Source: an uncultured Lentisphaerota bacterium (lineage in GTDB: Bacteria; Verrucomicrobiota; Kiritimatiellia; RFP12; UBA1067). Taken from it: a stretch of DNA of 64,000 nt. Positions 1 to 64,000 of the stretch are shown in pieces. The notes below the pieces were generated by a model that saw nothing but the letters and a program-made list of their open reading frames with translations, had not been told where the DNA came from and searched no databases. The stretch is taken from the NCBI GenBank assembly GCA_946413265.1, contig CAMKJU010000002.1, positions 1 to 64,000 on the forward strand, in the 5' to 3' direction. The position numbers and the translations under genes were made by a program. Numbering within the stretch: the first letter of the stretch is position 1; every line of letters begins with the position of its first letter.

Positions 1-777
1 GAAGCCGGCGTAGGAGAGTTCGCGCATCTCCCGGTAGGTCATCGTGTCGATGCCGGTCTTCACCTCGGGCACGATGCGGGGGTCGACGGGGTAGACGCTG
101 TCCACGTCGGTGAAGTTCTCGTACACGTCGGCGCGCACGGCCGCCGCGAGGATGGAGCCCGTGATGTCGCTGCCGCCGCGCGGGAACGTGGCCACGGAGC
201 CGTCGGCGCGGTAGCCGAAGAAACCCGGATACACGACGATGCCCTCGAAGTCCGAGAACGCGCGCGCGAGCTTCTTGTACGACTCGGGATCGAGCGTGGC
301 GTTGCCGGATTCGCCCTCGAGGACCATCCCCGTGTCCTTCGGGGAGGCGTAGCGCGCCTTCTTGCCGCGCTTCTGGAACGCGATGGTCACGAGCTTCGCA
401 TTGTTGTCCTCGCCCGCCGCCTTCAGGAGGTCCATGAAGCCACCGGCGTCGCCGCCGTCCTTCGGAACCTGCGCGAGGCGCTCCTGGAGGTCGTCCCTGA
501 TGGACTGCACGATCTCGTCGCCGAGGTCGAGGCTCTTGGCGATCTCCGCGTAGCGCGCGACGACGGCGTCCAGCGCAGAGGCCATGTTCTTGCCGTCAAG
601 GGCATACTTGGCCAGCGCGATCAGAAGGTCGGTGACCTTCGTATCGTCCTTGTTGCGCTTGCCGGGGGCCGAGACCACCACGATGCGCCGCTGGGGATCG
701 GCCAGCACGATATCGATAACCTTGGTCAGCTGGCCTGCGTCCGCAAGCGAGCTGCCACCGAATTTGCACACTTTCAT
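1..777 (-). CDS. lysC: Aspartate kinase, C-terminus cut by window edge
   Basis: Phosphorylates aspartate in the first step of lysine, threonine and methionine synthesis in the cytoplasm. The 259 visible residues start with the amino-acid-kinase signature KFGGSS (residues 5-10). Further on are the family's phosphate- and aspartate-binding stretches, including FPRGGSDITG and the D-V-D-S-V-Y segment, ending near MTYREMRELSYAGF. The ATG at 777 follows an AGAGGG ribosome-binding site, and a TATACT -10 lies at 807-812. The regulatory ACT domains would be beyond base 1, so feedback type cannot be judged. Family certain; symbol by homology. Confidence 0.93.
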   Translation of the reverse strand, partial: MKVCKFGGSSLADAGQLTKVIDIVLADPQRRIVVVSAPGKRNKDDTKVTDLLIALAKYALDGKNMASALDAVVARYAEIAKSLDLGDEIVQSIRDDLQERLAQVPKDGGDAGGFMDLLKAAGEDNNAKLVTIAFQKRGKKARYASPKDTGMVLEGESGNATLDPESYKKLARAFSDFEGIVVYPGFFGYRADGSVATFPRGGSDITGSILAAAVRADVYENFTDVDSVYPVDPRIVPEVKTGIDTMTYREMRELSYAGF

Positions 778-806
778 TTTCTAGTCCCTCTTGGAAGAAC
801 GGGGAT

Positions 807-834
807 AGTATACCATAACTTGCCGCCGCCGCAA
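807..834 (-). promoter_or_regulatory. Probable promoter of aspartokinase gene
   Basis: Read on the minus strand: -35 TTGCGG (829-834), 16-bp spacer, -10 TATACT (807-812). The predicted start is about 25 bases ahead of the ATG at 777, with an AGAGGG Shine-Dalgarno between. Called by eye. Confidence 0.5.
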
Positions 835-853
835 AGTCACCACAAATTTACGC

Positions 854-925
854 TCGGAGTTGAGGAGAATATTAAAAATTCTCCCAGCCTCCAAAACTCT
901 GAAACTCCCAATAGCGAAAGCAAGA
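854..925. repeat. Hairpin repeat element, copy 1 (partial)
   Basis: AT-richer block in the gap between glnS and lysC. It holds a hairpin core GGAGAAT-N7-ATTCTCC, a stretch of CTCC-type motifs, and the end sequence CTCCCAATAGCGAAAGCA. The same core and end occur at 30083-30213, where a second inverted end is also present, so this copy appears to lack one end. It lies just past the glnS stop codon and could act as a transcript end; there is no clear U-tract. Confidence 0.6.
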
Positions 926-932
926 AGAGTTT

Positions 933-2654
933 TTAGGCGGGCTTGTAGCCGTCTTTCAGCGTGACCGTGCGGTTGAACACGGGCGCGCCCGGAGCGGAAT
1001 CTTTGGCATCGGCCACGAAGTAGCCCGTGCGCTCGAACTGGAACTGCTCGCCAGGCGCAGACTCCGCGAGCGCGGGCTCCACGTAGGCGGTCACGGTCTT
1101 GAGCGAATCGGGGTTCAAGTACTTCAGGAAACCATCAGAACCATCGCGCATGGGATCCGGCACGGTGAAGAGCCGGTCATAGAGACGCACCTCGGCCTTC
1201 ACGCCGGTCGCGCAGGCCACCCAGTGGATCGTGCCCTTCACCTTGCGGCCGTCGGACGGATTGCCGCCCCACGAACCTTCGTCCCACGTGCAGCGGATCG
1301 TCGTGACCTTGCCGTCGGCGTCCTTTTCGATGCCCGTGCACTTCACGATGCACGCGCCGCGCAGACGCACCTCGCGGTCCGGCGCAAGACGGAAGAACTT
1401 CTTCTCCGGCACTTCCATGAAGTCGGCGCGGTCGATCCACACCTCCTTCGAGAACGGCACCTTGCGCGTGCCGGCGGACTCGTCGAGCGGGTTGTTCGGC
1501 AGCTCCACGTCGCGCGTCCCCTCGAAGTTCTCAATCACGAGCTTCACGGGATCGAGCACGGCCATGCGACGCAAGGCCGTGCGGTTCAGCTCCTCGCGCA
1601 CGCACCATTCGAGCAGCGCGGGATCCGACTCGCTCTCCACCTTCGTCACGCCCACGCGGTCGCAGAACTCGCGGATCGCGCCCGGCGTAAAGCCGCGGCG
1701 ACGCATCCCGCACACGGTCGGCATGCGGGGGTCGTCCCAACCCGCGACATGTCCCTCCGTGACGAGCTGCAGGAGAAGGCGCTTCGACATCACGGTCCAC
1801 GTGATGTTGAGGCGCGCGAACTCGCGCTGCTGCGGACGAATCTTCACGCCGTTGCGCACCACGAGGAGACCCTGCTCGTCCATGCGGTCCACCACCCAGT
1901 CGTAAAGCGGACGGTGTACCTCGAACTCGAGCGTACACATCGAGTGCGTCACGCCCTCCAGCGCGTCCTCGATTGGATGCGCGAAATCGTACATCGGGTA
2001 GATGCACCACTTGTCGCCCAGGTGGTAGTGCGACACGTGGCGGATGCGGTAGATCACGGGATCGCGGAAGTGGATGTTCGGCGAGGCCATGTCGATCTTC
2101 GCGCGGAGGCACCGCTCGCCGTCCGCGTACTTCCCGTCGCGCATCTCGCGGAAGATGCGCAGGTTGCGTTCGGGGTCCGTGTCGCGCGAGGGCGAGGGAC
2201 GTCCGGGCTTCTCGGGTACGCCGCGGTATTCCTTCCACTCGTCCTGCGTGAGGTTGCAGCAGTAGGCCTGGCCGCGGCGGATCAGCTCCTCGGCGATCTG
2301 GTACATCGTGTCGAACATGTTCGACGCATTGTAGAAGCCAGGCTCCTTGCCGTCACCCGCGCCCGACCACTGGAAGCCGAGCCAGCGGATGTCGTTCTTG
2401 ATGTTCTCGGCGTATTCGTCCGATTCCTTCGTCGGGTTCGTGTCATCCAGACGCAGGTGGCACTCGCCGCCGAAGAGCTTCGCCATGCCGAAGTCCACGC
2501 ACACGGCCTTCGCGTGGCCGATGTGGATGTAGCCGTTCGGCTCGGGGGGGAAGCGCGTTACGACCGTGCCGCCGGTGCGCCCGGCGGCATGGTCCTCCTC
2601 GATCCACTGCCGGAGAAAATGCCGGCTAGTGTCGGATTCCTTGATCTCGTCCAT
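933..2654 (-). CDS. glnS: Glutaminyl-tRNA synthetase
   Basis: Class Ic aminoacyl-tRNA synthetase charging tRNA-Gln with glutamine. The 573 residues carry the HIGH motif (44-47) within the RFPPEPNGYIHIGHAKA block typical of GlnRS and the second signature as MSKRLL in the catalytic core. The C-terminal half matches the two anticodon-binding beta-barrels. Length is normal (E. coli about 554). Direct GlnRS implies glutamine charging need not depend on the GatCAB route. No strong Shine-Dalgarno precedes the ATG; a perfect 6-bp hairpin GCGTCG/CGACGC (2667-2682) sits immediately upstream. The exported-repeat-protein gene ends 31 bases upstream on the same strand. Confidence 0.97.
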   Translation of the reverse strand: MDEIKESDTSRHFLRQWIEEDHAAGRTGGTVVTRFPPEPNGYIHIGHAKAVCVDFGMAKLFGGECHLRLDDTNPTKESDEYAENIKNDIRWLGFQWSGAGDGKEPGFYNASNMFDTMYQIAEELIRRGQAYCCNLTQDEWKEYRGVPEKPGRPSPSRDTDPERNLRIFREMRDGKYADGERCLRAKIDMASPNIHFRDPVIYRIRHVSHYHLGDKWCIYPMYDFAHPIEDALEGVTHSMCTLEFEVHRPLYDWVVDRMDEQGLLVVRNGVKIRPQQREFARLNITWTVMSKRLLLQLVTEGHVAGWDDPRMPTVCGMRRRGFTPGAIREFCDRVGVTKVESESDPALLEWCVREELNRTALRRMAVLDPVKLVIENFEGTRDVELPNNPLDESAGTRKVPFSKEVWIDRADFMEVPEKKFFRLAPDREVRLRGACIVKCTGIEKDADGKVTTIRCTWDEGSWGGNPSDGRKVKGTIHWVACATGVKAEVRLYDRLFTVPDPMRDGSDGFLKYLNPDSLKTVTAYVEPALAESAPGEQFQFERTGYFVADAKDSAPGAPVFNRTVTLKDGYKPA

Positions 2655-2666
2655 GTCAGAAACGGT

Positions 2667-2682
2667 GCGTCGAGTACGACGC
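2667..2682 (-). promoter_or_regulatory. Short hairpin ahead of glnS
   Basis: Perfect inverted repeat GCGTCG-AGTA-CGACGC in the 31-bp gap before the glnS start. It could shape translation of glnS or separate it from the upstream gene. There is no U-tract, so it is not a classical terminator. Function is inferred only. Confidence 0.35.
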
Positions 2683-2685
2683 GCC

Positions 2686-3204
2686 CTAGAAACCGATGTT
2701 CAGCAAGGGAAGCACGTAAACCGGCTGGTCGGCGATTACGTTGATGAGACCCAGCTGCAGGCCGTCAAGATTGTCCGCCCAGTTGAAAAGACCGACCTGC
2801 AGACCTGCACAGTAGTCAGCTACATTGACGATGCCACCCTGCGCGCCGTAGACTTCACCGGCGTAGTTCCACGCGCCGAGCTGCAGACCGTACGATTCGC
2901 GCTCGACCACGTTCGCGAATCCCAGCTCCACACCGGCGAGGCTGTTGGCGTAGTTGTACACGAGCGCGACGCCAAGACCATTGAAGCGCTCGCGCGTACG
3001 ATTTGCGCCAATGGCGAGGTCAAGCCCGTCCATACGCATACAGTCGCCATAGAACAACGTGCCTCGGACGCCCCAAATCACCGAACTCGACGAAGAGGGA
3101 ACCTGTCCGGGTGCCCACGCGCACAGCGCAGCATAATAATCGGGTTCCGCGCAGAGTGCGGACGCCGAACACAGGATCGCAAACGCCATCACCAGTTTTT
3201 TCAT
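2686..3204 (-). CDS. Exported repeat protein (surface beta-repeat type)
   Basis: A 172-residue protein with a signal peptide (MKKLVMAFAILCSASALCA, cleavage near residue 19). The C-terminal half is built from imperfect repeats of about 15-20 residues around a G-L-Q-L/V-G-L/A-x-N-x-A-x core, for example 'GLQLGAWN', 'GLQVGLFN' and 'GLQLGLIN', and it ends in NIGF with an aromatic last residue. This resembles the LA_2272-type surface repeat proteins of PVC bacteria, so an outer-membrane or surface location is likely. A GGAGA Shine-Dalgarno precedes the ATG and a TATAAT -10 lies at 3244-3249, so it has its own promoter. No enzymatic role is apparent. Confidence 0.75.
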   Translation of the reverse strand: MKKLVMAFAILCSASALCAEPDYYAALCAWAPGQVPSSSSSVIWGVRGTLFYGDCMRMDGLDLAIGANRTRERFNGLGVALVYNYANSLAGVELGFANVVERESYGLQLGAWNYAGEVYGAQGGIVNVADYCAGLQVGLFNWADNLDGLQLGLINVIADQPVYVLPLLNIGF

Positions 3205-3243
3205 GTTCTTGATTCTCCAGTTGCTTTTTGGTGTGTGGAGAAG

Positions 3244-3249
3244 ATTATA
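3244..3249 (-). promoter_or_regulatory. -10 box for exported repeat protein
   Basis: TATAAT on the minus strand preceded by GGG; a weak TTCCAT lies 17 bp upstream as possible -35. Leader of about 33 bases with a GGAGA ribosome-binding site before the ATG at 3204. Confidence 0.45.
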
Positions 3250-3320
3250 CCCTTTTCACGGCGAAAATGGAAGCGGGATTACAAGAAATTTACTTTGCCG
3301 TAAAACCGCCCATGTCTGAC

Positions 3321-4019
3321 CTAAGGATTTGCGCTCCGACGATGCCCCGGACGCGCAAGCATGCGACACGCCACAACGGCCGCACCGAAGCCGTTGTCGA
3401 TGTTCACCACCGACACGCCCTCCGCGCAGGAGTTTAGCATCGCGAGCGCGGCGGCCACGCCGCCCGCGCCCACACCGTATCCGACGGATGTCGGCACCGC
3501 CACCACTGGCACGGCGACGAGCCCCGCCACCACGCTCGGCAACGCCCCCTCCATGCCCGCCACGGCGATTATGACATCCGCTTGGCGGATGGCCTCCAGC
3601 TTCGACAGCAACCGGTGCAGTCCCGCCACGCCCACGTCGAAGAACCGCTCAACCGTCGCGCCGAAGAATTCCGCCGCCTGCGCGGCCTCCTCCGCCACGG
3701 GGATGTCCGCCGTGCCGCCCGTCAGCACGGCCAGGCGTCCATTCAGCTTCTTGTTGCGCCCCCAATCAGAGGTGATTGCGCGCGCGACGGGATCGTAGCA
3801 CACAGGCACGCCCGCCGCCGCGAGCGCGTCCGCCTGCTCGGCCGTGCAGCGCGTCGCGAGCACGGGCAGTTTCTTCTCGCGGAACGCGCGGAAGATGCCG
3901 ACCATCTGCTCCGACGTCTTGCCGGGACCGTACACGGTCTCGCCGAACCCGGTGCGCGAGCGCCGCGCGAAATCGAGCTTCGCATATCCGATGTCTTTTA
4001 CTTCTGGCGTTTTTTTCAT
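3321..4019 (-). CDS. larB: Pyridinium-3,5-biscarboxylate mononucleotide synthase LarB
   Basis: LarB carboxylates nicotinate adenine dinucleotide in the first step of making the nickel-pincer cofactor used by LarA-family racemases. The 232 residues contain the N-terminal family segment (GYAKLDFARRSRTGFGETVYG) and the PurE-like C-terminal domain with GGTADIPVAEEAA, GVAGLHR and the glycine-rich GMEGALPSVVAGLV and VPTSVGYG motifs. Length fits the family. It follows obgE by 6 bp in the hisD-obgE-larB run. A LarA-family gene lies at 22679-23971; larC and larE are not in this window. Confidence 0.93.
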   Translation of the reverse strand: MKKTPEVKDIGYAKLDFARRSRTGFGETVYGPGKTSEQMVGIFRAFREKKLPVLATRCTAEQADALAAAGVPVCYDPVARAITSDWGRNKKLNGRLAVLTGGTADIPVAEEAAQAAEFFGATVERFFDVGVAGLHRLLSKLEAIRQADVIIAVAGMEGALPSVVAGLVAVPVVAVPTSVGYGVGAGGVAAALAMLNSCAEGVSVVNIDNGFGAAVVACRMLARPGHRRSANP

Positions 4020-4025
4020 GGCGGG

Positions 4026-5234
4026 TCAGTGAATGTTGCCGCGGGAGGGGTGCGACTTCTTCTTCGGCGCGTCGAGCTTGAGGAAGGTCGCGAACTTGAG
4101 CGCCTCGGCGGGAATCTCCTCGCCCGTCGTATCGGGCATTTCACTGAGCGGCGGAGGCGGCGCTTCCAAGTGCTGGTGCGCGCGCGGCTTGGGGTTCACG
4201 AGCTTGCGCAACGCGGCCTTGAAGGCATCCAGACCCACCTCGCCGGGATAGTCCTTGAGGTCGGCGTACTCGCGGAGGTCCTTGAGCGTGGGCGTGCAGC
4301 TGAGCGCTATGGGCGTGACGCCCGTCTCCTTCACGAACCGCTTGAGTTTCTTACGGGCGGCCGCTTGGTCCATCTTGTTCGCGACCACGAGGAACGGTCG
4401 CTCCGGCAACTCCGCGTTGAATGCGGCGATTTCGTCGGCGAGGACGCGGTAGTCGTCCCACGGCTTGCGGTTGTCCGTGCCCGCCATGTCGATCATGTAC
4501 ACGAGCACGCGCGCGCGTTCGAGGTGCTTGAGGAAGGCGAGGCCGAGGCCCACGCCCTGCGACGCGCCTTCGATGATACCGGGCACGTCTGCCATGCGAA
4601 TCTGTGCGAAGTCCTCGTACTCGATCGTGCCCACGATGGGGTTGAGCGTGGTGAACGGATAGGATGCGATCTTCGGCGTGGCGGACGAAAGCGCCGTGAG
4701 GATGGAGCTCTTGCCGGCATTGGGGAAGCCGAGCAATCCGGCGTCCGCGATCGTCTTGAGTTCAAGGTGGAGACGCCGCTCCTCGGCCGGGCCGCCGGGC
4801 GTGTGTTCGGTGGGGGCCTGGTTGACGGCGCTTTTGAAATGCACGTTGCCGTATCCGCCCACGCCGCCCTTTGCGACGATGACGCGCTGGCCGGGCGACA
4901 CGATGTCCGCCACCACGAGCCCCGTATCGGCGTCCGTGGCGAGCGTGCCGCACGGCACGTCCACCACGAGGTCCTTCCCGCGCCGTCCGAAACAGCGCTT
5001 GCCGGAACCCGGCACGCCATCCTCGGCGTAGAGCTTCGGGTCGAAGTAGAGCGAGATGAGCGAGTTGACGTGCGTGGAGCCGCGCAGCACCACGTCGCCG
5101 CCGCGTCCGCCATCGCCGCCGTCGGGCCCACCGAACGCGACAAGCGCCTCGCGTCGGAACGAAGCCGAGCCGTCGCCGCCCTTGCCGGAGCGGACGATTA
5201 CATCAACTTGGTCGATGAACGTGCGCGTCTTCAT
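4026..5234 (-). CDS. obgE: Obg-family GTPase
   Basis: Ribosome-associated GTPase involved in large-subunit assembly and growth control. The N-terminal glycine-rich Obg fold is clear (GGPDGGDGGRGGDV, residues 36-48; later FKSAVNQAPTEHTPGGP). The G domain has G1 GFPNAGKSS (169-177), G3 DVPG (217-220) and an NKMD G4 motif. The 402-residue length is usual; the tail is short and basic (KKKSHPSRG). Its ATG overlaps the hisD stop by 4 bp (ATGA), so translation is probably coupled. Confidence 0.97.
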   Translation of the reverse strand: MKTRTFIDQVDVIVRSGKGGDGSASFRREALVAFGGPDGGDGGRGGDVVLRGSTHVNSLISLYFDPKLYAEDGVPGSGKRCFGRRGKDLVVDVPCGTLATDADTGLVVADIVSPGQRVIVAKGGVGGYGNVHFKSAVNQAPTEHTPGGPAEERRLHLELKTIADAGLLGFPNAGKSSILTALSSATPKIASYPFTTLNPIVGTIEYEDFAQIRMADVPGIIEGASQGVGLGLAFLKHLERARVLVYMIDMAGTDNRKPWDDYRVLADEIAAFNAELPERPFLVVANKMDQAAARKKLKRFVKETGVTPIALSCTPTLKDLREYADLKDYPGEVGLDAFKAALRKLVNPKPRAHQHLEAPPPPLSEMPDTTGEEIPAEALKFATFLKLDAPKKKSHPSRGNIH

Positions 5235-6538
5235 TGCGGTCCCTCAAATCGGATGGTTGCGGCGCGACCGTGCGCGTCGAGTCCCTCCACGCGCGCGAAC
5301 GCCTCGATGGTGGCTTTCGTCTGGGCGAGGTCGCCCTTCGTGAACGCGACGAACGAGTGACGGCGGCGGAAGTCGTCCGGCGTGAGTCCGTTGAACATGT
5401 TCGCCGCGCCGCCCGTAGGCAGCACGTGCGACGGACCGGCCACGAAGTCGCCGGCGCTCTCCGGCGTCCACGCGCCCGCGAACACCGCGCCCGCGCTCCG
5501 CACGCCCTTCATCAGCTTCGCCGCGTCCTTGCACATGATCTCGAAGTGCTCGGGCGCGAAGCGGTTCACGAGCTCCAGACCCTCCTCCACCGTCGGCGTA
5601 ACGGCGAAGAGGATGCCGTCGCGGTCAATGACGCGCTGGATGAGCGCCTTGCGGGACAGCGTGGCGGTCTGCGCGAACAGCGCGCGCTTCACCTCTTCGG
5701 CAAATGCCTTCGACTGCGTGACAAGCAGGCTCTTCTCCCAGCCGCTGCCGTGTTCGGCCTGGCTGAGGAGGTCGGCGGCAACCCACTGCGCGCTGACCGT
5801 GCCGTCCGCGAGGACGGCGATCTCGCTCGGACCCGCCACCTGGTCGATGCCCACAAAACCATAAACCTGACGCTTCGCCGCCGTCACGTAGGCGTTGCCG
5901 GGTCCCACGATCTTCTGCACTTTCTTGACGGTCTTCGTGCCAAACGCCATGAGGCCAATCGCCTGGATGCCGCCCACGCGATAGACTTCCGTGGCGCCGG
6001 CGAGCTTGAGGGCGTAAAGGAGGACGGGATTCGGCGTGCCGGTGGGGCCGGCGGGCGTGCAGGCGACGATCTCCTTTACGCCGGCTGCAGCGGCGAGCGT
6101 GACGGTCATCACGCTCGTCGAGGCAAGCGGCGCCGTGCCGCCTGGCACGTACACGCCCACGCGATCCATCGGCGAGAAAAACTCACCCGCCGTGCCGCCC
6201 TTCGGCGTCTTCATCGTCCAGGGCTTACGCAAGGAGGCCTTCGAAAAGCGCATCACGCGCGCGTAGGCATCTTTAACCGCCCGCTTGAGATCGGGCGAGA
6301 CGGCCGCCTCGGCGGCGGAGAGTTCCTTGTCCGTCACGCGGAAGCGCTTCGGCGTGAGATGCGCGCCCTCGAACTTCGCGACATACCGCGCAACGGCGGC
6401 GTCCCCCTCCGCGCGGATGGCGGCGAGCACCTCGGCGGCGGCCTTCTCGGCCTCCTCCGGGAACGCGCTGCGCGCAAGGAACTTCGTGACGATCTTGCTC
6501 TGCGGCTTCTCAGCCGCCCATTCGACGATACGCACCAT
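5231..6538 (-). CDS. hisD: Histidinol dehydrogenase
   Basis: Zinc enzyme catalysing the last two steps of histidine synthesis, histidinol to histidine with NAD. The 435 residues contain YVPGGTAPLASTSVMT, the Zn-ligand segment SQAEHG, the catalytic glutamate-histidine pair in RFAPEHFEI, and the terminal GLDAH-type stretch. The start is set at 6538: an AGAAGAG ribosome-binding site precedes this ATG, and an upstream in-frame ATG (6571) abuts a TATACT -10 (6572-6577) and would fall outside the transcript. No other his gene is nearby. Confidence 0.96.
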   Translation of the reverse strand: MVRIVEWAAEKPQSKIVTKFLARSAFPEEAEKAAAEVLAAIRAEGDAAVARYVAKFEGAHLTPKRFRVTDKELSAAEAAVSPDLKRAVKDAYARVMRFSKASLRKPWTMKTPKGGTAGEFFSPMDRVGVYVPGGTAPLASTSVMTVTLAAAAGVKEIVACTPAGPTGTPNPVLLYALKLAGATEVYRVGGIQAIGLMAFGTKTVKKVQKIVGPGNAYVTAAKRQVYGFVGIDQVAGPSEIAVLADGTVSAQWVAADLLSQAEHGSGWEKSLLVTQSKAFAEEVKRALFAQTATLSRKALIQRVIDRDGILFAVTPTVEEGLELVNRFAPEHFEIMCKDAAKLMKGVRSAGAVFAGAWTPESAGDFVAGPSHVLPTGGAANMFNGLTPDDFRRRHSFVAFTKGDLAQTKATIEAFARVEGLDAHGRAATIRFEGPQ

Positions 6539-6571
6539 AATCTCTTCTCTTTTCTCAACGGATTTGCGCAT

Positions 6572-6577
6572 AGTATA
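6572..6577 (-). promoter_or_regulatory. -10 box of the hisD-obgE-larB run
   Basis: TATACT on the minus strand just upstream of hisD. Its position rules out the ATG at 6571 as start, because transcription would begin about 7 bases downstream of the box. The -35 is poor. Confidence 0.45.
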
Positions 6578-6595
6578 CCACAGGTTTGCACCCGC

Positions 6596-7307
6596 TTACA
6601 AGGCGGACTTCACCTCGCCGAGAACGCGCGGCGCGGTACCGATCGCAAACCTGTCCGCTACGGCGAGCAGGTCGTCATCGGTGATCTTCGACTGCTTACC
6701 GTTGACCGATAGTTGATGGCATCCGCCATGCGCGGACCACGGGTCATCTGATGGGAAACACGAACCGGTCAGGTCGTATGCCGGTGCCAGCGTCCATTCG
6801 CCACCCTCGCGCAACATGAACGAAAAATTCTTTGTGTGGTCGTCGCATTCGTCAATGCCGACGTTGAAGGCGATCCGACGAAAAGTCTGCTCCATCGCCT
6901 CGTAACCCAGATGCAAAGCATCGACCGTGGCCAGATACTGCTCGTAGGTCCGAAACTCCTTGGGAACCGACATCGGGAAATGCGCCATGGCCGAAAGTGT
7001 CTGAACATCGCGCATATCCCTTCTCCACAAGCCATCTGTCGATGAGACCGCGCCCGAACGCATCGGGAAGGGAATCGGAAAAGGCCGGTGGAAGCCCCAC
7101 ATACTCGCTGCGCGGCAAGTCCGTAAACGCATACGGCTCCTTGCGCAACGGCATCATCAGCGGTGAAATCTCAATGCCGGACTTAAGGAACTGACGTTCA
7201 TATTGAAAACCAAAGTAAGTCTGTCGCGCGTCCAACGGGACAATCGTCCCCACACGCTCGCCCCACAGCGACACCATGATGCGCCGAACATGCCTGAATT
7301 CAGCCAT
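6596..7307 (-). pseudogene. hipA-like toxin kinase remnant (internal deletion, frameshift)
   Basis: HipA toxins are Ser/Thr kinases of about 400-440 residues, neutralised by HipB. Here the N-terminal ~97 residues are intact (start 7307, ending in LIDRWLVEKG). Reading then continues in a different frame at about 7035 into the C-terminal segment with the catalytic DECDDHTKNFSF (D-x-D-D-H-x-K-N). Roughly 200 residues between, with the phosphate-binding loop and most of the N-lobe, are missing. Because material is deleted and the frame broken, kinase activity is very unlikely. The ATG overlaps the end of hipB by 8 bp, the original coupled arrangement. Confidence 0.8.
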
Positions 7308-7620
7308 GGGTGCTTCCCTTCCGACTCGCGCGCTGGCGTTTCTTGAACACATCCTTCCGCTCAAAAAGGGAGGCATCCAGTTCTGGCGGTGCAAGCGTCA
7401 TCAGCCAATCGGTCTTCTGCAACGTTCTACAATACGAAAGAAGAGACAGCGTCGACGAGTTTTCACCGGACTCGATGTTCCGGACGGCCTTCAGGGAAAT
7501 GCCACTCCGCTCCGCCGCCACTTGCTGCGACAGATTAACTGCTAACCTGGATGCTTTGAGGTTCTCGCCAAGAACCTTAAGCATTTCCTCTTTCGTTCGG
7601 TATACCATATCATACCCCAT
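7300..7620 (-). CDS. HipB-like antitoxin / Xre-family repressor
   Basis: Small DNA-binding protein of about 106 residues. A helix-turn-helix of the Xre class lies in the middle (LSQQVAAERSGISLKAVRNIESG), followed by a helical tail. It sits directly upstream of the broken hipA and overlaps its start, the standard HipBA layout. Start options are ATG 7620 or ATG 7608; a longer TTG start at 7638 would lie upstream of the predicted transcription start. The promoter is flanked by a perfect 13-bp direct repeat, suggesting the repressor still controls itself. With its toxin ruined it is probably an orphan antitoxin. Confidence 0.82.
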   Translation of the reverse strand: MGYDMVYRTKEEMLKVLGENLKASRLAVNLSQQVAAERSGISLKAVRNIESGENSSTLSLLSYCRTLQKTDWLMTLAPPELDASLFERKDVFKKRQRASRKGSTHG

Positions 7621-7669
7621 AAGGTCAGTTGACGCCAATATTGTAGCACAACAGCCCCCATAAGGTCAA
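7615..7669 (-). promoter_or_regulatory. hipB promoter with paired direct-repeat operators
   Basis: Minus-strand -35 TTGACC (7664-7669), 18-bp spacer, -10 TACAAT (7640-7645). The 13-mer CCCCATAAGGTCA occurs twice on the plus strand, 7615-7627 and 7656-7668, 41 bp apart (about four helical turns). One copy overlaps the -35 and the other lies just past the transcription start. This is what autoregulation by a HipB-type repressor would look like. Confidence 0.6.
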
Positions 7670-7681
7670 CTGCAAGCGGTA

Positions 7682-8356
<675 letters not shown>

Positions 8357-8357
8357 G

Positions 8358-9584
8358 TCAGCCTTTCAGCGCCTCCACGGGGTTCTTAGACGCGGCGAGG
8401 AACGCCGGAATGAGCGACGCAAGCAGTCCGAATACATACACGATCACGACCACCCATACGACATCTTCGGCAACGAGCCGGTAAGGAATCGCGTCGAGTC
8501 CGTAGACCGCCTTGGGGAACACCTGCACGCCGAAGCGCGCCAGCCAGTCCACGATGTTCTGGAGGTTGCACAGTACGGCATACGCGGCGGCGAGTCCGAG
8601 AATGACGCCGGTGGTGACCTGCACGAGGCCGTGTACCACGAACGCGCCCATGATCTTCGCCTTGGAGAAGCCAAGCGCCTTCAAGAGGCCTACCTCGGAA
8701 GTCTTCTGCACTGTCAACACGAGCAGCGTGTTCATCACGCAGAAGAGCGCCACTACGGTGACGAGCAGCAGAAGGAGCGCCGTCATGTTCTTCTCCACGG
8801 CGAGCGCGTTGAAAATCTCGCGATCCGCCTGACGCCAAGTGACCACGCGGCACGTAGGGGCCGCGTCGGCAATCTGACTGCATACAGCGTCGAATACGGG
8901 TGCGTTGGCGGGCTCGTCCGTCTTGACGTGCAAGGCGAACACGCCCTCCTCAAGCCCCATCAGGTCGCGGGCGTTCGGCAACGAGCAGATGGCGAAATGC
9001 GCGTCATAGTCACGCTGCCCGGAAGAGAATATCCCCGTCACGCGCCACTTGAGCGGGAGGAATATCTCGTCGCGGGAGGCAAGCGTCTTCGGCGAGTAGA
9101 CAGTGACGTCGTCCCCCACCCACACGCCAAGCGACCGGGCAAGGTCTATGCCGAGGACGATTGAATCGCCCTCCAGGTCAAAGGCCCCAGCGCGCGGCTT
9201 GCCAATCTTGTAGACATCTCCCATGCGGTCGGGATCGACGCCGAGGATGACGGGCGTGTTTACACGCCCACGCCACTGCAGCATGACGGGTGTGTCGATT
9301 TCCGGCGAGACTGCAAAGACGCCCGGTATGGCGGCAATCCGATCTGCCAGCGCACCCTCGCCGCGGATAACAGGCCCCGGACCGCGTGATTGCAGGGTGA
9401 CATGCGGCTTGAAGTCGAGTATCTTCTCCTGCCAGAGATCGCCGAATCCCGTCATAACCGCGCGGACGATTACCACAACGGCCACGCCGAGCAGCACCCC
9501 GATAACCGAAACGCAGGTGATCACGCTGGTCACGCTGCGCTTGGGCTTGAGGTATTTGAGCGCGAGAAACAGACTGAACGGCAT
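8358..9584 (-). CDS. lolE: Lipoprotein-release permease (LolC/LolE family)
   Basis: A 408-residue membrane subunit of a LolCDE-type transporter. It begins with the family's FLALKYLKPKR segment and a first membrane helix (about 20-42), then a large periplasmic domain (about 45-275) and three C-terminal helices (about 280-300, 325-350, 372-398), the MacB/FtsX topology. Only one permease gene is present beside lolD, so the complex may be a homodimer; LolC and LolE cannot be told apart here. The stop is one base from the lolD start, and the upstream toroid gene ends 3 bp before its ATG. Confidence 0.9.
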   Translation of the reverse strand: MPFSLFLALKYLKPKRSVTSVITCVSVIGVLLGVAVVVIVRAVMTGFGDLWQEKILDFKPHVTLQSRGPGPVIRGEGALADRIAAIPGVFAVSPEIDTPVMLQWRGRVNTPVILGVDPDRMGDVYKIGKPRAGAFDLEGDSIVLGIDLARSLGVWVGDDVTVYSPKTLASRDEIFLPLKWRVTGIFSSGQRDYDAHFAICSLPNARDLMGLEEGVFALHVKTDEPANAPVFDAVCSQIADAAPTCRVVTWRQADREIFNALAVEKNMTALLLLLVTVVALFCVMNTLLVLTVQKTSEVGLLKALGFSKAKIMGAFVVHGLVQVTTGVILGLAAAYAVLCNLQNIVDWLARFGVQVFPKAVYGLDAIPYRLVAEDVVWVVVIVYVFGLLASLIPAFLAASKNPVEALKG

Positions 9585-9587
9585 AGA

Positions 9588-11264
9588 CTAGATGTCGATA
9601 GTCACGGTGATCTCGCCGGATTTGTCCTTTGAGAGATCCTCTACGTCCTTCTCGACCTCTGTCGCCTTAAGCTGCGTGGTAGGCAGATAGCGGTAGTAGA
9701 CCATCAGCTGGAGCGCGGCGAGGCAGGTGTCCATGACGGGACGCGTGGTGTGCGGGTCCTTGTTCACCCAGTGTCCGACCGCCTGTGGTTTTCCCTTGGC
9801 GTCTTTGATTGTGACGGGAGAACCGTCCTTGTTTTTGTCATCAATAATCGTGTTGGGATAGAGCGCCTTCATATCGGCGTTCCACTTCTTCCAAAGCGCC
9901 TTGTTTCCCGAAGACGCATTGTTGGCCATGCCTGCCTGGTACTTGCACTGCGTCGCGTAGTAACAGTAGTACTGCGGGCAGGAGCCGGCGCTCTTGTCAG
10001 ACTTCCCCTTGAGGAGGTCTTTGGGGTCAAAGGAGGGCTTCCAGTCGCGCATGAAATCAAGGGCCTCCTTCACCTCCTTGGTGTTGCTGTACCCTAGTAA
10101 CTGCATCGCGAGGCATCCCGTGGCCGTGAGACCGGTCGGATTACCATTCGCCGTGTAGTTAAAGCCGCCATTCTTGAAGTTGCGCGTCTGGAGGCACTTG
10201 ATGGCCTTCTTGATGCATTCATCCATGCCGTCAAGGTGGATGCCCGCCATCTTGCCCGCCTTAATCGCCTGCAGGGCCCAACCGGCAAATGAAAGGTCAT
10301 CGCGCGTAGATTTGGGATTGATGTTGTAGTCCCATCCCCCTGTTGGAGACTGTCCCTTGATGATCCGTTTCAGCGTCTTCTCCGCCGCCGCCCGCGCATC
10401 GGGGTTCGTCGTCATGCCATACGCCTCGCAGAGGGCGTATGTGCCGATCAAGAAGGCATACTCGTGTCCGTCCGACCCGGACATGACCACCTTGCCGTTC
10501 TTATCTTCGTGGATAGAACGGATGAGGAACTCAAGCCCACGCTCCACGGTCTTGCCGAATTCCTGCGACGACGGCGTCTCGCCGTGCGCAAGGTACGTGA
10601 GGATGGCAAGTCCAGTGGAAGCCGGCTTTACGCCCGGCCACGACCCGTCGGGGTTCTGGTGCAACTTGAGCCAGCGGAGGGCCTTCATCACTGCGCCCTC
10701 CGTCCTGGGATCGCCCCACTGGTCGCCGCCGCCAGTGTACCGGCCGCGCACGCCGGCGTTGCGGGACGTGCCGGCGACGGACTTCATGGTGACGGGGCTC
10801 TTGATGTTCAGCATCGCGTCCACGGTGGCCACCTTGACGGACTGCGGTTCGGCCGTGGGCGGAGCCACTTCGGCCTGCTCAAGGGGCGAGATGCTCGGCG
10901 CGTCCATCGTCACCTCCACGTCCATGTCCTGAGGCTGTTCCGTCTCTGGCGGCTTCTCGATTTCCTCCAGAGGCTTGTCCTCCTCGACCTGCGCCAGTTC
11001 AACAGTGACCTTCTTCTCGGACGAGTCGCCCATGGCCGTCACCACGAACAGGATCGCGGCGCCGATGACCGGCAGGAGTATGGCGAGAAGCGGGGCGATC
11101 TGGCGCTGGAGCTCCAGCACCGCCTCCTTGTACTCGCGCGACGCATGAGGTCGGCCGAGACCCGAAAACATCTTGAAGAGGCGCTTGAAATAGCCCTCTT
11201 CCTCGTACTTCGCCATCTCCTCGGCGAGCTGTTCCTTCATTTCCTCTTCGTTGATCGTTTCCAT
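9588..11264 (-). CDS. TonB-like anchored protein with prenyltransferase/squalene-cyclase-type toroid domain
   Basis: A 558-residue protein in three parts. Residues 1-50 are cytoplasmic and acidic/helical. One membrane helix lies at about 55-78. A periplasmic Pro/Glu-rich stretch (about 85-140, with EEIEKPPETEQPQ) resembles the spacer of TonB. Residues about 185-530 form alpha/alpha-toroid repeats of the prenyltransferase/squalene-oxidase type, with recurring QNPDGSW, PTGGWDY and NGGFNY motifs. No cyclase DxDD motif is seen, so a binding rather than catalytic role is more likely. It is the last gene of an exbB-exbD-exbD set, where tonB would be expected. Confidence 0.82.
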   Translation of the reverse strand: METINEEEMKEQLAEEMAKYEEEGYFKRLFKMFSGLGRPHASREYKEAVLELQRQIAPLLAILLPVIGAAILFVVTAMGDSSEKKVTVELAQVEEDKPLEEIEKPPETEQPQDMDVEVTMDAPSISPLEQAEVAPPTAEPQSVKVATVDAMLNIKSPVTMKSVAGTSRNAGVRGRYTGGGDQWGDPRTEGAVMKALRWLKLHQNPDGSWPGVKPASTGLAILTYLAHGETPSSQEFGKTVERGLEFLIRSIHEDKNGKVVMSGSDGHEYAFLIGTYALCEAYGMTTNPDARAAAEKTLKRIIKGQSPTGGWDYNINPKSTRDDLSFAGWALQAIKAGKMAGIHLDGMDECIKKAIKCLQTRNFKNGGFNYTANGNPTGLTATGCLAMQLLGYSNTKEVKEALDFMRDWKPSFDPKDLLKGKSDKSAGSCPQYYCYYATQCKYQAGMANNASSGNKALWKKWNADMKALYPNTIIDDKNKDGSPVTIKDAKGKPQAVGHWVNKDPHTTRPVMDTCLAALQLMVYYRYLPTTQLKATEVEKDVEDLSKDKSGEITVTIDI

Positions 11265-11285
11265 GGCGGCTGCCTCCTTTCCTCA

Positions 11286-11684
11286 CTACATACTGAAAAT
11301 GGACAAATTGTACATCTTGTGCTTGTTGCAGATGTCGAGTACCTGCACCAGGGTCCCGTGGTAGGAATCCAGCGAGCAGCGCACGAGCACCGTCGACTTC
11401 GTGGACGACGCGGCCAGTTTCCTGATGTTGCCGTCGAGGTCCTTCAACGACATGCCGCGGCCGTTGAATATGACGCCGCGCGGGCCTACGTCGATCTTGA
11501 TCTGTGTGTCGTTCTCCTCCGTCTGCGCGGAGGGCGTGGCGTTCGGCGCCGGACGGTTCGCGTTCAGTTTCGAGAAGATGTCCTCCTGCTTGATCGTGAC
11601 GATGAAGAAGATCATCAGCTGGAAGACGACGTCGATCATCGGCGTCATCTCGGCCTTTGGATTGTCGTATTCTTTTCGTGCCAT
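11286..11684 (-). CDS. exbD: ExbD/TolR-family biopolymer transport protein (second copy of pair)
   Basis: A 132-residue protein with one N-terminal membrane helix (about 17-37). That helix carries the ExbD proton-path aspartate in EMTPMIDVVFQLMIFFIV, and a small periplasmic domain follows. It works with ExbB to convert proton flow into force on an envelope partner. Upstream by 21 bp is a second exbD and downstream by 21 bp the toroid protein, so these form one unit. The two ExbDs differ in their periplasmic domains, suggesting a heteromeric complex. Confidence 0.93.
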   Translation of the reverse strand: MARKEYDNPKAEMTPMIDVVFQLMIFFIVTIKQEDIFSKLNANRPAPNATPSAQTEENDTQIKIDVGPRGVIFNGRGMSLKDLDGNIRKLAASSTKSTVLVRCSLDSYHGTLVQVLDICNKHKMYNLSIFSM

Positions 11685-11705
11685 CGCCTGCCTCCTGCGG
11701 TCCTG

Positions 11706-12131
11706 TTATTTCTTCGCCTTGTGTTCCTGGATGGCCACGAACGAGAGCTTCCACACGCCGCACGCTGCGCAGATGTTCATCACGCGCGCTATGTCCTTGT
11801 GCCTCGTGTACTTGTCCGCGCGGATCATGCACGGGAACTCGGCGCCGTAGCGGTTCTTGCGCTCGGTTATCTTCTGGGCGAGCATCTGGTCCGTCAAAGT
11901 GACGTTGGACAGCGACACGCGCCCCGACCTAGCCACGTCGATCGTCAGCTGGGAAGGCGGCAGCTCCTCCTGCGTGAGGACGATGCCGTTCTTCCCGTCC
12001 GCGAGCTTGATGGTGGTGTCCTTGTCGTCGCTCATCTTGAGCGTCACGACGAAGAAGATAATCAGCTGGAACACGACGTCGATCATCGGCGTCATGTCCA
12101 GGGACACGTCTTCGTTCTTAGGTTTCTTCAT
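11706..12131 (-). CDS. exbD: ExbD/TolR-family biopolymer transport protein (first copy of pair)
   Basis: A 141-residue protein with membrane helix about 18-37 and the conserved SLDMTPMIDVVFQLIIFF segment; the Asp is the proton-carrying residue of the family. The periplasmic domain (about 45-135) ends in a Lys-rich tail. It lies 21 bp after exbB and 21 bp before the second exbD. GC and style match its neighbours. Confidence 0.94.
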   Translation of the reverse strand: MKKPKNEDVSLDMTPMIDVVFQLIIFFVVTLKMSDDKDTTIKLADGKNGIVLTQEELPPSQLTIDVARSGRVSLSNVTLTDQMLAQKITERKNRYGAEFPCMIRADKYTRHKDIARVMNICAACGVWKLSFVAIQEHKAKK

Positions 12132-12152
12132 GGGAAGACTCCCTTCCCCGCA

Positions 12153-12980
12153 TCAGGCCTCGGAATCGACTTCGACGTTGCGGAGCGGCTTGATGAGCTC
12201 CATCGTGAGCGCCGTCATGCGAAGGATCAGCCTATTGGCGTTGTTGCGGATCGAGTAGAAGAACGTAAGCGCCGGGATGGACACCACGAGGCCGCCGGCG
12301 GTCGTCCAGAGGGCCTGAGAGATGTTGCCGGCGAGCGCGCCGATGTCGGGCACGCCGGAAGCCAGCGTCGCGAAGCAGAGGATCATGCCCTGCACCGTGC
12401 CGAGCAGTCCAAGGGACGGGGCGAGGTTGGAACACACTGAAATCCACGTGAGGCGCTGCATGATGCGCTCGATCTCAAGGTCGGCTGCAGCGTTGACGGA
12501 CTCCTGGATCACGTCGTAGCCGTCCTCCACGTGCTGGAACGCGGCCGCAAGCACGTTTGACATAGGCGACGGCTCAGCCTCGCATGCCTTTATCGCCTTC
12601 ATCACGTCGCCCTCGGCAACCGCGCCCTGGACGTTGTTGATGAGGGTCTGCGGCATCAGCTTCTGGGGCTTGATGAGCACCCAGCAGTCCACGATGAAGT
12701 AGATGGCCGCCGCGCCGTCGAGGAAGAGGGCCGCCCACAGGATCACGCCCAGAACGCCCGAGCCGAATACTACGTCCACGAAGCCACCGGGGCCAGACTT
12801 CTTCTTCTCGCTCCCGTCAACGGGCTTTCCGTTTTCGTCCACAAGATCGCCGCCGCCTGCGGCGGCCGCGGCGGGGGCTGGATCGTCCGCCAGCGAAACA
12901 GACGTCGCGACCGGGGCCGCGACAAGGCCAAACAGCATCATCGCCGCGACCACACTCTTGCGCATTTTCATCATTTTCAT
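12153..12980 (-). CDS. exbB: ExbB/TolQ/MotA-family proton channel with cleavable leader
   Basis: A 275-residue protein. A signal-peptide-like start (about 1-31, ending SVSLADD) is followed by an Ala/Gly/Lys-rich low-complexity linker to about residue 65. Three membrane helices follow in the ExbB pattern, with the conserved LGLLGTVQGMILCF stretch and a final helix in LWTTAGGLVVSIPALTFFY. The added leader resembles larger ExbB proteins of PVC and Bacteroidota members. Start with AAGAGGAAG ribosome-binding site. It heads the exbB-exbD-exbD-toroid unit. Confidence 0.92.
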   Translation of the reverse strand: MKMMKMRKSVVAAMMLFGLVAAPVATSVSLADDPAPAAAAAGGGDLVDENGKPVDGSEKKKSGPGGFVDVVFGSGVLGVILWAALFLDGAAAIYFIVDCWVLIKPQKLMPQTLINNVQGAVAEGDVMKAIKACEAEPSPMSNVLAAAFQHVEDGYDVIQESVNAAADLEIERIMQRLTWISVCSNLAPSLGLLGTVQGMILCFATLASGVPDIGALAGNISQALWTTAGGLVVSIPALTFFYSIRNNANRLILRMTALTMELIKPLRNVEVDSEA

Positions 12981-13062
12981 TTTTTCTTCCTCTTTTGGGG
13001 TTAGATTGTTTTAGATTGTTGTTGTTTTGAAGTAGAAAACCATTCGCTCTTAATTGTTCGCC

Positions 13063-13860
13063 CTACTTGTTCGCCCACGGGCTGTTCGCATACGCGCGCT
13101 TCAGTTCCGTGCGCATCGTGTCGGCCCGGGTACTGTGGTTGAGCGTGTCGAAGCAGCGGGCGGCCTTGTACAACGCCTCCGGCCGGAGCCTGTCTGCGAT
13201 TTCGGCGTCCTTGTACAGGAACACGACGCGGAGGTATCCGTCGATCAGCGCCTTCTTGCAGGCGTCGCCGGAACCGTTTCCGGCCTTCATCGCGATGTCG
13301 CCGCGCATGATGAGCGCAGCCCCGTGCGAAAAGCGGTCGTCGCCCTTCTCCGCCCTTTCAAGGGCCTTCTCGAGCTGGGACTGCCTGTTGAGGCTCAGAA
13401 GCGCGCTCCAGTAGGCCGGGGCGAGATCCCCTCGGTACGCGGCGGACGGCTCGCCGTCGATGATGCCCTGGCACACCTTCAGCGCCTCGGCCGGTTTTTC
13501 GTCGGCGACGTAAGCCTCGGCGAGGTAGCGGCCGGCAATCTTGTCCCACTGGAGATGCGCGTAGTCCTTGACGATTTTCCGGAGCGCGGGAATCGCGGCG
13601 GCGCCCTGTCCTTTCGCCACCTGCGCGGCGGCGACGGCGAACGCGGCGGGCTTCTCCACCTCGACGCTCTCCACGTCGTCCGCCTTGTACTGCGTCTCCA
13701 GCTTGCCTTTGGTCACGACGTACGCCTTGTCGCGCGCGCTCCACCGCACGGCGCCACTGTACACGTCGCCTGTTTTCAGCGTCACCTTGCCCGGCACGTC
13801 CGCAGTGCCCGCTAGGGCCGCAAACGCGCACAGCGCCGATATGAATAGTTTTGTCCGCAT
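13063..13860 (-). CDS. Exported TPR-like protein
   Basis: A 265-residue protein with signal peptide (MRTKLFISALCAFAALAGTA). A short beta-rich segment follows (about 25-70, VTLKTGDVYSGAVRW), of the kind seen before TPR repeats, then helical repeats of TPR type to the end (ALRKIVKDY, ALKVCQGII, ALYKAARCFDTL). Probably periplasmic. It lies 24 bp after the 1,059-residue TPR gene and 82 bp before exbB, so it is likely an accessory of the same ExbBD system. No enzymatic motif seen. Confidence 0.75.
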   Translation of the reverse strand: MRTKLFISALCAFAALAGTADVPGKVTLKTGDVYSGAVRWSARDKAYVVTKGKLETQYKADDVESVEVEKPAAFAVAAAQVAKGQGAAAIPALRKIVKDYAHLQWDKIAGRYLAEAYVADEKPAEALKVCQGIIDGEPSAAYRGDLAPAYWSALLSLNRQSQLEKALERAEKGDDRFSHGAALIMRGDIAMKAGNGSGDACKKALIDGYLRVVFLYKDAEIADRLRPEALYKAARCFDTLNHSTRADTMRTELKRAYANSPWANK

Positions 13861-13884
13861 GGTGCCTTGTTCCTTCCTGTTCGC

Positions 13885-16800
13885 TTAGTTGCCTTCCAGT
13901 GGCTTGAGGACCGTCTCCACGTCCTGCTTGTGCTTGCCGTTCGGGAATAGCTGGCGGTACTTCTCGCCGTATGCGAGGATGTCCGCCTTGTCCGACCCGT
14001 GGGCTGCCATGAGCGGCAGGAGATAGGAGTAGCAGCGCTCGAGGTTCTCAAGCTGCTTTGCCGACATGTCCTTGGCCGGATGCTCTTCGGTGGGCTCATG
14101 CGCCATGAGGAACGCCTGGAAGTTTACGACCGCACGGCCGCGCGTCTCCTTCATCGCTTCCTGTAGGTTCATCGCCGACTCCGCCTGGATCTTGCGCAGC
14201 AGCACCTCGCCGCTGCGGATGTCGAGCTCGTCCTGCTCCAGCTGCGTCTTGCGGTAGGCGCGCAGTTTCTTGAGCGCGCGCACTGCGGTGTTGAACGCGT
14301 TCATGCGCAGCGAATCGTCTTTCTGGCGGCTGCCCTCCTCGGAGGCGACATCCACCAGCATCTCGTAGGCGTCGATCACGAGCGCGGACTTGTCGTACTT
14401 CTCGATGAAGTCGTCCAGCTTCTGGCGCGCGTCGGCGTAGTTCTTCGCACCGTAGGCGGCCCTCGCCTGGCCGATCAGCGCGGGCGCGAGGTAGGCCGTC
14501 GAGTTCGTCATCTGCCCCGCGAGCTCGGCCGCCTTCGCGTAGGCGTCGCCCGCCACCATCCAGCTCTTCGCCTCAAGGAGCGCGTCGCCGGCCATGAGGA
14601 ACTGTCCGGCCGTGTACTTGCCGCCTGACGTCTCCAGCATCTTCTTGTATTCGGCCACGCCCTCGGAGTGCAGGCCCATCTCGATGAGCGTCTTCGCGAG
14701 GATGGGCACGGAGTTCTTCGCGAATTCCGAGTTCGGGAAGTCGCGCTGCAGGCGCGCGAACGCCTCCTGCGACTTCTTCATGAATTCGGCGGACAGCTGC
14801 TCGTCCTTGGCGTCTGCGGTCCTCTTGCTCTCCGAAGTGTAGATCGTGCCTATCTTGACGAGCGTCTGCGGCGCGTATTTCCCCTTGGGATAGACTTCGA
14901 GGTACTTCTCAAAAGCCTTGATCGCCATGGCGCGGATCTTCGGCAAGTTCTTCTCCTCTACGTGTCTCATCAAACGCTGCCAGCTGGCACCCTCGAGGAT
15001 GATGGCCTGCTCGCGGCGCAGGACATACTGTTCCCGCACTTTTTCGTCAAGTGTCTTGCCCTCGGCCTCCAGCGTCTTCGCCAAGTCGGCCGCCACGCCG
15101 CGGAAATCCTTGATCGAGCCCACGACGCTGCCATAAGCCTTCTTGCGCATGGTCCCGGCAACAGCCACGTCGTTCGTCGCATCGGCGGCGTCAAACGCGG
15201 CAAACGCCTGCTTCTGCTGGATAAGCGCCAGGTTCAGCTGCGCCGTGGTGCGCGCGCCGACCTTGTCCGTGGCTTTGATGAATTCCCGCAGCCACTTTTC
15301 CTGCTCGGCGACGTCGCCGGTCTTTTCGCTGCAGGTGGCCAGGTACTGGAGCGCGTCCACGGCGTGGGGCGACTTCGGGTAGCGCTTGACGAGCTGCTCG
15401 TAGAAGCGGATCGCCGTACTCCAGTCCTCGGCCTTGTACGCCTGCGTGGCGAGCATGTACGACATCTGCGCCGCGTTGTAGTGGTCGGGATAGTTCTCGA
15501 AGAAGGCGTCGTAGAGCTGCTGCGCCCGGGCGCGGTTCCCGAAGTCCTTCTCCTTCGCCGCGAGTCGCAGCGTCTCGTTGCCCGCCAGGCGCACGAGCCC
15601 CTCGGCCTCGCCCTTGTATTTCGTTGACACGAAATCCTCGGCCTCCGCCGCGAGCTTCGCGAAGTCGGCCTGCTCCGGCGAGCCCTTCTTCGCGTTCTGG
15701 CGCAGGTTCACGTAGCAGTCCGCCAGCACGCCGCGCGCGCTCGCGGAATCCTCCGTCTCCTTCTCCAGGTTGGCGAGTATCTTCTTGTATGCCTCGACCG
15801 CCTTGGCGTAATCCTGGCCGCGGTACAGCTCGAACGCGTCCTGGTATTTCCTCTTGCGCAGGTTGTCGATCTGCGCGGCCGTGATGTTCGACTTGATTTC
15901 CTTGTTGTAGCGCTCCTTCACGAACTTCTCGATCTTCTCGGTCAGCTCCCCCGCGTCTGCGGCCCAGGCGGACTCCTGGTATTTCGCGCACACGTTGATC
16001 GCGTGGTTGTACGCGCCGAGGCCGTTGCGCTTGCCGTTCTTGCCGCGCACGCCGAAAAGCGAGTCCTTGATCAGGTTCTCGTCCGCCTTGGGCTTTTTAG
16101 CCTCGACCTGCACGCGGTCCCACAGCATCTTCGCGAGCAGGTAGCGGCACTCAGGCATCGGGCTCGCGCGCACGTAGCCCTCCTTGCCCTGCGGGTCCTG
16201 CTCGACGAGGCTGCGGTGGATCTCGCTCAGCTTCGGCATGTATTCGTTCACGAGGGCCTGGGCCTTGGCGGGATTGCCGCGCAGCATCTCGATGTGCGCC
16301 CTCATCGCGATCGCCTTGCCGAACACGATGATGAACTCGCTCTTCCATAGAAGCCTTTTCACGAGCGCCTCCGCCTGCGCGATGTATTCGCCGCGCTTCT
16401 TGGCCTGCTTGTCCTTCGGGTCTGCCGACATCTCCTCGGCGAGGCGGAGCAGGAGCTCCACGTCCTCCATCGCCACCATACACCAGGTCTTCCCCGTGTC
16501 GGACAGATTCGCGAGAAGCCTGCCGTACATGCGCACGGCCTCGTCGTATACCTTCTCGCGCACGCACATCTGCGCCCAGCGGAATCCGCTTTCCACGTAG
16601 AAGTCCAGGATGTCCGCCCCGGGCTTCGCGACGGCCTTGAAGAACTCGCCGTAGATGCCCCGGCATTCCTTCATCATGCTGCGCGCGTAGTAGGCGTCCG
16701 CCATCGCGAGCCTGAGGGCCCAGTACTCGCTTTCCTGCCCCTTCTTGCCCTTCAGCGAGTCGACGACCTTCTGGACGGCGTCGAACTTGCCGAGGCGCAG

Positions 16801-17064
16801 GTCGCCCTGCAGCTCCAAAACCCTCAACTTCGGCCCGGCGTTTGGCCACTTCTTCTTCGCGGCCGCGATGACCGTCTCGGCGAAGTCGGGCATGTTGGCC
16901 TCCACGAGCGCCTCGATGAATGCAATTTCCTCCGTCAGCGCGGGGTCGGCCGCTGCGGCATTCGCGGCATCGTCATCCGCGCCATCTGCCGCCACCGCAG
17001 AGGGCAGACAGGCACATGCGACAGAGAGCGTCACCGCGCAAGTTATGGTATGGCTCAGTTTCAT
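13885..17064 (-). CDS. Large exported TPR protein
   Basis: A 1,059-residue protein. Signal peptide MKLSHTITCAVTLSVACACL ending at ...AVAADG. The rest is almost wholly tetratricopeptide-type helical repeats, with clear cores such as YDAFFENYPDHYNAAQMSYMLA, AIRFYEQLVKRYPKSPHAVDALQYLA and AFEKYLEVYPKGKYAPQTLVKIG, the YfgC/YbgF-like 'Y-P-x-S-x-x-A-x-x-A' pattern. Such scaffolds gather envelope partners; here the neighbours are ExbB/ExbD genes. Start chosen at 17064 because the signal peptide begins there; an in-frame start at 17100 would precede the predicted transcription start. The promoter places the +1 at or next to the ATG, so the message may be leaderless. Confidence 0.85.
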   Translation of the reverse strand: MKLSHTITCAVTLSVACACLPSAVAADGADDDAANAAAADPALTEEIAFIEALVEANMPDFAETVIAAAKKKWPNAGPKLRVLELQGDLRLGKFDAVQKVVDSLKGKKGQESEYWALRLAMADAYYARSMMKECRGIYGEFFKAVAKPGADILDFYVESGFRWAQMCVREKVYDEAVRMYGRLLANLSDTGKTWCMVAMEDVELLLRLAEEMSADPKDKQAKKRGEYIAQAEALVKRLLWKSEFIIVFGKAIAMRAHIEMLRGNPAKAQALVNEYMPKLSEIHRSLVEQDPQGKEGYVRASPMPECRYLLAKMLWDRVQVEAKKPKADENLIKDSLFGVRGKNGKRNGLGAYNHAINVCAKYQESAWAADAGELTEKIEKFVKERYNKEIKSNITAAQIDNLRKRKYQDAFELYRGQDYAKAVEAYKKILANLEKETEDSASARGVLADCYVNLRQNAKKGSPEQADFAKLAAEAEDFVSTKYKGEAEGLVRLAGNETLRLAAKEKDFGNRARAQQLYDAFFENYPDHYNAAQMSYMLATQAYKAEDWSTAIRFYEQLVKRYPKSPHAVDALQYLATCSEKTGDVAEQEKWLREFIKATDKVGARTTAQLNLALIQQKQAFAAFDAADATNDVAVAGTMRKKAYGSVVGSIKDFRGVAADLAKTLEAEGKTLDEKVREQYVLRREQAIILEGASWQRLMRHVEEKNLPKIRAMAIKAFEKYLEVYPKGKYAPQTLVKIGTIYTSESKRTADAKDEQLSAEFMKKSQEAFARLQRDFPNSEFAKNSVPILAKTLIEMGLHSEGVAEYKKMLETSGGKYTAGQFLMAGDALLEAKSWMVAGDAYAKAAELAGQMTNSTAYLAPALIGQARAAYGAKNYADARQKLDDFIEKYDKSALVIDAYEMLVDVASEEGSRQKDDSLRMNAFNTAVRALKKLRAYRKTQLEQDELDIRSGEVLLRKIQAESAMNLQEAMKETRGRAVVNFQAFLMAHEPTEEHPAKDMSAKQLENLERCYSYLLPLMAAHGSDKADILAYGEKYRQLFPNGKHKQDVETVLKPLEGN

Positions 17065-17071
17065 GGTGTCA

Positions 17072-17100
17072 AGTATAGAGGAAAAAACGCGCCGCGTCAA
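17072..17100 (-). promoter_or_regulatory. Near-consensus promoter of the TPR/ExbBD cluster
   Basis: Minus strand: -35 TTGACG (17095-17100), exactly 17-bp spacer, -10 TATACT (17072-17077). The ATG of the large TPR gene (17064) begins 8 bases past the -10, so the predicted transcription start coincides with the start codon. Confidence 0.72.
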
Positions 17101-17111
17101 GTGGTGGTGAC

Positions 17112-17140
17112 AAAAAAAAACGGGAGCCGAGCGGCTCCCG
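17112..17140 (-). terminator. Intrinsic terminator after pgk
   Basis: Perfect 9-bp inverted repeat CGGGAGCCG/CGGCTCCCG (17121-17140) followed on the minus strand by nine T (17112-17120). It lies 24 bp past the pgk stop codon and just before the promoter of the TPR gene. Confidence 0.93.
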
Positions 17141-17163
17141 TCTTCCAGTCGCGACGTATGCGA

Positions 17164-18456
17164 TTACTTGTCGTTGAGCGCCGCAACGCCGGGAAGGACC
17201 TTGCCCTCCAGGTATTCGAGCGAAGCGCCGCCACCGGTGGAGATGTGCGTCATCTCCGCGGCCTTGCCGCTCTTCTTCACCGCGCTCACGCTGTCGCCGC
17301 CGCCGATGATCGACGTGCCGCCGTTCGCCTTGACCGTGGCCACCGCGTCGCACACGCCGAACGTGCCCTTCGCGAGCGGGGCGAACTCGAAGCAGCCCAT
17401 CGGACCGTTCCACACGACCGTCTTGGCGCCCTTGATCGCCTCGGAGAAGAGCTCGACCGTCTTCGGACCGATGTCGAGGCCCATCCAGCCGTCGGGGATG
17501 TCACCCTCGGCGACCTGCATCTGGATGTCGGAGGCGTCCTTCTCGGCCGGGAACTTGTCGGCAATCACGTTGTCGACGGGCAGGAGGAACTTGACGCCCT
17601 TCGCCGCCGCCGCGTCGAGCATCTCCTTCGCGTAGGCGAGCTGTTCGTCCTCGCAGAGGGAGTTGCCGACCTTCATGCCCTGCGCCTTCTTGAAGGTGTA
17701 GGCCATGCCGCCGCCGACGATGAGGGTATCGACCTTGCCAAGGAGGTTCTTGATCACCTTCAGCTTGTCGCTAACCTTCGCGCCGCCGAGGATCGCCACA
17801 AACGGACGCACTGGGTTCTCAACCGCGTCGCCGAGGAACTTGATCTCCTTCTCAAGGAGGAAGCCCGAGACGGCCGGCTGGAGGTAGTCCGCCACGACCG
17901 CCGTGGAGGCATGGGCGCGATGCGCCGTGCCGAACGCGTCGTTCGCGTAGACGTCGCCGTAGGAGGCGAGCTTCTTCGCCATCGCCTGGCGCTTCTCGTT
18001 GAGCTCGGCCTTCTTCGACTGGTACTCCTCCTCCGTGAGGTGGATGCCCTTCTTGTCGTCGTCCTTCTTGACCTTCCCGTCCTCGGCCTTGTAGAAGCGG
18101 GTGTTCTCGAGGAGCAGCACGTCGCCCGGCTTGAGCGCGGCCACTTCCGCGTCCGCGTCCATGCAGTCCGCCGCGAACGCGACGGGCTTGCCGAGCAGCT
18201 CGGCGAGATGCTCCGCCACGGGCTTCAGCGAGAACTCGGCCTCGTAGCCTTTGCCCTTCGGACGCCCGAGGTGGCTCATCAGCACGAGGCTGCCGCCCTG
18301 CTCGAGCACGTACTTGATCGACGGCAACGCCGCCACGACGCGCGTATCGTCCGTGATCTTGCCGCTGCCGTCCTTGGCCATCGGGACATTGAAGTCCACG
18401 CGCATCAGGACGCGCTTGCCCTTGAGATCGACGTCTCTCAGAGTCTTCTTGCTCAT
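17164..18456 (-). CDS. pgk: Phosphoglycerate kinase
   Basis: Glycolytic enzyme transferring phosphate from 1,3-bisphosphoglycerate to ADP. The 430 residues contain RVDFNVPM near the start, the SHLGRPKG substrate loop, [29 protein letters not shown], and the nucleotide-binding [11 protein letters not shown] motif near the end. It is about 35 residues longer than usual because of a Lys/Glu/Asp-rich insertion between [11 protein letters not shown] and the [10 protein letters not shown] block. The ATG overlaps the rpsT stop by 4 bp, and a strong terminator follows. Confidence 0.97.
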
Positions 18457-18746
18457 TTCGCCGCCTCCGCAGCCTTGGCCATCTTGTTCAGCTTAAGCTG
18501 GGCGCGGGATTTCTTGCGGTCGGCCGTGTTCTTCGTGATGATGCCCTTCTTCACGGCCTTGTCAAGACCGCTCACGAACGCCTTGAACTCCTTCTCGGCG
18601 TCCTCCTTCTTGCCGGCGTCAGCCGCCTTGAAGAGCTTCTTGTGCTCGGTGTGCAGACGCGCCTTGACCGACGTGTTACGGGCACGGGCCTTCGCGTTCT
18701 GACGGTCGCGTTTACGGGCGGCACGGCCGCCTTTGATGTTCGCCAT
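18453..18746 (-). CDS. rpsT: Ribosomal protein S20
   Basis: Small-subunit protein binding 16S rRNA. The 97 residues are Lys/Arg/Ala-rich and begin [24 protein letters not shown], the family start with a slightly altered first block, and continue with helices ending [20 protein letters not shown]. Length slightly above the usual 86-88. AGGAG ribosome-binding site 9 bases ahead of the ATG. Co-transcribed with pgk, an uncommon pairing. Confidence 0.96.
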
Positions 18747-18785
18747 TGTAACTTTACTCCTATTTCGGGAAACAAGTGAGCGTAT

Positions 18786-18814
18786 ATTGTAGCGAAAATA
18801 TGGCGCGTTGTGAA
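18786..18814 (-). promoter_or_regulatory. rpsT-pgk promoter
   Basis: Minus strand -35 TTCACA (18809-18814), 17-bp spacer, -10 TACAAT (18786-18791). Leader of about 33 bases with AGGAG ribosome-binding site. Confidence 0.6.
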
Positions 18815-18845
18815 CTGGAAAAATGAAAAAAGTTTAAAATCGCCC

Positions 18846-18874
18846 TTGCAAGCCCCGCCGAGATTTAGTAAACT
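18846..18874 (+). promoter_or_regulatory. tRNA-Thr promoter
   Basis: Plus strand -35 TTGCAA (18846-18851), 17-bp spacer, -10 TAAACT (18869-18874), placing the start about 13 bases before the mature tRNA 5' end at 18894. Confidence 0.6.
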
Positions 18875-18893
18875 ATCCACCGTTTTCAACCAA

Positions 18894-18969
18894 GCCAGGT
18901 TAGCACAGCTGGTAGTGCGGCTCATTCGTAATGAGCAGGTCGGCGGTTCGAATCCGTTACCTGGCTCCA
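18894..18969 (+). tRNA. tRNA-Thr (anticodon CGT)
   Basis: A 76-base cloverleaf with encoded CCA. Acceptor GCCAGGT/ACCTGGC (7 bp), D-arm GCAC/GTGC, anticodon stem GCTCA/TGAGC with loop TTCGTAA giving anticodon CGT (18927-18929) for ACG codons, and T-arm GGCGG-TTCGAAT-CCGTT with two G-U pairs. A promoter upstream and a hairpin terminator downstream suggest a single-gene unit. Confidence 0.96.
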
Positions 18970-19024
18970 CTTCAAAGGTACGTCTCGCCCAATCAAGGCG
19001 GCGGCCCACCCCCAGCGTTCTGTG

Positions 19025-19054
19025 ATCGGCGAAATCTTCGCCGATTATTTTGTT
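19025..19054 (+). terminator. Intrinsic terminator after tRNA-Thr
   Basis: Perfect 9-bp inverted repeat ATCGGCGAA-ATC-TTCGCCGAT (19025-19045) followed by TATTTTGTT. It lies about 55 bases past the tRNA and just ahead of the next plus-strand promoter. Confidence 0.8.
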
Positions 19055-19059
19055 CCGGG

Positions 19060-19088
19060 TTGACGGCGGCGGGAACGTTTGCTACACT
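19060..19088 (+). promoter_or_regulatory. Promoter of the ACP-SDR-acyltransferase operon
   Basis: -35 TTGACG (19060-19065), exactly 17-bp spacer, -10 TACACT (19083-19088). The ATG at 19112 follows a GGAGA ribosome-binding site. Confidence 0.7.
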
Positions 19089-19111
19089 TCACGCACGCAA
19101 CGGAGAAGTCA

Positions 19112-19327
19112 ATGCCGCAGTTTCTCGAAAAAATAGCCGAAGTGCTCGAGGTGCCGTCCGTCACGCCGGAATACGCGTTCCGTTCGGCGCCGGGGTGGAG
19201 CTCGCTCATGGGCTTCGCCCTCATCGTGCTGCTCGAACAGCAGTACCACGTCACGCTCACGGTGGATGATTTCATGAAGCTCGTGACGGTCGCGGACCTC
19301 GCACGCGCCGCGGAGGTGGACGCATGA
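19112..19327 (+). CDS. Acyl-carrier-protein-like protein
   Basis: A 71-residue protein with the ACP four-helix pattern. The phosphopantetheine attachment site normally reads D-S-L/M; here it is W29-S30-S31-L32-M33, so the Asp before the modified Ser (S31) is replaced by Ser. Start at 19112, with GGAGA upstream, rather than the longer in-frame ATG at 19079, which lies in the promoter spacer. The gene overlaps the SDR gene by 4 bp. Small ACPs beside a ketoreductase and a NeuD-type acyltransferase occur in surface-sugar acylation clusters. Whether S31 is loaded is uncertain. Confidence 0.8.
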   Translation: MPQFLEKIAEVLEVPSVTPEYAFRSAPGWSSLMGFALIVLLEQQYHVTLTVDDFMKLVTVADLARAAEVDA

Positions 19328-20061
19328 GCGGCACCTGCACCGTCGTGACGGGCGCCACCTCCGGCATCGGCGCCGTCGTCGCCGCCCGCCTCCTCGCGCG
19401 CGGCGAAAACGTGGTGGCCGTCGCGCGCCGCGCAGAAGAGCTTTCGCGCCTCTACGGCGCAAACCCCCACGCCCTCTGCGTGGCAACCGACCTCGAATCG
19501 CCCGACGCTACCGCCCGCGTGGCCGCCGCCGTGAAGGAGCGTTTCGACGCCGTCCGCGGTTTCGTCCACGCCGCCGGATTCGTCGCCCCCGCCCCGCTCG
19601 GACTCATCCAGGACGAGACGGCGCACCGGCTCTTTTCCGTCCACGCCCTCTTCCCCCTCCAGTTCCTCGGCTGGCTCGCCAAGCGTCCGAACCATGCGGA
19701 CGGCGCGGCCGCCGTGCTCGTCTCGTCGCTCGCCGCGCACGAGGGCGACTGCGGCAACGCCGCCTACGCCGCCGCGAAGGGCGCGGTCGAGGGGCTGCTC
19801 CGTCCCGCCGCCGCCGAACTCGCCCCGCGCGGCGTGCGCGTGAACGCCGTCGTGCTCGGCGTTGTCGACACGCCGATGGCACAAAACTCCTGGATGGCGC
19901 GCTGCACGCCGGAGCAGGTCGACGCCCGGCGCGCGCGTTACCCGCTCGGTTTCGGCACGCCGGAGAAGGTCGCGGACGTGATCGACTTCTTCCTCGGCGA
20001 GGCGTCCGCATGGATTACGGGACAGTGCCTCGTGGCGGACGGCGGACACCAACTGACCTAA
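19324..20061 (+). CDS. Short-chain dehydrogenase/reductase (FabG-like)
   Basis: A 245-residue Rossmann-fold NAD(P)-dependent oxidoreductase. Cofactor motif TGATSGIG (9-16), structural NAG-equivalent HAAG (82-85), catalytic Ser134/135, Y148 and K152 in the Y-x-x-x-K motif, and the GVDTPM-type stretch near 180. The end GQCLVADGGHQLT matches FabG-like enzymes (GQ-x-L-x-V-DGG). Next to an ACP, reduction of a 3-oxoacyl-ACP is the simplest role. It overlaps the ACP gene by 4 bp and is followed 12 bp later by the acyltransferase. Confidence 0.9.
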   Translation: MSGTCTVVTGATSGIGAVVAARLLARGENVVAVARRAEELSRLYGANPHALCVATDLESPDATARVAAAVKERFDAVRGFVHAAGFVAPAPLGLIQDETAHRLFSVHALFPLQFLGWLAKRPNHADGAAAVLVSSLAAHEGDCGNAAYAAAKGAVEGLLRPAAAELAPRGVRVNAVVLGVVDTPMAQNSWMARCTPEQVDARRARYPLGFGTPEKVADVIDFFLGEASAWITGQCLVADGGHQLT

Positions 20062-20073
20062 GCAGGATACGGC

Positions 20074-20715
20074 ATGAAGGACCTCGTCATCATCGGTGCG
20101 GGCGGATTCGGACGCGAACTCTTCAGCGCGGCGCGCGAGGCCGTCGGCTTCGGCGAGCGGTTCCGCATCAAGGGCTACCTCGACGCCAACCCCGCCGCGC
20201 TCGACCGCTTCACCGGCTACCCGTCCATCCTCGGTTCGCCCGAAGACTACGCCATTCAGCCAGACGACGTGTTCATCACCGCACTCGGCAACATCGCCTC
20301 CCGCCGCCGCTGCGTAGAGCTGATCGAAAAACGCGGCGGTGCGTTCATCTCCGTGATCCACCGATCCGCCTCGCTCGGACAGAACGTCACCGTCGGCCCC
20401 GGCTCGTTCATCGCGCACAACGTGGTGCTCACGGTGGACATCGCCGTGGGACGCCACGCGGACATCTTCCACGGCACGGAGATCGGACACGACTCAACCG
20501 TCGGCGACTTCGCGCACGTCTACTCGCTCTGCTCAATCGGCGGCAACGTGAAAATCGGCAACGGCGCGGCCGTGTATCCCGGCGCACGCATCGTGCCCAA
20601 TCGCAAGATCGGCGACAACGCCGTCGTGGGCATCGGCAGCGTGGTGCTGCTCAACGTCCCAGCCGGAACAACGGTGTTCGGCAACCCCGCCGCCCCGAAG
20701 GCGATACCGTCATGA
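20074..20715 (+). CDS. NeuD/PglD-type sugar O/N-acyltransferase
   Basis: A 213-residue protein. N-terminal nucleotide-binding-like domain (DLVIIGAGGFGREL) as in NeuD and PglD, then left-handed beta-helix hexapeptide repeats from about residue 95 (VTVGPGSFIAHNVVL, ADIFHGTEIGHDSTVGDF, VKIGNGAAVYPGARI) with the catalytic His expected in the IGHDS segment. The end VFGNPAAPKA is typical. These enzymes acylate UDP-sugars for surface glycans. The preceding ACP and reductase suggest an acyl-ACP donor rather than acetyl-CoA; this is inference. Confidence 0.9.
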   Translation: MKDLVIIGAGGFGRELFSAAREAVGFGERFRIKGYLDANPAALDRFTGYPSILGSPEDYAIQPDDVFITALGNIASRRRCVELIEKRGGAFISVIHRSASLGQNVTVGPGSFIAHNVVLTVDIAVGRHADIFHGTEIGHDSTVGDFAHVYSLCSIGGNVKIGNGAAVYPGARIVPNRKIGDNAVVGIGSVVLLNVPAGTTVFGNPAAPKAIPS

Positions 20716-20738
20716 GCGTCCCCCGGTCAAGTCTGTCT

Positions 20739-22544
20739 TCACTTGCCTTCGCGTAGACGCTTCAGCGCGATCTGCACTGCGCAGGGCGTTTCCTTGCCGG
20801 TCCAGTCCTGCGACTCCACCCACTCCTCGGCGGCGAAAAGACGCTGCGCCGCCTCCTCGTAGGAGATGCCGCCCAGCTCCACCAGGAGGCGGATGCCGCG
20901 GTCTATGAGTTTCTTGTTGGAGATCGACACCCAGCTCATCCAGTTCCCTGCCACGCGCCCCATCGCGGCCATCGTGCCGGTGGAGAGACAGTTGAACGCG
21001 AGCTTCACGGCGAGGTGCTTCCATATCTCAAGCGGCGAATCCGCTATGGGCATGTCGATGTGGATGGCAGGACGCGACAGGCCCGCGACTCCGGGTCCGA
21101 TGTGGAAGACGACCTGTTCCGGCCATGCCGACGCGAGCTTCTCCGCGGCAGCCACGAACTCGGGCGGACGGTCTCCGACAGTCAGCATCACGGCCGCCGC
21201 GCGGGTATAGCCCTGAATGCGTTCAGGCGCGGGTTCATTGCCGATCATGTAGGTGATGAGGTCGGAATACTTGATGAGCGGCGGAGAGTCGATGAACCGC
21301 TGCGGCATCTTGAGCGAACGGGCGTCCTCGCTCGTGAACTCCAGGCACCGCGGATGGCGACGCATCATCTCGTTCCAACACGCGACCGTTGGATGGAGCG
21401 GGTTCTTCACGAACGCCCAGCTCTGAGCGAGATGCTTGTCGCGGCTGGAGCGGAGCGGCGGCAGCATGAACGTGGGGGAGCGCTCCGTGTTGTCTGTGAA
21501 GAGGTCGAGCATGCACTTGTCTGCGAGATACGTGATGCGTCCGTGCTTCTCGTAGACGCCTTTCTCGAACTCAATCGCCCTCACGAGGCCGGCACGGCCT
21601 CCTGATGACTCGAGACCAGCGAGCAGCTTCTCGAACGCGACGGTGTAGTCCTTCGCCGTCTCCTTCGCGAAGCGCGGCATCACGCGGCAGAGCGCCGCTT
21701 CAAGTGCGCACGAGCCGAGGAGCTGTTCGGAGCTGGTGGCCTGCATGCGGGTGGAGCCGGCAAGCGACATCGAGCCGCAGTAGATGTCGAGCACCGTCAC
21801 CTTCGGATTGTCGATCGCCTCGCGGCAGCGGTCGAGGTGCGCGCGCAGGAGGTCAGCGGGGTTATTGAACACGAGGAAGCACTTCGCCCCGTGTTCGGCG
21901 GCGTACTGGAGCGTGCCCAGCACGGACGACGTCTCGCCGCCCTCTGTGATGGCCACGAAGGTATCCCCCTCGCCCACGTTGAGCGCGGCGGCCTGGCGGC
22001 GTCCGCCCTCCGCGAAGTCCTCGAAGAACTCCACGCTCTTGATGAGCGCGAAGTCGCCGCCAGTCATGATCGACGCAGAACGGTCCGCGAGCGCGCGCTC
22101 CGCCGGCGTGAGCTCCGCCGCGCGGCGGTAGAAGAAGTCGCGCCACATCGACTCAAGGAGGATGGAGAGGCGTCCCGTAGCGCCGCAGCCAGAGAAGATG
22201 ATCCGTCCCTTCGGCGCCTGGAGAGTATCCACCATCGACGAGACGAGCTTCTCGAACTTCTCGCCCGCGAACACGTGCCGCATCGTGATCGGGATCTGCC
22301 TGTCGCCGCGCTGGAGACACTGCACTCCCGCAAGCGTCGAGCGCTTGAAGTCCTCCTCAAGCGTCGCCGTGATCGGGTTCGACTGCTCCGTGGGGATGAA
22401 GCCCAGGTGGAACTGCTTCTCGTTGTCGATGAAGTCCCGCGCCTTGGCCTTCGCCGCCTCCGAACACTCGAAGGCCTGAAGGGTCGCGCTTGCCGCGACC
22501 GCCGCCACGCCTGCTGCCACAAACCGTGCCATCTTTATCATCAT
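20739..22544 (-). CDS. Exported MurQ/GCKR-like two-SIS-domain protein
   Basis: A 601-residue protein whose first ~24 residues look like a signal peptide (MARFVAAGVAAVAASATLQA). The MurQ/GCKR family start follows (PTEQSNPITATLEED, about 52-66), then SIS domain 1 with GRIIFSGCGATGRLSILLES and EGGETSSVLGTL. A second SIS domain follows in the C-terminal half (VVFHIGPGVAG, ITYMIGNEPAPERI). MurQ cleaves the lactyl ether of MurNAc-6-phosphate in the cytoplasm; the double-SIS length fits GCKR-like proteins. Export would be unusual for a phosphosugar enzyme. AAGGAG ribosome-binding site; promoter TTGCGG-17-TATTGT upstream. Confidence 0.78.
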   Translation of the reverse strand: MMIKMARFVAAGVAAVAASATLQAFECSEAAKAKARDFIDNEKQFHLGFIPTEQSNPITATLEEDFKRSTLAGVQCLQRGDRQIPITMRHVFAGEKFEKLVSSMVDTLQAPKGRIIFSGCGATGRLSILLESMWRDFFYRRAAELTPAERALADRSASIMTGGDFALIKSVEFFEDFAEGGRRQAAALNVGEGDTFVAITEGGETSSVLGTLQYAAEHGAKCFLVFNNPADLLRAHLDRCREAIDNPKVTVLDIYCGSMSLAGSTRMQATSSEQLLGSCALEAALCRVMPRFAKETAKDYTVAFEKLLAGLESSGGRAGLVRAIEFEKGVYEKHGRITYLADKCMLDLFTDNTERSPTFMLPPLRSSRDKHLAQSWAFVKNPLHPTVACWNEMMRRHPRCLEFTSEDARSLKMPQRFIDSPPLIKYSDLITYMIGNEPAPERIQGYTRAAAVMLTVGDRPPEFVAAAEKLASAWPEQVVFHIGPGVAGLSRPAIHIDMPIADSPLEIWKHLAVKLAFNCLSTGTMAAMGRVAGNWMSWVSISNKKLIDRGIRLLVELGGISYEEAAQRLFAAEEWVESQDWTGKETPCAVQIALKRLREGK

Positions 22545-22584
22545 TTGCTCCTTCTTCTCGTAAGTCTACATTTTGACTTGGCGA

Positions 22585-22613
22585 TACAATATCAAAATCC
22601 ACTCTTTTCCGCA
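22585..22613 (-). promoter_or_regulatory. Promoter of the SIS-domain gene
   Basis: Minus strand -35 TTGCGG, 17-bp spacer, -10 TATTGT, about 40 bases ahead of the ATG at 22544. It shares the divergent gap with the LarA-like gene, whose -10 TATACT lies at 22643-22648 on the plus strand. Confidence 0.45.
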
Positions 22614-22678
22614 AGAGCCGTTCCCTACCGCGCCGCAATGTGGTATACTTCCCGCATCACCCAACGAGGAGCTACAAA

Positions 22679-23971
22679 ATGACGGAAACCTTCAAGATCG
22701 CCGCGACGGACGCGGGACTCACCGACGACGAAATCCGCGCCGCGCTCACGCAGGCGCTCCAGCCCGCGATCGACGCCGGCGAGCTGCGCAACGTCCTCAT
22801 TCTCCCGCCGGACTTCACGCGCTTCCACTCGAACGCCGGCTTCATCACGAACTTCTACTACCGCTTCCTGACCGAACGCGGCGTGAAAGTGGACATCCTG
22901 CCCGCGCTCGGCACGCACGTGCCCGTGAGCGAGACGCAGTGGAAAACGATGTTCGGCGACATTCCGTTCGAGAAGATGATCGTGCACAACTGGCGCACCG
23001 ACGTGGTGAAGCTCGGCGACATCCCCGCCGAGGCCGTGGAGGAAATCTCGGGCGGGCTGTGGAAGGAATCCCTCCCCGTTGAGGTGAACAAGCTCGTGAT
23101 GGGCCCGAAGTACGATCTCGTGATCTCGCCCGGACAGGTCGTGCCGCACGAGGTGATCGGCATGGCCAACCACGCGAAGAACCTCTTCGTGGGCACGGGC
23201 GGCTCCGGCATGATCAACGCGAGCCACATGATCGGCGCGGTGTGCGGCATGGAGCAGGCGATGGGACGCGACCACACGCCCGTGCGCCGCCTGTTCGACT
23301 ACGCGATGGAGCACTTCATCTACGGGAAGCGTCCGATCCTCTTCTGCCTCACGGTCACCACGGCGCCCGGCGGAAAGATCCGCACGCACGGCCTCTTCAT
23401 CGGCGAAGGACGCAACTGCCTCACCGAAGCCGTGAAGCTCGCCCAGCAGAAGAACGTGGACTACGTGGAGCACGGGCTCAAGAAGTGCGTCGTGTACCTC
23501 GACCCGTCGGAATTCACCTCCACCTGGCTCGGCAACAAGGCCGTGTACCGCACGCGCATGGCGATGGCGGACGGCGGCGAGCTGATTATCCTCGCACCCG
23601 GCGTGGAGCGCTTCGGCGAGGACGCGACCGTGGACAAGCTCATCCGCAAGTACGGCTACCGTGGCCGGCTCCACACGCTGGAGGTGTTCCAGCGTCCGGA
23701 CGCCGACGACCTCCGCGCGAACATGGGCGCGGCGGCACACCTCATCCACGGTTCCTCCGACGGACGCTTCTCCATTACCTACTGCGTGAAGAACATCACG
23801 AAGGAAGAGGTTGAGGGCGTCGGCTTCAAGGCGGCGGACTACGACGAGATGGCGGCGAAGTATGATCCCACGAAGCTTTCCTACGGCTACAACACCGTGG
23901 ACGGCGAGGAAATCTACTTCATCCCCAACCCCGCCCTCGGTCTCTGGATCAACCGCGAACGCTTCAATTGA
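22679..23971 (+). CDS. LarA-family nickel-pincer racemase/epimerase-like protein
   Basis: A 430-residue member of the lactate-racemase family (DUF2088). The residues that bind the nickel-pincer cofactor in Lactobacillus LarA (His108, His174, Lys184, His200) align as H80 in LGTHVPVS, H157 and K167 in PHEVIGMANHAK, and H183 in MINASHM. The H-K-H spacing of 10 and 16 residues is identical, so a cofactor-bound enzyme is likely. The substrate is unknown; many LarA homologues act on other alpha-hydroxy acids. Start at 22679 with GAGGAG upstream; the longer frame from 22640 overlaps the -10. LarB is at 3321-4019. Confidence 0.9.
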   Translation: MTETFKIAATDAGLTDDEIRAALTQALQPAIDAGELRNVLILPPDFTRFHSNAGFITNFYYRFLTERGVKVDILPALGTHVPVSETQWKTMFGDIPFEKMIVHNWRTDVVKLGDIPAEAVEEISGGLWKESLPVEVNKLVMGPKYDLVISPGQVVPHEVIGMANHAKNLFVGTGGSGMINASHMIGAVCGMEQAMGRDHTPVRRLFDYAMEHFIYGKRPILFCLTVTTAPGGKIRTHGLFIGEGRNCLTEAVKLAQQKNVDYVEHGLKKCVVYLDPSEFTSTWLGNKAVYRTRMAMADGGELIILAPGVERFGEDATVDKLIRKYGYRGRLHTLEVFQRPDADDLRANMGAAAHLIHGSSDGRFSITYCVKNITKEEVEGVGFKAADYDEMAAKYDPTKLSYGYNTVDGEEIYFIPNPALGLWINRERFN

Positions 23972-24024
23972 GGGGTATAGTACTTGGATTGGTAAGATTA
24001 CGGTGCGGACTGTGACTGTTGCAA

Positions 24025-25653
24025 TCAGCGGTCAAATTTCATGCCGGGCATCTTCCGTTTAAGCTTGACGCCGTCCTGCACTCGCCCGCATTCGATGTAG
24101 ACATCCGCTAGGCCCAACACGTAGGCGCGGTCCTTCCAGCCCGTCTGCACCACCGCCTCCTCGGCTAGGCGGATCGCGCGGTCCACGTTACGCGCCTTGC
24201 CGCTGCGGATGCTCATGAGCTTGGCTGAGCGGAGCTTCAGCGCGGGATCGTCCGGGTGGCGCCGGATAAGGACATCGAGTGCCTGCACGGCCACGTCTTC
24301 GTGTCCGCTGGCCGCACAGCACTCCACCAGTTCCAGACGATGGGCATCCGTCTCCGGATCCAGCTTGACTACGCGGTTGAACACCTGCGCGGCCATCTCC
24401 ATCTGCCCGCCCTTCTTGAGGCACATGCCGTAGTTGTGCATGAGCGCGGCGTCCTCCGGGCAAATGAGCAGCAGCTTTTCGTAACATCCCAGCGCGCCAT
24501 TGACGTTTCCTGCACGCAGGAACTGCCGCCCCTTCAGGTCAACCACGTCCACGAGACCGCGCAGCAACGGGTCGCGCGGGCTGACCTTCGCCGCCGTCGT
24601 CCACCGCTCGATCGCGTTCGTGGAGATGCCTTTGCCGATGTCGTCGAATCCCGCGAGGAATTCTCGCCGCGCGGCCTGCACGACCATGATGGCGTTCGTG
24701 GTCCGGGTAAACACCTCGGCCTCAGCCTCTCCCTGACGGAACCACGGCATAGGAGGAATGTAGTATGGCGTGAGTACGGACGCCCGCACGAAAGTAGCGT
24801 CGTTCTCGGTCAGCTCTCCGACCGACTGACGCGCCTCCTTCCAGGAAACCGTCTGCCGTTCGGCTACTGCGACTTCCTTCAGACCCGGCTCGATTTCGAC
24901 GTCGCGCCCCACGTAGCACGTGAACACGTCCGATGGCGTATAGATGCCAGAAGCGGCTAACGCCTCGGACGTTTTTTCGTCGGCGAAAAGATCGTAGACC
25001 TTGTCCGCCGACACGTCCGCCGCGCCCGTCAGGACGTAGTCGTGCGCGCCGATGCACCACAGAAAATACGGCCCAACCGCCGCGCGGAATTCGGAAAGAA
25101 TGCCCTTCAACCGCCCGCGCGACAGACGCCGCGCATCGACATGCAGCACCACGAGGCCACCCGGTGCGCACAACCCAGCGATGCGGGACCATTCATCCGC
25201 CGTCGGGAAATCCGTCCCTTTCAGCCAGTCCGGCTGTGATGCAACGAGCACGATCTCAGCGGATGCGACATTATTCGTCGCATCCAACACCCGCACGCCA
25301 GCAGAATCAAACGGCTTCCGGTAGAAAGTCGCCTCGGCACCGACCACGCGTACGGACTGCGCGGATGGTTTCAGGAGCATCGCAATGCAGCCCGGAAACA
25401 GACGCACTTGGCGGAACCTGTAGCCCGTATCCACGGGACGGTCGTCCATCGTCGTCACGCCGCCTTCCGGGAAATCCGCGTCCACACGATTGGCGATCTG
25501 CCCCGTTCCCTCGTCCGCTTCGCCTTGAAGTGGCAACGACGTCGGACGGCGAACATTCAGCCAAATCGCCACCGCACTGGCAATGACAACCGCCGCGAGC
25601 ATTCCGCCTACGACGAACGATTTCCTCTCACCTGTCCGCTTCGCGATTCCCAT
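24025..25653 (-). CDS. Membrane-anchored TPR protein
   Basis: A 542-residue protein with one N-terminal membrane helix (about 14-32) and a large extracytoplasmic part. Residues about 60-330 are of unrecognised fold (ending near PPMPWFRQGEAEAEVF). The C-terminal ~190 residues hold TPR repeats (ALGCYEKLLLICPEDAALMHNYG, AAQVFNRVVKLDPETDAHRLE, DRAIRLAEEAVVQTG). The middle holds VVLHVDARRLSRGRLKGILSEF, the place where spermidine-synthase-like folds sit in some membrane proteins, but no methyltransferase motif is clear. It starts one base after the waaA stop, so the two are coupled. Confidence 0.72.
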   Translation of the reverse strand: MGIAKRTGERKSFVVGGMLAAVVIASAVAIWLNVRRPTSLPLQGEADEGTGQIANRVDADFPEGGVTTMDDRPVDTGYRFRQVRLFPGCIAMLLKPSAQSVRVVGAEATFYRKPFDSAGVRVLDATNNVASAEIVLVASQPDWLKGTDFPTADEWSRIAGLCAPGGLVVLHVDARRLSRGRLKGILSEFRAAVGPYFLWCIGAHDYVLTGAADVSADKVYDLFADEKTSEALAASGIYTPSDVFTCYVGRDVEIEPGLKEVAVAERQTVSWKEARQSVGELTENDATFVRASVLTPYYIPPMPWFRQGEAEAEVFTRTTNAIMVVQAARREFLAGFDDIGKGISTNAIERWTTAAKVSPRDPLLRGLVDVVDLKGRQFLRAGNVNGALGCYEKLLLICPEDAALMHNYGMCLKKGGQMEMAAQVFNRVVKLDPETDAHRLELVECCAASGHEDVAVQALDVLIRRHPDDPALKLRSAKLMSIRSGKARNVDRAIRLAEEAVVQTGWKDRAYVLGLADVYIECGRVQDGVKLKRKMPGMKFDR

Positions 25654-25654
25654 T

Positions 25655-27079
25655 TTACACTTTACACTTTACATTTTCCATTTGCCCCAGAAGTTCGTCC
25701 GCACACCGCCCCACCACGCCGCAGCGGCGCGCGACGGCCGCCTGCGCGCGCTGGCCGTACGCCGCACGCCGTTCAGGCTCGTCGAAGAAACGAAGGAGTT
25801 CCGCCTCCACGGACGCCGCACGCGCCTCGGGAGTATCCGCATCAGGCGTCTGCACGAGCGCGTCCGCCGCGAGCAGGTCGCTCATCACAGGACGGAAGTT
25901 CTCCGTATACGGTCCCACGACGGTCGCAACGCCACAGAGGCACGGCTCAATCATGTTCTGCGAACCGTGTTCGCAAAGGCTCTTCCCCACGAACGCAACA
26001 ACGGAAATCCCGAAGAGCCCCATCAACTCGCCCGTTGTGTCACACAGATAGACATCCCTCGGGGAAGCGGCGCTCTCGCCGCTTCGGACACATGCGGTAC
26101 TCGGGGAAGCGGCGCTCTCGCCGCTTCGGACGCATGCGGCACTCGGGGAAGCGGCGCTCTCGCCGCTTCTCGACCTCCTCACGCAACCAAACCCTGCCGC
26201 GCGAATGTTCGCCTCGACGGCGTCCGCCTTCTCGAAGTGCCGCGGTGCGATCACGAGCTTCACGCCGGGATGCTTTTCCAAAATCCGCTTGTAGGCGTTC
26301 AGCATCACCACATCCTCGCCCGGCCACGTGCTACCGCCAAGCAGAATCTCGCCTTCGCCGATCCACGCGCGCAGCTCTCGCTCTTTCGCCTCGTTGCGAT
26401 GCGCCACGTCGAACTTGAAACTGCCGGTCACCTGCACCGATGCTGGATCCGCCCCCGCGTCCGCCAGACGCTGCGCGTCGAGATCGCTTTGCGCATAGAT
26501 CTTCGTGAAGCAGCGGAACACCTCTCCGAAGAACCACCGCAGCGCCTTGTAGCGCGGGGCGCTACGGTCGGAAATGCGCGCGTTCACGAGATAGATGGGC
26601 ACGCCGCGCTTCTTGAGCGCGCGGATGAAGTTGGGCCAGATCTCCGTTTCGGTGAGAATAACGGCGCGCGGGTTCACCGCGTTGAGCGCGCGCTTCACGC
26701 AGCCGCCGAAGTCGAGCGGGTTGTAGATCAAAACGTCGTCCGGCTTCACTTCGCGCTCAGCCGTCTTCCAGCCGGTCGAGGACGTCGTGGAGAACACGAA
26801 CCGCACGTTCGGATCCCGTTCGCGCATCGCGCGCATGAGCTGCCCCGCCACCTGCACCTCGCCCACGCTCACGGCATGAATCCATATCCTCCTCTGCGGG
26901 AGGGCCGCGCTTGTCGCGGCCTTTTGCGAGATGGCGTCGAGAATTTCCTTCGGATAGCGTCCGAAACGGTCTGCGAAGCGCGCGCGGTACCCCCCGCGGC
27001 GCTTCATGCGCAGCAGGAAGGACGGCAGCATCACCGTGTAGGCCACGGCGAACAGCGCATTATACAGCAGCCATTTCAT
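25655..27079 (-). CDS. waaA: Kdo transferase WaaA/KdtA with in-frame palindromic insertions
   Basis: Adds Kdo to lipid A precursors at the inner membrane. The 474 residues have the N-terminal membrane anchor (YNALFAVAYTVMLPSFLL), RIWIHAVSVGE, LTETEIWPN, GSFKFD, GGSTWPGE, APRHFEK, DTTGEL and the GGKSLCEHG-equivalent FVGKSLCEHGSQN and EP motifs of the GT30 family. It is about 45-50 residues longer than usual. Extra parts lie at residues about 51-62 (KAATSAALPQ) and about 299-341, three 14-residue repeats of SGESAASP type between the RRS motif and DVYL. The last codons (NVKCKV) are encoded by a 7-bp TTACACT repeat. It lies 9 bp after gyrB. Confidence 0.94.
   Translation of the reverse strand: MKWLLYNALFAVAYTVMLPSFLLRMKRRGGYRARFADRFGRYPKEILDAISQKAATSAALPQRRIWIHAVSVGEVQVAGQLMRAMRERDPNVRFVFSTTSSTGWKTAEREVKPDDVLIYNPLDFGGCVKRALNAVNPRAVILTETEIWPNFIRALKKRGVPIYLVNARISDRSAPRYKALRWFFGEVFRCFTKIYAQSDLDAQRLADAGADPASVQVTGSFKFDVAHRNEAKERELRAWIGEGEILLGGSTWPGEDVVMLNAYKRILEKHPGVKLVIAPRHFEKADAVEANIRAAGFGCVRRSRSGESAASPSAACVRSGESAASPSTACVRSGESAASPRDVYLCDTTGELMGLFGISVVAFVGKSLCEHGSQNMIEPCLCGVATVVGPYTENFRPVMSDLLAADALVQTPDADTPEARAASVEAELLRFFDEPERRAAYGQRAQAAVARRCGVVGRCADELLGQMENVKCKV
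26058..26172. repeat. Palindromic coding repeat family A in waaA (3 x 42 bp)
   Basis: Tandem units start at 26058, 26100 and 26142, each 42 bp (14 codons). The core palindrome on the plus strand is GAAGCGGCGCTCTCGCCGCTTC. In the coding direction each core gives SGESAASP. The same core in variant form lies in the adhesin gene at 51535-51639, in the same reading frame. The repeats fall between the conserved RRS and DVYLCDTTGEL blocks of WaaA, a loop that varies in the family. Confidence 0.88.
26889..26915. repeat. Palindromic coding repeat type C in waaA
   Basis: In the coding direction GGCCGCG-ACAAG-CGCGGCC followed by CTCC. It encodes the KAATSAALP stretch just before the conserved RIWIHAVSVGE block. 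It shares the layout stem-ACAAG-stem-TCC with the family A copies of the adhesin gene (GCGACAAGAGTGTCGC), so A and C may be related. Confidence 0.65.
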
Positions 27080-27088
27080 CCGGCCCCT

Positions 27089-29625
<2,537 letters not shown>

Positions 29626-29661
29626 GAGGAGAAATCGCGGAGAAAATCGCGAAAACGGGGA

Positions 29662-29784
29662 CTATCTTCGCCAGATGCAGTATTGAATGCAGCCCGTCTG
29701 CGGATTGACCCAATACTGAATCTTCACGCCGTCAAGCGTGCCAAATTCAGCCAATGCCAACTGTTTCATTTTTTCCTCAATCAT
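29662..29784 (-). CDS. Possible small protein of 40 residues
   Basis: A 40-residue frame starting MIEEKMKQLALAEFGTLDG and ending in CIQYCIWRR, then TAG. An AAGGAG ribosome-binding site lies 8 bases ahead of the ATG, better than many real genes here, and the composition (Trp, Tyr, Cys, Gln) is protein-like. The next plausible start is the ATG six codons in. It lies 90 bp past the gyrB start, in the same direction, in an otherwise gene-poor stretch. No family recognised. Confidence 0.4.
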   Translation of the reverse strand: MIEEKMKQLALAEFGTLDGVKIQYWVNPQTGCIQYCIWRR

Positions 29785-29860
29785 CTTAAGACTCCTTCTG
29801 TTAATTGTCCGGGCATATTAAGCATAAATCGTGCCAACACGCATGCCGGCCAGTTGAAAG

Positions 29861-30034
29861 TCTCACGCAGAGGCGCAGAGAGGCGGAGAGCGCAGAGAAA
29901 GTACAGAAATCCAACGGAAAAGAAAACATAACAAGAAGAATCTCGGAGAGTTATTTCCCCCAATTGGTGAAAACAAATACTCAAGTAATGGGATAACCTC
30001 TACGAACTCTGCCTCTCCGCGCCTCTGCGTGAGA
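29861..30034. mobile_element. MITE-like element with 27-bp terminal inverted repeats
   Basis: A 174-bp AT-rich block bounded by TCTCACGCAGAGGCGCAGAG... (29861-29887) and its inverted copy (30008-30034), 27 bp with two or three mismatches. No coding sequence inside is convincing and no target duplication is visible. Ends of the CTCACGCAGAGGCGCAGAG kind recur in intergenic repeats of several phyla. With 30083-30213 it fills most of the 680-bp gap upstream of gyrB; the remainder shows nothing beyond the possible small protein. Confidence 0.6.
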
Positions 30035-30082
30035 TATAACATGGAGTGGTAAATCGAAATGAGGAATTTAGGGTAAATCATG

Positions 30083-30213
30083 CAATTGACCAAGTTGCTT
30101 TCGCTGTTGGGAGTTCGGAGTCTAGGAGGATAGGAGAATTTGTAAAACATTCTCCTTAACTCCAAAACTCCCAATCTCCCAATAGCGAAAGCAAAACGAA
30201 ACTGGTCAAGTAT
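30083..30213. repeat. Hairpin repeat element, copy 2 (both ends)
   Basis: Inverted ends TGCTTTCGCTGTTGGGAG (30096-30113) and CTCCCAATAGCGAAAGCA (30176-30193), one mismatch over 18 bp, with matching TTGACCA flanks further out. Inside lies the hairpin AGGAGAAT-N9-ATTCTCCT. Core and right end match the block at 854-925, so this is a dispersed element with at least two copies in 64 kb. Confidence 0.65.
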
Positions 30214-30251
30214 TGATTGTGAGTGTCAAAAATTGAATGGTGAAAGCTGTG

Positions 30252-31208
30252 TCAGAATTGCATGGAGAAGGAGGGGGTGTGCCGGAAAAAGTATCCCTGG
30301 CGCACCGTACATGGTTCTAGCATACGCTCTATCTCCGTTACCGCGTCGCAGATGGTGTCCAAGCTGATCGGAGGGATGTCACGCTGGCCAAAGGTGCCGT
30401 CGGACCAGAACGAATGTACCGGACTCGACACCTGCAGGCGCCTGCAGACAAGTCCCGCAACGGCCTGCACCTCGAACTGCTCAACTTCTGCACTCACGCG
30501 GCGGCTGTTCTCCCACCCCTGCTCATAGCCGCAACGCAGATGGTGGCAGAATATCCGCGCCAGAGCCTGCACGAGCGCGGTGAATACGACAGTATCCGGC
30601 GCGCCTTCCCGCGTATGAAGCACGTATGCCGGACGGCATGGCACCATGTCCCCGTCCACAGGGATCAGGATGTCGTCGTCCTCCTCGCCCGCAACGCGCA
30701 GCTCTACGGACAGGCTCGGCCCGACCGGGAATGTATCGTAGGCAATTCCCCAGAGAGTCAGGTTGTCCAGAAGCGTCCGCAACACATCCTGCGGCACGTC
30801 CGCATCCGGGTCGCGCTCGGACACCTCCGCCAACGCGGCGTCGAAGCCGTCCTTGCATCCAGACATGACCTTGGTGTCCGCAACGTCGTAGAGGTACATC
30901 ACAGGCGCGAACGGACGCAGAGCCACGATCGGACACGCCCCGCGCTTCACGAACCGTCCAAGCGCCTTCCACTTGCGCGGCGTAAGCACGTAACGGGCGT
31001 CGGGACGCTGCAGGGCGATCATCAGCGCGTTGTTCGGCGAGTAGTCGCGAAAATGGGCGATGCCCGAAAGGAGCTTTAGGAACCGCTGCGGACGCGCGTA
31101 TTCCTCCACGGACGCCAACAGCTCGTCGACGCCCTTCCGGCGTTCGCCGTCCTCCTGCGCGAACTCAAACAGCTCCTGCTCAAAATGGCGTTTGCGTCGT
31201 GCGCTCAT
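30252..31208 (-). CDS. ArdC-like protein with altered metallopeptidase site
   Basis: A 318-residue protein. Residues about 35-105 match the ssDNA-binding N-terminal domain of ArdC antirestriction proteins (IAHFRDYSPNNALMIALQRPDA, then W-K-A-L-G-R-F-V-K-R-G). The C-terminal half resembles the ImmA/IrrE-type peptidase domain (FEVQAVAGLVCRRL), but the zinc HExxH motif reads VQALARIFCHHL, so the first His and catalytic Glu are absent and proteolysis is unlikely. Its ATG overlaps the metallophosphoesterase stop by 4 bp. A plain DNA-binding or repair role is as likely as antirestriction. Confidence 0.7.
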   Translation of the reverse strand: MSARRKRHFEQELFEFAQEDGERRKGVDELLASVEEYARPQRFLKLLSGIAHFRDYSPNNALMIALQRPDARYVLTPRKWKALGRFVKRGACPIVALRPFAPVMYLYDVADTKVMSGCKDGFDAALAEVSERDPDADVPQDVLRTLLDNLTLWGIAYDTFPVGPSLSVELRVAGEEDDDILIPVDGDMVPCRPAYVLHTREGAPDTVVFTALVQALARIFCHHLRCGYEQGWENSRRVSAEVEQFEVQAVAGLVCRRLQVSSPVHSFWSDGTFGQRDIPPISLDTICDAVTEIERMLEPCTVRQGYFFRHTPSFSMQF

Positions 31209-32239
31209 GTCTCCTCCCTGAATCTCGGCACGTCGCCCACACGCAGACGCCAGCCCTGCGCGCGCGACGCCGCCACCTCGTCCAGACGCGCGAGGTATAT
31301 CCCCACGAGCGGATAGTCCGCCGCGAACGGCGCAAGCGTGGCCCGAACGTCGTCGAGCTGGTCGATGTAGTGGAGGTTGGGCGCGTAGTCGCCCTTCTCC
31401 ACGTGCTTGTTGATGCTTCGCGCCGCCTTGAACAGGATCTTCTCGGCGCGCTCAATCTGCTTCGCGGCCGCCGCCGGCGCTGCGGGCGCGGATGCGGGGA
31501 CAGACCCCTCGTCCTCCTCCATCCGGAACACTTTCTTCCCGTCCACCACCTCCACGTCAATCACGCGCGGACGCGTCGTCACCATGCCCCGGTCGTCCAG
31601 CACGCGCGAGACGTTCACCACTACCGTGCCGTTCTCCAACACGGCGCGGCGGTGGTCGCCGCCGTGGACATGTCCGCACACGACTAGGCGCGGGTGTACC
31701 CGCCGTATGGCTTCCGTCAGTTCCGGGCTGCCGCGATGCCTGCGCCGACGCCCGTCCGCGTCGAGGTTGTAGCCGTCGATCAGCGGCGGCGCGTGGGATA
31801 TCAGGATGTCCAACCCTTCGGGGATCTCCGCAAACGCACGTGTGAGCACCTCAGACGAACTCTCAAACATTCCGCCCTTCTGGTACGGCGTGCGGGCCAC
31901 GCCGTAGATTTTCAGGCCCGACACCTCGCATGTCCGCGCCGCAGGATCGGACGCGAGCGGGTCGAGGTAGACGACGTTGTCCGGCCAGCGGATTTCCTCT
32001 GCGCGCCGTTCGGCGAAGAGGTCGTGGTCTCCCGGCACCACGCAGAAGCGCACGTCAGGGAAGGACGCGCACCACGGGCGGAAAATGTCCTGCACCCAGC
32101 GCACGGACTGTTCCACGCCGCGCGTGCGGCCGTGTTCGGTGAAGTCTCCCGCCACCAGCACGAGCGCGCAGTCGCACACATACCGGTCAAGCCCCTTCAG
32201 GCCGACCGTGTGCAAGTCAGAAATGGCGAGAATCTTCAT
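31205..32239 (-). CDS. Calcineurin-like metallophosphoesterase
   Basis: A 344-residue protein with the two-metal phosphoesterase motifs in order: DLH (about 8-10), GDFTEHG, GDHD, SHAPP and GHVHGGDH. After about residue 245 comes an Ala/Pro-rich linker, which contains the palindrome GGGGTCTGTCCCC (31496-31508 region), then a helical tail. Start set at 32239, 7 bases after the membrane-protein stop; an upstream in-frame start would lie inside that gene. Substrate unknown; coupled to the ArdC-like gene, suggesting a nucleic-acid or nucleotide substrate. Confidence 0.87.
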   Translation of the reverse strand: MKILAISDLHTVGLKGLDRYVCDCALVLVAGDFTEHGRTRGVEQSVRWVQDIFRPWCASFPDVRFCVVPGDHDLFAERRAEEIRWPDNVVYLDPLASDPAARTCEVSGLKIYGVARTPYQKGGMFESSSEVLTRAFAEIPEGLDILISHAPPLIDGYNLDADGRRRRHRGSPELTEAIRRVHPRLVVCGHVHGGDHRRAVLENGTVVVNVSRVLDDRGMVTTRPRVIDVEVVDGKKVFRMEEDEGSVPASAPAAPAAAAKQIERAEKILFKAARSINKHVEKGDYAPNLHYIDQLDDVRATLAPFAADYPLVGIYLARLDEVAASRAQGWRLRVGDVPRFREET

Positions 32240-32246
32240 CGACTGT

Positions 32247-33053
32247 TCAAAGGTCGCAGTGCGGCGCAATCCGGCGCGTGTAAATCGCGTGCGCCTGGAG
32301 GATGGCGAGCAGCGCGAAAATGGCAATCATCATCTCACCGCCCTCCTCAAAGCACGTGCAGAACGACCCGAAGGCGTTGTTCACGATCTCGCCCTTGCCC
32401 AGTCCGTGCGTGTGGCGGTACCACGCGGGAAGACGGTCCATCACTTCCACCATCACGCCTGAGCCACCTAGGAAGCAAACGCTCCAGGCCGCCGGGTGGA
32501 GTTTGAAAAAGCCCTTGAAAAGCGACGCGGCGTAATAGGCAAGCAATGCCGCAAACACGCCAAACAGCGCCGTGAAGTAAAACACGACGCAGAGCTTCGC
32601 CGCAAATGGCGCCCCGCCGTTCGTGAGGAAGCGCATCTTGAACGGCGTGCCGGTGAGCGGAGCTCCGTTCGGCTTCACGAGGCCATGTACGTTGCCGTCC
32701 GTCCCCACGATCGAGGGGAAGAGATGCTGCATAGCGATAAGGTGCCAGTCGAGTTCCTTCGCAATCGCCATGAACGCCACGCACGAGACGGCCGAGCAGA
32801 GAAGGATGCGGCGGCGACGCGACCCCGTGAACGGACACTTCCACCAAACGAGCGGAATGATGGCCACATAGAACGGGATAGTCGCCAATTCAAAGGCAGA
32901 GTGTCCGTCCTGGTCGAACGAGGCCCCGTCGAACATGTGCCGCAGCGCAGTCGGCTCCATTACGAGCCACGTCACAATCAGCGCGAGCGCGCACACCGCA
33001 AATACCACCGGCGCCGCAAGGAAACCCCTCTTCGAAGAACAGTCAAATATCAT
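32247..33053 (-). CDS. Multi-pass membrane protein, unrecognised
   Basis: A 268-residue protein with about six membrane helices (about 14-32, 55-72, 84-102, 155-180, 188-208, 240-260). Conserved-looking polar points include FDQDGHSAFELAT, KELDWHLIAMQHL and HTHGLGKGEIVNN, with several His that could bind metal or haem. No family recognised with certainty. First gene of the unit with the metallophosphoesterase and ArdC-like genes; spacing 7 bp. Confidence 0.7.
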   Translation of the reverse strand: MIFDCSSKRGFLAAPVVFAVCALALIVTWLVMEPTALRHMFDGASFDQDGHSAFELATIPFYVAIIPLVWWKCPFTGSRRRRILLCSAVSCVAFMAIAKELDWHLIAMQHLFPSIVGTDGNVHGLVKPNGAPLTGTPFKMRFLTNGGAPFAAKLCVVFYFTALFGVFAALLAYYAASLFKGFFKLHPAAWSVCFLGGSGVMVEVMDRLPAWYRHTHGLGKGEIVNNAFGSFCTCFEEGGEMMIAIFALLAILQAHAIYTRRIAPHCDL

Positions 33054-33141
33054 TACAAGGTCCTTTCATCATTGTTCACAAATCTCAAATGTTCGCACAT
33101 GTCATAATTGACACCAATACAAATGGGCTGATACAAGCGGG

Positions 33142-34803
33142 CTACTCGTCCAGCGTTCCCTTGTACGCCACGCGGCGGACTTTCTGGATGGACGTGCGCG
33201 CGAGCGGCTCCTTCGAGATAACGATCTTACGCACGCGCTTGTAGTCGGCGAGTTCGTGGCACTGCGCATGAACATGTTCCTGCGCAATTTTCTCCGCCTC
33301 CTCCCACGAAACATCCTTCCCGCCGTTGCGCTCCTTGAGCAAATCCATGTTCGGATGCACCACGCACCCCACCTTCTCGCCCGGTACGCCGCCCGTCGTG
33401 TAGCCCACCACCACGCAGTCCGCCACCACCGGGTCGGCCGCGATGCGGTTCTCGACCTCCTCCGGGTAGATGTTCTTGCCTTCGCGGTTGACGATGAGCG
33501 CCTTCTTGCGCCCACGGATCGTAATGAGCCCGGCTTCGTCCACCGACGCGAGATCGCCCGTCTTGAGCCACTCCCCGTCGAACGCCTCGGCCGTTGCGGC
33601 GTCGTTGTGCCAGTAGCCCTTCATCGTGATCGGGCCCTTCACCTGCAGCTCGCCCACGCCCTGCTCGTTCTGATCCGCGAGGCGGATCTCGATGTTCGCG
33701 ATCTTCGCGCCGATCGTGCCGATGCGCGCGCACTTCGGCCCGGCGATGGACACCACCGGCGAGCACTCCGTGAGGCCGTAGCCCTCGAGCATCGTGATGC
33801 CCAGTTTCTTGAAGCCCTCAAGCACGTGTTTCGGACACGGCGCGCCGCCCACGATCATGAACCGGATTCTTCCGCCCAGACCCTTCTTCACCGCGCCGTA
33901 CACGAGCCTCTTCAAGCCGATCTTGATGAGGAATTGCGCCTTCTTCGACGCCTTGAGCTTCGCGTCTATCTTGTCGAAGATCTTCTCCGCCAGAAGCGGC
34001 ACGCCCATCACCACCGTCGGGCGCAGCGTCTTCACGTCCTCGCCGATCATGTAGAGCGACCGCACGAAGAACATCGCCGACCCCGTCAGGAGCGGCACCA
34101 CGAAGTTCGTGCAGAACGAAAAGGCGTGGAAGAGCGGCAGCACGACGAGGAATGAATCCGACGGCGTGATATTCTCGTTGAACGCCTCCAGCGCGCCCAC
34201 CGCGTCCGCCGTGAAGTTCCCGTGCGTGAGCATCGCGCCCTTCGGCTTGCCCGTAGTTCCGGACGTGTAGATGATCGACGCGACGTCATCCGCCTCCGCC
34301 ACATGCTCGTCGTACCACTTCTCGTCCCGCACGTCCGCGCGCAGCGCTTCCAACGCGTGTACGGGAACGGACCCGATCGGCTCGTAAGTCCCCTCGCCGT
34401 CCACCAGCACCACTCCGCGTACGGACGGCAGGTCCGGCACGATTGCGCGCATCATGTCGAGATGCGCCCGGTCCGTCGTCACCACCACGGCGCCGGAGTC
34501 TCCGAGAATGTACGCTATCTCGTTGTTGTGAAGCTTCGGGTCAATCGGCACCACCGACACGCCCGCCCCGCTGCACGCGAGATAGACCGACATCCACGTC
34601 GGTGAGTTCGCCAGGATCAGCGCAACGTTCTCCTCGCGCGGACGTAGCGCGAATGCAATGCCGTATGCAGACGCAGTCCGGCGCACATCGCACAAAAACT
34701 CGGCGAACGTGCGAGAGATCCATTCCTTGCCCTCGTACGAGCGGAGCGCCTCGGCGTCCGGAATCTCTTGCGCGTGCTTTTCTAGTAATGATCGGATTGT
34801 CAT
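33142..34803 (-). CDS. Long-chain acyl-CoA ligase / AMP-binding enzyme
   Basis: A 553-residue ANL-superfamily adenylating enzyme. The P-loop-like motif IIYTSGTTGKPKGAML, the A5 motif EGYGLTECSPVV, the A7 motif WLKTGDLA and the A8/A10 region GRKKALIVNREGKNIYPEEVE are all present; a C-terminal Lys (ASIQKVRR region) is available for adenylation. It activates fatty acids with ATP and probably CoA, though ligation to ACP cannot be excluded. Start at 34803 with AAAGGA upstream, not the 57-base-longer frame. No linked fatty-acid genes. Confidence 0.9.
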   Translation of the reverse strand: MTIRSLLEKHAQEIPDAEALRSYEGKEWISRTFAEFLCDVRRTASAYGIAFALRPREENVALILANSPTWMSVYLACSGAGVSVVPIDPKLHNNEIAYILGDSGAVVVTTDRAHLDMMRAIVPDLPSVRGVVLVDGEGTYEPIGSVPVHALEALRADVRDEKWYDEHVAEADDVASIIYTSGTTGKPKGAMLTHGNFTADAVGALEAFNENITPSDSFLVVLPLFHAFSFCTNFVVPLLTGSAMFFVRSLYMIGEDVKTLRPTVVMGVPLLAEKIFDKIDAKLKASKKAQFLIKIGLKRLVYGAVKKGLGGRIRFMIVGGAPCPKHVLEGFKKLGITMLEGYGLTECSPVVSIAGPKCARIGTIGAKIANIEIRLADQNEQGVGELQVKGPITMKGYWHNDAATAEAFDGEWLKTGDLASVDEAGLITIRGRKKALIVNREGKNIYPEEVENRIAADPVVADCVVVGYTTGGVPGEKVGCVVHPNMDLLKERNGGKDVSWEEAEKIAQEHVHAQCHELADYKRVRKIVISKEPLARTSIQKVRRVAYKGTLDE

Positions 34804-34875
34804 CGAAAAAAATCCTTTTCTGTAAATCCTCTCGGCTGTCGCGTGCCAATATGATACCACGATTCAGCCGTTTTA

Positions 34876-35829
34876 TCAATCCCCTATCGGCGGACCTATC
34901 CATTTCAGCGGGTCGCGAAACAGATCCATCGCCTTTTTCTGGTCATGGGCCACCATCACGCGGGCACCAAGCTCCGCGCACGCCCGTTCAATCTCTGCGG
35001 CCTCCATTGAGAGCGCAGCCGTCGAAAGCGCGTCCGCCACGGCGGCGGACTTCGCCCGGCTCCATGTCTGCGCCCACCGCCGCGCCGCCGTCCTGCGGCG
35101 CACGTCCACGATGTGCGCGCCCTGGAGCTCGAAGCCGCTGCCCGACACCGCGCCGCCGCGCAGTTCCAAAACAGTGTCCTGACGCGTGCGCCCCTTCCAC
35201 ACGCCGCCAACGCCAATCCGCCACGGACCACCACGCATGAGCTGCGTTGAAGCCCCCGCGTCCAGCAGGTAGTCGGTCATCTCGAACTGCTCGCCGTCAA
35301 GCACTTTCGCGCATTCGTCGAGCGCAAAGCCCTTGCCGATGCCGCCGAAGTCTAGTTCCAGCGGTGTGTCGCGCCCCAGATGGTCCCGCTTCACGGATAC
35401 ACGCCGATGTTCGGCGTCCAACACGAGCCGCTGCATCCCGCCTCGCGCAAATGCATCGTCCAGATCTTCCTTGGACAGCTCCTCCCACTTCATCCCCGAC
35501 TTCTTGAGCCGGCGCATGATCGGACCCACCGTCGGGTCGAACGCCCCGCCCGTCGCCGCGCACACTCGCGCGCACGCCACGAGCGCGTCCATCGTCTCTG
35601 GTGCCACCACGCCCACTTCGCCAGGCGTGAGCGCGGAGATGCATGCCACGTCGCTCGTGTCGTTGAAACGCGAGAGGAGACGCTCGATCACGTCTATGCG
35701 TGCGAACGCGGCTTCTGCTGCGGAGGACGCCAGCGCGGCGTCGTCCGACCGGATCGTGACGGTGAACGCAGTGTTCATCGCCTGGTGGGTGCGAACGATC
35801 GGAGGCGTTTCGGACGCAGCTGCGCTCAT
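34876..35829 (-). CDS. apbE: FAD:protein FMN transferase
   Basis: ApbE attaches FMN to Ser/Thr of extracytoplasmic or membrane flavoproteins using FAD and Mg2+. The 317 residues show the family pattern: an early AMNTAFTVTI (M-G-T-x equivalent), RLLSRFNDTSDV, GGAFDPTVGP, LDFGGIGKGFALD with the FAD-binding Gly-rich turn, LLDAGAS, and a Ser/Ala-rich AVADALSTAALSM. No signal peptide is visible at the chosen start (35829, GGGGAG upstream). It follows the heptaheme cytochrome by 17 bp, so it probably flavinylates a partner of that chain; no target motif protein is in the window. Confidence 0.9.
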   Translation of the reverse strand: MSAAASETPPIVRTHQAMNTAFTVTIRSDDAALASSAAEAAFARIDVIERLLSRFNDTSDVACISALTPGEVGVVAPETMDALVACARVCAATGGAFDPTVGPIMRRLKKSGMKWEELSKEDLDDAFARGGMQRLVLDAEHRRVSVKRDHLGRDTPLELDFGGIGKGFALDECAKVLDGEQFEMTDYLLDAGASTQLMRGGPWRIGVGGVWKGRTRQDTVLELRGGAVSGSGFELQGAHIVDVRRRTAARRWAQTWSRAKSAAVADALSTAALSMEAAEIERACAELGARVMVAHDQKKAMDLFRDPLKWIGPPIGD

Positions 35830-35846
35830 GGAATGTCCGCTCCCCC

Positions 35847-38021
35847 TCAGCCCCTTTTCCTGCGGCAGCAGCTCCAGCAGACGAGCACCGACACGCCCGC
35901 GAACGCGAACGCGGCCAGGCGGTGGCTCCACAGCAGGACCTCCTGTCCAAGCTCGCCGTAGACCGTCATCATCGGCATCACAGCCGTGAACACCGTTCCG
36001 ACCGCGCACACGAGCCAGAGGAGCCAGAGGATTCCCTGCCCGAACTTCTTAGTACGGTCGGCCGCACGGAAGAGCGCAAGCAGAGCCGCACATGCCGCGA
36101 GGGCGCCGCCCGCCACCATGTGGAGGACCAGCCACCAGCTCGTCATGCCGCCGCACATCCAGCCGATTGCTCCCGAAAGGGCGAGGTAGATGAGACTGAC
36201 AACGAATCCCATATCCACAATCCACTTCGTGAAGCCCCAGGCGAAGGACAACGTGCCCTCGGAAATCTTCGCGCCGAGACGGTTCAGCACCACGGCCGCC
36301 GCCGCACATACGAAGAGGAAGAGGAAGCCGAACACCGACCAGAGGAAGAACTTGAAGATCGGACGCATCGCGAACGTCGTGCCGAGTACGGCATGATAGG
36401 CGGGCGACAGTCCAAGGAACTCTGTCTGCTGGACCGGATCGACCTCGGCGTCCACGATCGGCCCCGTCGGCACGACCTTCCCGAAGAAGAACTCTGAATC
36501 CGACGTATGACAGTCCGCGCACTTCACCGGCGCTGCGCCGCGTGCCTGACGAGCCGGACGCACGTCGTGGCCGACCGGCCAAGAAACCGGCGCCGCAGCC
36601 ACATGCTCGCGCGCGACGATTGTTGCGTTCGTACCATCGCCCTCGGCCGTCCAGAGGCGTCCGTGTCCGATAAAGCCGAACGACGCCTCTGGCTTCTTCG
36701 CCTTCAGCTCGTTCAGCATCCCCGCCACCACGGCCTTCGTGAACGCGTTCGTGCCGCGTGCGTTAAGCTCCGCAACGGTTTCGGGAGGAAGCGGCTTCAC
36801 CGTGTCGTTCGTGCCCAGCTCCGCGAAATAGCTCGGCCACGTCATGCGGTGCGCCTCGACCTTGCCCTCGGCGTTCTTCACGAACACGGGTTCCACAATG
36901 TTCGGCACGTCCGTGGCCCACTGGGCGCGTCCGTAGATGCCAATGCGGTTCGCGCGCGCCGTACGCACCTGCGCCCGCGCGCCACCCTGCGTCACGCCGC
37001 TGTGGCACACCGTGCAGGAAAGCTTCTCGAAATGGACGAGCGGGATGCCCTCGTGTGTCGGACGCGGCCCCGCGCCCTTCGGATCAGTATGGCAAGCCTG
37101 ACAGCTCGTCGTCGCAATGCGGTGGTCCATGCCGTTCTTGTGGCAGTCCACGCAGGTAAGCCCACGCTGGAGATGCACGTCGCCCGCGATCGAGTGGGAC
37201 GGCACACCAGCCTCGCTCACCGCATGGCAGGCGAGGCAGTTCTCGTTCTTCGGACGCCCCACTTCGAACACGCAGCGGTTCTTCGCGTCGAACCTGCGGA
37301 GGTCGTAAATGGTTTTCTCCGGCACCTTGAAGAGATGGTCGTCTGGGTTTTCGGCGCGGAGGCCGTCCCACGACGACTCCAGCCGTTCGTTCATGCCCTC
37401 GACGGCGCCGAGTCCGCTCGCCGCCGTCGCTGCGCCCGCGAAGTTCTCGCGCAACACCTGGCGCGCCCACTCGCTCGAGTCGTAGCCGCGCTGCTGGTGG
37501 CACGCGAGGCAGTTGGGACCGAGCGGTCCCGTCACGAACCAGCGCTGGCGCTCGCCGGCGACCTCCCCAACCGCGCGCGGATCACTGCCCACGCCACCAC
37601 CGGGGAAATTCCGCCCGAACATCTTCGTCCACTGCCAGCAGGAAAGACCAAATTCGGCGGGGCTGAACGCGCCAGCCTGCCCATGCAGCGTGAGCGGAAT
37701 CGCCGTGCCCGTCTTCTCGTCCGCCCAGAACCAGGGCTCCACAGTCACCGACTCCGGCGCGTCGTTGGTATCCAGCCCCGTGCGGAAGTGAGAGCCGCCG
37801 GACATCAGGTGCGTATCGTGGCACTGCGTACACGTCTTCGCCTGCGAGACGGGCTCCGGCAGCACGGACGCGGGGGAAATCTTTTCACCGTCCGCATCCA
37901 GCGGGGCGATGCGGTGGACGGGCACCGTGCGGCCGCCGTTGAAGTGGTCGGCCAACAAGGCGAACGGCACCGCTGCAATGGCGGCGGCGCAAGCGCGAAA
38001 AACAAATTTCATCGTTCTCAT
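35847..38021 (-). CDS. Membrane heptaheme c-type cytochrome
   Basis: A 724-residue protein. Signal peptide about 1-24 (FVFRACAAAIAAVPFALLA). Periplasmic part with seven CxxCH haem sites: CTQCH (64-68), two CLACH, CVDCH, CQACH, CTVCH and CADCH. After about residue 545 come four to five membrane helices with conserved His (HMVAGG, SHRLAAF) like di-haem cytochrome-b-type anchors. The combination suggests a quinol- or menaquinol-linked redox module. Next gene is apbE; upstream are exbD and exbB, 3 bp away. Substrate unknown; nitrite/tetrathionate-type reductases share the haem motif but not this layout. Confidence 0.85.
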   Translation of the reverse strand: MRTMKFVFRACAAAIAAVPFALLADHFNGGRTVPVHRIAPLDADGEKISPASVLPEPVSQAKTCTQCHDTHLMSGGSHFRTGLDTNDAPESVTVEPWFWADEKTGTAIPLTLHGQAGAFSPAEFGLSCWQWTKMFGRNFPGGGVGSDPRAVGEVAGERQRWFVTGPLGPNCLACHQQRGYDSSEWARQVLRENFAGAATAASGLGAVEGMNERLESSWDGLRAENPDDHLFKVPEKTIYDLRRFDAKNRCVFEVGRPKNENCLACHAVSEAGVPSHSIAGDVHLQRGLTCVDCHKNGMDHRIATTSCQACHTDPKGAGPRPTHEGIPLVHFEKLSCTVCHSGVTQGGARAQVRTARANRIGIYGRAQWATDVPNIVEPVFVKNAEGKVEAHRMTWPSYFAELGTNDTVKPLPPETVAELNARGTNAFTKAVVAGMLNELKAKKPEASFGFIGHGRLWTAEGDGTNATIVAREHVAAAPVSWPVGHDVRPARQARGAAPVKCADCHTSDSEFFFGKVVPTGPIVDAEVDPVQQTEFLGLSPAYHAVLGTTFAMRPIFKFFLWSVFGFLFLFVCAAAAVVLNRLGAKISEGTLSFAWGFTKWIVDMGFVVSLIYLALSGAIGWMCGGMTSWWLVLHMVAGGALAACAALLALFRAADRTKKFGQGILWLLWLVCAVGTVFTAVMPMMTVYGELGQEVLLWSHRLAAFAFAGVSVLVCWSCCRRKRG

Positions 38022-38024
38022 CTG

Positions 38025-38447
38025 TCACTTGCCTTTATCTTGGTCCTCTGTAGCGAGCGAGAAGTTCCACACGTTCGCCGTGCGGCAGGCGTCGATAAGG
38101 GACATGAGCTTCTCGTAGGGAACGGTCTTGTCCGCGCGGATCACGACCGGCTGGCCGGGGAAGTTCTCCGCAATGCGCGTCAGGCGCGACGTGACGTCCT
38201 CTAGCGTGAGGTGCTGTCCGTTCACCGATACCTCGCCCTTGTCGTTGAGGTTGAGGATGATCTCGCCCGGCATGCGTCCGGGAATCGTGGCGCTCTTGGC
38301 GGTGGGGAGCGTGATCGCGACCTCGGTCTCCCACTGCGAAAACACGCTCGACGTCACGAAGAAGCAGAGGAGCAGGAAGACGACGTCCATCAAAGACGCC
38401 ATCTGCACGGTGGGCGCGCTGCTCCGTTTGTTTTTCCTGAAGTTCAT
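38025..38447 (-). CDS. exbD: ExbD/TolR-family protein
   Basis: A 140-residue protein with membrane helix about 20-40 and the VQMASLMDVVFLLLCFFV segment; the Asp matches the proton-path residue. Periplasmic domain about 45-130. It overlaps exbB by 4 bp and ends 3 bp before the cytochrome gene. This is the second ExbBD set in the window and has a single ExbD, unlike the set at 11286-12980. Confidence 0.92.
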   Translation of the reverse strand: MNFRKNKRSSAPTVQMASLMDVVFLLLCFFVTSSVFSQWETEVAITLPTAKSATIPGRMPGEIILNLNDKGEVSVNGQHLTLEDVTSRLTRIAENFPGQPVVIRADKTVPYEKLMSLIDACRTANVWNFSLATEDQDKGK

Positions 38448-39079
38448 GCAAATGCCTTCTCAAGTGCGACGGCGAGCGTCTCGAGTCCCGAAATGCGCTT
38501 CGACGCGCGGCGGCGAAGCATGGCGTGGAAAACGAGACAGGGAATCGACACGACGAGACCGAACATCGTGGTGATGATGGCCTGCGAAACGCCCTGCGCG
38601 AGCACGACGGGACGCGCGTTCGCCGCGAGGTCGTTCGCGATGCCGCCGAACGCCTGGTACATGCCGAGCACCGTTCCGAGCAGACCCACCAGCGGCGCGA
38701 TCGCCGCGATGTCCGCCAGCCAGTCCACGGCCGCCTGAATCCGCTCCGCGAGGTGCGCGCCAGCCGTCTCGACCGCCGCCGACACGGGCGGCTTCGTACC
38801 CTGCGGTGCGCCGCGAACGGCATCGAGCGCCGCGAGCACCAGTACGCCGAACGGACACGGACGGCGCTGGCAGAGCCGGCGCGCCTCACCGTAGTCGCTC
38901 GTCTGTAGACGGCTGAACACGTCGCTGACAAGCGTCCGCGGCGTGATGGCTGCCCTACGCTGAGCGAGCAGAAGGTAAAGGACGATTGCAAGCGCGATCA
39001 CGGAAAGTCCGGCAAGCACCCACATGAGCGGGCCGCCGTTGCGCCACGCCTCCGCCAAGGTAATCCCTGTAATATTCAT
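38444..39079 (-). CDS. exbB: ExbB/TolQ-family proton channel
   Basis: A 211-residue protein with three membrane helices (about 18-38, 125-150, 165-190), the VGLLGTVLGMYQAFGG motif of the family and the final helix IITTMFGLVVSIPCLVF. No cleavable leader, unlike the other ExbB here. Start overlaps the argH stop by 4 bp, so argH, exbB and exbD are read together. Confidence 0.93.
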   Translation of the reverse strand: MNITGITLAEAWRNGGPLMWVLAGLSVIALAIVLYLLLAQRRAAITPRTLVSDVFSRLQTSDYGEARRLCQRRPCPFGVLVLAALDAVRGAPQGTKPPVSAAVETAGAHLAERIQAAVDWLADIAAIAPLVGLLGTVLGMYQAFGGIANDLAANARPVVLAQGVSQAIITTMFGLVVSIPCLVFHAMLRRRASKRISGLETLAVALEKAFA

Positions 39080-40437
39080 GACTGTAGAAGTTCCTTTCTT
39101 TTCGTTTCAAAATCCTGGCTGCGCCGTGCAACCGTGTTTTCAATTTCGGCAATACGCGATTCATAGAAGTTCCAGTCGAGTCCCGCCGTCGCGCCAGCGT
39201 GCGTCTTCGCCGCAACCGCCGCATCGGGGTCTTCCGTGGAAAGCGCCTCAAGGTTGTCGCGCACCTGGTGGTACGCCTCGCGCCACGGCGTGCCGGCCGC
39301 AACTTTCCGCAGCGCCACGTCCGTCGCAAACACGCCCGGTATGAACCCGGCACGCAGATGCGCCTCGTCCACGCCCATCCCAGCCACGAACTTCGCAAGA
39401 ATCCGCAGGGTGGTGCGCGTGATGGAAAGCCCCTTCATGTAAAGGCCCTTGCAGTCCTGCAAGTCGCGGTTGTAGCCGCCCGGCATCGCATGGAGGAGCG
39501 AGAGCGCCCCCGTGGCGAGTCCCAACAACTGCGCCGTCTTCGAGCGCACGAGCTCCAGCACGTCGGGGTTGTACTTCTGCGGCATGATCGACGAGCCCGT
39601 GCAGTACGCGCGCGGCAGCGTGAAGTAGCCGAACTCCGGCATCGAAAAGAGAATCATGTCCTCGGCGAGACGCGAGAGGACGGCCATCAGCTGCGCGAGT
39701 GCGCAGAGGAGGGAGACCTCGTCCTCGCCGCGCGCCATCGACGCGCCAAACACGTTGTGGAGCGGACGCGCGAAGCCGAGGAGGTCGCTCGTGCGCTTCC
39801 GGTCAAGCGGCAGCGGCACGCCATAGCCGGCGGCGGAGCCGAGCGGACAGAGATCATTCAGCTTGTAAGCCGCCTCGAGGTTCGCCGTCTGGTCGAGAAT
39901 CATCTCCGCGTGTCCCGTTGCCCAGCTGCCCACCGAACTCGGCATCGCCGGCTGAAGGTGCGTGCGGCCGACCATCGGCACGCGGTCGTGCGCCTTGCCA
40001 AAGGAGACGAGCGCGCGCGCGAGGGCGGCGACCTCCCCTTCTAGGCCATGCAGCTGGTCCTTGATGTGCAGGCGCACGTCCACCGCCACTTGGTCGTTAC
40101 GGCTCCGGCCCGTGTGGATCTTCTTGCCGAGGTCGCCGAGCGTCTCCGTGAGACGGCGCTCCACGGCCATGTGTACGTCCTGGTCCGATTCCTCGATCGT
40201 GAAGTTCCCCGCCTGCGCGGATGCGACGACCTGCGCGAGCGCGGCACGCACACGCGCCGCCTCGTCCTTCGTGACAACCGGCGGCGTGACGGGCATTTCC
40301 GAGAGCATCGTCACGTGGGCCGCCGTGCCGAGACAGTCCCAAGTCACCAGGTCCATGTCCAATACAGGATCGTCCCCGACAGTGTAGTCGAGCACGTCGG
40401 GATCAACGTCTCCCGTGATTGTCTTTTCGGTCTTCAT
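39076..40437 (-). CDS. argH: Argininosuccinate lyase
   Basis: Splits argininosuccinate into arginine and fumarate. The 453 residues contain HTGRSRNDQVAVDVRL, the THLQPAMPSSVGSW block and the superfamily signature as GSSIMPQKYNPDVLELVRSK; the second Lys of the usual MPQKKNP is Tyr here. The catalytic Ser lies in that loop. Start at ATG 40437; a TTG at 40455 is also in frame but lies at the predicted transcription start. No argG in the window. Confidence 0.95.
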   Translation of the reverse strand: MKTEKTITGDVDPDVLDYTVGDDPVLDMDLVTWDCLGTAAHVTMLSEMPVTPPVVTKDEAARVRAALAQVVASAQAGNFTIEESDQDVHMAVERRLTETLGDLGKKIHTGRSRNDQVAVDVRLHIKDQLHGLEGEVAALARALVSFGKAHDRVPMVGRTHLQPAMPSSVGSWATGHAEMILDQTANLEAAYKLNDLCPLGSAAGYGVPLPLDRKRTSDLLGFARPLHNVFGASMARGEDEVSLLCALAQLMAVLSRLAEDMILFSMPEFGYFTLPRAYCTGSSIMPQKYNPDVLELVRSKTAQLLGLATGALSLLHAMPGGYNRDLQDCKGLYMKGLSITRTTLRILAKFVAGMGVDEAHLRAGFIPGVFATDVALRKVAAGTPWREAYHQVRDNLEALSTEDPDAAVAAKTHAGATAGLDWNFYESRIAEIENTVARRSQDFETKRKELLQS

Positions 40438-40462
40438 CTCTTTTTTGCCTAGCAAGGGCTAT

Positions 40463-40491
40463 ATTATCGCAAAAAAGCGGCGCGGAATCAA
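40463..40491 (-). promoter_or_regulatory. Promoter of the argH-exbBD-cytochrome-apbE unit
   Basis: Minus strand -35 TTGATT (40486-40491), 17-bp spacer, -10 GATAAT (40463-40468). Predicted start close to 40456, giving a leader of about 18 bases before the ATG at 40437. Confidence 0.6.
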
Positions 40492-40539
40492 GCGAAACCA
40501 CACCTCGACGTACCTCGACAAGGTTGCCGTTTGGCGATT

Positions 40540-42930
40540 TCAACGCTTTTCCCTGTTCTGTATTAGCCCCAAAATGTAGCGGTGCGTGCGGCCCACGTCC
40601 TTAAGGGCACGTTCACGAACCTGTGGGGTCTTTAGCGACTTAGCCGCCTCAAGAGCGCGTTCCGCCGCCGCAAGCGCCTCGTCAAGCGAGCCTTGGCGTT
40701 GGTAAACCACAGCGAGGTTGTTCCAGGCGGATACGTCGTTCGGCTCCTTCTCCACGCATCGACGCAAGTAGGAGGCGGCCTTGTTGTACTGCTCCTCCTT
40801 GAGGTAGCTCATGCCCATCGCGAAGTTCGCCGGGGTATAGTCGGGGTCGGTCTGCAGCACCTTCTGCGCGTACTGCCGCGCCATAAGGAAGTCGAGCCGC
40901 TCCAGTCCGATGCGTAGCCCCTCGCGCGGCATCAGACGCCCCGTCTGCCACACCGTAAGCCCGTTCGCCTTCTGGCGCATGCGGCTGAGCGCGGGATTGG
41001 CCTCGTCAAGGGACGTGCCGAGCTTCTCCTCCTTCTCGGACAGCGCAAGGTCGTCCGCGCGGTCCGCCTGCTCCGAACGCCTGTGGCAGAACCACGCCAC
41101 GCGCCACTGGATGTGTAGGAACAGGTCGGCGAGAAGACGGTCGGCGTTGCCGTCGAGGTCGGGATTGTCCTTGCGCAGCGCGAGAATGCGATCCGCAAGC
41201 GCCCACGCGCGGGCGCAGCCGTTGGAGACCGCCTGTGCGTCGAGTCCAGTGGTACGGGCGAGAAGTCCCACGCATGTCGGCATCGTGCGCCCCTGCCGCT
41301 TCCAGAGCTCAAGACCGATCTGCGTGGCCATCGAGGAAAGACGCTCCGGCTTCGCGTTCGCCCACGTGCGGAGGAGATCGGCCGAGCCGAACGCGAGCAT
41401 GTCGCGGTCCTCCTGGTCCGCGCCGCCGCGTTGGCGGCATTTCTGGTGATAGACGGAGTTGTCCTCCAGGAACGGAAGCGCGACAAGTTTCTTCCCGCGG
41501 GCAGCCGCGCGCAACTCCACGCCCCGGTCAAGACGCCCGTCTGTGAACAGGACCTCGGCGTCGCCCGCCTCGTCCACCACCTGGTCGAGATAGTCATCCA
41601 CGATGCCAAGCAGTGCGCGGGCGGTCGTACACGGCAGACGCAGCACGACGGCGCAAAGCAGCAGGGCCATGAACGACCAGAACATCCAGCGGAACACGCG
41701 GCGAAGCTTGGCCACGGACTCCAGAGCGCGCTTGGCAGCCACCTCCTCCGTATCGTCCGGGAAACGCCGCGCCGCGATGCGGCGAATGTTGCGGAAGTAG
41801 ATTTCGCAGCAGAACACCACGCATCCGAACGTGGCCGTGAGCGCATTCAGGATTGCGAGCAGGCCAAGAAGGTACTCGCTCACTTGACGATGCACCGCCG
41901 ACCAGTTCCAGAACCAGAACGAAGAGAAAGGCGACAACTGCAGGATAGCCAAGACGGAGCTGGCGAGGATGATGAGTCCGTCGCCGTAGCGAAGAAACTT
42001 GTCGTCGTCCGCCGCCCGCTTCATCAGGTGGAGTGTCAGCCCGAACGGAACGAACACGAAAAACACAGCCGCGAACCATGCTACGGGCGTGGCGGCGGAA
42101 ACGACCTGAATGCCGTACAGATGGAACACGCGGATCACGAGATCGACCGGCTTCCAGTCGTGCGCCTCCAGCCCGCCCATTTGCGAGAACACCATGCAGT
42201 TGGCCGTAACCATGAGGACGTACCCTAGGAGGAACACGCCGATCAGACGCCACATCGAGACGAAACGGACGACGAGGTTCGCGAATGTGAACTGCGTGCC
42301 GCCGACAAAAAACGCGCTGAAGTACGTTGCCGCCAGCACCGCCAGGCCTAGCGCCACTCCCGCAACCGATTCCCCAGCGAGAACGCCGCAAAGCGTCACG
42401 GCAAAGCCGGCCAACAAAAGCCTGCCTGTGCGCAGGAACATCACGAACAGCAGCACGGCGGGCAGCGTGACCAGCAGTTCAAGCGTCTCGGGCAGGAACG
42501 TCTGCCCCATCCGCCACACCGGCTCCGAAAACGCCACAAGCAGAGTTCCAATGCCCGCAAGGATATAGAGGACGTGCCGCGACCAGTTGACGCGGCGACG
42601 GAGCGCCAGCTGCTCCAGCGGCATAATCACGTTGCCGAAGATCAGATAGATGCACGCGGTGCAGGTGCCTATCGCCAAGTGGCCGCACCACATCAACGCA
42701 ACGTCGATGGATCCTGCTCCGACCCAGCTCGCAAGCCCCGCAACGATCATGCGCCACAGACCCGGCATCGGGTCGTCCGGCGGGATGAGCCCCAGCGCCT
42801 CCGAAAGCGGCTGCCACACGGCCGGCGCGGAAATCGGACATCCGAAAAGGGCCAGCAGTCCGGCGACGAAGAGCCCAAGGCCGGCCGCAATCAGAACGTC
42901 CTTGCCCCTTTTGGACGCCGGCACCTCCAC
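40540..42930 (-). CDS. Polytopic membrane protein with C-terminal TPR repeats
   Basis: A 796-residue protein starting at GTG 42930, immediately after the PEP-CTERM gene's TAA, with GGAGG upstream. The first ~430 residues contain about ten to twelve membrane helices. A soluble part follows, with DGRLDRGVELRAAARGKKLVALPFL (about 475-500), then TPR units in the last 130 residues (LDFLMARQYAQKVLQTDPDYTPANFAMG, ASYLRRCVEKEPNDVSAWNNLA, ALAAAERALEAAK). The plan recalls membrane glycosyltransferase-TPR proteins, but no catalytic motif is certain. Third gene of the adhesin operon. Confidence 0.78.
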   Translation of the reverse strand: MEVPASKRGKDVLIAAGLGLFVAGLLALFGCPISAPAVWQPLSEALGLIPPDDPMPGLWRMIVAGLASWVGAGSIDVALMWCGHLAIGTCTACIYLIFGNVIMPLEQLALRRRVNWSRHVLYILAGIGTLLVAFSEPVWRMGQTFLPETLELLVTLPAVLLFVMFLRTGRLLLAGFAVTLCGVLAGESVAGVALGLAVLAATYFSAFFVGGTQFTFANLVVRFVSMWRLIGVFLLGYVLMVTANCMVFSQMGGLEAHDWKPVDLVIRVFHLYGIQVVSAATPVAWFAAVFFVFVPFGLTLHLMKRAADDDKFLRYGDGLIILASSVLAILQLSPFSSFWFWNWSAVHRQVSEYLLGLLAILNALTATFGCVVFCCEIYFRNIRRIAARRFPDDTEEVAAKRALESVAKLRRVFRWMFWSFMALLLCAVVLRLPCTTARALLGIVDDYLDQVVDEAGDAEVLFTDGRLDRGVELRAAARGKKLVALPFLEDNSVYHQKCRQRGGADQEDRDMLAFGSADLLRTWANAKPERLSSMATQIGLELWKRQGRTMPTCVGLLARTTGLDAQAVSNGCARAWALADRILALRKDNPDLDGNADRLLADLFLHIQWRVAWFCHRRSEQADRADDLALSEKEEKLGTSLDEANPALSRMRQKANGLTVWQTGRLMPREGLRIGLERLDFLMARQYAQKVLQTDPDYTPANFAMGMSYLKEEQYNKAASYLRRCVEKEPNDVSAWNNLAVVYQRQGSLDEALAAAERALEAAKSLKTPQVRERALKDVGRTHRYILGLIQNREKR

Positions 42931-43557
42931 TTAACGCCGCCTCCGCCGTAGAGCCAGCAGCCCCGCACCGACCAACAGCAGTAGCCCCGACGACGGCTCC
43001 GGCACGGGATACGCCTGCGGCGCCCACGCCATAAGGCCGTTCAGCGAAAGCGCGTCCGGACTCGTCAGATACGTATAACCAGCCGCCCCCTCCGCGCTTT
43101 TTAGGCTTGAGTACGCGAGAGAACCCGATGTTGCCAGCGTAGTCCACGCTCCGTTGTCGAAATTTCCCAGTTCAATTGCAAAACTCAACTCCGCCGCATT
43201 TGACGGCAACACAGCATACAGAAATGTTGGAAGGTATGCGTCGGCCATAGGCATCATGGATAGACCTGACGGGACAAATTCACCGTTGGAAGAGAATCCG
43301 AGCAGCAGCGGCGACGGGGTATCGCCGTCCAGCGACACCACACGGGCGGCATTGACGCGGTAATCCGTGCCGTTTTTGTTCCAGACGTAGTCGTCCCACG
43401 CCACCATTTGGTTGTCGAAGGTGATGATCGTTGGTTCGTCAACGATCTGGAAGTACAAGAGCGTATCGTCTGCGTGTGCGCATAGGGCACACACCAGAAG
43501 CACCGCAAAAACTTTCACCCCGATTTTTCTCATGTACGTCATCTTTCGTTCAGTCAT
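42931..43557 (-). CDS. PEP-CTERM exported protein
   Basis: A 208-residue protein with signal peptide (MRKIGVKVFAVLLVCALCAHA) and a PEP-CTERM sorting tail: VPEP, a hydrophobic stretch SSGLLLLVGAGLLAL and a run of Arg. Exosortase recognises this tail in Gram-negative bacteria that make extracellular polysaccharide; no exosortase gene is in the window. The mature part is beta-rich (LLYFQIVDEPTIITF, SYSSLKSAEGAAGYTYLT). Start: ATG 43557 overlaps the adhesin stop (ATGA); ATG 43533 begins the signal peptide directly and may be the true one. Confidence 0.88.
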   Translation of the reverse strand: MTERKMTYMRKIGVKVFAVLLVCALCAHADDTLLYFQIVDEPTIITFDNQMVAWDDYVWNKNGTDYRVNAARVVSLDGDTPSPLLLGFSSNGEFVPSGLSMMPMADAYLPTFLYAVLPSNAAELSFAIELGNFDNGAWTTLATSGSLAYSSLKSAEGAAGYTYLTSPDALSLNGLMAWAPQAYPVPEPSSGLLLLVGAGLLALRRRRR

Positions 43558-46500
43558 TTCCAAGTAAACGTGAATCCCGAACTCGCAGCACGGAAATAGA
43601 AGAATCCGGTACCCGACGGAATGGCCTTCTCGTAGGGTACGAACTGGGATGTGACGAACGTCGCACCGAACCACTCGACAGTTTTTGACTCGTAATGGCC
43701 CCATTTGTTATTCTTGTTGTTGTACCAGAGCGTCGTCTGAACGCCATTTTCGACAATGCGAATCGTATCCCGTGGATCGATTGCGTACTTGCTCCAGTCA
43801 AGGTCGTTCAGCTTCACACCAGAGAATGACGGATTGGCGATCAGAGCAAGCCCCGGACCCTTGTCCGTCGCGCCGGGTACCTCCACGGTGAAGGCTGACT
43901 CATCGTACTGGCCCACGAGGAAATATGGCTTGGAAGTGTTTGCACGTTGCACCCACGCCGCGCCGCCGCACGACATCGACACGACGTCAGGAGCCCCGGC
44001 CTCCGTGATCTTGTAGGTTCCGTCCGCCGCCCCGCTGACGGTTGTCACCATTTCCCATGTCCCGTCGGCCTTGACTTTCCACATCCTGTAGGTGCGAGCG
44101 TCGGCGTCAAGCGCGTACACCGCGTCTCCTGTCGAGAGGTTCAACCCGGCCACGTAGTTGTTCACCGTGATGTCGACCGCCTTGGCGGGGTCGCTCGCGA
44201 GCTGCCTCCACGGCACGGCGGTGACCGTGCTGGTCGTCGGGCTCTTGACTTCCAGTACGCCGATGATGTTCGTGGACGGGATTTCGTTCGTGATCGAGAG
44301 GTCGCATTTCGGCACGATCAGCGTCACCAGACGGTAGAGGCCGGACGCGTTCACGGAATTGCCATTGCCGTCCGCAAGCGCGATGTCGAACGACGGGTTG
44401 CCCGCCTCGAACGGCCCCGCCACGGTGCGCCATGCGTCGCCGTCGCCCTTCTTGCGGAGTTCACGGAGGACGATGTACCCGAGGTCCTTCTTGATGGAGG
44501 CGTCGGGGTCCGCGACCATCTTCGCGGAAATGGTCGCGGAATTGCCGCTCACCGTGTTGAGCAGCAGCTGGTCGGTCGCGGTGCCCGTGACGAGGTTCTC
44601 CCAGCGACGGAGGCCGTTCGGGTCGCGGGCGTTCAGCTTCTCGGTCGCATCCGCCTCTGAATAGTCGTCGGCGGTGATGTCGACGCCGACGGATTTCAGT
44701 ACCTCGACCAGCGCCGCCTCACGCGCCTGCGCCTCCTCCTCGCTCAGCGTCACGACGATGTTCGTGTTCGCCGCGCGCTGCGTGGCCTGCGGGATCGGAA
44801 TCGCCTTGTACGCGGCCGTGTAGACGGTGTTGCTCTGCACGGACTCAAGCGCGGGCGTCCAGTTCTTGAAGCGGTAGAGGTTCGCGGAATCCATCGCCTT
44901 GGCGGGCGCGTCCGGCGTCGCAATTGCATCGGCCGCCGTGCCGTACCAGTAGGCGGTTGCAGCCTTGAGTTCCGCGCCGTCTTCGTCCACGAACGACACG
45001 TCATAACGCTTGACATTGGTGAACGCGACGGTCTTGTCCTTCTCCATGAACGTGACGGTGCCGTTGGGCACCTGCACCTGCGAAAGCGGCGCCGCACCGT
45101 TGATGAGAAGGTTGGTCATGATGTAGCCTTCCGGCAGCACCTCGGACACCGTGTAGCGCAGGGCGTTGTCCTGCAAGGCGTGAATCGTGACGCTGCAGCC
45201 GCCAGTCACGCTGAGCGTGAACGCGCCGCCCGCAGGGGTGATCGTCTCTGTGTCGTATCCGCTGATCTCGAACGCGCCGGCGTTGTTGAGGTTGTCGGAC
45301 GCGATCGTGACGGTGAACTTGTCAACAGCGCTGTCCGCAGCCGAGGCGAGCGCCTTGACGGCAATCGTGAGGTCGAAGCCGGTCTCCTTGTAGACTGCGT
45401 AAATGGCGGGCTCGCCGTCGAAAAGGCTCCACGCGGAACCGTCCACGCTCCACTTCAGCTGGGCGTTCTCGACCTTGAGCTGCAACGCGTCGCCGGCCGC
45501 GACAGTCGCACCGGACATCGCCGAAAGGTTCGCGGCTCCGTCCACGCCGGCGGCGATGACGGTCTGGTTCATCGACGCCTCCTTCGAGCCGTCGAGCGCA
45601 AGCGGGATGCGGAACACGCCGCTGCCGGACGAGGCTACCTTCACAGGCATCTCGCCGACCTCGATTTCCGTCCCCTGCGCCGTATCCGTGTCGCCGAAGC
45701 CCATCTTGACAAGCGCGCTGCCGACATAGGTGATGGGCGAAATCTGCGTAAGCGCCCCGTTCGCGCCTTCCCTCATGTAGTAGATTTTCGGCATCTCCAC
45801 ATAGACGTAGTAGAGCTTGTACTCGCCAAGAGCAAGGGAGGTGTCGTTGTTCAGGTAGAGTCCGTAATACGACGAACCCTCCGGCTTGACGAAGCCGATG
45901 GAAGTTACGCGGCCCTTAAGCACCACGCGGTTCTCGTCCTCGCCGTTCGTCTCGTCTGGGACGCCGTAGAACACGCCTACAAAGAGCTTGCCTTCCGGAT
46001 CAGCCTTCAGAACGCCGCCCTCGCCAGCCTTGTTGCGCGCGAGCAACGTCTCCTCGGTCACCGTAAACGTGCCGCCCTTGTTAAGCGGAATCGTCACGGT
46101 ATAACCGGCCTCCGCCTCGGTGCGCCAGTTGTTGTCGTCGTGGTCGATCGTCTTGCCCTGCGACATGGCGACGTGCAGCTCCACGTCCGCCGCCTCACGC
46201 GTGTTCGTGAACGTCACGCTCGTCGCAGACGCCGTCGGCGTCGATTCGCAAGTAAAGCGATACGCACCATCGCCATTGTCGTTCTCCGTCGCAAAGCCAG
46301 CCTTCGGACGCTGGATGATGATAATCTTTTGTCCTGTAGTAACCGATGCCGTCCGTGTTCTTGTGTTCGTCAAGGTAACCTTTCTATTAGAACCCCAAAC
46401 CACCGTATCCCCTACCACAGCCGTTATAGATTCATCCCATGAGGCATTAGGAGAAGAGGTTTCCTGAAGCAGAGTGATGGTATCAACTCCGCCATCTTGC

Positions 46501-49500
46501 AAAACGCCAGTAACTGATCTGTCAGCGAAACTGTCTGTCTCGCTGCTAGTCCTTGGAGAGCCCGACCAAGACCATGTCGTACTATTGACATAATATGTAG
46601 TGCCGTCGGAACTCTTTATGGCTTTATCATAATCCGTTCCAAATATCGAAGATGTCGATGCAGTGCGCCCCTCCTTCGTCGACGTCTGCGTCTCCCTCAC
46701 CGTCGTAACGATGTTGGATATGACGATGTCGTACTCAAATTGCGCGGCCATGTCTTCTGCGGTGCCAATGGTCTGCTCCTTGAGCGTTACGATCGTCGGC
46801 TGGGACGAGAAGTAAACGACGTAGAGCTGCGCATCGAAGCCGTAGTTGCTCCAGGTCGCGCCGTTGTCGGTGGAGTACTGGAAGCCGCGCCACGTGTTCC
46901 GAATCTGGAACGGCGGGCGGCTCGTGTTGTCGTCCTTAGCCTCGGTAATGAAGCGGAGCTGCGCACCGGTCGTGGCGTTCGTCTCGCCAATCGCGAAGGC
47001 GTAGTGCTTGTAGGCCGAGGCGTCAGAGGGATAGCTCATCGGCGTCCGCAGCGAAGCCGCCATGTCGTAGGCGTCCGTGCCGACAGACGTTGAGTCGGGC
47101 GTGCCGCCCTTCACCGCAACGGCCTTGAATCCGTCTGCGCCGATTTCCCTGTAGCCGATTTTTACGGTCTTCGGGTTCTTGTAGTAAACGATGTGGACCG
47201 TCTTGTCGCTTGGCTGCGGCCCGGTCTCGCCGTTGGCGTATTCCACCCAGGTGCAGCGCTGGTCGAGGTCGGGGTTGAACCAGAGGCGGACGATCCGGTC
47301 GTCTTCGGACACGTTGCCTTCGCTGTCGCCGAGGCCGGTGAAGGCGTAGACGTAGTCCTGAAACTCCGCTTCGTCCGGCACCGTCACGTAATCGGAATAC
47401 TGCGTGTCGAACTGGATATCCGTCTCGTTGCTCACCCGGAGCATGGCGTTCTTGAGCCAGCCGTCACGGCGGACGATCGTCTCGCCGGAGGCGTCCACCA
47501 CGTGGAACGGCACCTCGATGTAATCGCGCCAGATGGCGTAGAGGACCGTCGGCTTCGTGATGGGCGTGGCGGCGAAGTCGAACACGGGGCACTTGTCCCA
47601 TTGCTTGAAACGCACCGTGCTCCAGTGCGCGAACATCTTGTTGTCGGTGGATGAGTCGCGCACGATCTCCGGGTAAGTGGCGTAGCCGTTCAGGTAGGCG
47701 AGCTGCATGTACTGGTCGCGGCTCTCCACGTAGGTGAACTTGTCGCCCCACTTCGCCTGCCACTTGTCGTGGCTCCAGCCGATCTCGTCGTTGTTCTTGT
47801 CGAAATAGACGGGCACGCCCCATTCGGCGTAGAGGACGTTGTGGCCGCTGCCGTCCGGCGTGTCGAGCGTATCGACGCCCACGTACTGGCCACGGTCGAA
47901 ATGAGTGCCCGTGCCGTCAGCCTTCGTGTTCCAGCCAAGGAGTTCGAGCGTCACGTCGTTGCCCTCGTCATCCTGAACAACGCAGTGGTAGCCCGCGCCG
48001 TCGCTAAGGTGGCCGTAGGCGTTGTTTCTCATGCCGGAGACGGTGCGCGTCGTGTCGGTGATGTTGGTGATGAGCGTCGGGGCGTTCGGATAGGCGAGCG
48101 GGAGCGTGGTCGCCACGGCCCCGTCGATGAAGCCGCCGTTCGCGTCCGTCGTGAGGCTCACCGTCATCACCTTGTCGTAGACGGCGTCGAGCGTCAGCTG
48201 TTTGATGGTGTTGCCCTCGGCGTCGAGCGCCGTCTGGGTATAGGCGGAGTTGAAGATGAACGAGTGGCCGGGATGGAGCAGCTTGCCGTCGCCGCCGCGA
48301 ATGCGCCAGCCGAGGAACGCACTGCCCTTCGGAGGTTCGGCGGTACGGGTGACGAGGATTTCGGACTCGTCGGCGTATGCGCCCGCGTCAAGCGTGCGAA
48401 GGATGGATTCGTTCTCGTCGCCGCCGGCGATCTTGCCCTCGCCCGCCTCGTAGTGCAGACGGTAGGTGCCGATGTGCTTCCAGTGGAGGCGCAGGTAGAG
48501 GTGGTCGCGTACGGGCTGGCCGAACGCATAGAGACTCTCCGTCTCGTTGCCCTGCGCGTCCTTCTTCACCTCGTACCATCCGGCGTAGCGGTAGGCGTTG
48601 GCCACGTTGTCGTAACGCTTGCCGGGAACGATGGCGTCGTCGCTCTGGTCGGTGGTGTAGTAGGCGCGGCGCTCGTTGTTACCGATGTCGTCCTCGCGAT
48701 CCTCCCATTCGTCGGTGAGGCCGTGGTAGGCGCGGTCGCGCAGGGCGTAGAACCACTTACCGGCTCGGGATTCCACGAACGCGCGGGACGTGGTGGTGTA
48801 CTCCTGAATGTCGGTGAAGCCGTAGGTCTTCCAGAACCAGAGCGACTGCCCTTCCGCCAGCTGTCCGCCATTCGGGTCGATTGTGATCAAGTACCACTTC
48901 GCCTCCCACCCGGCGAACAGCTGAAGGTTATTGGCCGGCATGCGCTCGAAGAGCACCTTGTTCTTCGTGTAGGAGCGATACTTCTCGTCATCCGTGAAGA
49001 ATGCGCGCGTGGAGCAGGACTCGTCAATATACCACCCCGTGAAGCTGTAACCTGGATCCGCCGGCTCTGGATCGGATGGTACGTGCGATGCAATCCTGTC
49101 GGAATACAGAATGTCCTCTTGCTCGATGACTTCATTGTTCTCGGAATTGACAAAGGCAATACGCGACGGCTCGCGGTCGTAGTAGAAATAGACCTTGCTG
49201 TTGTTGGGAAGGCTCTCAGATCTGCCGCCCGAAAAAGCAATGCTCGAATTGGAGATGTCGTTGGTGTACCCGGCAATTGGATAGAAATCCTCCTTGTAGG
49301 TCAGCCAGTTGAAGTCATGGACAATCGTGTTGTACAACTTGTAGAACTTGTTGTTGTGCGTGGTGCCGTCTTCACCCATCTCGTCTTCGCTACCGACCTC
49401 GACATAGTAGTAAATCGTGCCGGTTTTGTCCTGTCCCGAAGCCTGCGTGAATGTGATGTCGGCGTCCGGCATCAACTCAATCGCCGCGAGGCGCTCGTCA

Positions 49501-51884
49501 TACTTGACCTTGTCCTTGTCCGTCCAGGTCTTGCCCGTGTATACCGTTCCATCGTCCCCGACTATCGGGAAATAGTCCTTGATGCTCGCGCCGTACAGAG
49601 CGGTGATGCGACTTATGGAATTGTCGCCGGTAACGGTCTCCACGTTGATTGCCGTCGCATTGTAGACATCCGCCGTAGTTACATACCAATAATCACCGAT
49701 CTGGATATAATAATTGCTGTTTCGATATGAGACATAATAGTTGCCGACTTTTTTCTTATTATTATTAATATTGGTCAGATAGTTGGTCTGCCTATTGCCG
49801 GGCGTCGTCGAATACGCCTTGCCGCCGTATGTGTAATTGATTGTAGTTGTTGTCGTAGTGCTCGGCGTAGATGTGAAAAATTTCAGCGTATGCACGTTGC
49901 GGTCGTAATAGACGTTGAGCACTGTTTTTCCGCTGCCTTCCACAACCGCCGCGTCGCTACAGCGGCTGTAGCTGAATCCTTCATAGTCGCCGTTACCGCC
50001 TTTGCTTTTGTCAGCTGATGTGACGCTGGCACTGTTACCAGTTCGTGCCGTGCGGCGGACGCTTTCCGCAAAATCGTACTGTTTTTCGGTATCGGCGAGA
50101 TTCGGCGCATCTGTCGCCTTCTGCCTCCAGAAAACAACGGTATAGTCGGTATCCGCCTCCGTCCAACCGCCATAGAGCGTGACGTTCTTGGTGAACTTGA
50201 GGAGGCCGTTTTCTATCGTGCCGCCCCATGTCGCAAGGCTGGCTTTCTCGGAACTGGAGAGCGAACGCAGGTTGCCGTCCGCGTCCGCCACCTGCACGCC
50301 CGTCGCCTCGCCAGTGGAGTTGGTGGCGGTGTACCAGCCGGTGAAGGTGTAGCCCGTGCGCTCAGACTTGGGGAAGCGGTTGGTGCCTTCGTCGGCGTAG
50401 TAGAACTGCGGCGGTACGTACGAGGCGCCCTTGCCGGCCTCGGCGGCGATGTAGGTGAGCCAGTTGATGTTGACGAAAACCGGATAGAGGTGGCGGGGCG
50501 TCGCCTCGGTGTCCTTCACGCGGGTGAAGACGAAGGGGCTTGTCTGGATAGAGATCGGTACGCCGTTCGTATCGGTGAGCGCGCCCGCCTTGACGGGCGT
50601 CAGGGACCAGCCGCGGAAGATCATGCGCGGCGAAGCGTTGACGTGCTGCTGGGTGTCGTCCTCGGCAACGTCGTCGTAAGTGACCTTGATGTCGCTGATG
50701 TCCACGTTCGCCCGCATGAGGTCGTGCGTCTGCGTGACGGTCTGCCCATCGACGACCACCTGGATGTTCGTGGTCCCGGACTCGGTCATGATGGCGCGGC
50801 GGACGGCGGTGATGGGCCACTCGCCCCTCGACTCCTGTTCATGGAAAATCACGTAACCTACGCGGTCGAACCGAGAGCGCAGCACGTACTCGTGCTCGCC
50901 CGTCTCGCCTTCGTTGAACACGATCGGCGAGTCGAAGTCGAACGGCTCCGTCGCGAAACCCTCGGAATCATACGTCACGCCATCTACGGTCTTGCCCTTG
51001 TTGTCCTCGCTGTAGAGATACCAACCCATGAACGTACGACCGAGCGGCGAGGGAAGCGCCTCGGGGCGGACGAGATACTGTCCGTCTTTGATGATCTGGC
51101 GAAAGGTCTTGTTGCCCTCAACGGTGATGAAGTAGCGTGGGACGTACTTGTTCCAGTCCGGATTCGGAGTGACGCCGTCTTCGAGGAACTTGTTGAAGTC
51201 GCGGCTGTAGAAGTCGTAGAGGCGTCGGGCGGGATCGCTGTCCGTCGTATGGACCGCGCCTTCGGTGATGGCGTACACGGAAAAGCCCTCGGCGGAGAAC
51301 CAGAAGGCCGTGACCGCCGTCTTTTCTTTATTATAGGTGAAACCGTAGCGGGAGGCATCCAGCTTCTCCACCGTGCCGTCGTCCGCAAGGTGAACGACGC
51401 CCAGAGAGGAAGCGTCGGTCACGGCCACCGGGGCGTCCAGCTCCACGTCCACGCGCACGGGGTCGCCCGCGTCCGGCTGCCATTTCTTGCCGCCGTGGCG
51501 GATGGAGATGTCGTACATTGCAAGGATTGCGGGTGAAGCGGCATGAGTGCCGCTTCCCCGAGACCCCTTCGGAGAAGCGACACTCTTGTCGCTTCCCCGA
51601 GACCCCTTTGGAGAAGCGACACTCTTGTCGCTTCCCCTACGCTTCATCAGACCGTCCTTGATCTTACGCTGGGCGTCTTGCGCGTGCGTGCGCGTGAGGG
51701 ATACTTCCGCACCCTCGGGGAAATGCTTGCGTCCGGCGCGGACGTCAATGCGCCCGGCTGCGCCCTTGCGCATCAGGCGAGGCGACACTTCGTCGCGAGG
51801 CATGGAAGGCTTTGCGTCGGCAGGGAACGCCAACGCCATGACCCCGGCCATTACGGCCAGAGCCCAACTCCATCTCCTTTTCAT
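43554..51884 (-). CDS. Giant InlB-repeat/SpaA-like surface adhesin (2,776 residues)
   Basis: Exported surface protein. Signal peptide about 1-24. Residues 82-117 hold the in-frame palindromic repeats. About 120-215 is a domain starting ILAMYDISI and ending FSAEGFSVYAITEG, as in large clostridial adhesins. From about 480 to 1600 are many InlB/Listeria-Bacteroides repeats (GYTFTGWYT, GYSFTGWYIDES, AYRYAGWYEVK, LFAGWEAKWYLITIDPNGG). From about 1850 come Cna-B/SpaA-like beta modules (VTIASDNLNNAGAFEISG, YTVSEVLPEGYI). No LPXTG and no membrane anchor at the C-terminus (SGFTFTWK). AAGGAGG ribosome-binding site. The next gene is PEP-CTERM. Confidence 0.85.
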   Translation of the reverse strand: MKRRWSWALAVMAGVMALAFPADAKPSMPRDEVSPRLMRKGAAGRIDVRAGRKHFPEGAEVSLTRTHAQDAQRKIKDGLMKRRGSDKSVASPKGSRGSDKSVASPKGSRGSGTHAASPAILAMYDISIRHGGKKWQPDAGDPVRVDVELDAPVAVTDASSLGVVHLADDGTVEKLDASRYGFTYNKEKTAVTAFWFSAEGFSVYAITEGAVHTTDSDPARRLYDFYSRDFNKFLEDGVTPNPDWNKYVPRYFITVEGNKTFRQIIKDGQYLVRPEALPSPLGRTFMGWYLYSEDNKGKTVDGVTYDSEGFATEPFDFDSPIVFNEGETGEHEYVLRSRFDRVGYVIFHEQESRGEWPITAVRRAIMTESGTTNIQVVVDGQTVTQTHDLMRANVDISDIKVTYDDVAEDDTQQHVNASPRMIFRGWSLTPVKAGALTDTNGVPISIQTSPFVFTRVKDTEATPRHLYPVFVNINWLTYIAAEAGKGASYVPPQFYYADEGTNRFPKSERTGYTFTGWYTATNSTGEATGVQVADADGNLRSLSSSEKASLATWGGTIENGLLKFTKNVTLYGGWTEADTDYTVVFWRQKATDAPNLADTEKQYDFAESVRRTARTGNSASVTSADKSKGGNGDYEGFSYSRCSDAAVVEGSGKTVLNVYYDRNVHTLKFFTSTPSTTTTTTINYTYGGKAYSTTPGNRQTNYLTNINNNKKKVGNYYVSYRNSNYYIQIGDYWYVTTADVYNATAINVETVTGDNSISRITALYGASIKDYFPIVGDDGTVYTGKTWTDKDKVKYDERLAAIELMPDADITFTQASGQDKTGTIYYYVEVGSEDEMGEDGTTHNNKFYKLYNTIVHDFNWLTYKEDFYPIAGYTNDISNSSIAFSGGRSESLPNNSKVYFYYDREPSRIAFVNSENNEVIEQEDILYSDRIASHVPSDPEPADPGYSFTGWYIDESCSTRAFFTDDEKYRSYTKNKVLFERMPANNLQLFAGWEAKWYLITIDPNGGQLAEGQSLWFWKTYGFTDIQEYTTTSRAFVESRAGKWFYALRDRAYHGLTDEWEDREDDIGNNERRAYYTTDQSDDAIVPGKRYDNVANAYRYAGWYEVKKDAQGNETESLYAFGQPVRDHLYLRLHWKHIGTYRLHYEAGEGKIAGGDENESILRTLDAGAYADESEILVTRTAEPPKGSAFLGWRIRGGDGKLLHPGHSFIFNSAYTQTALDAEGNTIKQLTLDAVYDKVMTVSLTTDANGGFIDGAVATTLPLAYPNAPTLITNITDTTRTVSGMRNNAYGHLSDGAGYHCVVQDDEGNDVTLELLGWNTKADGTGTHFDRGQYVGVDTLDTPDGSGHNVLYAEWGVPVYFDKNNDEIGWSHDKWQAKWGDKFTYVESRDQYMQLAYLNGYATYPEIVRDSSTDNKMFAHWSTVRFKQWDKCPVFDFAATPITKPTVLYAIWRDYIEVPFHVVDASGETIVRRDGWLKNAMLRVSNETDIQFDTQYSDYVTVPDEAEFQDYVYAFTGLGDSEGNVSEDDRIVRLWFNPDLDQRCTWVEYANGETGPQPSDKTVHIVYYKNPKTVKIGYREIGADGFKAVAVKGGTPDSTSVGTDAYDMAASLRTPMSYPSDASAYKHYAFAIGETNATTGAQLRFITEAKDDNTSRPPFQIRNTWRGFQYSTDNGATWSNYGFDAQLYVVYFSSQPTIVTLKEQTIGTAEDMAAQFEYDIVISNIVTTVRETQTSTKEGRTASTSSIFGTDYDKAIKSSDGTTYYVNSTTWSWSGSPRTSSETDSFADRSVTGVLQDGGVDTITLLQETSSPNASWDESITAVVGDTVVWGSNRKVTLTNTRTRTASVTTGQKIIIIQRPKAGFATENDNGDGAYRFTCESTPTASATSVTFTNTREAADVELHVAMSQGKTIDHDDNNWRTEAEAGYTVTIPLNKGGTFTVTEETLLARNKAGEGGVLKADPEGKLFVGVFYGVPDETNGEDENRVVLKGRVTSIGFVKPEGSSYYGLYLNNDTSLALGEYKLYYVYVEMPKIYYMREGANGALTQISPITYVGSALVKMGFGDTDTAQGTEIEVGEMPVKVASSGSGVFRIPLALDGSKEASMNQTVIAAGVDGAANLSAMSGATVAAGDALQLKVENAQLKWSVDGSAWSLFDGEPAIYAVYKETGFDLTIAVKALASAADSAVDKFTVTIASDNLNNAGAFEISGYDTETITPAGGAFTLSVTGGCSVTIHALQDNALRYTVSEVLPEGYIMTNLLINGAAPLSQVQVPNGTVTFMEKDKTVAFTNVKRYDVSFVDEDGAELKAATAYWYGTAADAIATPDAPAKAMDSANLYRFKNWTPALESVQSNTVYTAAYKAIPIPQATQRAANTNIVVTLSEEEAQAREAALVEVLKSVGVDITADDYSEADATEKLNARDPNGLRRWENLVTGTATDQLLLNTVSGNSATISAKMVADPDASIKKDLGYIVLRELRKKGDGDAWRTVAGPFEAGNPSFDIALADGNGNSVNASGLYRLVTLIVPKCDLSITNEIPSTNIIGVLEVKSPTTSTVTAVPWRQLASDPAKAVDITVNNYVAGLNLSTGDAVYALDADARTYRMWKVKADGTWEMVTTVSGAADGTYKITEAGAPDVVSMSCGGAAWVQRANTSKPYFLVGQYDESAFTVEVPGATDKGPGLALIANPSFSGVKLNDLDWSKYAIDPRDTIRIVENGVQTTLWYNNKNNKWGHYESKTVEWFGATFVTSQFVPYEKAIPSGTGFFYFRAASSGFTFTWK
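51535..51639. repeat. Palindromic coding repeat family A in the adhesin (3 x 39 bp)
   Basis: Units start at 51535, 51574 and 51613, each 39 bp (13 codons), the last incomplete. Plus-strand core GAAGCGACACTCTTGTCGCTTC, with a variant first copy (GCATGAGTGC centre). In the coding direction the cores give SDKSVASP, the same frame as SGESAASP in waaA. They lie between the signal peptide and the first domain. Confidence 0.86.
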
Positions 51885-51921
51885 CCTCTTTTTGCCTCCT
51901 TCTTTCTAAATATAAACAATA

Positions 51922-51957
51922 CCTTACGGTAGTGAGTACAAAAAACTACCGTAAAGG
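51922..51957 (-). promoter_or_regulatory. Dyad upstream of the adhesin gene
   Basis: TTACGGTAGT (51924-51933) and ACTACCGTAA (51945-51954) form a perfect 10-bp inverted repeat with an 11-bp centre; arms extend imperfectly by ACC/GGT. It lies about 40 bp ahead of the adhesin ATG, where a -35 would be. It could be an operator, possibly for the adjacent GntR/LacI-type regulator, or an RNA hairpin. Confidence 0.5.
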
Positions 51958-52153
51958 TTACGAGAATCCTTCAGCCGTACTCCTCTTCGGGCATCCAAAC
52001 ACCGTCAATCTGACACCCCCACCCCCCAAAAGCCTTCAAGGGGCAGAAAGTGATAGGGATTATACCAAACTCACCGCCTCAAAGCAACTGCTTTGAGCGT
52101 TTTTTTTTTCGCAAAAACCGCAAAATGCATTGGGGAGGGCATAGTTTCCCGGA

Positions 52154-52252
52154 TTCTCCGGATATTCCGGATTCTCCGGACTTTCCGGATTCTCCGGACT
52201 TTCCGGACTTTCCGGATTCTCCGGACTTTCCGGATATTCCGGATATTCCGGA
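52154..52252. repeat. 9-bp minisatellite with TCCGGA core (11 units)
   Basis: Eleven head-to-tail 9-mers of form NNNTCCGGA, where NNN is TTC, TAT or CTT; the core TCCGGA is itself a palindrome. The units differ only in those three bases. The array ends 20 bp before the regulator's stop codon side (52272). Four degenerate units of the same period occur at 53399-53434, upstream of the regulator's start. Confidence 0.85.
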
Positions 52253-52271
52253 TTTGCCACTGCCCCGCCTT

Positions 52272-53360
52272 TCAGAACGGGAAGGTCTCCCCGATAACGT
52301 AGCGCGGCTTGATTTGCGGCGGCCGGGGGATGCGTCCCCGCGTGAGAATGGCGAGGGCGAAATCGGCCACTTTTTCCCCCGCCTCGACCGGATTGATCTC
52401 AATGCGCGTAACCGGCTTAATGTAGACGGGGCCGATGCCGGCGTTTGAAAACGTCACGATTTTCACGTCCTCGGGGATCTTGATGCCGGAAGCGAGAAAG
52501 GCCATGGTCGCGCCCTGCGTGAAAAACCCGTCCCTGAACAGCAGAAGTTCCGGAATGCTTGTGCGGGGCATGGTGGCGAACGCTTCGTAGCCGCAATGCA
52601 CGATGCCGTCGAAGCGCCCCCAGCCTTCCTTGCTGCACGAAATGGTCATCCAGGAGCTGTCGATTCCCCTTTCCGCGAGCGCGGGTTGCGCGTCAAGCGT
52701 ATCAGCCCCCTCGTTGCGCACCTGCGCGACGTGCTTCACGCCGGCCTTTTGGCAGTGGTCGGCGAATTGCGAGATTGCCTCCTCGGGGGAGAACCGGATC
52801 CAGGGGTGGTCGTCGGATTCCGGTTTGTCGCCGTAGACGAAGAAATGGTTGACGCCGGACTCCGCAAGGACCTTTTGAACCTGCGGCGAGGCGCGGACGG
52901 CGATGACGAGATCGGTCGCGCGAAGGAGTTCGCTCTTCAGAAACGCGAGTTTGTCGTTCTCGTCACGAGAAAACGAGGCGACCGAAAACGAATAGCCTGA
53001 CGCCGTCAGCCTACGGCCCACGATGTCTATCAGCTGGCACGGATGGTATCGGCCCACGTCTTCGTCGGGCATGATGAACAGAACACGTCCGCGCAGGACG
53101 TTGTCGCCGCGCGACAGGACGACGGTTCCGACATGCGGTCTGGAACAGGCATAGCCCTCCCTCGCCAGACATTCCGTCACGCGACGGGCCTGGGCGAAGG
53201 TCAGCCCCGTCGTCTTGCATATCTCGCCGATGGTCGGAAGTTTTTCGCCGCCCGTTATCCGTCCGAATGTGATTTCCTCTTTTATGAAGCGGCACAGGGC
53301 GTCCACCAAGCTGGTGGCGCCATCCGGCACGAAGTGGAAGTCATTGAGGATGTTTCGCAT
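52272..53360 (-). CDS. GntR/LacI-type transcriptional regulator
   Basis: A 362-residue protein. N-terminal GntR winged helix (about 15-80: LVDALCRFIKEEITFGRITGGEKLPTIGEICKTTGLTFAQARRVTECLAREGY), then a LacI/periplasmic-binding-like effector domain from about residue 92 (RVLFIMPDEDVGRYHPCQLIDIV to the end), as in sugar-responsive regulators. Start set at 53360; the longer frame from 53399 would begin upstream of the predicted transcription start. It is the next gene upstream of the adhesin operon on the same strand, so it may control it or sense a sugar for it. Confidence 0.88.
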   Translation of the reverse strand: MRNILNDFHFVPDGATSLVDALCRFIKEEITFGRITGGEKLPTIGEICKTTGLTFAQARRVTECLAREGYACSRPHVGTVVLSRGDNVLRGRVLFIMPDEDVGRYHPCQLIDIVGRRLTASGYSFSVASFSRDENDKLAFLKSELLRATDLVIAVRASPQVQKVLAESGVNHFFVYGDKPESDDHPWIRFSPEEAISQFADHCQKAGVKHVAQVRNEGADTLDAQPALAERGIDSSWMTISCSKEGWGRFDGIVHCGYEAFATMPRTSIPELLLFRDGFFTQGATMAFLASGIKIPEDVKIVTFSNAGIGPVYIKPVTRIEINPVEAGEKVADFALAILTRGRIPRPPQIKPRYVIGETFPF

Positions 53361-53370
53361 GGGTGATAGT

Positions 53371-53399
53371 AGTATATAAGATTTGCGCTCCAATAGCAA
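53371..53399 (-). promoter_or_regulatory. Regulator promoter overlapping degenerate 9-bp repeats
   Basis: Minus strand -35 TTGCTA (53394-53399), 17-bp spacer, -10 TATACT (53371-53376). Only 10 bases separate the -10 from the ATG, so the leader would be about 4 bases. The -35 abuts degenerate 9-bp units (53399-53434), suggesting an upstream control site. Confidence 0.5.
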
Positions 53400-53434
53400 T
53401 TCCGGAAGTTACGGAAATTCTGGAGTTTCCGGCC
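53399..53434. repeat. Degenerate TCCGGA-type 9-bp units
   Basis: Four successive 9-mers ATTCCGGAA, GTTACGGAA, ATTCTGGAG, TTTCCGGCC, a worn version of the array at 52154-52252. They sit between the kinase gene's stop (53444) and the regulator's -35. Confidence 0.6.
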
Positions 53435-53443
53435 TCAATTGTC

Positions 53444-55057
53444 TCAGTAAGTCAGCTGGCTGCCGCCGATCGTCTCGCGCAGGATGGAGTCGCCCGGCAC
53501 GCAGTCGGCTGGGGCCGGAGAGACGTTGTGGAGGATGCCGGAGAGCCGACGCGCCTCGGCGAACGCGGCGTCCCACGGCTTCACCTGGTTCAGAAGTTCG
53601 TTCGCGAACGGCTTCAGCACGGCGAGCTCGTAGTCGAGCGCACTGTTGAACACGGCGTCCGCCTTCGCCTGGTAGGGATAGATCCATTTCCGCTCGCCCG
53701 CCACCACGTTCGGCCAGAGGCGGAACGTGTCGATCGGCGACATCCCCCGGAAGTGGAAGTCGCGCACGAGACGGCGCAGGAGGCGCGTATCGGTGGTCGA
53801 GATGCGGTTGCAGGAGTCCACCACGAGCTGCGTGAGCGCGTTGAGGTACACGCGGAACTTCACGTTGTCCGGGAGAGCCGCCGTGAGCGACGGATTGAGT
53901 GCGTGGATGCCCTCCAGCACCACCACGCCGTCGGACGGCAGGCGCGTCGTTTCCTTCGCGTCGTAGCCGTCGTGCTTCAGGAAGTCGAACTTGCGCAGAT
54001 GGACGGGTTTCCCCGCGAAGAGTTCCCCCAGGTCGGCCGCGAGGCGCACGTCGTCCACCGCCTTGACGGTCTCGTAGTCGAGGTTGCCCTCCGCGTCGCG
54101 CGGGTTGCGCGCGTCACCCACGAAGTAGTCGTCGGTGGAGAGAAGGAGCGGACGCAGCCCCACCACGCGCAACTGCGTGCAGAGACGATGCGCCGTGGTG
54201 GTCTTGCCGGCCGAGGACGGACCCGCGAGCAGCACGAGACGCACCTCGCCGCGCGCCGCGATCTTGTCGGCGATCTGGGCAAGGTCCTTCGTCTGCATCG
54301 CCTCCACCGTGCGCACGAACACGTCGAAGCGCTTTTCAAGGATCGCCTGGTTGAGGTCACCGAGCGTCTCGACGCCCGTCATGCGGCGGTGTTCGGCCTG
54401 ATGCCGGAATATCTTGAAGAACGGCGCGGTCGCGGGCACGCGGCGGAGTTTGTGCGGCGTCTCCGGCGGCGGCACGTTGAGGATGAACCCGCCGTCCGCC
54501 GGCAAAAGCTCCCAAAGGTCAAGCGCACCCGTACGCGGTGCAAGGGGCGTCTGGTTCAGCGCGCGGAAGTCCCCGCAGCACGAGAGCAGGACGGCCGGCG
54601 GGTTGCGGTGGCGGAGAAGATTGAGTTCGTCCACGCGGCCGAGCTTGCCCAGCGCCTCCACGGCGTTCTTGTAGGGGACAGGCTGGGCCGTGATCGGCAC
54701 GTCTGCGCGCACGAGGTCCGCAAGCGCGGCGGAGAGGCGCGCGATGTCGCCCGTCGCCTTGGCCGGACCGCGTGCCGGCGGCGCCCACGTGCAGTAGAGG
54801 GCCTGCGAGATCGACTGGCGCACGCGGAACTCCGATCCATGTGCCAGTTCCTCGGCGCACTTCGCGAGCAGGAACACGAGCGACGATCGGTAGATCTCGA
54901 AACCGTAGTCGTCCGCACGGGTGAGCGGACGCACCTCCGGATCGGCGAAATACGGCATCGCCAACGACACCACCATGTTGTTGCACACGGCGCCCAACAC
55001 GTCGAGTCCGTCCACCTGCGCCGGCAGCGCCTCGCCAATCGTCACATATTCGGCCAT
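53444..55057 (-). CDS. Uridine-kinase-like nucleoside kinase (two-domain)
   Basis: A 537-residue protein. The N-terminal ~270 residues resemble the threonyl-tRNA-synthetase-like extension found on some bacterial uridine-kinase homologues (VTIGEALPAQ at the start, then IFRHQAEHRRMTGVETLGDLN). The C-terminal domain has Walker A LLAGPSSAGKTTTAHRL, the DDYFVGDARNPRD substrate loop and LEGIHALNPSLT of the phosphoribulokinase/uridine kinase family. Start at 55057 with AAGGGGG upstream, two bases after the hslO stop. Substrate not certain. Last gene of the MurU-AmgK operon. Confidence 0.87.
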   Translation of the reverse strand: MAEYVTIGEALPAQVDGLDVLGAVCNNMVVSLAMPYFADPEVRPLTRADDYGFEIYRSSLVFLLAKCAEELAHGSEFRVRQSISQALYCTWAPPARGPAKATGDIARLSAALADLVRADVPITAQPVPYKNAVEALGKLGRVDELNLLRHRNPPAVLLSCCGDFRALNQTPLAPRTGALDLWELLPADGGFILNVPPPETPHKLRRVPATAPFFKIFRHQAEHRRMTGVETLGDLNQAILEKRFDVFVRTVEAMQTKDLAQIADKIAARGEVRLVLLAGPSSAGKTTTAHRLCTQLRVVGLRPLLLSTDDYFVGDARNPRDAEGNLDYETVKAVDDVRLAADLGELFAGKPVHLRKFDFLKHDGYDAKETTRLPSDGVVVLEGIHALNPSLTAALPDNVKFRVYLNALTQLVVDSCNRISTTDTRLLRRLVRDFHFRGMSPIDTFRLWPNVVAGERKWIYPYQAKADAVFNSALDYELAVLKPFANELLNQVKPWDAAFAEARRLSGILHNVSPAPADCVPGDSILRETIGGSQLTY

Positions 55058-55059
55058 CG

Positions 55060-56004
55060 TCAGGCCCCCTTCTCCGTGCGGCGCGTTGAGACGGTCCACG
55101 TGCGGCCGCACATGTGGCACGTGACGTCAAGCTGCGGCGGCAGCGCGGCGCGCTCCGCCTCGGGAATCGCGGCGAGCATCGCCTCCGCCCGTTCCGCGCT
55201 GCACCGGCACGCGAACGAAAGCGGGGTCGTGCTGCGCACCTCCGCGTGCGGAAGGCCGAGCTTTTTCAGGAGCGTGCGCGCGGAGACCGTTCCCGACGCA
55301 AGCGCCTTCTGCACCTCGCAGGATGCAAACGTTTCCGCCACTGCCTCGAACGCGGCGGCATCACCGTCGGGCGGACACTCCACGAGCGCCCCGCGTGCGT
55401 AGACGGGCACGCCGTCGTCGCTCGCCGCCGCAACAACGGCCGTGCGCACACGCCGCTGCAGCGACTGTGCGAAAAAGGCGTCGAGGCCCTGGGCGACGAA
55501 GGTTTCCGAGCGGACGCCTCGGCGAGGCGACCCTACCATCTGGCTCCCCTGGTAGGGCCCGCTCGCCGAGCGGGCCGAAAGGCCTCGGCGAGGCGACCCT
55601 ACCGCGACTGCGCCGGAGGCGAGGATCGCGCCGGGGATTGAGCGAATGATCTCGAAGGTGCCCGTTTCGCCCAGCACCTTCGCATCTTTCGGTGAGCCGA
55701 GTCCGTCAAAGTCGTTGAGGATCTTCTGCTTCGTGTAGCCGCGCAGGGTTCCTGCGGCGGTAGCCTCCACGAGGAAGCCGCCGAGCGGGCCGGGACAGTC
55801 GAGGCGGAATGTCACGGTCTCTTCGTCCTGCGACGTCTCCGCGCCGAGCAGCGCAACGCCCGCCAGCGCCTCGGCGAGGTAGTACGAGGCCGTGGGCCCG
55901 GAGAGGTGTCCTCTCGCCAACGCCCCCGCCGCCGCCGTGCAGTCGCACAGCACCACGGAAAGCTTTGTTGCCGGATCAAGCGCCTGTATTCGTTCGTCTG
56001 TCAT
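55060..56004 (-). CDS. hslO: Redox-regulated chaperone Hsp33 with in-frame palindromic insertion
   Basis: Holdase activated by oxidation. The 314 residues carry the four Zn-binding cysteines as CRC (in FACRC, near residue 258) and CHMC (near 294), plus the N-terminal substrate fold (GPLGGFLVEATAAG, GYTKQKIL). Residues about 134-163 are an insertion (GSPRRG...ARSASGPYQ...GSPRRG) encoded by three palindromic repeats, between ILASGAVAV and SETFVAQGLD, where the family has a turn. Start at 56004 overlaps the upstream gene's stop by 4 bp; the long frame to 56211 is a shadow. Confidence 0.93.
   Translation of the reverse strand: MTDERIQALDPATKLSVVLCDCTAAAGALARGHLSGPTASYYLAEALAGVALLGAETSQDEETVTFRLDCPGPLGGFLVEATAAGTLRGYTKQKILNDFDGLGSPKDAKVLGETGTFEIIRSIPGAILASGAVAVGSPRRGLSARSASGPYQGSQMVGSPRRGVRSETFVAQGLDAFFAQSLQRRVRTAVVAAASDDGVPVYARGALVECPPDGDAAAFEAVAETFASCEVQKALASGTVSARTLLKKLGLPHAEVRSTTPLSFACRCSAERAEAMLAAIPEAERAALPPQLDVTCHMCGRTWTVSTRRTEKGA
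55515..55603. repeat. Palindromic coding repeat family B in hslO (3 copies)
   Basis: Copy 1, CGCCTCGGCGAGGCG plus tail ACCCTACC (55515-55537). Copy 2, opposite direction, CTGGTAGGG plus GGCCCGCTCGCCGAGCGGGCC (55549-55576). Copy 3 as copy 1 (55581-55603). Copies 1 and 3 share a 20-base identical stretch. The block is 89 bp and keeps the frame open; copy 2 encodes ARSASGPYQ. Confidence 0.87.
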
Positions 56005-58208
56005 GTGTCGGATTCTCCGATGAAGTGGATGTCGAGGTCCTCGAGGGCGCTCAGCACGTTGGTCGCGTTCGCGTCTTCGAGCGCGTGCATGTCCTCGGCG
56101 GGGGTCTCCACTTCCACGGCGTCCGGATTGGCGATGCGGTCGAGGAAGGCGCGGCGGAGCACGTTCACGCGGCGCACATGGCGTTCGAGCGACCAAAGGA
56201 CGAAATGCCACTTCGCGAGAAAGCCATAGCGCGGCGGCAGATGCGGGTCGAATGTCTCAAAGGCGTCGCGCTGGATCGTGAACTGCCACTCCATCGCACG
56301 CAGGCGGAACTCGAAACCCGCGAAGAAGCGGTTGCCGAGGTCGGCCAGCGGCACCACGGGATGGCGCTCCGCGAAGGCGGCGAGCGTCTTCGCGTAGAAG
56401 GAGATGTAGAAGCGGCAGATGGCGTCGAGGTTGGATTCGGTGAGCGACACGTCCGGCCAGCCGAGCGAACCGCGCACGGAACAGCACGAGACGGACTTCG
56501 GCATGAGGCGGCCCGCCTCGATGTCGTAGCCGAACTGGTAGATTTCCTTTCCCGTGCCGTAGTGGCAGGTCTTCGCCACCGGGTCGTACTTCTTCATCAC
56601 GAGGTTCTGCGCGGCCGCGTCGCCCATGAGGAACGCGAGAGCGCTGACCACCTGCGGGTCCTCGCCCGCCTCCGCGCCGCCGAATTCGCCGGCCATCTGG
56701 AAGTAACCGGCCGGGATGTCCGCGAGCGGCTCGCCCTCGCAGCGCGTCCGGATGAAGTAGTCGAAGAAGTTGCGCCCTCTGTTGAAGCGGCGGCGGAGCA
56801 GACGGTACTGCGCAAGGCCCACGCCGAGCGCGGTAAAGGCCTGCACGCGGGCGATCACGTAGCTGCCGTAGCCGCGGCCCGACCGCGAGAGGCGCTTCTC
56901 CACGAGCGAGGCCACCACGGGACGGCAGTCCGACTTGTAAACAATCTCGCGCGTGCGTCCTTGCCCAATCACCAGTCCGTCTTCATCGTCCGCATCCGTA
57001 CGCAACTCGTATACATTCGCGTACTCCACGTGCTCGTCCTTGCTCATGAGCGCGCGGAGATTCGAGAGCAGCACCTCGCTGCGAGAGTCGACGCCGGGAT
57101 GGAACACGGGACGCCCGTCCACGAACGTCGCGCCGGGGAGCGCCGTGCGCCGGTCGTCGAACGCGGGCGTGGCGCCCTCGCCCATGACGGAGTAGATTTC
57201 GCCCGTCAGGTGCATGTAGAGCGTCTCGACAAAGGCGTCGGATCCATCGTCAGCCAATTCGGGACGCGTGAGGAGCGACTTGTAGAGCGCGTCGATTTCC
57301 GCAATGCGCACGGCCACAGCCTCCTGGGTGGTGCGCCGCAGCACGATCTTTTCCATCAGCTTTTCGAGTTCCGGCACGAGACGCGCGAGCGCCACGCCGC
57401 GCGAGAGGCCGAAAAGCTCGACCTCGTGGTGCCCGTGCAGCTTCGGCTGGCGAAGGAAGGAGGTGGCGTGTCCCTCGAACACGCTCGTCAGCTCGCGAAG
57501 CTGTTCGCGGAAGCGCGGAAAGTCGGTGCGCGCGAGTTCCGCGAAGGCGTGGAAGTCGGTGTAGGAGAGGAAATGCACGCCGCGCGAGCTGTGGTAGTAG
57601 GTCAGGTCGGTAGAGATGCGCTTGCGGCTCGCGCGGAGGGCCACGGACATCTCCCGCTCCGTCCACGCAAGCGGCTTGACGCGCCACTCCTGTCCCCGCC
57701 GGCGGTAGTGCTCGAGCGCCTCGCTCGTGCGCTCGAGCATCACCACGTCGCCGAGCGCGAATTTGAGCGTGCCCGTGAGCCAGCCGTCCAGCTCCAGCAG
57801 AAGGCGACATGGCACGTCGCGCTGCGAAAGCTCAAGTTTGCCGTCCACCACGTTGCCGCAGAGGATCGCACGCATCATCACGTCGCCGCGCTTAGCGACC
57901 GGGATGCGGGAAAGGTCCCAGAACTGTCCCTGGAGGAGCGGCAGCGCGGCGACGGAGTGGTTGCCTGTCGTGACCGTCATCACGTAGCCGCGCGCGCCGT
58001 GCCGCAGGTCGCTCTTGCGCGCGAGCAGCACGGAGGCGTGCGCGTCGAGGTCCGTCCACACGCCCTTCTCGAAGACGAACGTGTCGTCTCCGAGGTCGTA
58101 GGCATGGAAGACGCGCCGACGCCCCATCGCGCGCGTCGCCACGAGTTCTGGACGGCGCACGCCCTCGCCGCGGAACCGCGCGAGGAACTGCTTGACGGAC
58201 GACCTCAT
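56001..58208 (-). CDS. Conserved-looking protein of unknown function (735 residues)
   Basis: Not recognised. No signal peptide or membrane helix. Features: the N-terminal third is beta-rich (VFHAYDLGDDTFVFEKGVW, GYVMTVTTGNHSVAALPLL). A region about 190-330 is charged and helical. The stretch GDAAAQNLVMKKYDPVAKTCHYGTGKEIYQFGYD (about 540-575) looks like the N-x-x-x...D-x-G part of kinase-like folds, but a full kinase motif set is not visible. Cys pairs at SCCSVRG (about 587). ATGA overlaps with both neighbours tie it to the MurU-AmgK and hslO genes, so a cell-wall or stress role is plausible. Confidence 0.75.
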   Translation of the reverse strand: MRSSVKQFLARFRGEGVRRPELVATRAMGRRRVFHAYDLGDDTFVFEKGVWTDLDAHASVLLARKSDLRHGARGYVMTVTTGNHSVAALPLLQGQFWDLSRIPVAKRGDVMMRAILCGNVVDGKLELSQRDVPCRLLLELDGWLTGTLKFALGDVVMLERTSEALEHYRRRGQEWRVKPLAWTEREMSVALRASRKRISTDLTYYHSSRGVHFLSYTDFHAFAELARTDFPRFREQLRELTSVFEGHATSFLRQPKLHGHHEVELFGLSRGVALARLVPELEKLMEKIVLRRTTQEAVAVRIAEIDALYKSLLTRPELADDGSDAFVETLYMHLTGEIYSVMGEGATPAFDDRRTALPGATFVDGRPVFHPGVDSRSEVLLSNLRALMSKDEHVEYANVYELRTDADDEDGLVIGQGRTREIVYKSDCRPVVASLVEKRLSRSGRGYGSYVIARVQAFTALGVGLAQYRLLRRRFNRGRNFFDYFIRTRCEGEPLADIPAGYFQMAGEFGGAEAGEDPQVVSALAFLMGDAAAQNLVMKKYDPVAKTCHYGTGKEIYQFGYDIEAGRLMPKSVSCCSVRGSLGWPDVSLTESNLDAICRFYISFYAKTLAAFAERHPVVPLADLGNRFFAGFEFRLRAMEWQFTIQRDAFETFDPHLPPRYGFLAKWHFVLWSLERHVRRVNVLRRAFLDRIANPDAVEVETPAEDMHALEDANATNVLSALEDLDIHFIGESDT

Positions 58209-60130
58209 TCCTCTTCGCCTTCTTCACCGTGATGGTGGTGGTGGAACCGGCCGAGGCGGATGTCCTCCTTGGCGATGAGATCTTCCGCGAAGCCGCCGAG
58301 CGCGTCGAGGTCCGCCTCGTCAGCCGCCGCAAGCAGGTTCTGGAGCGCGGGCGCCACATGGCGTCCGAACTGGGGTTGCCCCACCGAGGCGAGCCGACCG
58401 AACGCGCCGAGCGCCTGCACGAGACGCTGCACCGCGCCGAACGCGAGCTTCTCCACGGGATAGACCCGCGCGAGCGAGGCGCGCGTCTTCTCGTCGAGCG
58501 GCACGTAGGGATCGTACAGAAGCGAGGCGAGGTCGTACGCGGCCGCACCGAGTCGCATCCCCTGAAAATCAATGAACGCGAAATCCGCCTGGTAGGACCC
58601 GATCACCGAGCGGGCCGCCTGGTAGGGCCCGCTCGCCGAGCGGGCCGGACGGTAAAGTACATTCGAGCTCTGAAAATCGCGGTGCACGAGCACGGGACGC
58701 TGGCGCATCAGCTCACCAGCCACGGCCTCCAGCTCGGCACGTACGTCCTTCGGAAGGGCGTCATAGCCAAAGCGCTCTTTCACGCAGTACGTCTCGAAGA
58801 GGTCGCGCTCCCAGGCGTAGAGCTCGGGACCGAACGACGGCTCGAGCTTCACGTCCTGCGCGAGCGCGAGCTCGGTGCCCTTCTCGTGCAGCGTACGCAA
58901 CGCCTTCACGACCGGCGTGTAGAGTTTCACGAGGTCGGCGCCGCGCCGGTTCGCGCGGTCCTCGAGCGAGTCGCCGTCGATGTCCTCAAGCGCGAGCGCC
59001 TTCTGCGCGGGCACGTCCGCCAACACGCGCGGCACGGGCACGCCGGCCTCCGCGAGGAGGCGTGCATGAGACGCGTAGCGCGCGTTCTCGGGACGCTTCG
59101 CGTCGTCGTACTCGATCGCGATCGCGCGGTCGTCGCCATGGACGAACCGCCAGAAACTGCGATCGCTGCCGCGCGCACCGAGGAAGCCGCACGCCACGTC
59201 CGCACGCGGCCAGCCGAGCGCGTCCGCAAGCGCCGCGAGACGCGGCGCGTCGATCTGGTCGAGTCCCACAAGCGCGGTGCGCTCGAACGCGCCGCCGACG
59301 AGTCCGCCCGTCACCACGCACCCGCCGAGGTCGGCGGTGTCGACGAGCTTCACGCCCTCGAACAGCACGTTCGGGTTTTCCTCGAAACGGTCGGGGTCAA
59401 GCGCGTTGTGGATCTCGAGATAACTTTCGAGCGTGCCGGCGTCGCCCCAGAACGCCTCTTCCTCGGTCACGCCCACCACGAACTTCGCATCCTCCATCAT
59501 CGCCTTCTCGTAGGCCTGCACGATCGTGGAGAAGCCGGACGGCGCCACGTAGTCAAGCACCTGCGGCGAGAGGAGCGCGCATCCGCAGTAGGTGTAAGTG
59601 CCGGCGTCTCCTGGCACGTCGCTCTTCCAGTTGCAGATGCGTCCCTCGGGGTCGGCCTCGACCGTGCGCGGGCCCTGCGTCTCGGAGAGCCAGCACGCGG
59701 CGAAACGGCCGCTCCGTTCAAAGGCGTCCACAATCGGCTGCGGGTCGAGCGCCTCCGCCACGACGTCGCCGTTCACGAGCCAGAACGGGCCGCCTGGTAG
59801 GGCCCGATCGCCGAGCGGGCCGTCACCGAGGAAATACCGGAGCGGGTTCAGCACGCCGCCCGTTCCGAGGATCTCCGGCTCCTCCGCCACCGTCACCTTC
59901 GCGCGGCCCTTGCGTGTTGCGACGAACTGGCGCACCTGCGGTGCCTGCCAATGGGCGTTCACGGCGATCTCCTCCACCCCCCACGACTCGAGCATGCGCA
60001 AGATGCGCTCGAGCATCGGCACGCCCCACACGGGCAACAACGGCTTCGGCCGCACTAGCGTGAGCGGCCTGAGTCGCGTTCCGAAACCAGCCGCCAGTAC
60101 CACGGCTTTTTTGATTTCTCCAGCTTTCAT
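58205..60130 (-). CDS. Fused MurNAc-1-P uridylyltransferase and AmgK-type sugar kinase
   Basis: A 641-residue fusion. Residues about 8-240 are a nucleotidyltransferase like MurU (VVLAAGFGTRLRPLTLVRPKPLLPV; WLVNGDVV with the metal Asp). Residues about 305-600 are an aminoglycoside-phosphotransferase fold like AmgK (catalytic LVHRDFQSSNVL, metal-binding FIDFQG, YDLASLLYDPY). In Pseudomonas, separate AmgK and MurU make UDP-MurNAc from recycled MurNAc. Palindromic insertions lie at residues about 103-113 and 494-514. The C-terminus carries five His (630-634) and acidic residues. First gene of its operon; promoter at 60160-60187. Confidence 0.88.
   Translation of the reverse strand: MKAGEIKKAVVLAAGFGTRLRPLTLVRPKPLLPVWGVPMLERILRMLESWGVEEIAVNAHWQAPQVRQFVATRKGRAKVTVAEEPEILGTGGVLNPLRYFLGDGPLGDRALPGGPFWLVNGDVVAEALDPQPIVDAFERSGRFAACWLSETQGPRTVEADPEGRICNWKSDVPGDAGTYTYCGCALLSPQVLDYVAPSGFSTIVQAYEKAMMEDAKFVVGVTEEEAFWGDAGTLESYLEIHNALDPDRFEENPNVLFEGVKLVDTADLGGCVVTGGLVGGAFERTALVGLDQIDAPRLAALADALGWPRADVACGFLGARGSDRSFWRFVHGDDRAIAIEYDDAKRPENARYASHARLLAEAGVPVPRVLADVPAQKALALEDIDGDSLEDRANRRGADLVKLYTPVVKALRTLHEKGTELALAQDVKLEPSFGPELYAWERDLFETYCVKERFGYDALPKDVRAELEAVAGELMRQRPVLVHRDFQSSNVLYRPARSASGPYQAARSVIGSYQADFAFIDFQGMRLGAAAYDLASLLYDPYVPLDEKTRASLARVYPVEKLAFGAVQRLVQALGAFGRLASVGQPQFGRHVAPALQNLLAAADEADLDALGGFAEDLIAKEDIRLGRFHHHHHGEEGEEE
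58589..58648. repeat. Palindromic coding repeat family B in the kinase domain (2 x 30 bp)
   Basis: Two 30-bp units (58589-58618, 58619-58648), each CTGGTAGGR then a GC palindrome. In the coding direction they encode ARSVIGSYQA and ARSASGPYQA. They lie between the catalytic HRDFQSSNVL and the metal-binding FIDFQG strand, a loop position. The second unit matches hslO copy 2 over 28 bases. Confidence 0.88.
59793..59822. repeat. Palindromic coding repeat family B in the uridylyltransferase domain
   Basis: Single copy CTGGTAGGG-CCCGATCGCCGAGCGGGCC. It is read in another frame than the other copies, giving GPLGDRALPG, yet the total insertion stays in phase. It sits between RYFLG and PFWLVNGDV of the nucleotidyltransferase fold. 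Confidence 0.83.
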
Positions 60131-60159
60131 CTAATCCTCGACACTTTTCCGTGGCGATG

Positions 60160-60187
60160 ATTATACCACATTTTTCACTTTTCTCAA
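60160..60187 (-). promoter_or_regulatory. Promoter of the MurU-AmgK operon
   Basis: Minus strand -35 TTGAGA (60182-60187), 16-bp spacer, -10 TATAAT (60160-60165), about 30 bases ahead of the ATG at 60130. Confidence 0.65.
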
Positions 60188-60214
60188 TGCCGCTTATGGT
60201 AAAATCGGCATGGG

Positions 60215-60940
60215 TCAGCTAAACTTCAGCTTGAAGACCATCTTGAGGGATTCGACGGCGATGGAGCCGGAAATCTTCGATGCGCCGGCGCGGCGTTCGG
60301 AGAAGGTGATGGGAACCTCGACGAGCTTCAGGCCCGCCTTCCACATTCGGTAGTTCATTTCCATCTGGAACGAGTAGCCGAAGGACTTGATCGACGAGAA
60401 GTCGCCGAGCAATTCAAGCGCGCGGCGCGTGAAACACTTGAACCCGCCCGTGGGGTCCTTCACCGGAACGCCGAGCATTAAGCGGATGAAGATGCCGCCC
60501 GCGCGAGAGATGAGCCAGCGGCGGAAAGGCCAGCCCACGCACTTGCCGCCCTTCACATAGCGCGAGCCGATGGCGACGTCCGCTCCGCCCTCCTGGTAGG
60601 GCGGTCGCCCCGTGACCGCCGCAAGCAAGCGCGGAACGTCCTTCGGATCGTGCGAGAAGTCGCAGTCCATCTCGATGACGTGCGTCGCCCCCATCCGCAG
60701 GGCCTCGGCGAATCCAGCCACGTATGCGCGACCGAGACCTTCCTTCTTTTCGCGGTGCATCACGTGGACGCGTGCCTCGCGCGCACAGATTGAGTCGATC
60801 ACCGCGCCAGTGCCATCCGGCGAGTTGTCGTCGAGGAACAGCAACTGCCCCTCCGGCGGCAACACCGCGAGAACTGTGGCGGCCATGGCCTCCACGTTCT
60901 CGCGTTCGTTGTAAGTCGGTATGACGACGACTGGTTTCAT
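60215..60940 (-). CDS. Polyprenol-phosphate mannosyltransferase-like GT2
   Basis: A 241-residue GT2 glycosyltransferase of the Dpm1 type, moving a hexose (probably mannose) from GDP-sugar to a polyprenyl phosphate. Motifs: PTYNERENV (8-16), DDNSPDGTG (36-44), EMDCDFSHDP with the metal D-x-D, GSRYVKGG and SFGYSFQMEM. No C-terminal membrane helix, so it is the single-domain form. Residues about 106-116 (TGRPPYQEGG) are encoded by a palindromic repeat. The ATG overlaps the lpxD stop by 4 bp; last gene of the bamA-skp-lpxD run. Confidence 0.92.
   Translation of the reverse strand: MKPVVVIPTYNERENVEAMAATVLAVLPPEGQLLFLDDNSPDGTGAVIDSICAREARVHVMHREKKEGLGRAYVAGFAEALRMGATHVIEMDCDFSHDPKDVPRLLAAVTGRPPYQEGGADVAIGSRYVKGGKCVGWPFRRWLISRAGGIFIRLMLGVPVKDPTGGFKCFTRRALELLGDFSSIKSFGYSFQMEMNYRMWKAGLKLVEVPITFSERRAGASKISGSIAVESLKMVFKLKFS
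60592..60622. repeat. Palindromic coding repeat family B, variant, in the GT2 gene
   Basis: CCTGGTAGG then GGCGGTC-GCCCCGT-GACCGCC (7-bp stem). The stem sequence differs from the other copies, but the GGTAGGG tail and the coded PYQ are kept. It lies between LLAA and ADVAIGSRY of the fold, before the conserved GSRY motif. Confidence 0.75.
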
Positions 60941-61983
60941 GCAGGCCCTGTCGTGCCGGCAAGTTTGGCGACGTCCTGCTTGAGAGCCTTGACGTCTTGA
61001 CGGAGCTTCATGATCATCTTCGGCGCGAGGGTGATGGCCGCAACGTTCTTGAGCGACGTGGCAGGAGTGCCCACTACGTACTTCTCGCTGCCGTCGAGCG
61101 ACTGCGGCACGCCCGCCTGCGGGCCCACCTGCACGCCGTCCGCGATCTTGATGTGCCCAGAGATGCCGGCCTGCGCCCAGATGAGGCAGCCCGTGCCGAT
61201 CTGCGTGGAACCCGCCACGCCCGCCTGCGCGATGATGCCGGAGTAACCGGCCACCTTAACGTTGTGTCCGATCTGCACCAGATTGTCGATCTTCGTCATC
61301 GGCCCGATGTAGGTGCGGCCGATGCGCGCGCGGTCAATCGTGGTGTTCGACCCGATCTCCACGCCGTCGCCGAGCTCCACGATGCCGAGCTGCGGAATCT
61401 TCTCGATCTTAGGAAGTCCGTTCTCCATCGTCGTGTTGTAGCCGTAGCCGTCGCCGCCGAGGCGTACGCCGCAGTGCAGGATCACGCCCTTGCCGAGCTT
61501 CGTGCCCTCGCGCAGAGTCACCTGCGGATAGATGTGCGTACCGGCGCCGACAGTGCAGTTCTCACCGATGAAAACCTGCGCCTCGATCACGCAGCCGTCG
61601 CCGATCTCCGAGCCCTTCTCGATGATCGTGTACGCGCCCACATGGACGTTCGCGCCGAGGCGCACCGACGGATCGATGATGGCTGTGGGGTGGACGCCCG
61701 GCGCACGCACGGGGGCGGGCGGGGCGAAGATCTCTGCGGCGGCCATGCAGGCGTGATTTGGGTCCGCCACGCGGATGATGGCACACGGTGCGCCATGCGT
61801 CCAGTCCGGCGGCAGGAGAATTGCGGACGCCTTCGTGGCCTGCACGAGCGGAACGTGTTTCGCGTCCTTGCAGAAAGAGAGATCGCCCGGGCGGGCCTCC
61901 TCGAGGCCCGCGCAGGCAGCGAGCTCTACGTCGTCCCCCTCGAGGACTCCGCCGAGCCGTGCGGCTAGGTCACTTGCCCGCAT
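60937..61983 (-). CDS. lpxD: UDP-3-O-acyl-glucosamine N-acyltransferase
   Basis: Third step of lipid A synthesis, adding an acyl chain from ACP. The 348 residues have the N-terminal uridine-binding domain (LPPDWTHGAPCAIIRVADPNHA) and left-handed beta-helix hexapeptide repeats (about 100-310; VRLGANVHVGAYTIIEKGSEIGDGCVIE). The catalytic His is in DNLVQIGHNVKV, and there is a C-terminal helical extension. Start at 61983 overlaps the skp stop by 14 bp; the frame extending to 62160 lies inside skp. Confidence 0.96.
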   Translation of the reverse strand: MRASDLAARLGGVLEGDDVELAACAGLEEARPGDLSFCKDAKHVPLVQATKASAILLPPDWTHGAPCAIIRVADPNHACMAAAEIFAPPAPVRAPGVHPTAIIDPSVRLGANVHVGAYTIIEKGSEIGDGCVIEAQVFIGENCTVGAGTHIYPQVTLREGTKLGKGVILHCGVRLGGDGYGYNTTMENGLPKIEKIPQLGIVELGDGVEIGSNTTIDRARIGRTYIGPMTKIDNLVQIGHNVKVAGYSGIIAQAGVAGSTQIGTGCLIWAQAGISGHIKIADGVQVGPQAGVPQSLDGSEKYVVGTPATSLKNVAAITLAPKMIMKLRQDVKALKQDVAKLAGTTGPA

Positions 61984-62548
61984 CGGCTTTCTTCGCCTTT
62001 TCTTTCCGCTTAGCGGGATCAACGCCCATGGACTTGAGAATGTCGTCCGTAACGTCGTAGGACTCCTTGACAAACGCAAGTAGCGTTCCGTCAGCGATGA
62101 AGTCGTAGCCGTTCTTCTTCGCGTATGCTCTGATCTTCTCACGGATGTCGTCGGTCTCAAGCTTGATGAGACGCGACTCCAGGTCGCTCAGATCGCCCTG
62201 GAAACGCGACGCCATCTGGCGCATTTCCTGCTGTCCACTGAGGAAACGCTGCTGGATGCTCTCTAGTTTCTTCTGGGCCTCTGCGCGCGCAGAAGTGGAG
62301 AGCATCGGGTTCTGGAGGTCGCCCTGGGCCTTCTTGCCCTCCTCGGCGATCTCCTTCAACTCGTCCTGCTTCGCGTCTAGCTTTGCCTTGTAGTCGCTGT
62401 CGGTCGTCTTGACGAGCGCGCGGTTCTTCTCGTGGTCAGGGTGGAGCCGCACGAGATCCACCATGTTCACCGTACCGACCTTCATCTCGGCCACTGCCGT
62501 CATCATAGCGGCCATCGCCGCCAGCATCATGATCTTCTTCATTTTCAT
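61970..62548 (-). CDS. skp: OmpH/Skp-family periplasmic chaperone
   Basis: Chaperone holding unfolded outer-membrane proteins on their way to BamA. The 192 residues have a signal peptide (MKMKKIMMLAAMAAMMTAVA), the family start VGTVNMVDLVRLHPDHEKN, a long charged coiled coil (about 60-140) and a C-terminal domain with AKKNGYDFIADGTLLAFV, and a Lys-rich tail. It lies between bamA and lpxD, the classical order. Confidence 0.95.
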   Translation of the reverse strand: MKMKKIMMLAAMAAMMTAVAEMKVGTVNMVDLVRLHPDHEKNRALVKTTDSDYKAKLDAKQDELKEIAEEGKKAQGDLQNPMLSTSARAEAQKKLESIQQRFLSGQQEMRQMASRFQGDLSDLESRLIKLETDDIREKIRAYAKKNGYDFIADGTLLAFVKESYDVTDDILKSMGVDPAKRKEKAKKADAGK

Positions 62549-62571
62549 TTCCTCACTTTCAACCTTTCAAC

Positions 62572-64000
62572 TTAGAAATCGTACCCAATCGTGAACGAGA
62601 ACACCTTTTCGTCAACGTCCTCGTCCGGATCGACGACCGGCACGGCGAAGTCGAGTCGGATCGGGAACTGCGGAAGGTCAAGGCGGAGACCGAGACCAAC
62701 GGACCAGCAGAACCAGTCGGTGTCGAGGTCGAACTCGTCTTCACCGACGCTGCCGAGGTCGGTGAACGCGGCGATGCGGATCATCTTCACGACAGGGACG
62801 GAGTACTCCATCGTGGCACACCAGCTCGTCTGGCCACCCCAAGGCACGTAGTGTCCGTGCTTGTTCTCGCGAGAGTAGACGCGCGGGGCGATTTCGCGGA
62901 AGTCAACGCCGCGGATGGAGCGCGAGCCGCCGAGGAAGAGCCTGTCGTAGATCGGCAGACCGCCGCTGAAGTCGTCGAGCGTCTCGCCGCGGAGCCCCCA
63001 CTGTAGCACGTGCCCCCACTTCTTGATGACCGTCAAGTAGTGGCGGTAGCGGAAGCCGGTGCGCCAGTACGAGTTGTCGCCGCCAACGATGTCGCCGTGG
63101 ATGTTGAAGAGATAGCCCTTCTTCGGGAAAAGGAATTCATCGCGCGTATCGTTGCGCCAGAAGACGACGAACGGGATTTCCCAGCTGTCGCCGTACTTGT
63201 CCTCCTCCTCGCGCAGGAGACGGCGCGGCTCGTCGTCGTGCGGATGCTCGTAGAGCAGGTCCTTCTCGACATCTTCCATCTGGATGAACTCGGCCGCGAT
63301 GGACACGCCGAAGCGTCCGAATGGCTTCCAGCCGGGCCAGAACTGGACAGGATAGCTGAGCGATGCCTCAACGCCGCTGCGGACAACGTCGTAGTCGTCG
63401 AACCAGCGCTGGCGGCGATAGCCCGTGACGGTGAATTCGAGGTGGCGGTCAAACAGCCACGGCTCGGTGACGGACGCCTCGTAGGTCTGGATGCGCGGGC
63501 CGGCCTGCACGAGGATGCGGCCCTTCTGCCCGCCGCCGCGGAAACGCCAGGGGTTGAAGAGGTCGAAGTTGTTTTCATGGATCTCAACCTGACCGAACAC
63601 CGAATCTTCGGAACCGGCGCCAATGCCGACCATGAAACCGCCGGTTGTCTGTTCCTCAACCTCGAACACGAGGTCGCGCTCCTCAGGACTGCCGTTCTTG
63701 GACTCTCCGCCATCAACCTTCTCGAGGGAGTACTGAACGCGCTTGAAGTAGTGCAGATTTTCAAGGCGGTGCTTTGAGCGCTCGGCGAGATTCGCCAGCA
63801 TGGGATCGCCCGGCGAGAGACTGATCTCACGACGGATCACCTTGTCCTTCGTATAGTCGTTGCCGCGGATGAGTACCTTGCGGATCACCACGGGCACACC
63901 CTCCTCGACGACGAACACGAGGTCTACCGTGTCGCCATATTCTTCCGTGGGGATTCGGCGCACGGTGACATGCGTATCCGCGAGCGCCTTCTCGCCCGAC
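62572..64000 (-). CDS. bamA: Outer-membrane protein assembly factor BamA, N-terminus beyond window
   Basis: The visible 476 codons contain the last POTRA domain (VDLVFVVEEGVPVVIRKVLIRGN, then REISLSPGD) and the beta-barrel. The barrel shows DRLFLGGSRSIRGVDFREIAPR, the loop-6 type R-G-F/Y signature, and the end FSFTIGYDF with an aromatic last residue. The frame stays open to base 64000, so the gene continues upstream. Internal GTG at 63963 is not the start. Essential for outer-membrane protein insertion. Confidence 0.96.
   Translation of the reverse strand, partial: SGEKALADTHVTVRRIPTEEYGDTVDLVFVVEEGVPVVIRKVLIRGNDYTKDKVIRREISLSPGDPMLANLAERSKHRLENLHYFKRVQYSLEKVDGGESKNGSPEERDLVFEVEEQTTGGFMVGIGAGSEDSVFGQVEIHENNFDLFNPWRFRGGGQKGRILVQAGPRIQTYEASVTEPWLFDRHLEFTVTGYRRQRWFDDYDVVRSGVEASLSYPVQFWPGWKPFGRFGVSIAAEFIQMEDVEKDLLYEHPHDDEPRRLLREEEDKYGDSWEIPFVVFWRNDTRDEFLFPKKGYLFNIHGDIVGGDNSYWRTGFRYRHYLTVIKKWGHVLQWGLRGETLDDFSGGLPIYDRLFLGGSRSIRGVDFREIAPRVYSRENKHGHYVPWGGQTSWCATMEYSVPVVKMIRIAAFTDLGSVGEDEFDLDTDWFCWSVGLGLRLDLPQFPIRLDFAVPVVDPDEDVDEKVFSFTIGYDF

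Follow-up and report, generated by a model that had tools for sequence, protein, structure and literature searches.

What does a motor of the ExbB/ExbD type move when the gene standing where tonB is expected encodes no TonB domain? The question is raised by a group of minus-strand genes in the window, that is, the whole stretch of 64,000 nucleotides analyzed here, in which an earlier note had described an ExbB-ExbD-ExbD set at 9588-12980 together with a TonB-like protein ending in an alpha/alpha toroid, and had read the whole as a force-driven envelope machine. This reading is supported by the present analysis, by inference rather than by demonstration, and has gained a D-box-like strand in the toroid protein (hereafter TOR) and a Ser-x3-His motif in its relatives. 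In the absence of any experiment, force transduction remains inferred. It appears likely that an ExbB/ExbD motor driven by protons acts through TOR, which would serve as its force transducer on the plan of TonB or TolA, with the toroid as its head; the whole set is probably an envelope machine that works by force. The resemblance to TonB is one of inferred mechanism and does not extend to the domain. The locus comprises the following features.

7682..8356, minus strand: LolD-like ABC ATPase, a variable neighbor
8358..9584, minus strand: LolE-like permease (MacB_PCD and FtsX), a variable neighbor
9588..11264, minus strand: TOR, 558 aa, TonB-like anchor, linker and alpha/alpha toroid (ORF, Pfam, AlphaFold, Foldseek)
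9591..9617, minus strand: C-terminal tail of TOR, GEITVTIDI, residues 550-558, conserved (40/47 operon TORs of the Kiritimatiellae set)
9660..10715, minus strand: alpha/alpha toroid of TOR, residues 184-535 (AlphaFold, Foldseek, profile)
10716..11027, minus strand: Pro/Glu linker of TOR, residues 80-183, mostly disordered (AlphaFold, pLDDT <50 for 80-169)
10743..10820, minus strand: end-of-linker motif of TOR, DAMLNIKSPVTMKSVAGTSRNAGVRG, also present in a vWA protein of the YfbK type from this genome
10989..11009, minus strand: D-box-like strand of TOR, VTVELAQ, residues 86-92 (pattern of PMC10907165)
11034..11099, minus strand: membrane helix of TOR, residues 56-77 (AlphaFold and alignment)
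11286..11684, minus strand: second ExbD, membrane Asp of the MTPMID type kept (ORF, Pfam)
11706..12131, minus strand: first ExbD, membrane Asp kept (ORF, Pfam)
12153..12980, minus strand: ExbB with a Sec-type leader; T195, T227 and P236 kept (ORF, Pfam)
13063..13860, minus strand: shorter TPR protein (TPRs), exported, five-strand beta-barrel then alpha-solenoid (ORF, Pfam, predicted structure)
13885..17064, minus strand: long TPR protein (TPRL), exported (ORF, Pfam)

The reading frames of TOR, the two ExbDs and ExbB are tightly spaced on a single strand, and ORF analysis, Pfam, AlphaFold and Foldseek agree on the composition proposed for them. The motor genes match MotA_ExbB (3e-25) and ExbD (1.8e-18 and 2.6e-22), with the channel threonines and proline of ExbB and the Asp of ExbD retained. 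The leader that had been noticed on ExbB is of the Sec type, and leaders of the same type on both TPR proteins upstream bear out their description as exported; the model of TPRs has a high-confidence five-strand barrel followed by the alpha-solenoid.

Conservation of this gene set is broad. A search with TOR as query hit 57 of 59 relatives, and named contigs bearing TOR include Kiritimatiellae, Lentisphaerae and Verrucomicrobia metagenome-assembled genomes; in a wider scan, the family was present in 197 of 388 genomes of the phylum. Within the Kiritimatiellae set, ExbB and two ExbDs lie directly upstream of 47 TORs, with three more at contig edges, and the full order TPRL-TPRs-ExbB-ExbD-ExbD-TOR is kept in 45 of these 47 operons; the remaining TORs are one tandem copy, 22 without ExbBD within 2.6 kb and seven that could not be scored. 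Among 75 loci from across the phylum, ExbB-ExbD-ExbD precedes TOR in 54 and is missing in 16, five being too short to tell (54/70 scorable). Even in the most distant blocks, TPRL and TPRs are full-length homologues of those in the remaining ones. Since the loci were chosen from the best matches, these fractions do not describe a random sample, and toroids without an anchor fell outside the survey. The TPR-TPR-ExbB-ExbD-ExbD-TOR set is a conserved, motor-linked system, and the earlier note's own ground for abandoning its reading, toroid genes found mostly without exbBD, did not materialize for this family. Against a transducer stands, nevertheless, the share of TOR genes without ExbBD close by, roughly a quarter to a third of those that could be scored: 22 in the Kiritimatiellae set (vs 50 in operons) and 16 of the 70 loci from across the phylum. 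The neighbors of these orphans are mostly unrelated genes, among which an ECF sigma factor and a zf-HC2 anti-sigma factor recur.

The downstream lolDE genes to which the earlier note had also pointed are present in the window, as an FtsX-type permease and an ABC ATPase consistent with LolE and LolD, but LolDE is a variable neighbor across loci and was ruled out as a core part on this ground. Its presence bears on the strongest of the competing explanations, a Tol-Pal-like machine for envelope constriction or lipoprotein trafficking, which is considered unlikely without being negligible. NCBIfam models place the ExbB and ExbD of the block nearest to TolQ and TolR, LolE follows TOR in many genomes, and TPRL matches TPR models of the YbgF/BamD type, all of which would suit such a machine; on the other hand, many loci have no LolDE beside TOR, and neither Pal nor TolB was noted in the block, the only part of the genome to which this last statement applies.

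Evidence on the coupling of TOR to the motor comes from its anchor region, where the proposed likeness to TonB stood in topology and in the D-box-like strand and, for the window protein though not for many relatives, did not extend to one detail. TonB and TolA bind ExbB and TolQ via a Ser-x3-His motif (PMC12215075). In the sample from across the phylum, 49 of 78 TORs carry this motif in the membrane helix (shuffle mean 3.8, max 10), usually within G-P-x2-S-x3-H; the window TOR lacks it, the aligned columns being filled by A57-P58-x2-A61-x3-P65, and its lineage reads A-P-x2-A-x3-P, with A61 and P65 nearly invariant. At position 89, each of the 37 ExbBs paired with a Ser-x3-His TOR has Ser, and 48 of the 52 ExbBs from the window lineage have Gly or Ala. 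As far as sequences can tell, this co-change fits a shared interface, but it rests on a small number of changes during evolution (3 on the tree).

In E. coli, the TonB strand that docks on ExbD lies just after the membrane and follows the pattern hydrophobic-polar-hydrophobic-polar-hydrophobic-hydrophobic-polar (PMC10907165). At the place of the TonB D-box TOR has VTVELAQ, from which binding is inferred by pattern only. When Thr is also allowed at the hydrophobic positions, 49 of 72 TORs show the pattern (shuffle mean 6.2, max 14), 44 of them at one and the same offset. The pattern is present in 39/45 operon TORs vs 5/19 orphans (Fisher p 5e-6, raw counts) and, in a larger set, in 61/92 operon TORs vs 7/25 without ExbBD nearby. 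The strength of the raw counts vanishes after correction for descent (independent-pairs test on the tree, median p 0.45, not significant), so that the link with the operon, and with it the loss of the D-box in orphan TORs, is suggestive only. The last nine residues of TOR, with alternating hydrophobic positions, are conserved in 40 of the 47 Kiritimatiellae TORs that lie in operons (shuffle mean 0.3) and are possibly another docking strand.

Structure prediction with an alignment of 72 sequences gives TOR a single N-terminal membrane helix, a disordered linker and a globular C-terminal head; in sequence order, AlphaFold places two short helices, the membrane helix at 43-78, disorder at 80-169, the toroid from 170 to about 535, with pLDDT mostly >90, and a disordered tail. 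That the protein ends in an alpha/alpha toroid instead of a TonB domain was thereby upheld, and searches for TonB_C or TonB_2 in the window protein and the aligned members returned no match. Foldseek matches of the toroid include sugar epimerases, GH76, squalene-hopene cyclase and the farnesyltransferase beta subunit. The window protein taken alone matches SQHop_cyclase_C at 3.1e-5, below the Pfam cut-off, while 71 of the 72 aligned members, itself included, match this domain. On the predicted model, the fold class is a safe assignment, and it points to no single function.

These similarities make it necessary to consider that the toroid is an enzyme, be it a terpene cyclase, a prenyltransferase or a carbohydrate-active lyase or epimerase, tethered to the motor for location only. 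The family profile matches squalene-hopene cyclase repeats at 4e-11, Pec_lyase is matched by 34 of 72 members, sugar epimerases and GH76 lead the Foldseek matches, and the toroid has many invariant polar residues, including H227, E280, D323 and K335, which an active site would fit too. Yet with no enzyme does the target TM-score exceed the range of about 0.3-0.6 (mostly 0.5-0.62), no isoprenoid genes were seen within the operon, and the cyclase motif itself is poorly kept. The earlier note had not seen DxDD, correctly for the window protein, which reads T-R-D-D at this site; seven of the 72 members carry the full motif there. D376-D377 of squalene-hopene cyclase align with D322-D323 of TOR, and the Asp aligned with D376 varies. 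With the full motif so rare and D323 alone invariant, class II cyclase chemistry is not a common trait of the family, and the catalytic cyclase site that would have refuted the earlier reading is not conserved. Cyclase identity is ruled out by the lack of DxDD conservation and, separately, identity with a thioester-type TED domain by the absence of the GC[GA]EQ motif from TOR. Catalysis of another kind is not excluded, and the tethered enzyme as a whole is judged improbable.

The idea of ordinary TonB transport, in which a lineage-specific TonB tail would still open TonB-dependent receptors, retains hardly any credibility: the anchor, linker and D-box are TonB-like and ExbBD is present, but TOR has no TonB_C domain, the plug domain of TonB-dependent receptors (PF07715) has no match in the 92.8%-complete genome, and contig C6 encodes an ExbB-ExbD-TonB-like set of its own, which includes a TonB_2 domain, the missing TonB domain and plug genes together ruling out a canonical TonB. 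The genome has five ExbD genes, and a further ExbBD pair lies in the window at 38025-39079, adjoining a multihaem cytochrome.

If TOR is a force transducer, as favored here, its action could be pictured as follows. By homology, ExbB would form the pentamer and the two ExbDs the rotor; the membrane helix of TOR would pack outside ExbB, as the Ser-x3-His motif of its relatives implies, and the D-box-like strand may dock on the periplasmic domains of ExbD. Proton flow would turn ExbD and pull the linker, and the toroid, which most likely serves for gripping and not for catalysis, would move a partner located either in the periplasm or at the outer membrane. Synteny makes the exported TPR proteins the likeliest partners or adaptors of TOR.

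A lead to the cargo comes from a relative genome that is taken here to be A. muciniphila BAA-835. It holds a tandem pair of TORs (L174) at a distance from ExbBD and, separately, an ExbB-ExbD-ExbD-TPR-TPR locus (L195). By gene counting, the latter would correspond to about Amuc_0543-0548, presumably MUL1, since the order of GH2 genes fits Amuc_0539 at the locus edge; MUL1 of A. muciniphila is reportedly the subject of Davey et al. 2023. A transposon library is also said to exist for this species. The observed GH2 order at the edge of L195 fits Amuc_0539 (GH2 names from PMC11790493). MUL genes are needed for the accumulation of mucin products in internal compartments (reviewed in PMC12418764), and MUL1 resembles the Sus system (PMC13174399). 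Like the window block, the inferred MUL1 locus has ExbB, two ExbDs and two TPR proteins; unlike it, the toroid genes of this genome lie elsewhere. Orthology was not accepted, because TPRL matches its counterpart no better than another TPR protein there and the match of TPRs is weak, and the locus was kept as a lead. Handling of polymers or glycans at the outer membrane is the leading guess for the cargo on gene layout alone, TPR orthology not having been shown. A bolder proposal, which is speculative and doubtful as a whole, is that Verrucomicrobiota/Kiritimatiellota possess a phylum-wide modular proton-driven envelope machine of two TPR proteins, ExbB and two ExbDs with interchangeable heads (toroid, vWA-like and others), and that, with a toroid as head, this machine draws glycan polymers such as mucin through the outer membrane with no TonB-dependent receptor involved. 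In bacteria that lack these receptors, the source bacterium among them, the system is a candidate for what powers work at the outer membrane. The question is testable, as some complete genomes assembled as a single contig, apparently including that of A. muciniphila, encode TOR homologues.

To our knowledge, TonB and TolA were long the sole heads known on transducers of the ExbBD/TolQR type. TOR shares with TonB the anchor topology, D-box pattern, Pro/Glu linker and ExbBD motor, and differs in lacking the TonB C-terminal domain, in a genome without plug genes, and in having two ExbDs and two TPR partners. With TolA, relatives of TOR share the Ser-x3-His anchor, and the block has motor proteins nearest to TolQ and TolR; unlike TolA, TOR has no TolA/TonB C-terminal domain, and TolB and Pal were not noted in the block. 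The toroids of squalene-hopene cyclases and prenyltransferases resemble the head at the level of sequence repeats and fold class, whereas TOR is membrane-anchored, is encoded with a motor and does not conserve DxDD. A search of the available literature found no paper joining ExbBD with a toroid, and a plasmid-borne toroid of Planctomyces does not adjoin ExbBD among the genes listed.

The closest parallel is provided by transducers with a vWA head, an SHLS anchor and a motor box, described by Williams-Jones et al. 2025 (PMC12204202); in PVC bacteria, their genes are often preceded by a TPR gene, tolQ and a tolR pair. As in the TOR family, a membrane helix with an SHLS-type His is followed by a disordered linker with a motor box and by an unrelated globular head, and the operon plan, TPR-TolQ-TolR-TolR-transducer, is the same; the differences are the head, an alpha/alpha toroid in TOR and a YfbK-like vWA domain in these proteins, and the absence of the His from the window lineage. 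The toroid is not mentioned in the main text of that paper. The earlier note's "new business end" holds in that no toroid in this position was met in the literature searched, while the plan beneath it has been published with vWA heads, and on these two grounds the toroid-headed TOR is regarded as a new form of the newly recognized unconventional transducers. One genome of the window's class (G133) carries this chassis of five genes repeatedly, ahead of a toroid (L183), of heads of an unnamed family on Ser-x3-His anchors (L284 and L285, for which nothing beyond PA14 at E 0.063 was found) and of heads that look vWA-like by eye, without a Pfam match (L286). Taken together with the plan of the vWA transducers and with the end-of-linker motif that a YfbK-type vWA protein in the window's own genus and genome shares with TOR, this recurrence suggests that the unit of motor, anchor and linker, kept with the two TPR proteins and the toroid through much of the phylum, is a chassis that accepts unrelated, interchangeable heads.

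In a genome of the window's class (G133), the gene order TPR-TPR-ExbB-ExbD-ExbD was observed upstream of proteins that combine a Ser-x3-His anchor with a head other than a toroid (loci L284, L285 and L286). No confident Pfam family was found for two of these three heads (L284 and L285), and the remaining one looks, by eye, like a vWA domain. The window's own genome encodes, on contig C54, a vWA protein with a single TM helix and a long N-terminal part, the linker end of which shares 58% identity over 66 residues with that of TOR, the anchored toroid protein:

L032:5082-7694, (-), YfbK-type vWA protein

Additional TOR copies, some with altered linkers, lie near the operon copy at three loci:

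L086:11915-13495, second TOR copy
L091:11659-13296, second TOR copy
L040:8778-10658, second TOR copy

Away from ExbBD, two toroid proteins are encoded in tandem at L174 (genome G161, 2,664,102 bp), with near-identical N-terminal halves and diverging toroids. Directly downstream of orphan TOR genes, which lack ExbBD nearby, genes for an ECF sigma factor and a zf-HC2 anti-sigma factor were found at L069, assigned by Pfam, and at L071, L073, L077 and L079, assigned by homology.

The window's genome carries other ExbB-ExbD sets:

window 38025-39079, (-), second ExbB-ExbD pair
L137:4159-6212, contig C6, ExbB-ExbD-TonB-like set with a TonB_2 domain

The neighbours of the former include an apparent ApbE-type gene and, at 35847-38021, a multihaem cytochrome protein, and no adjoining TonB-like gene was identified; the latter is the more usual transducer of this genome.
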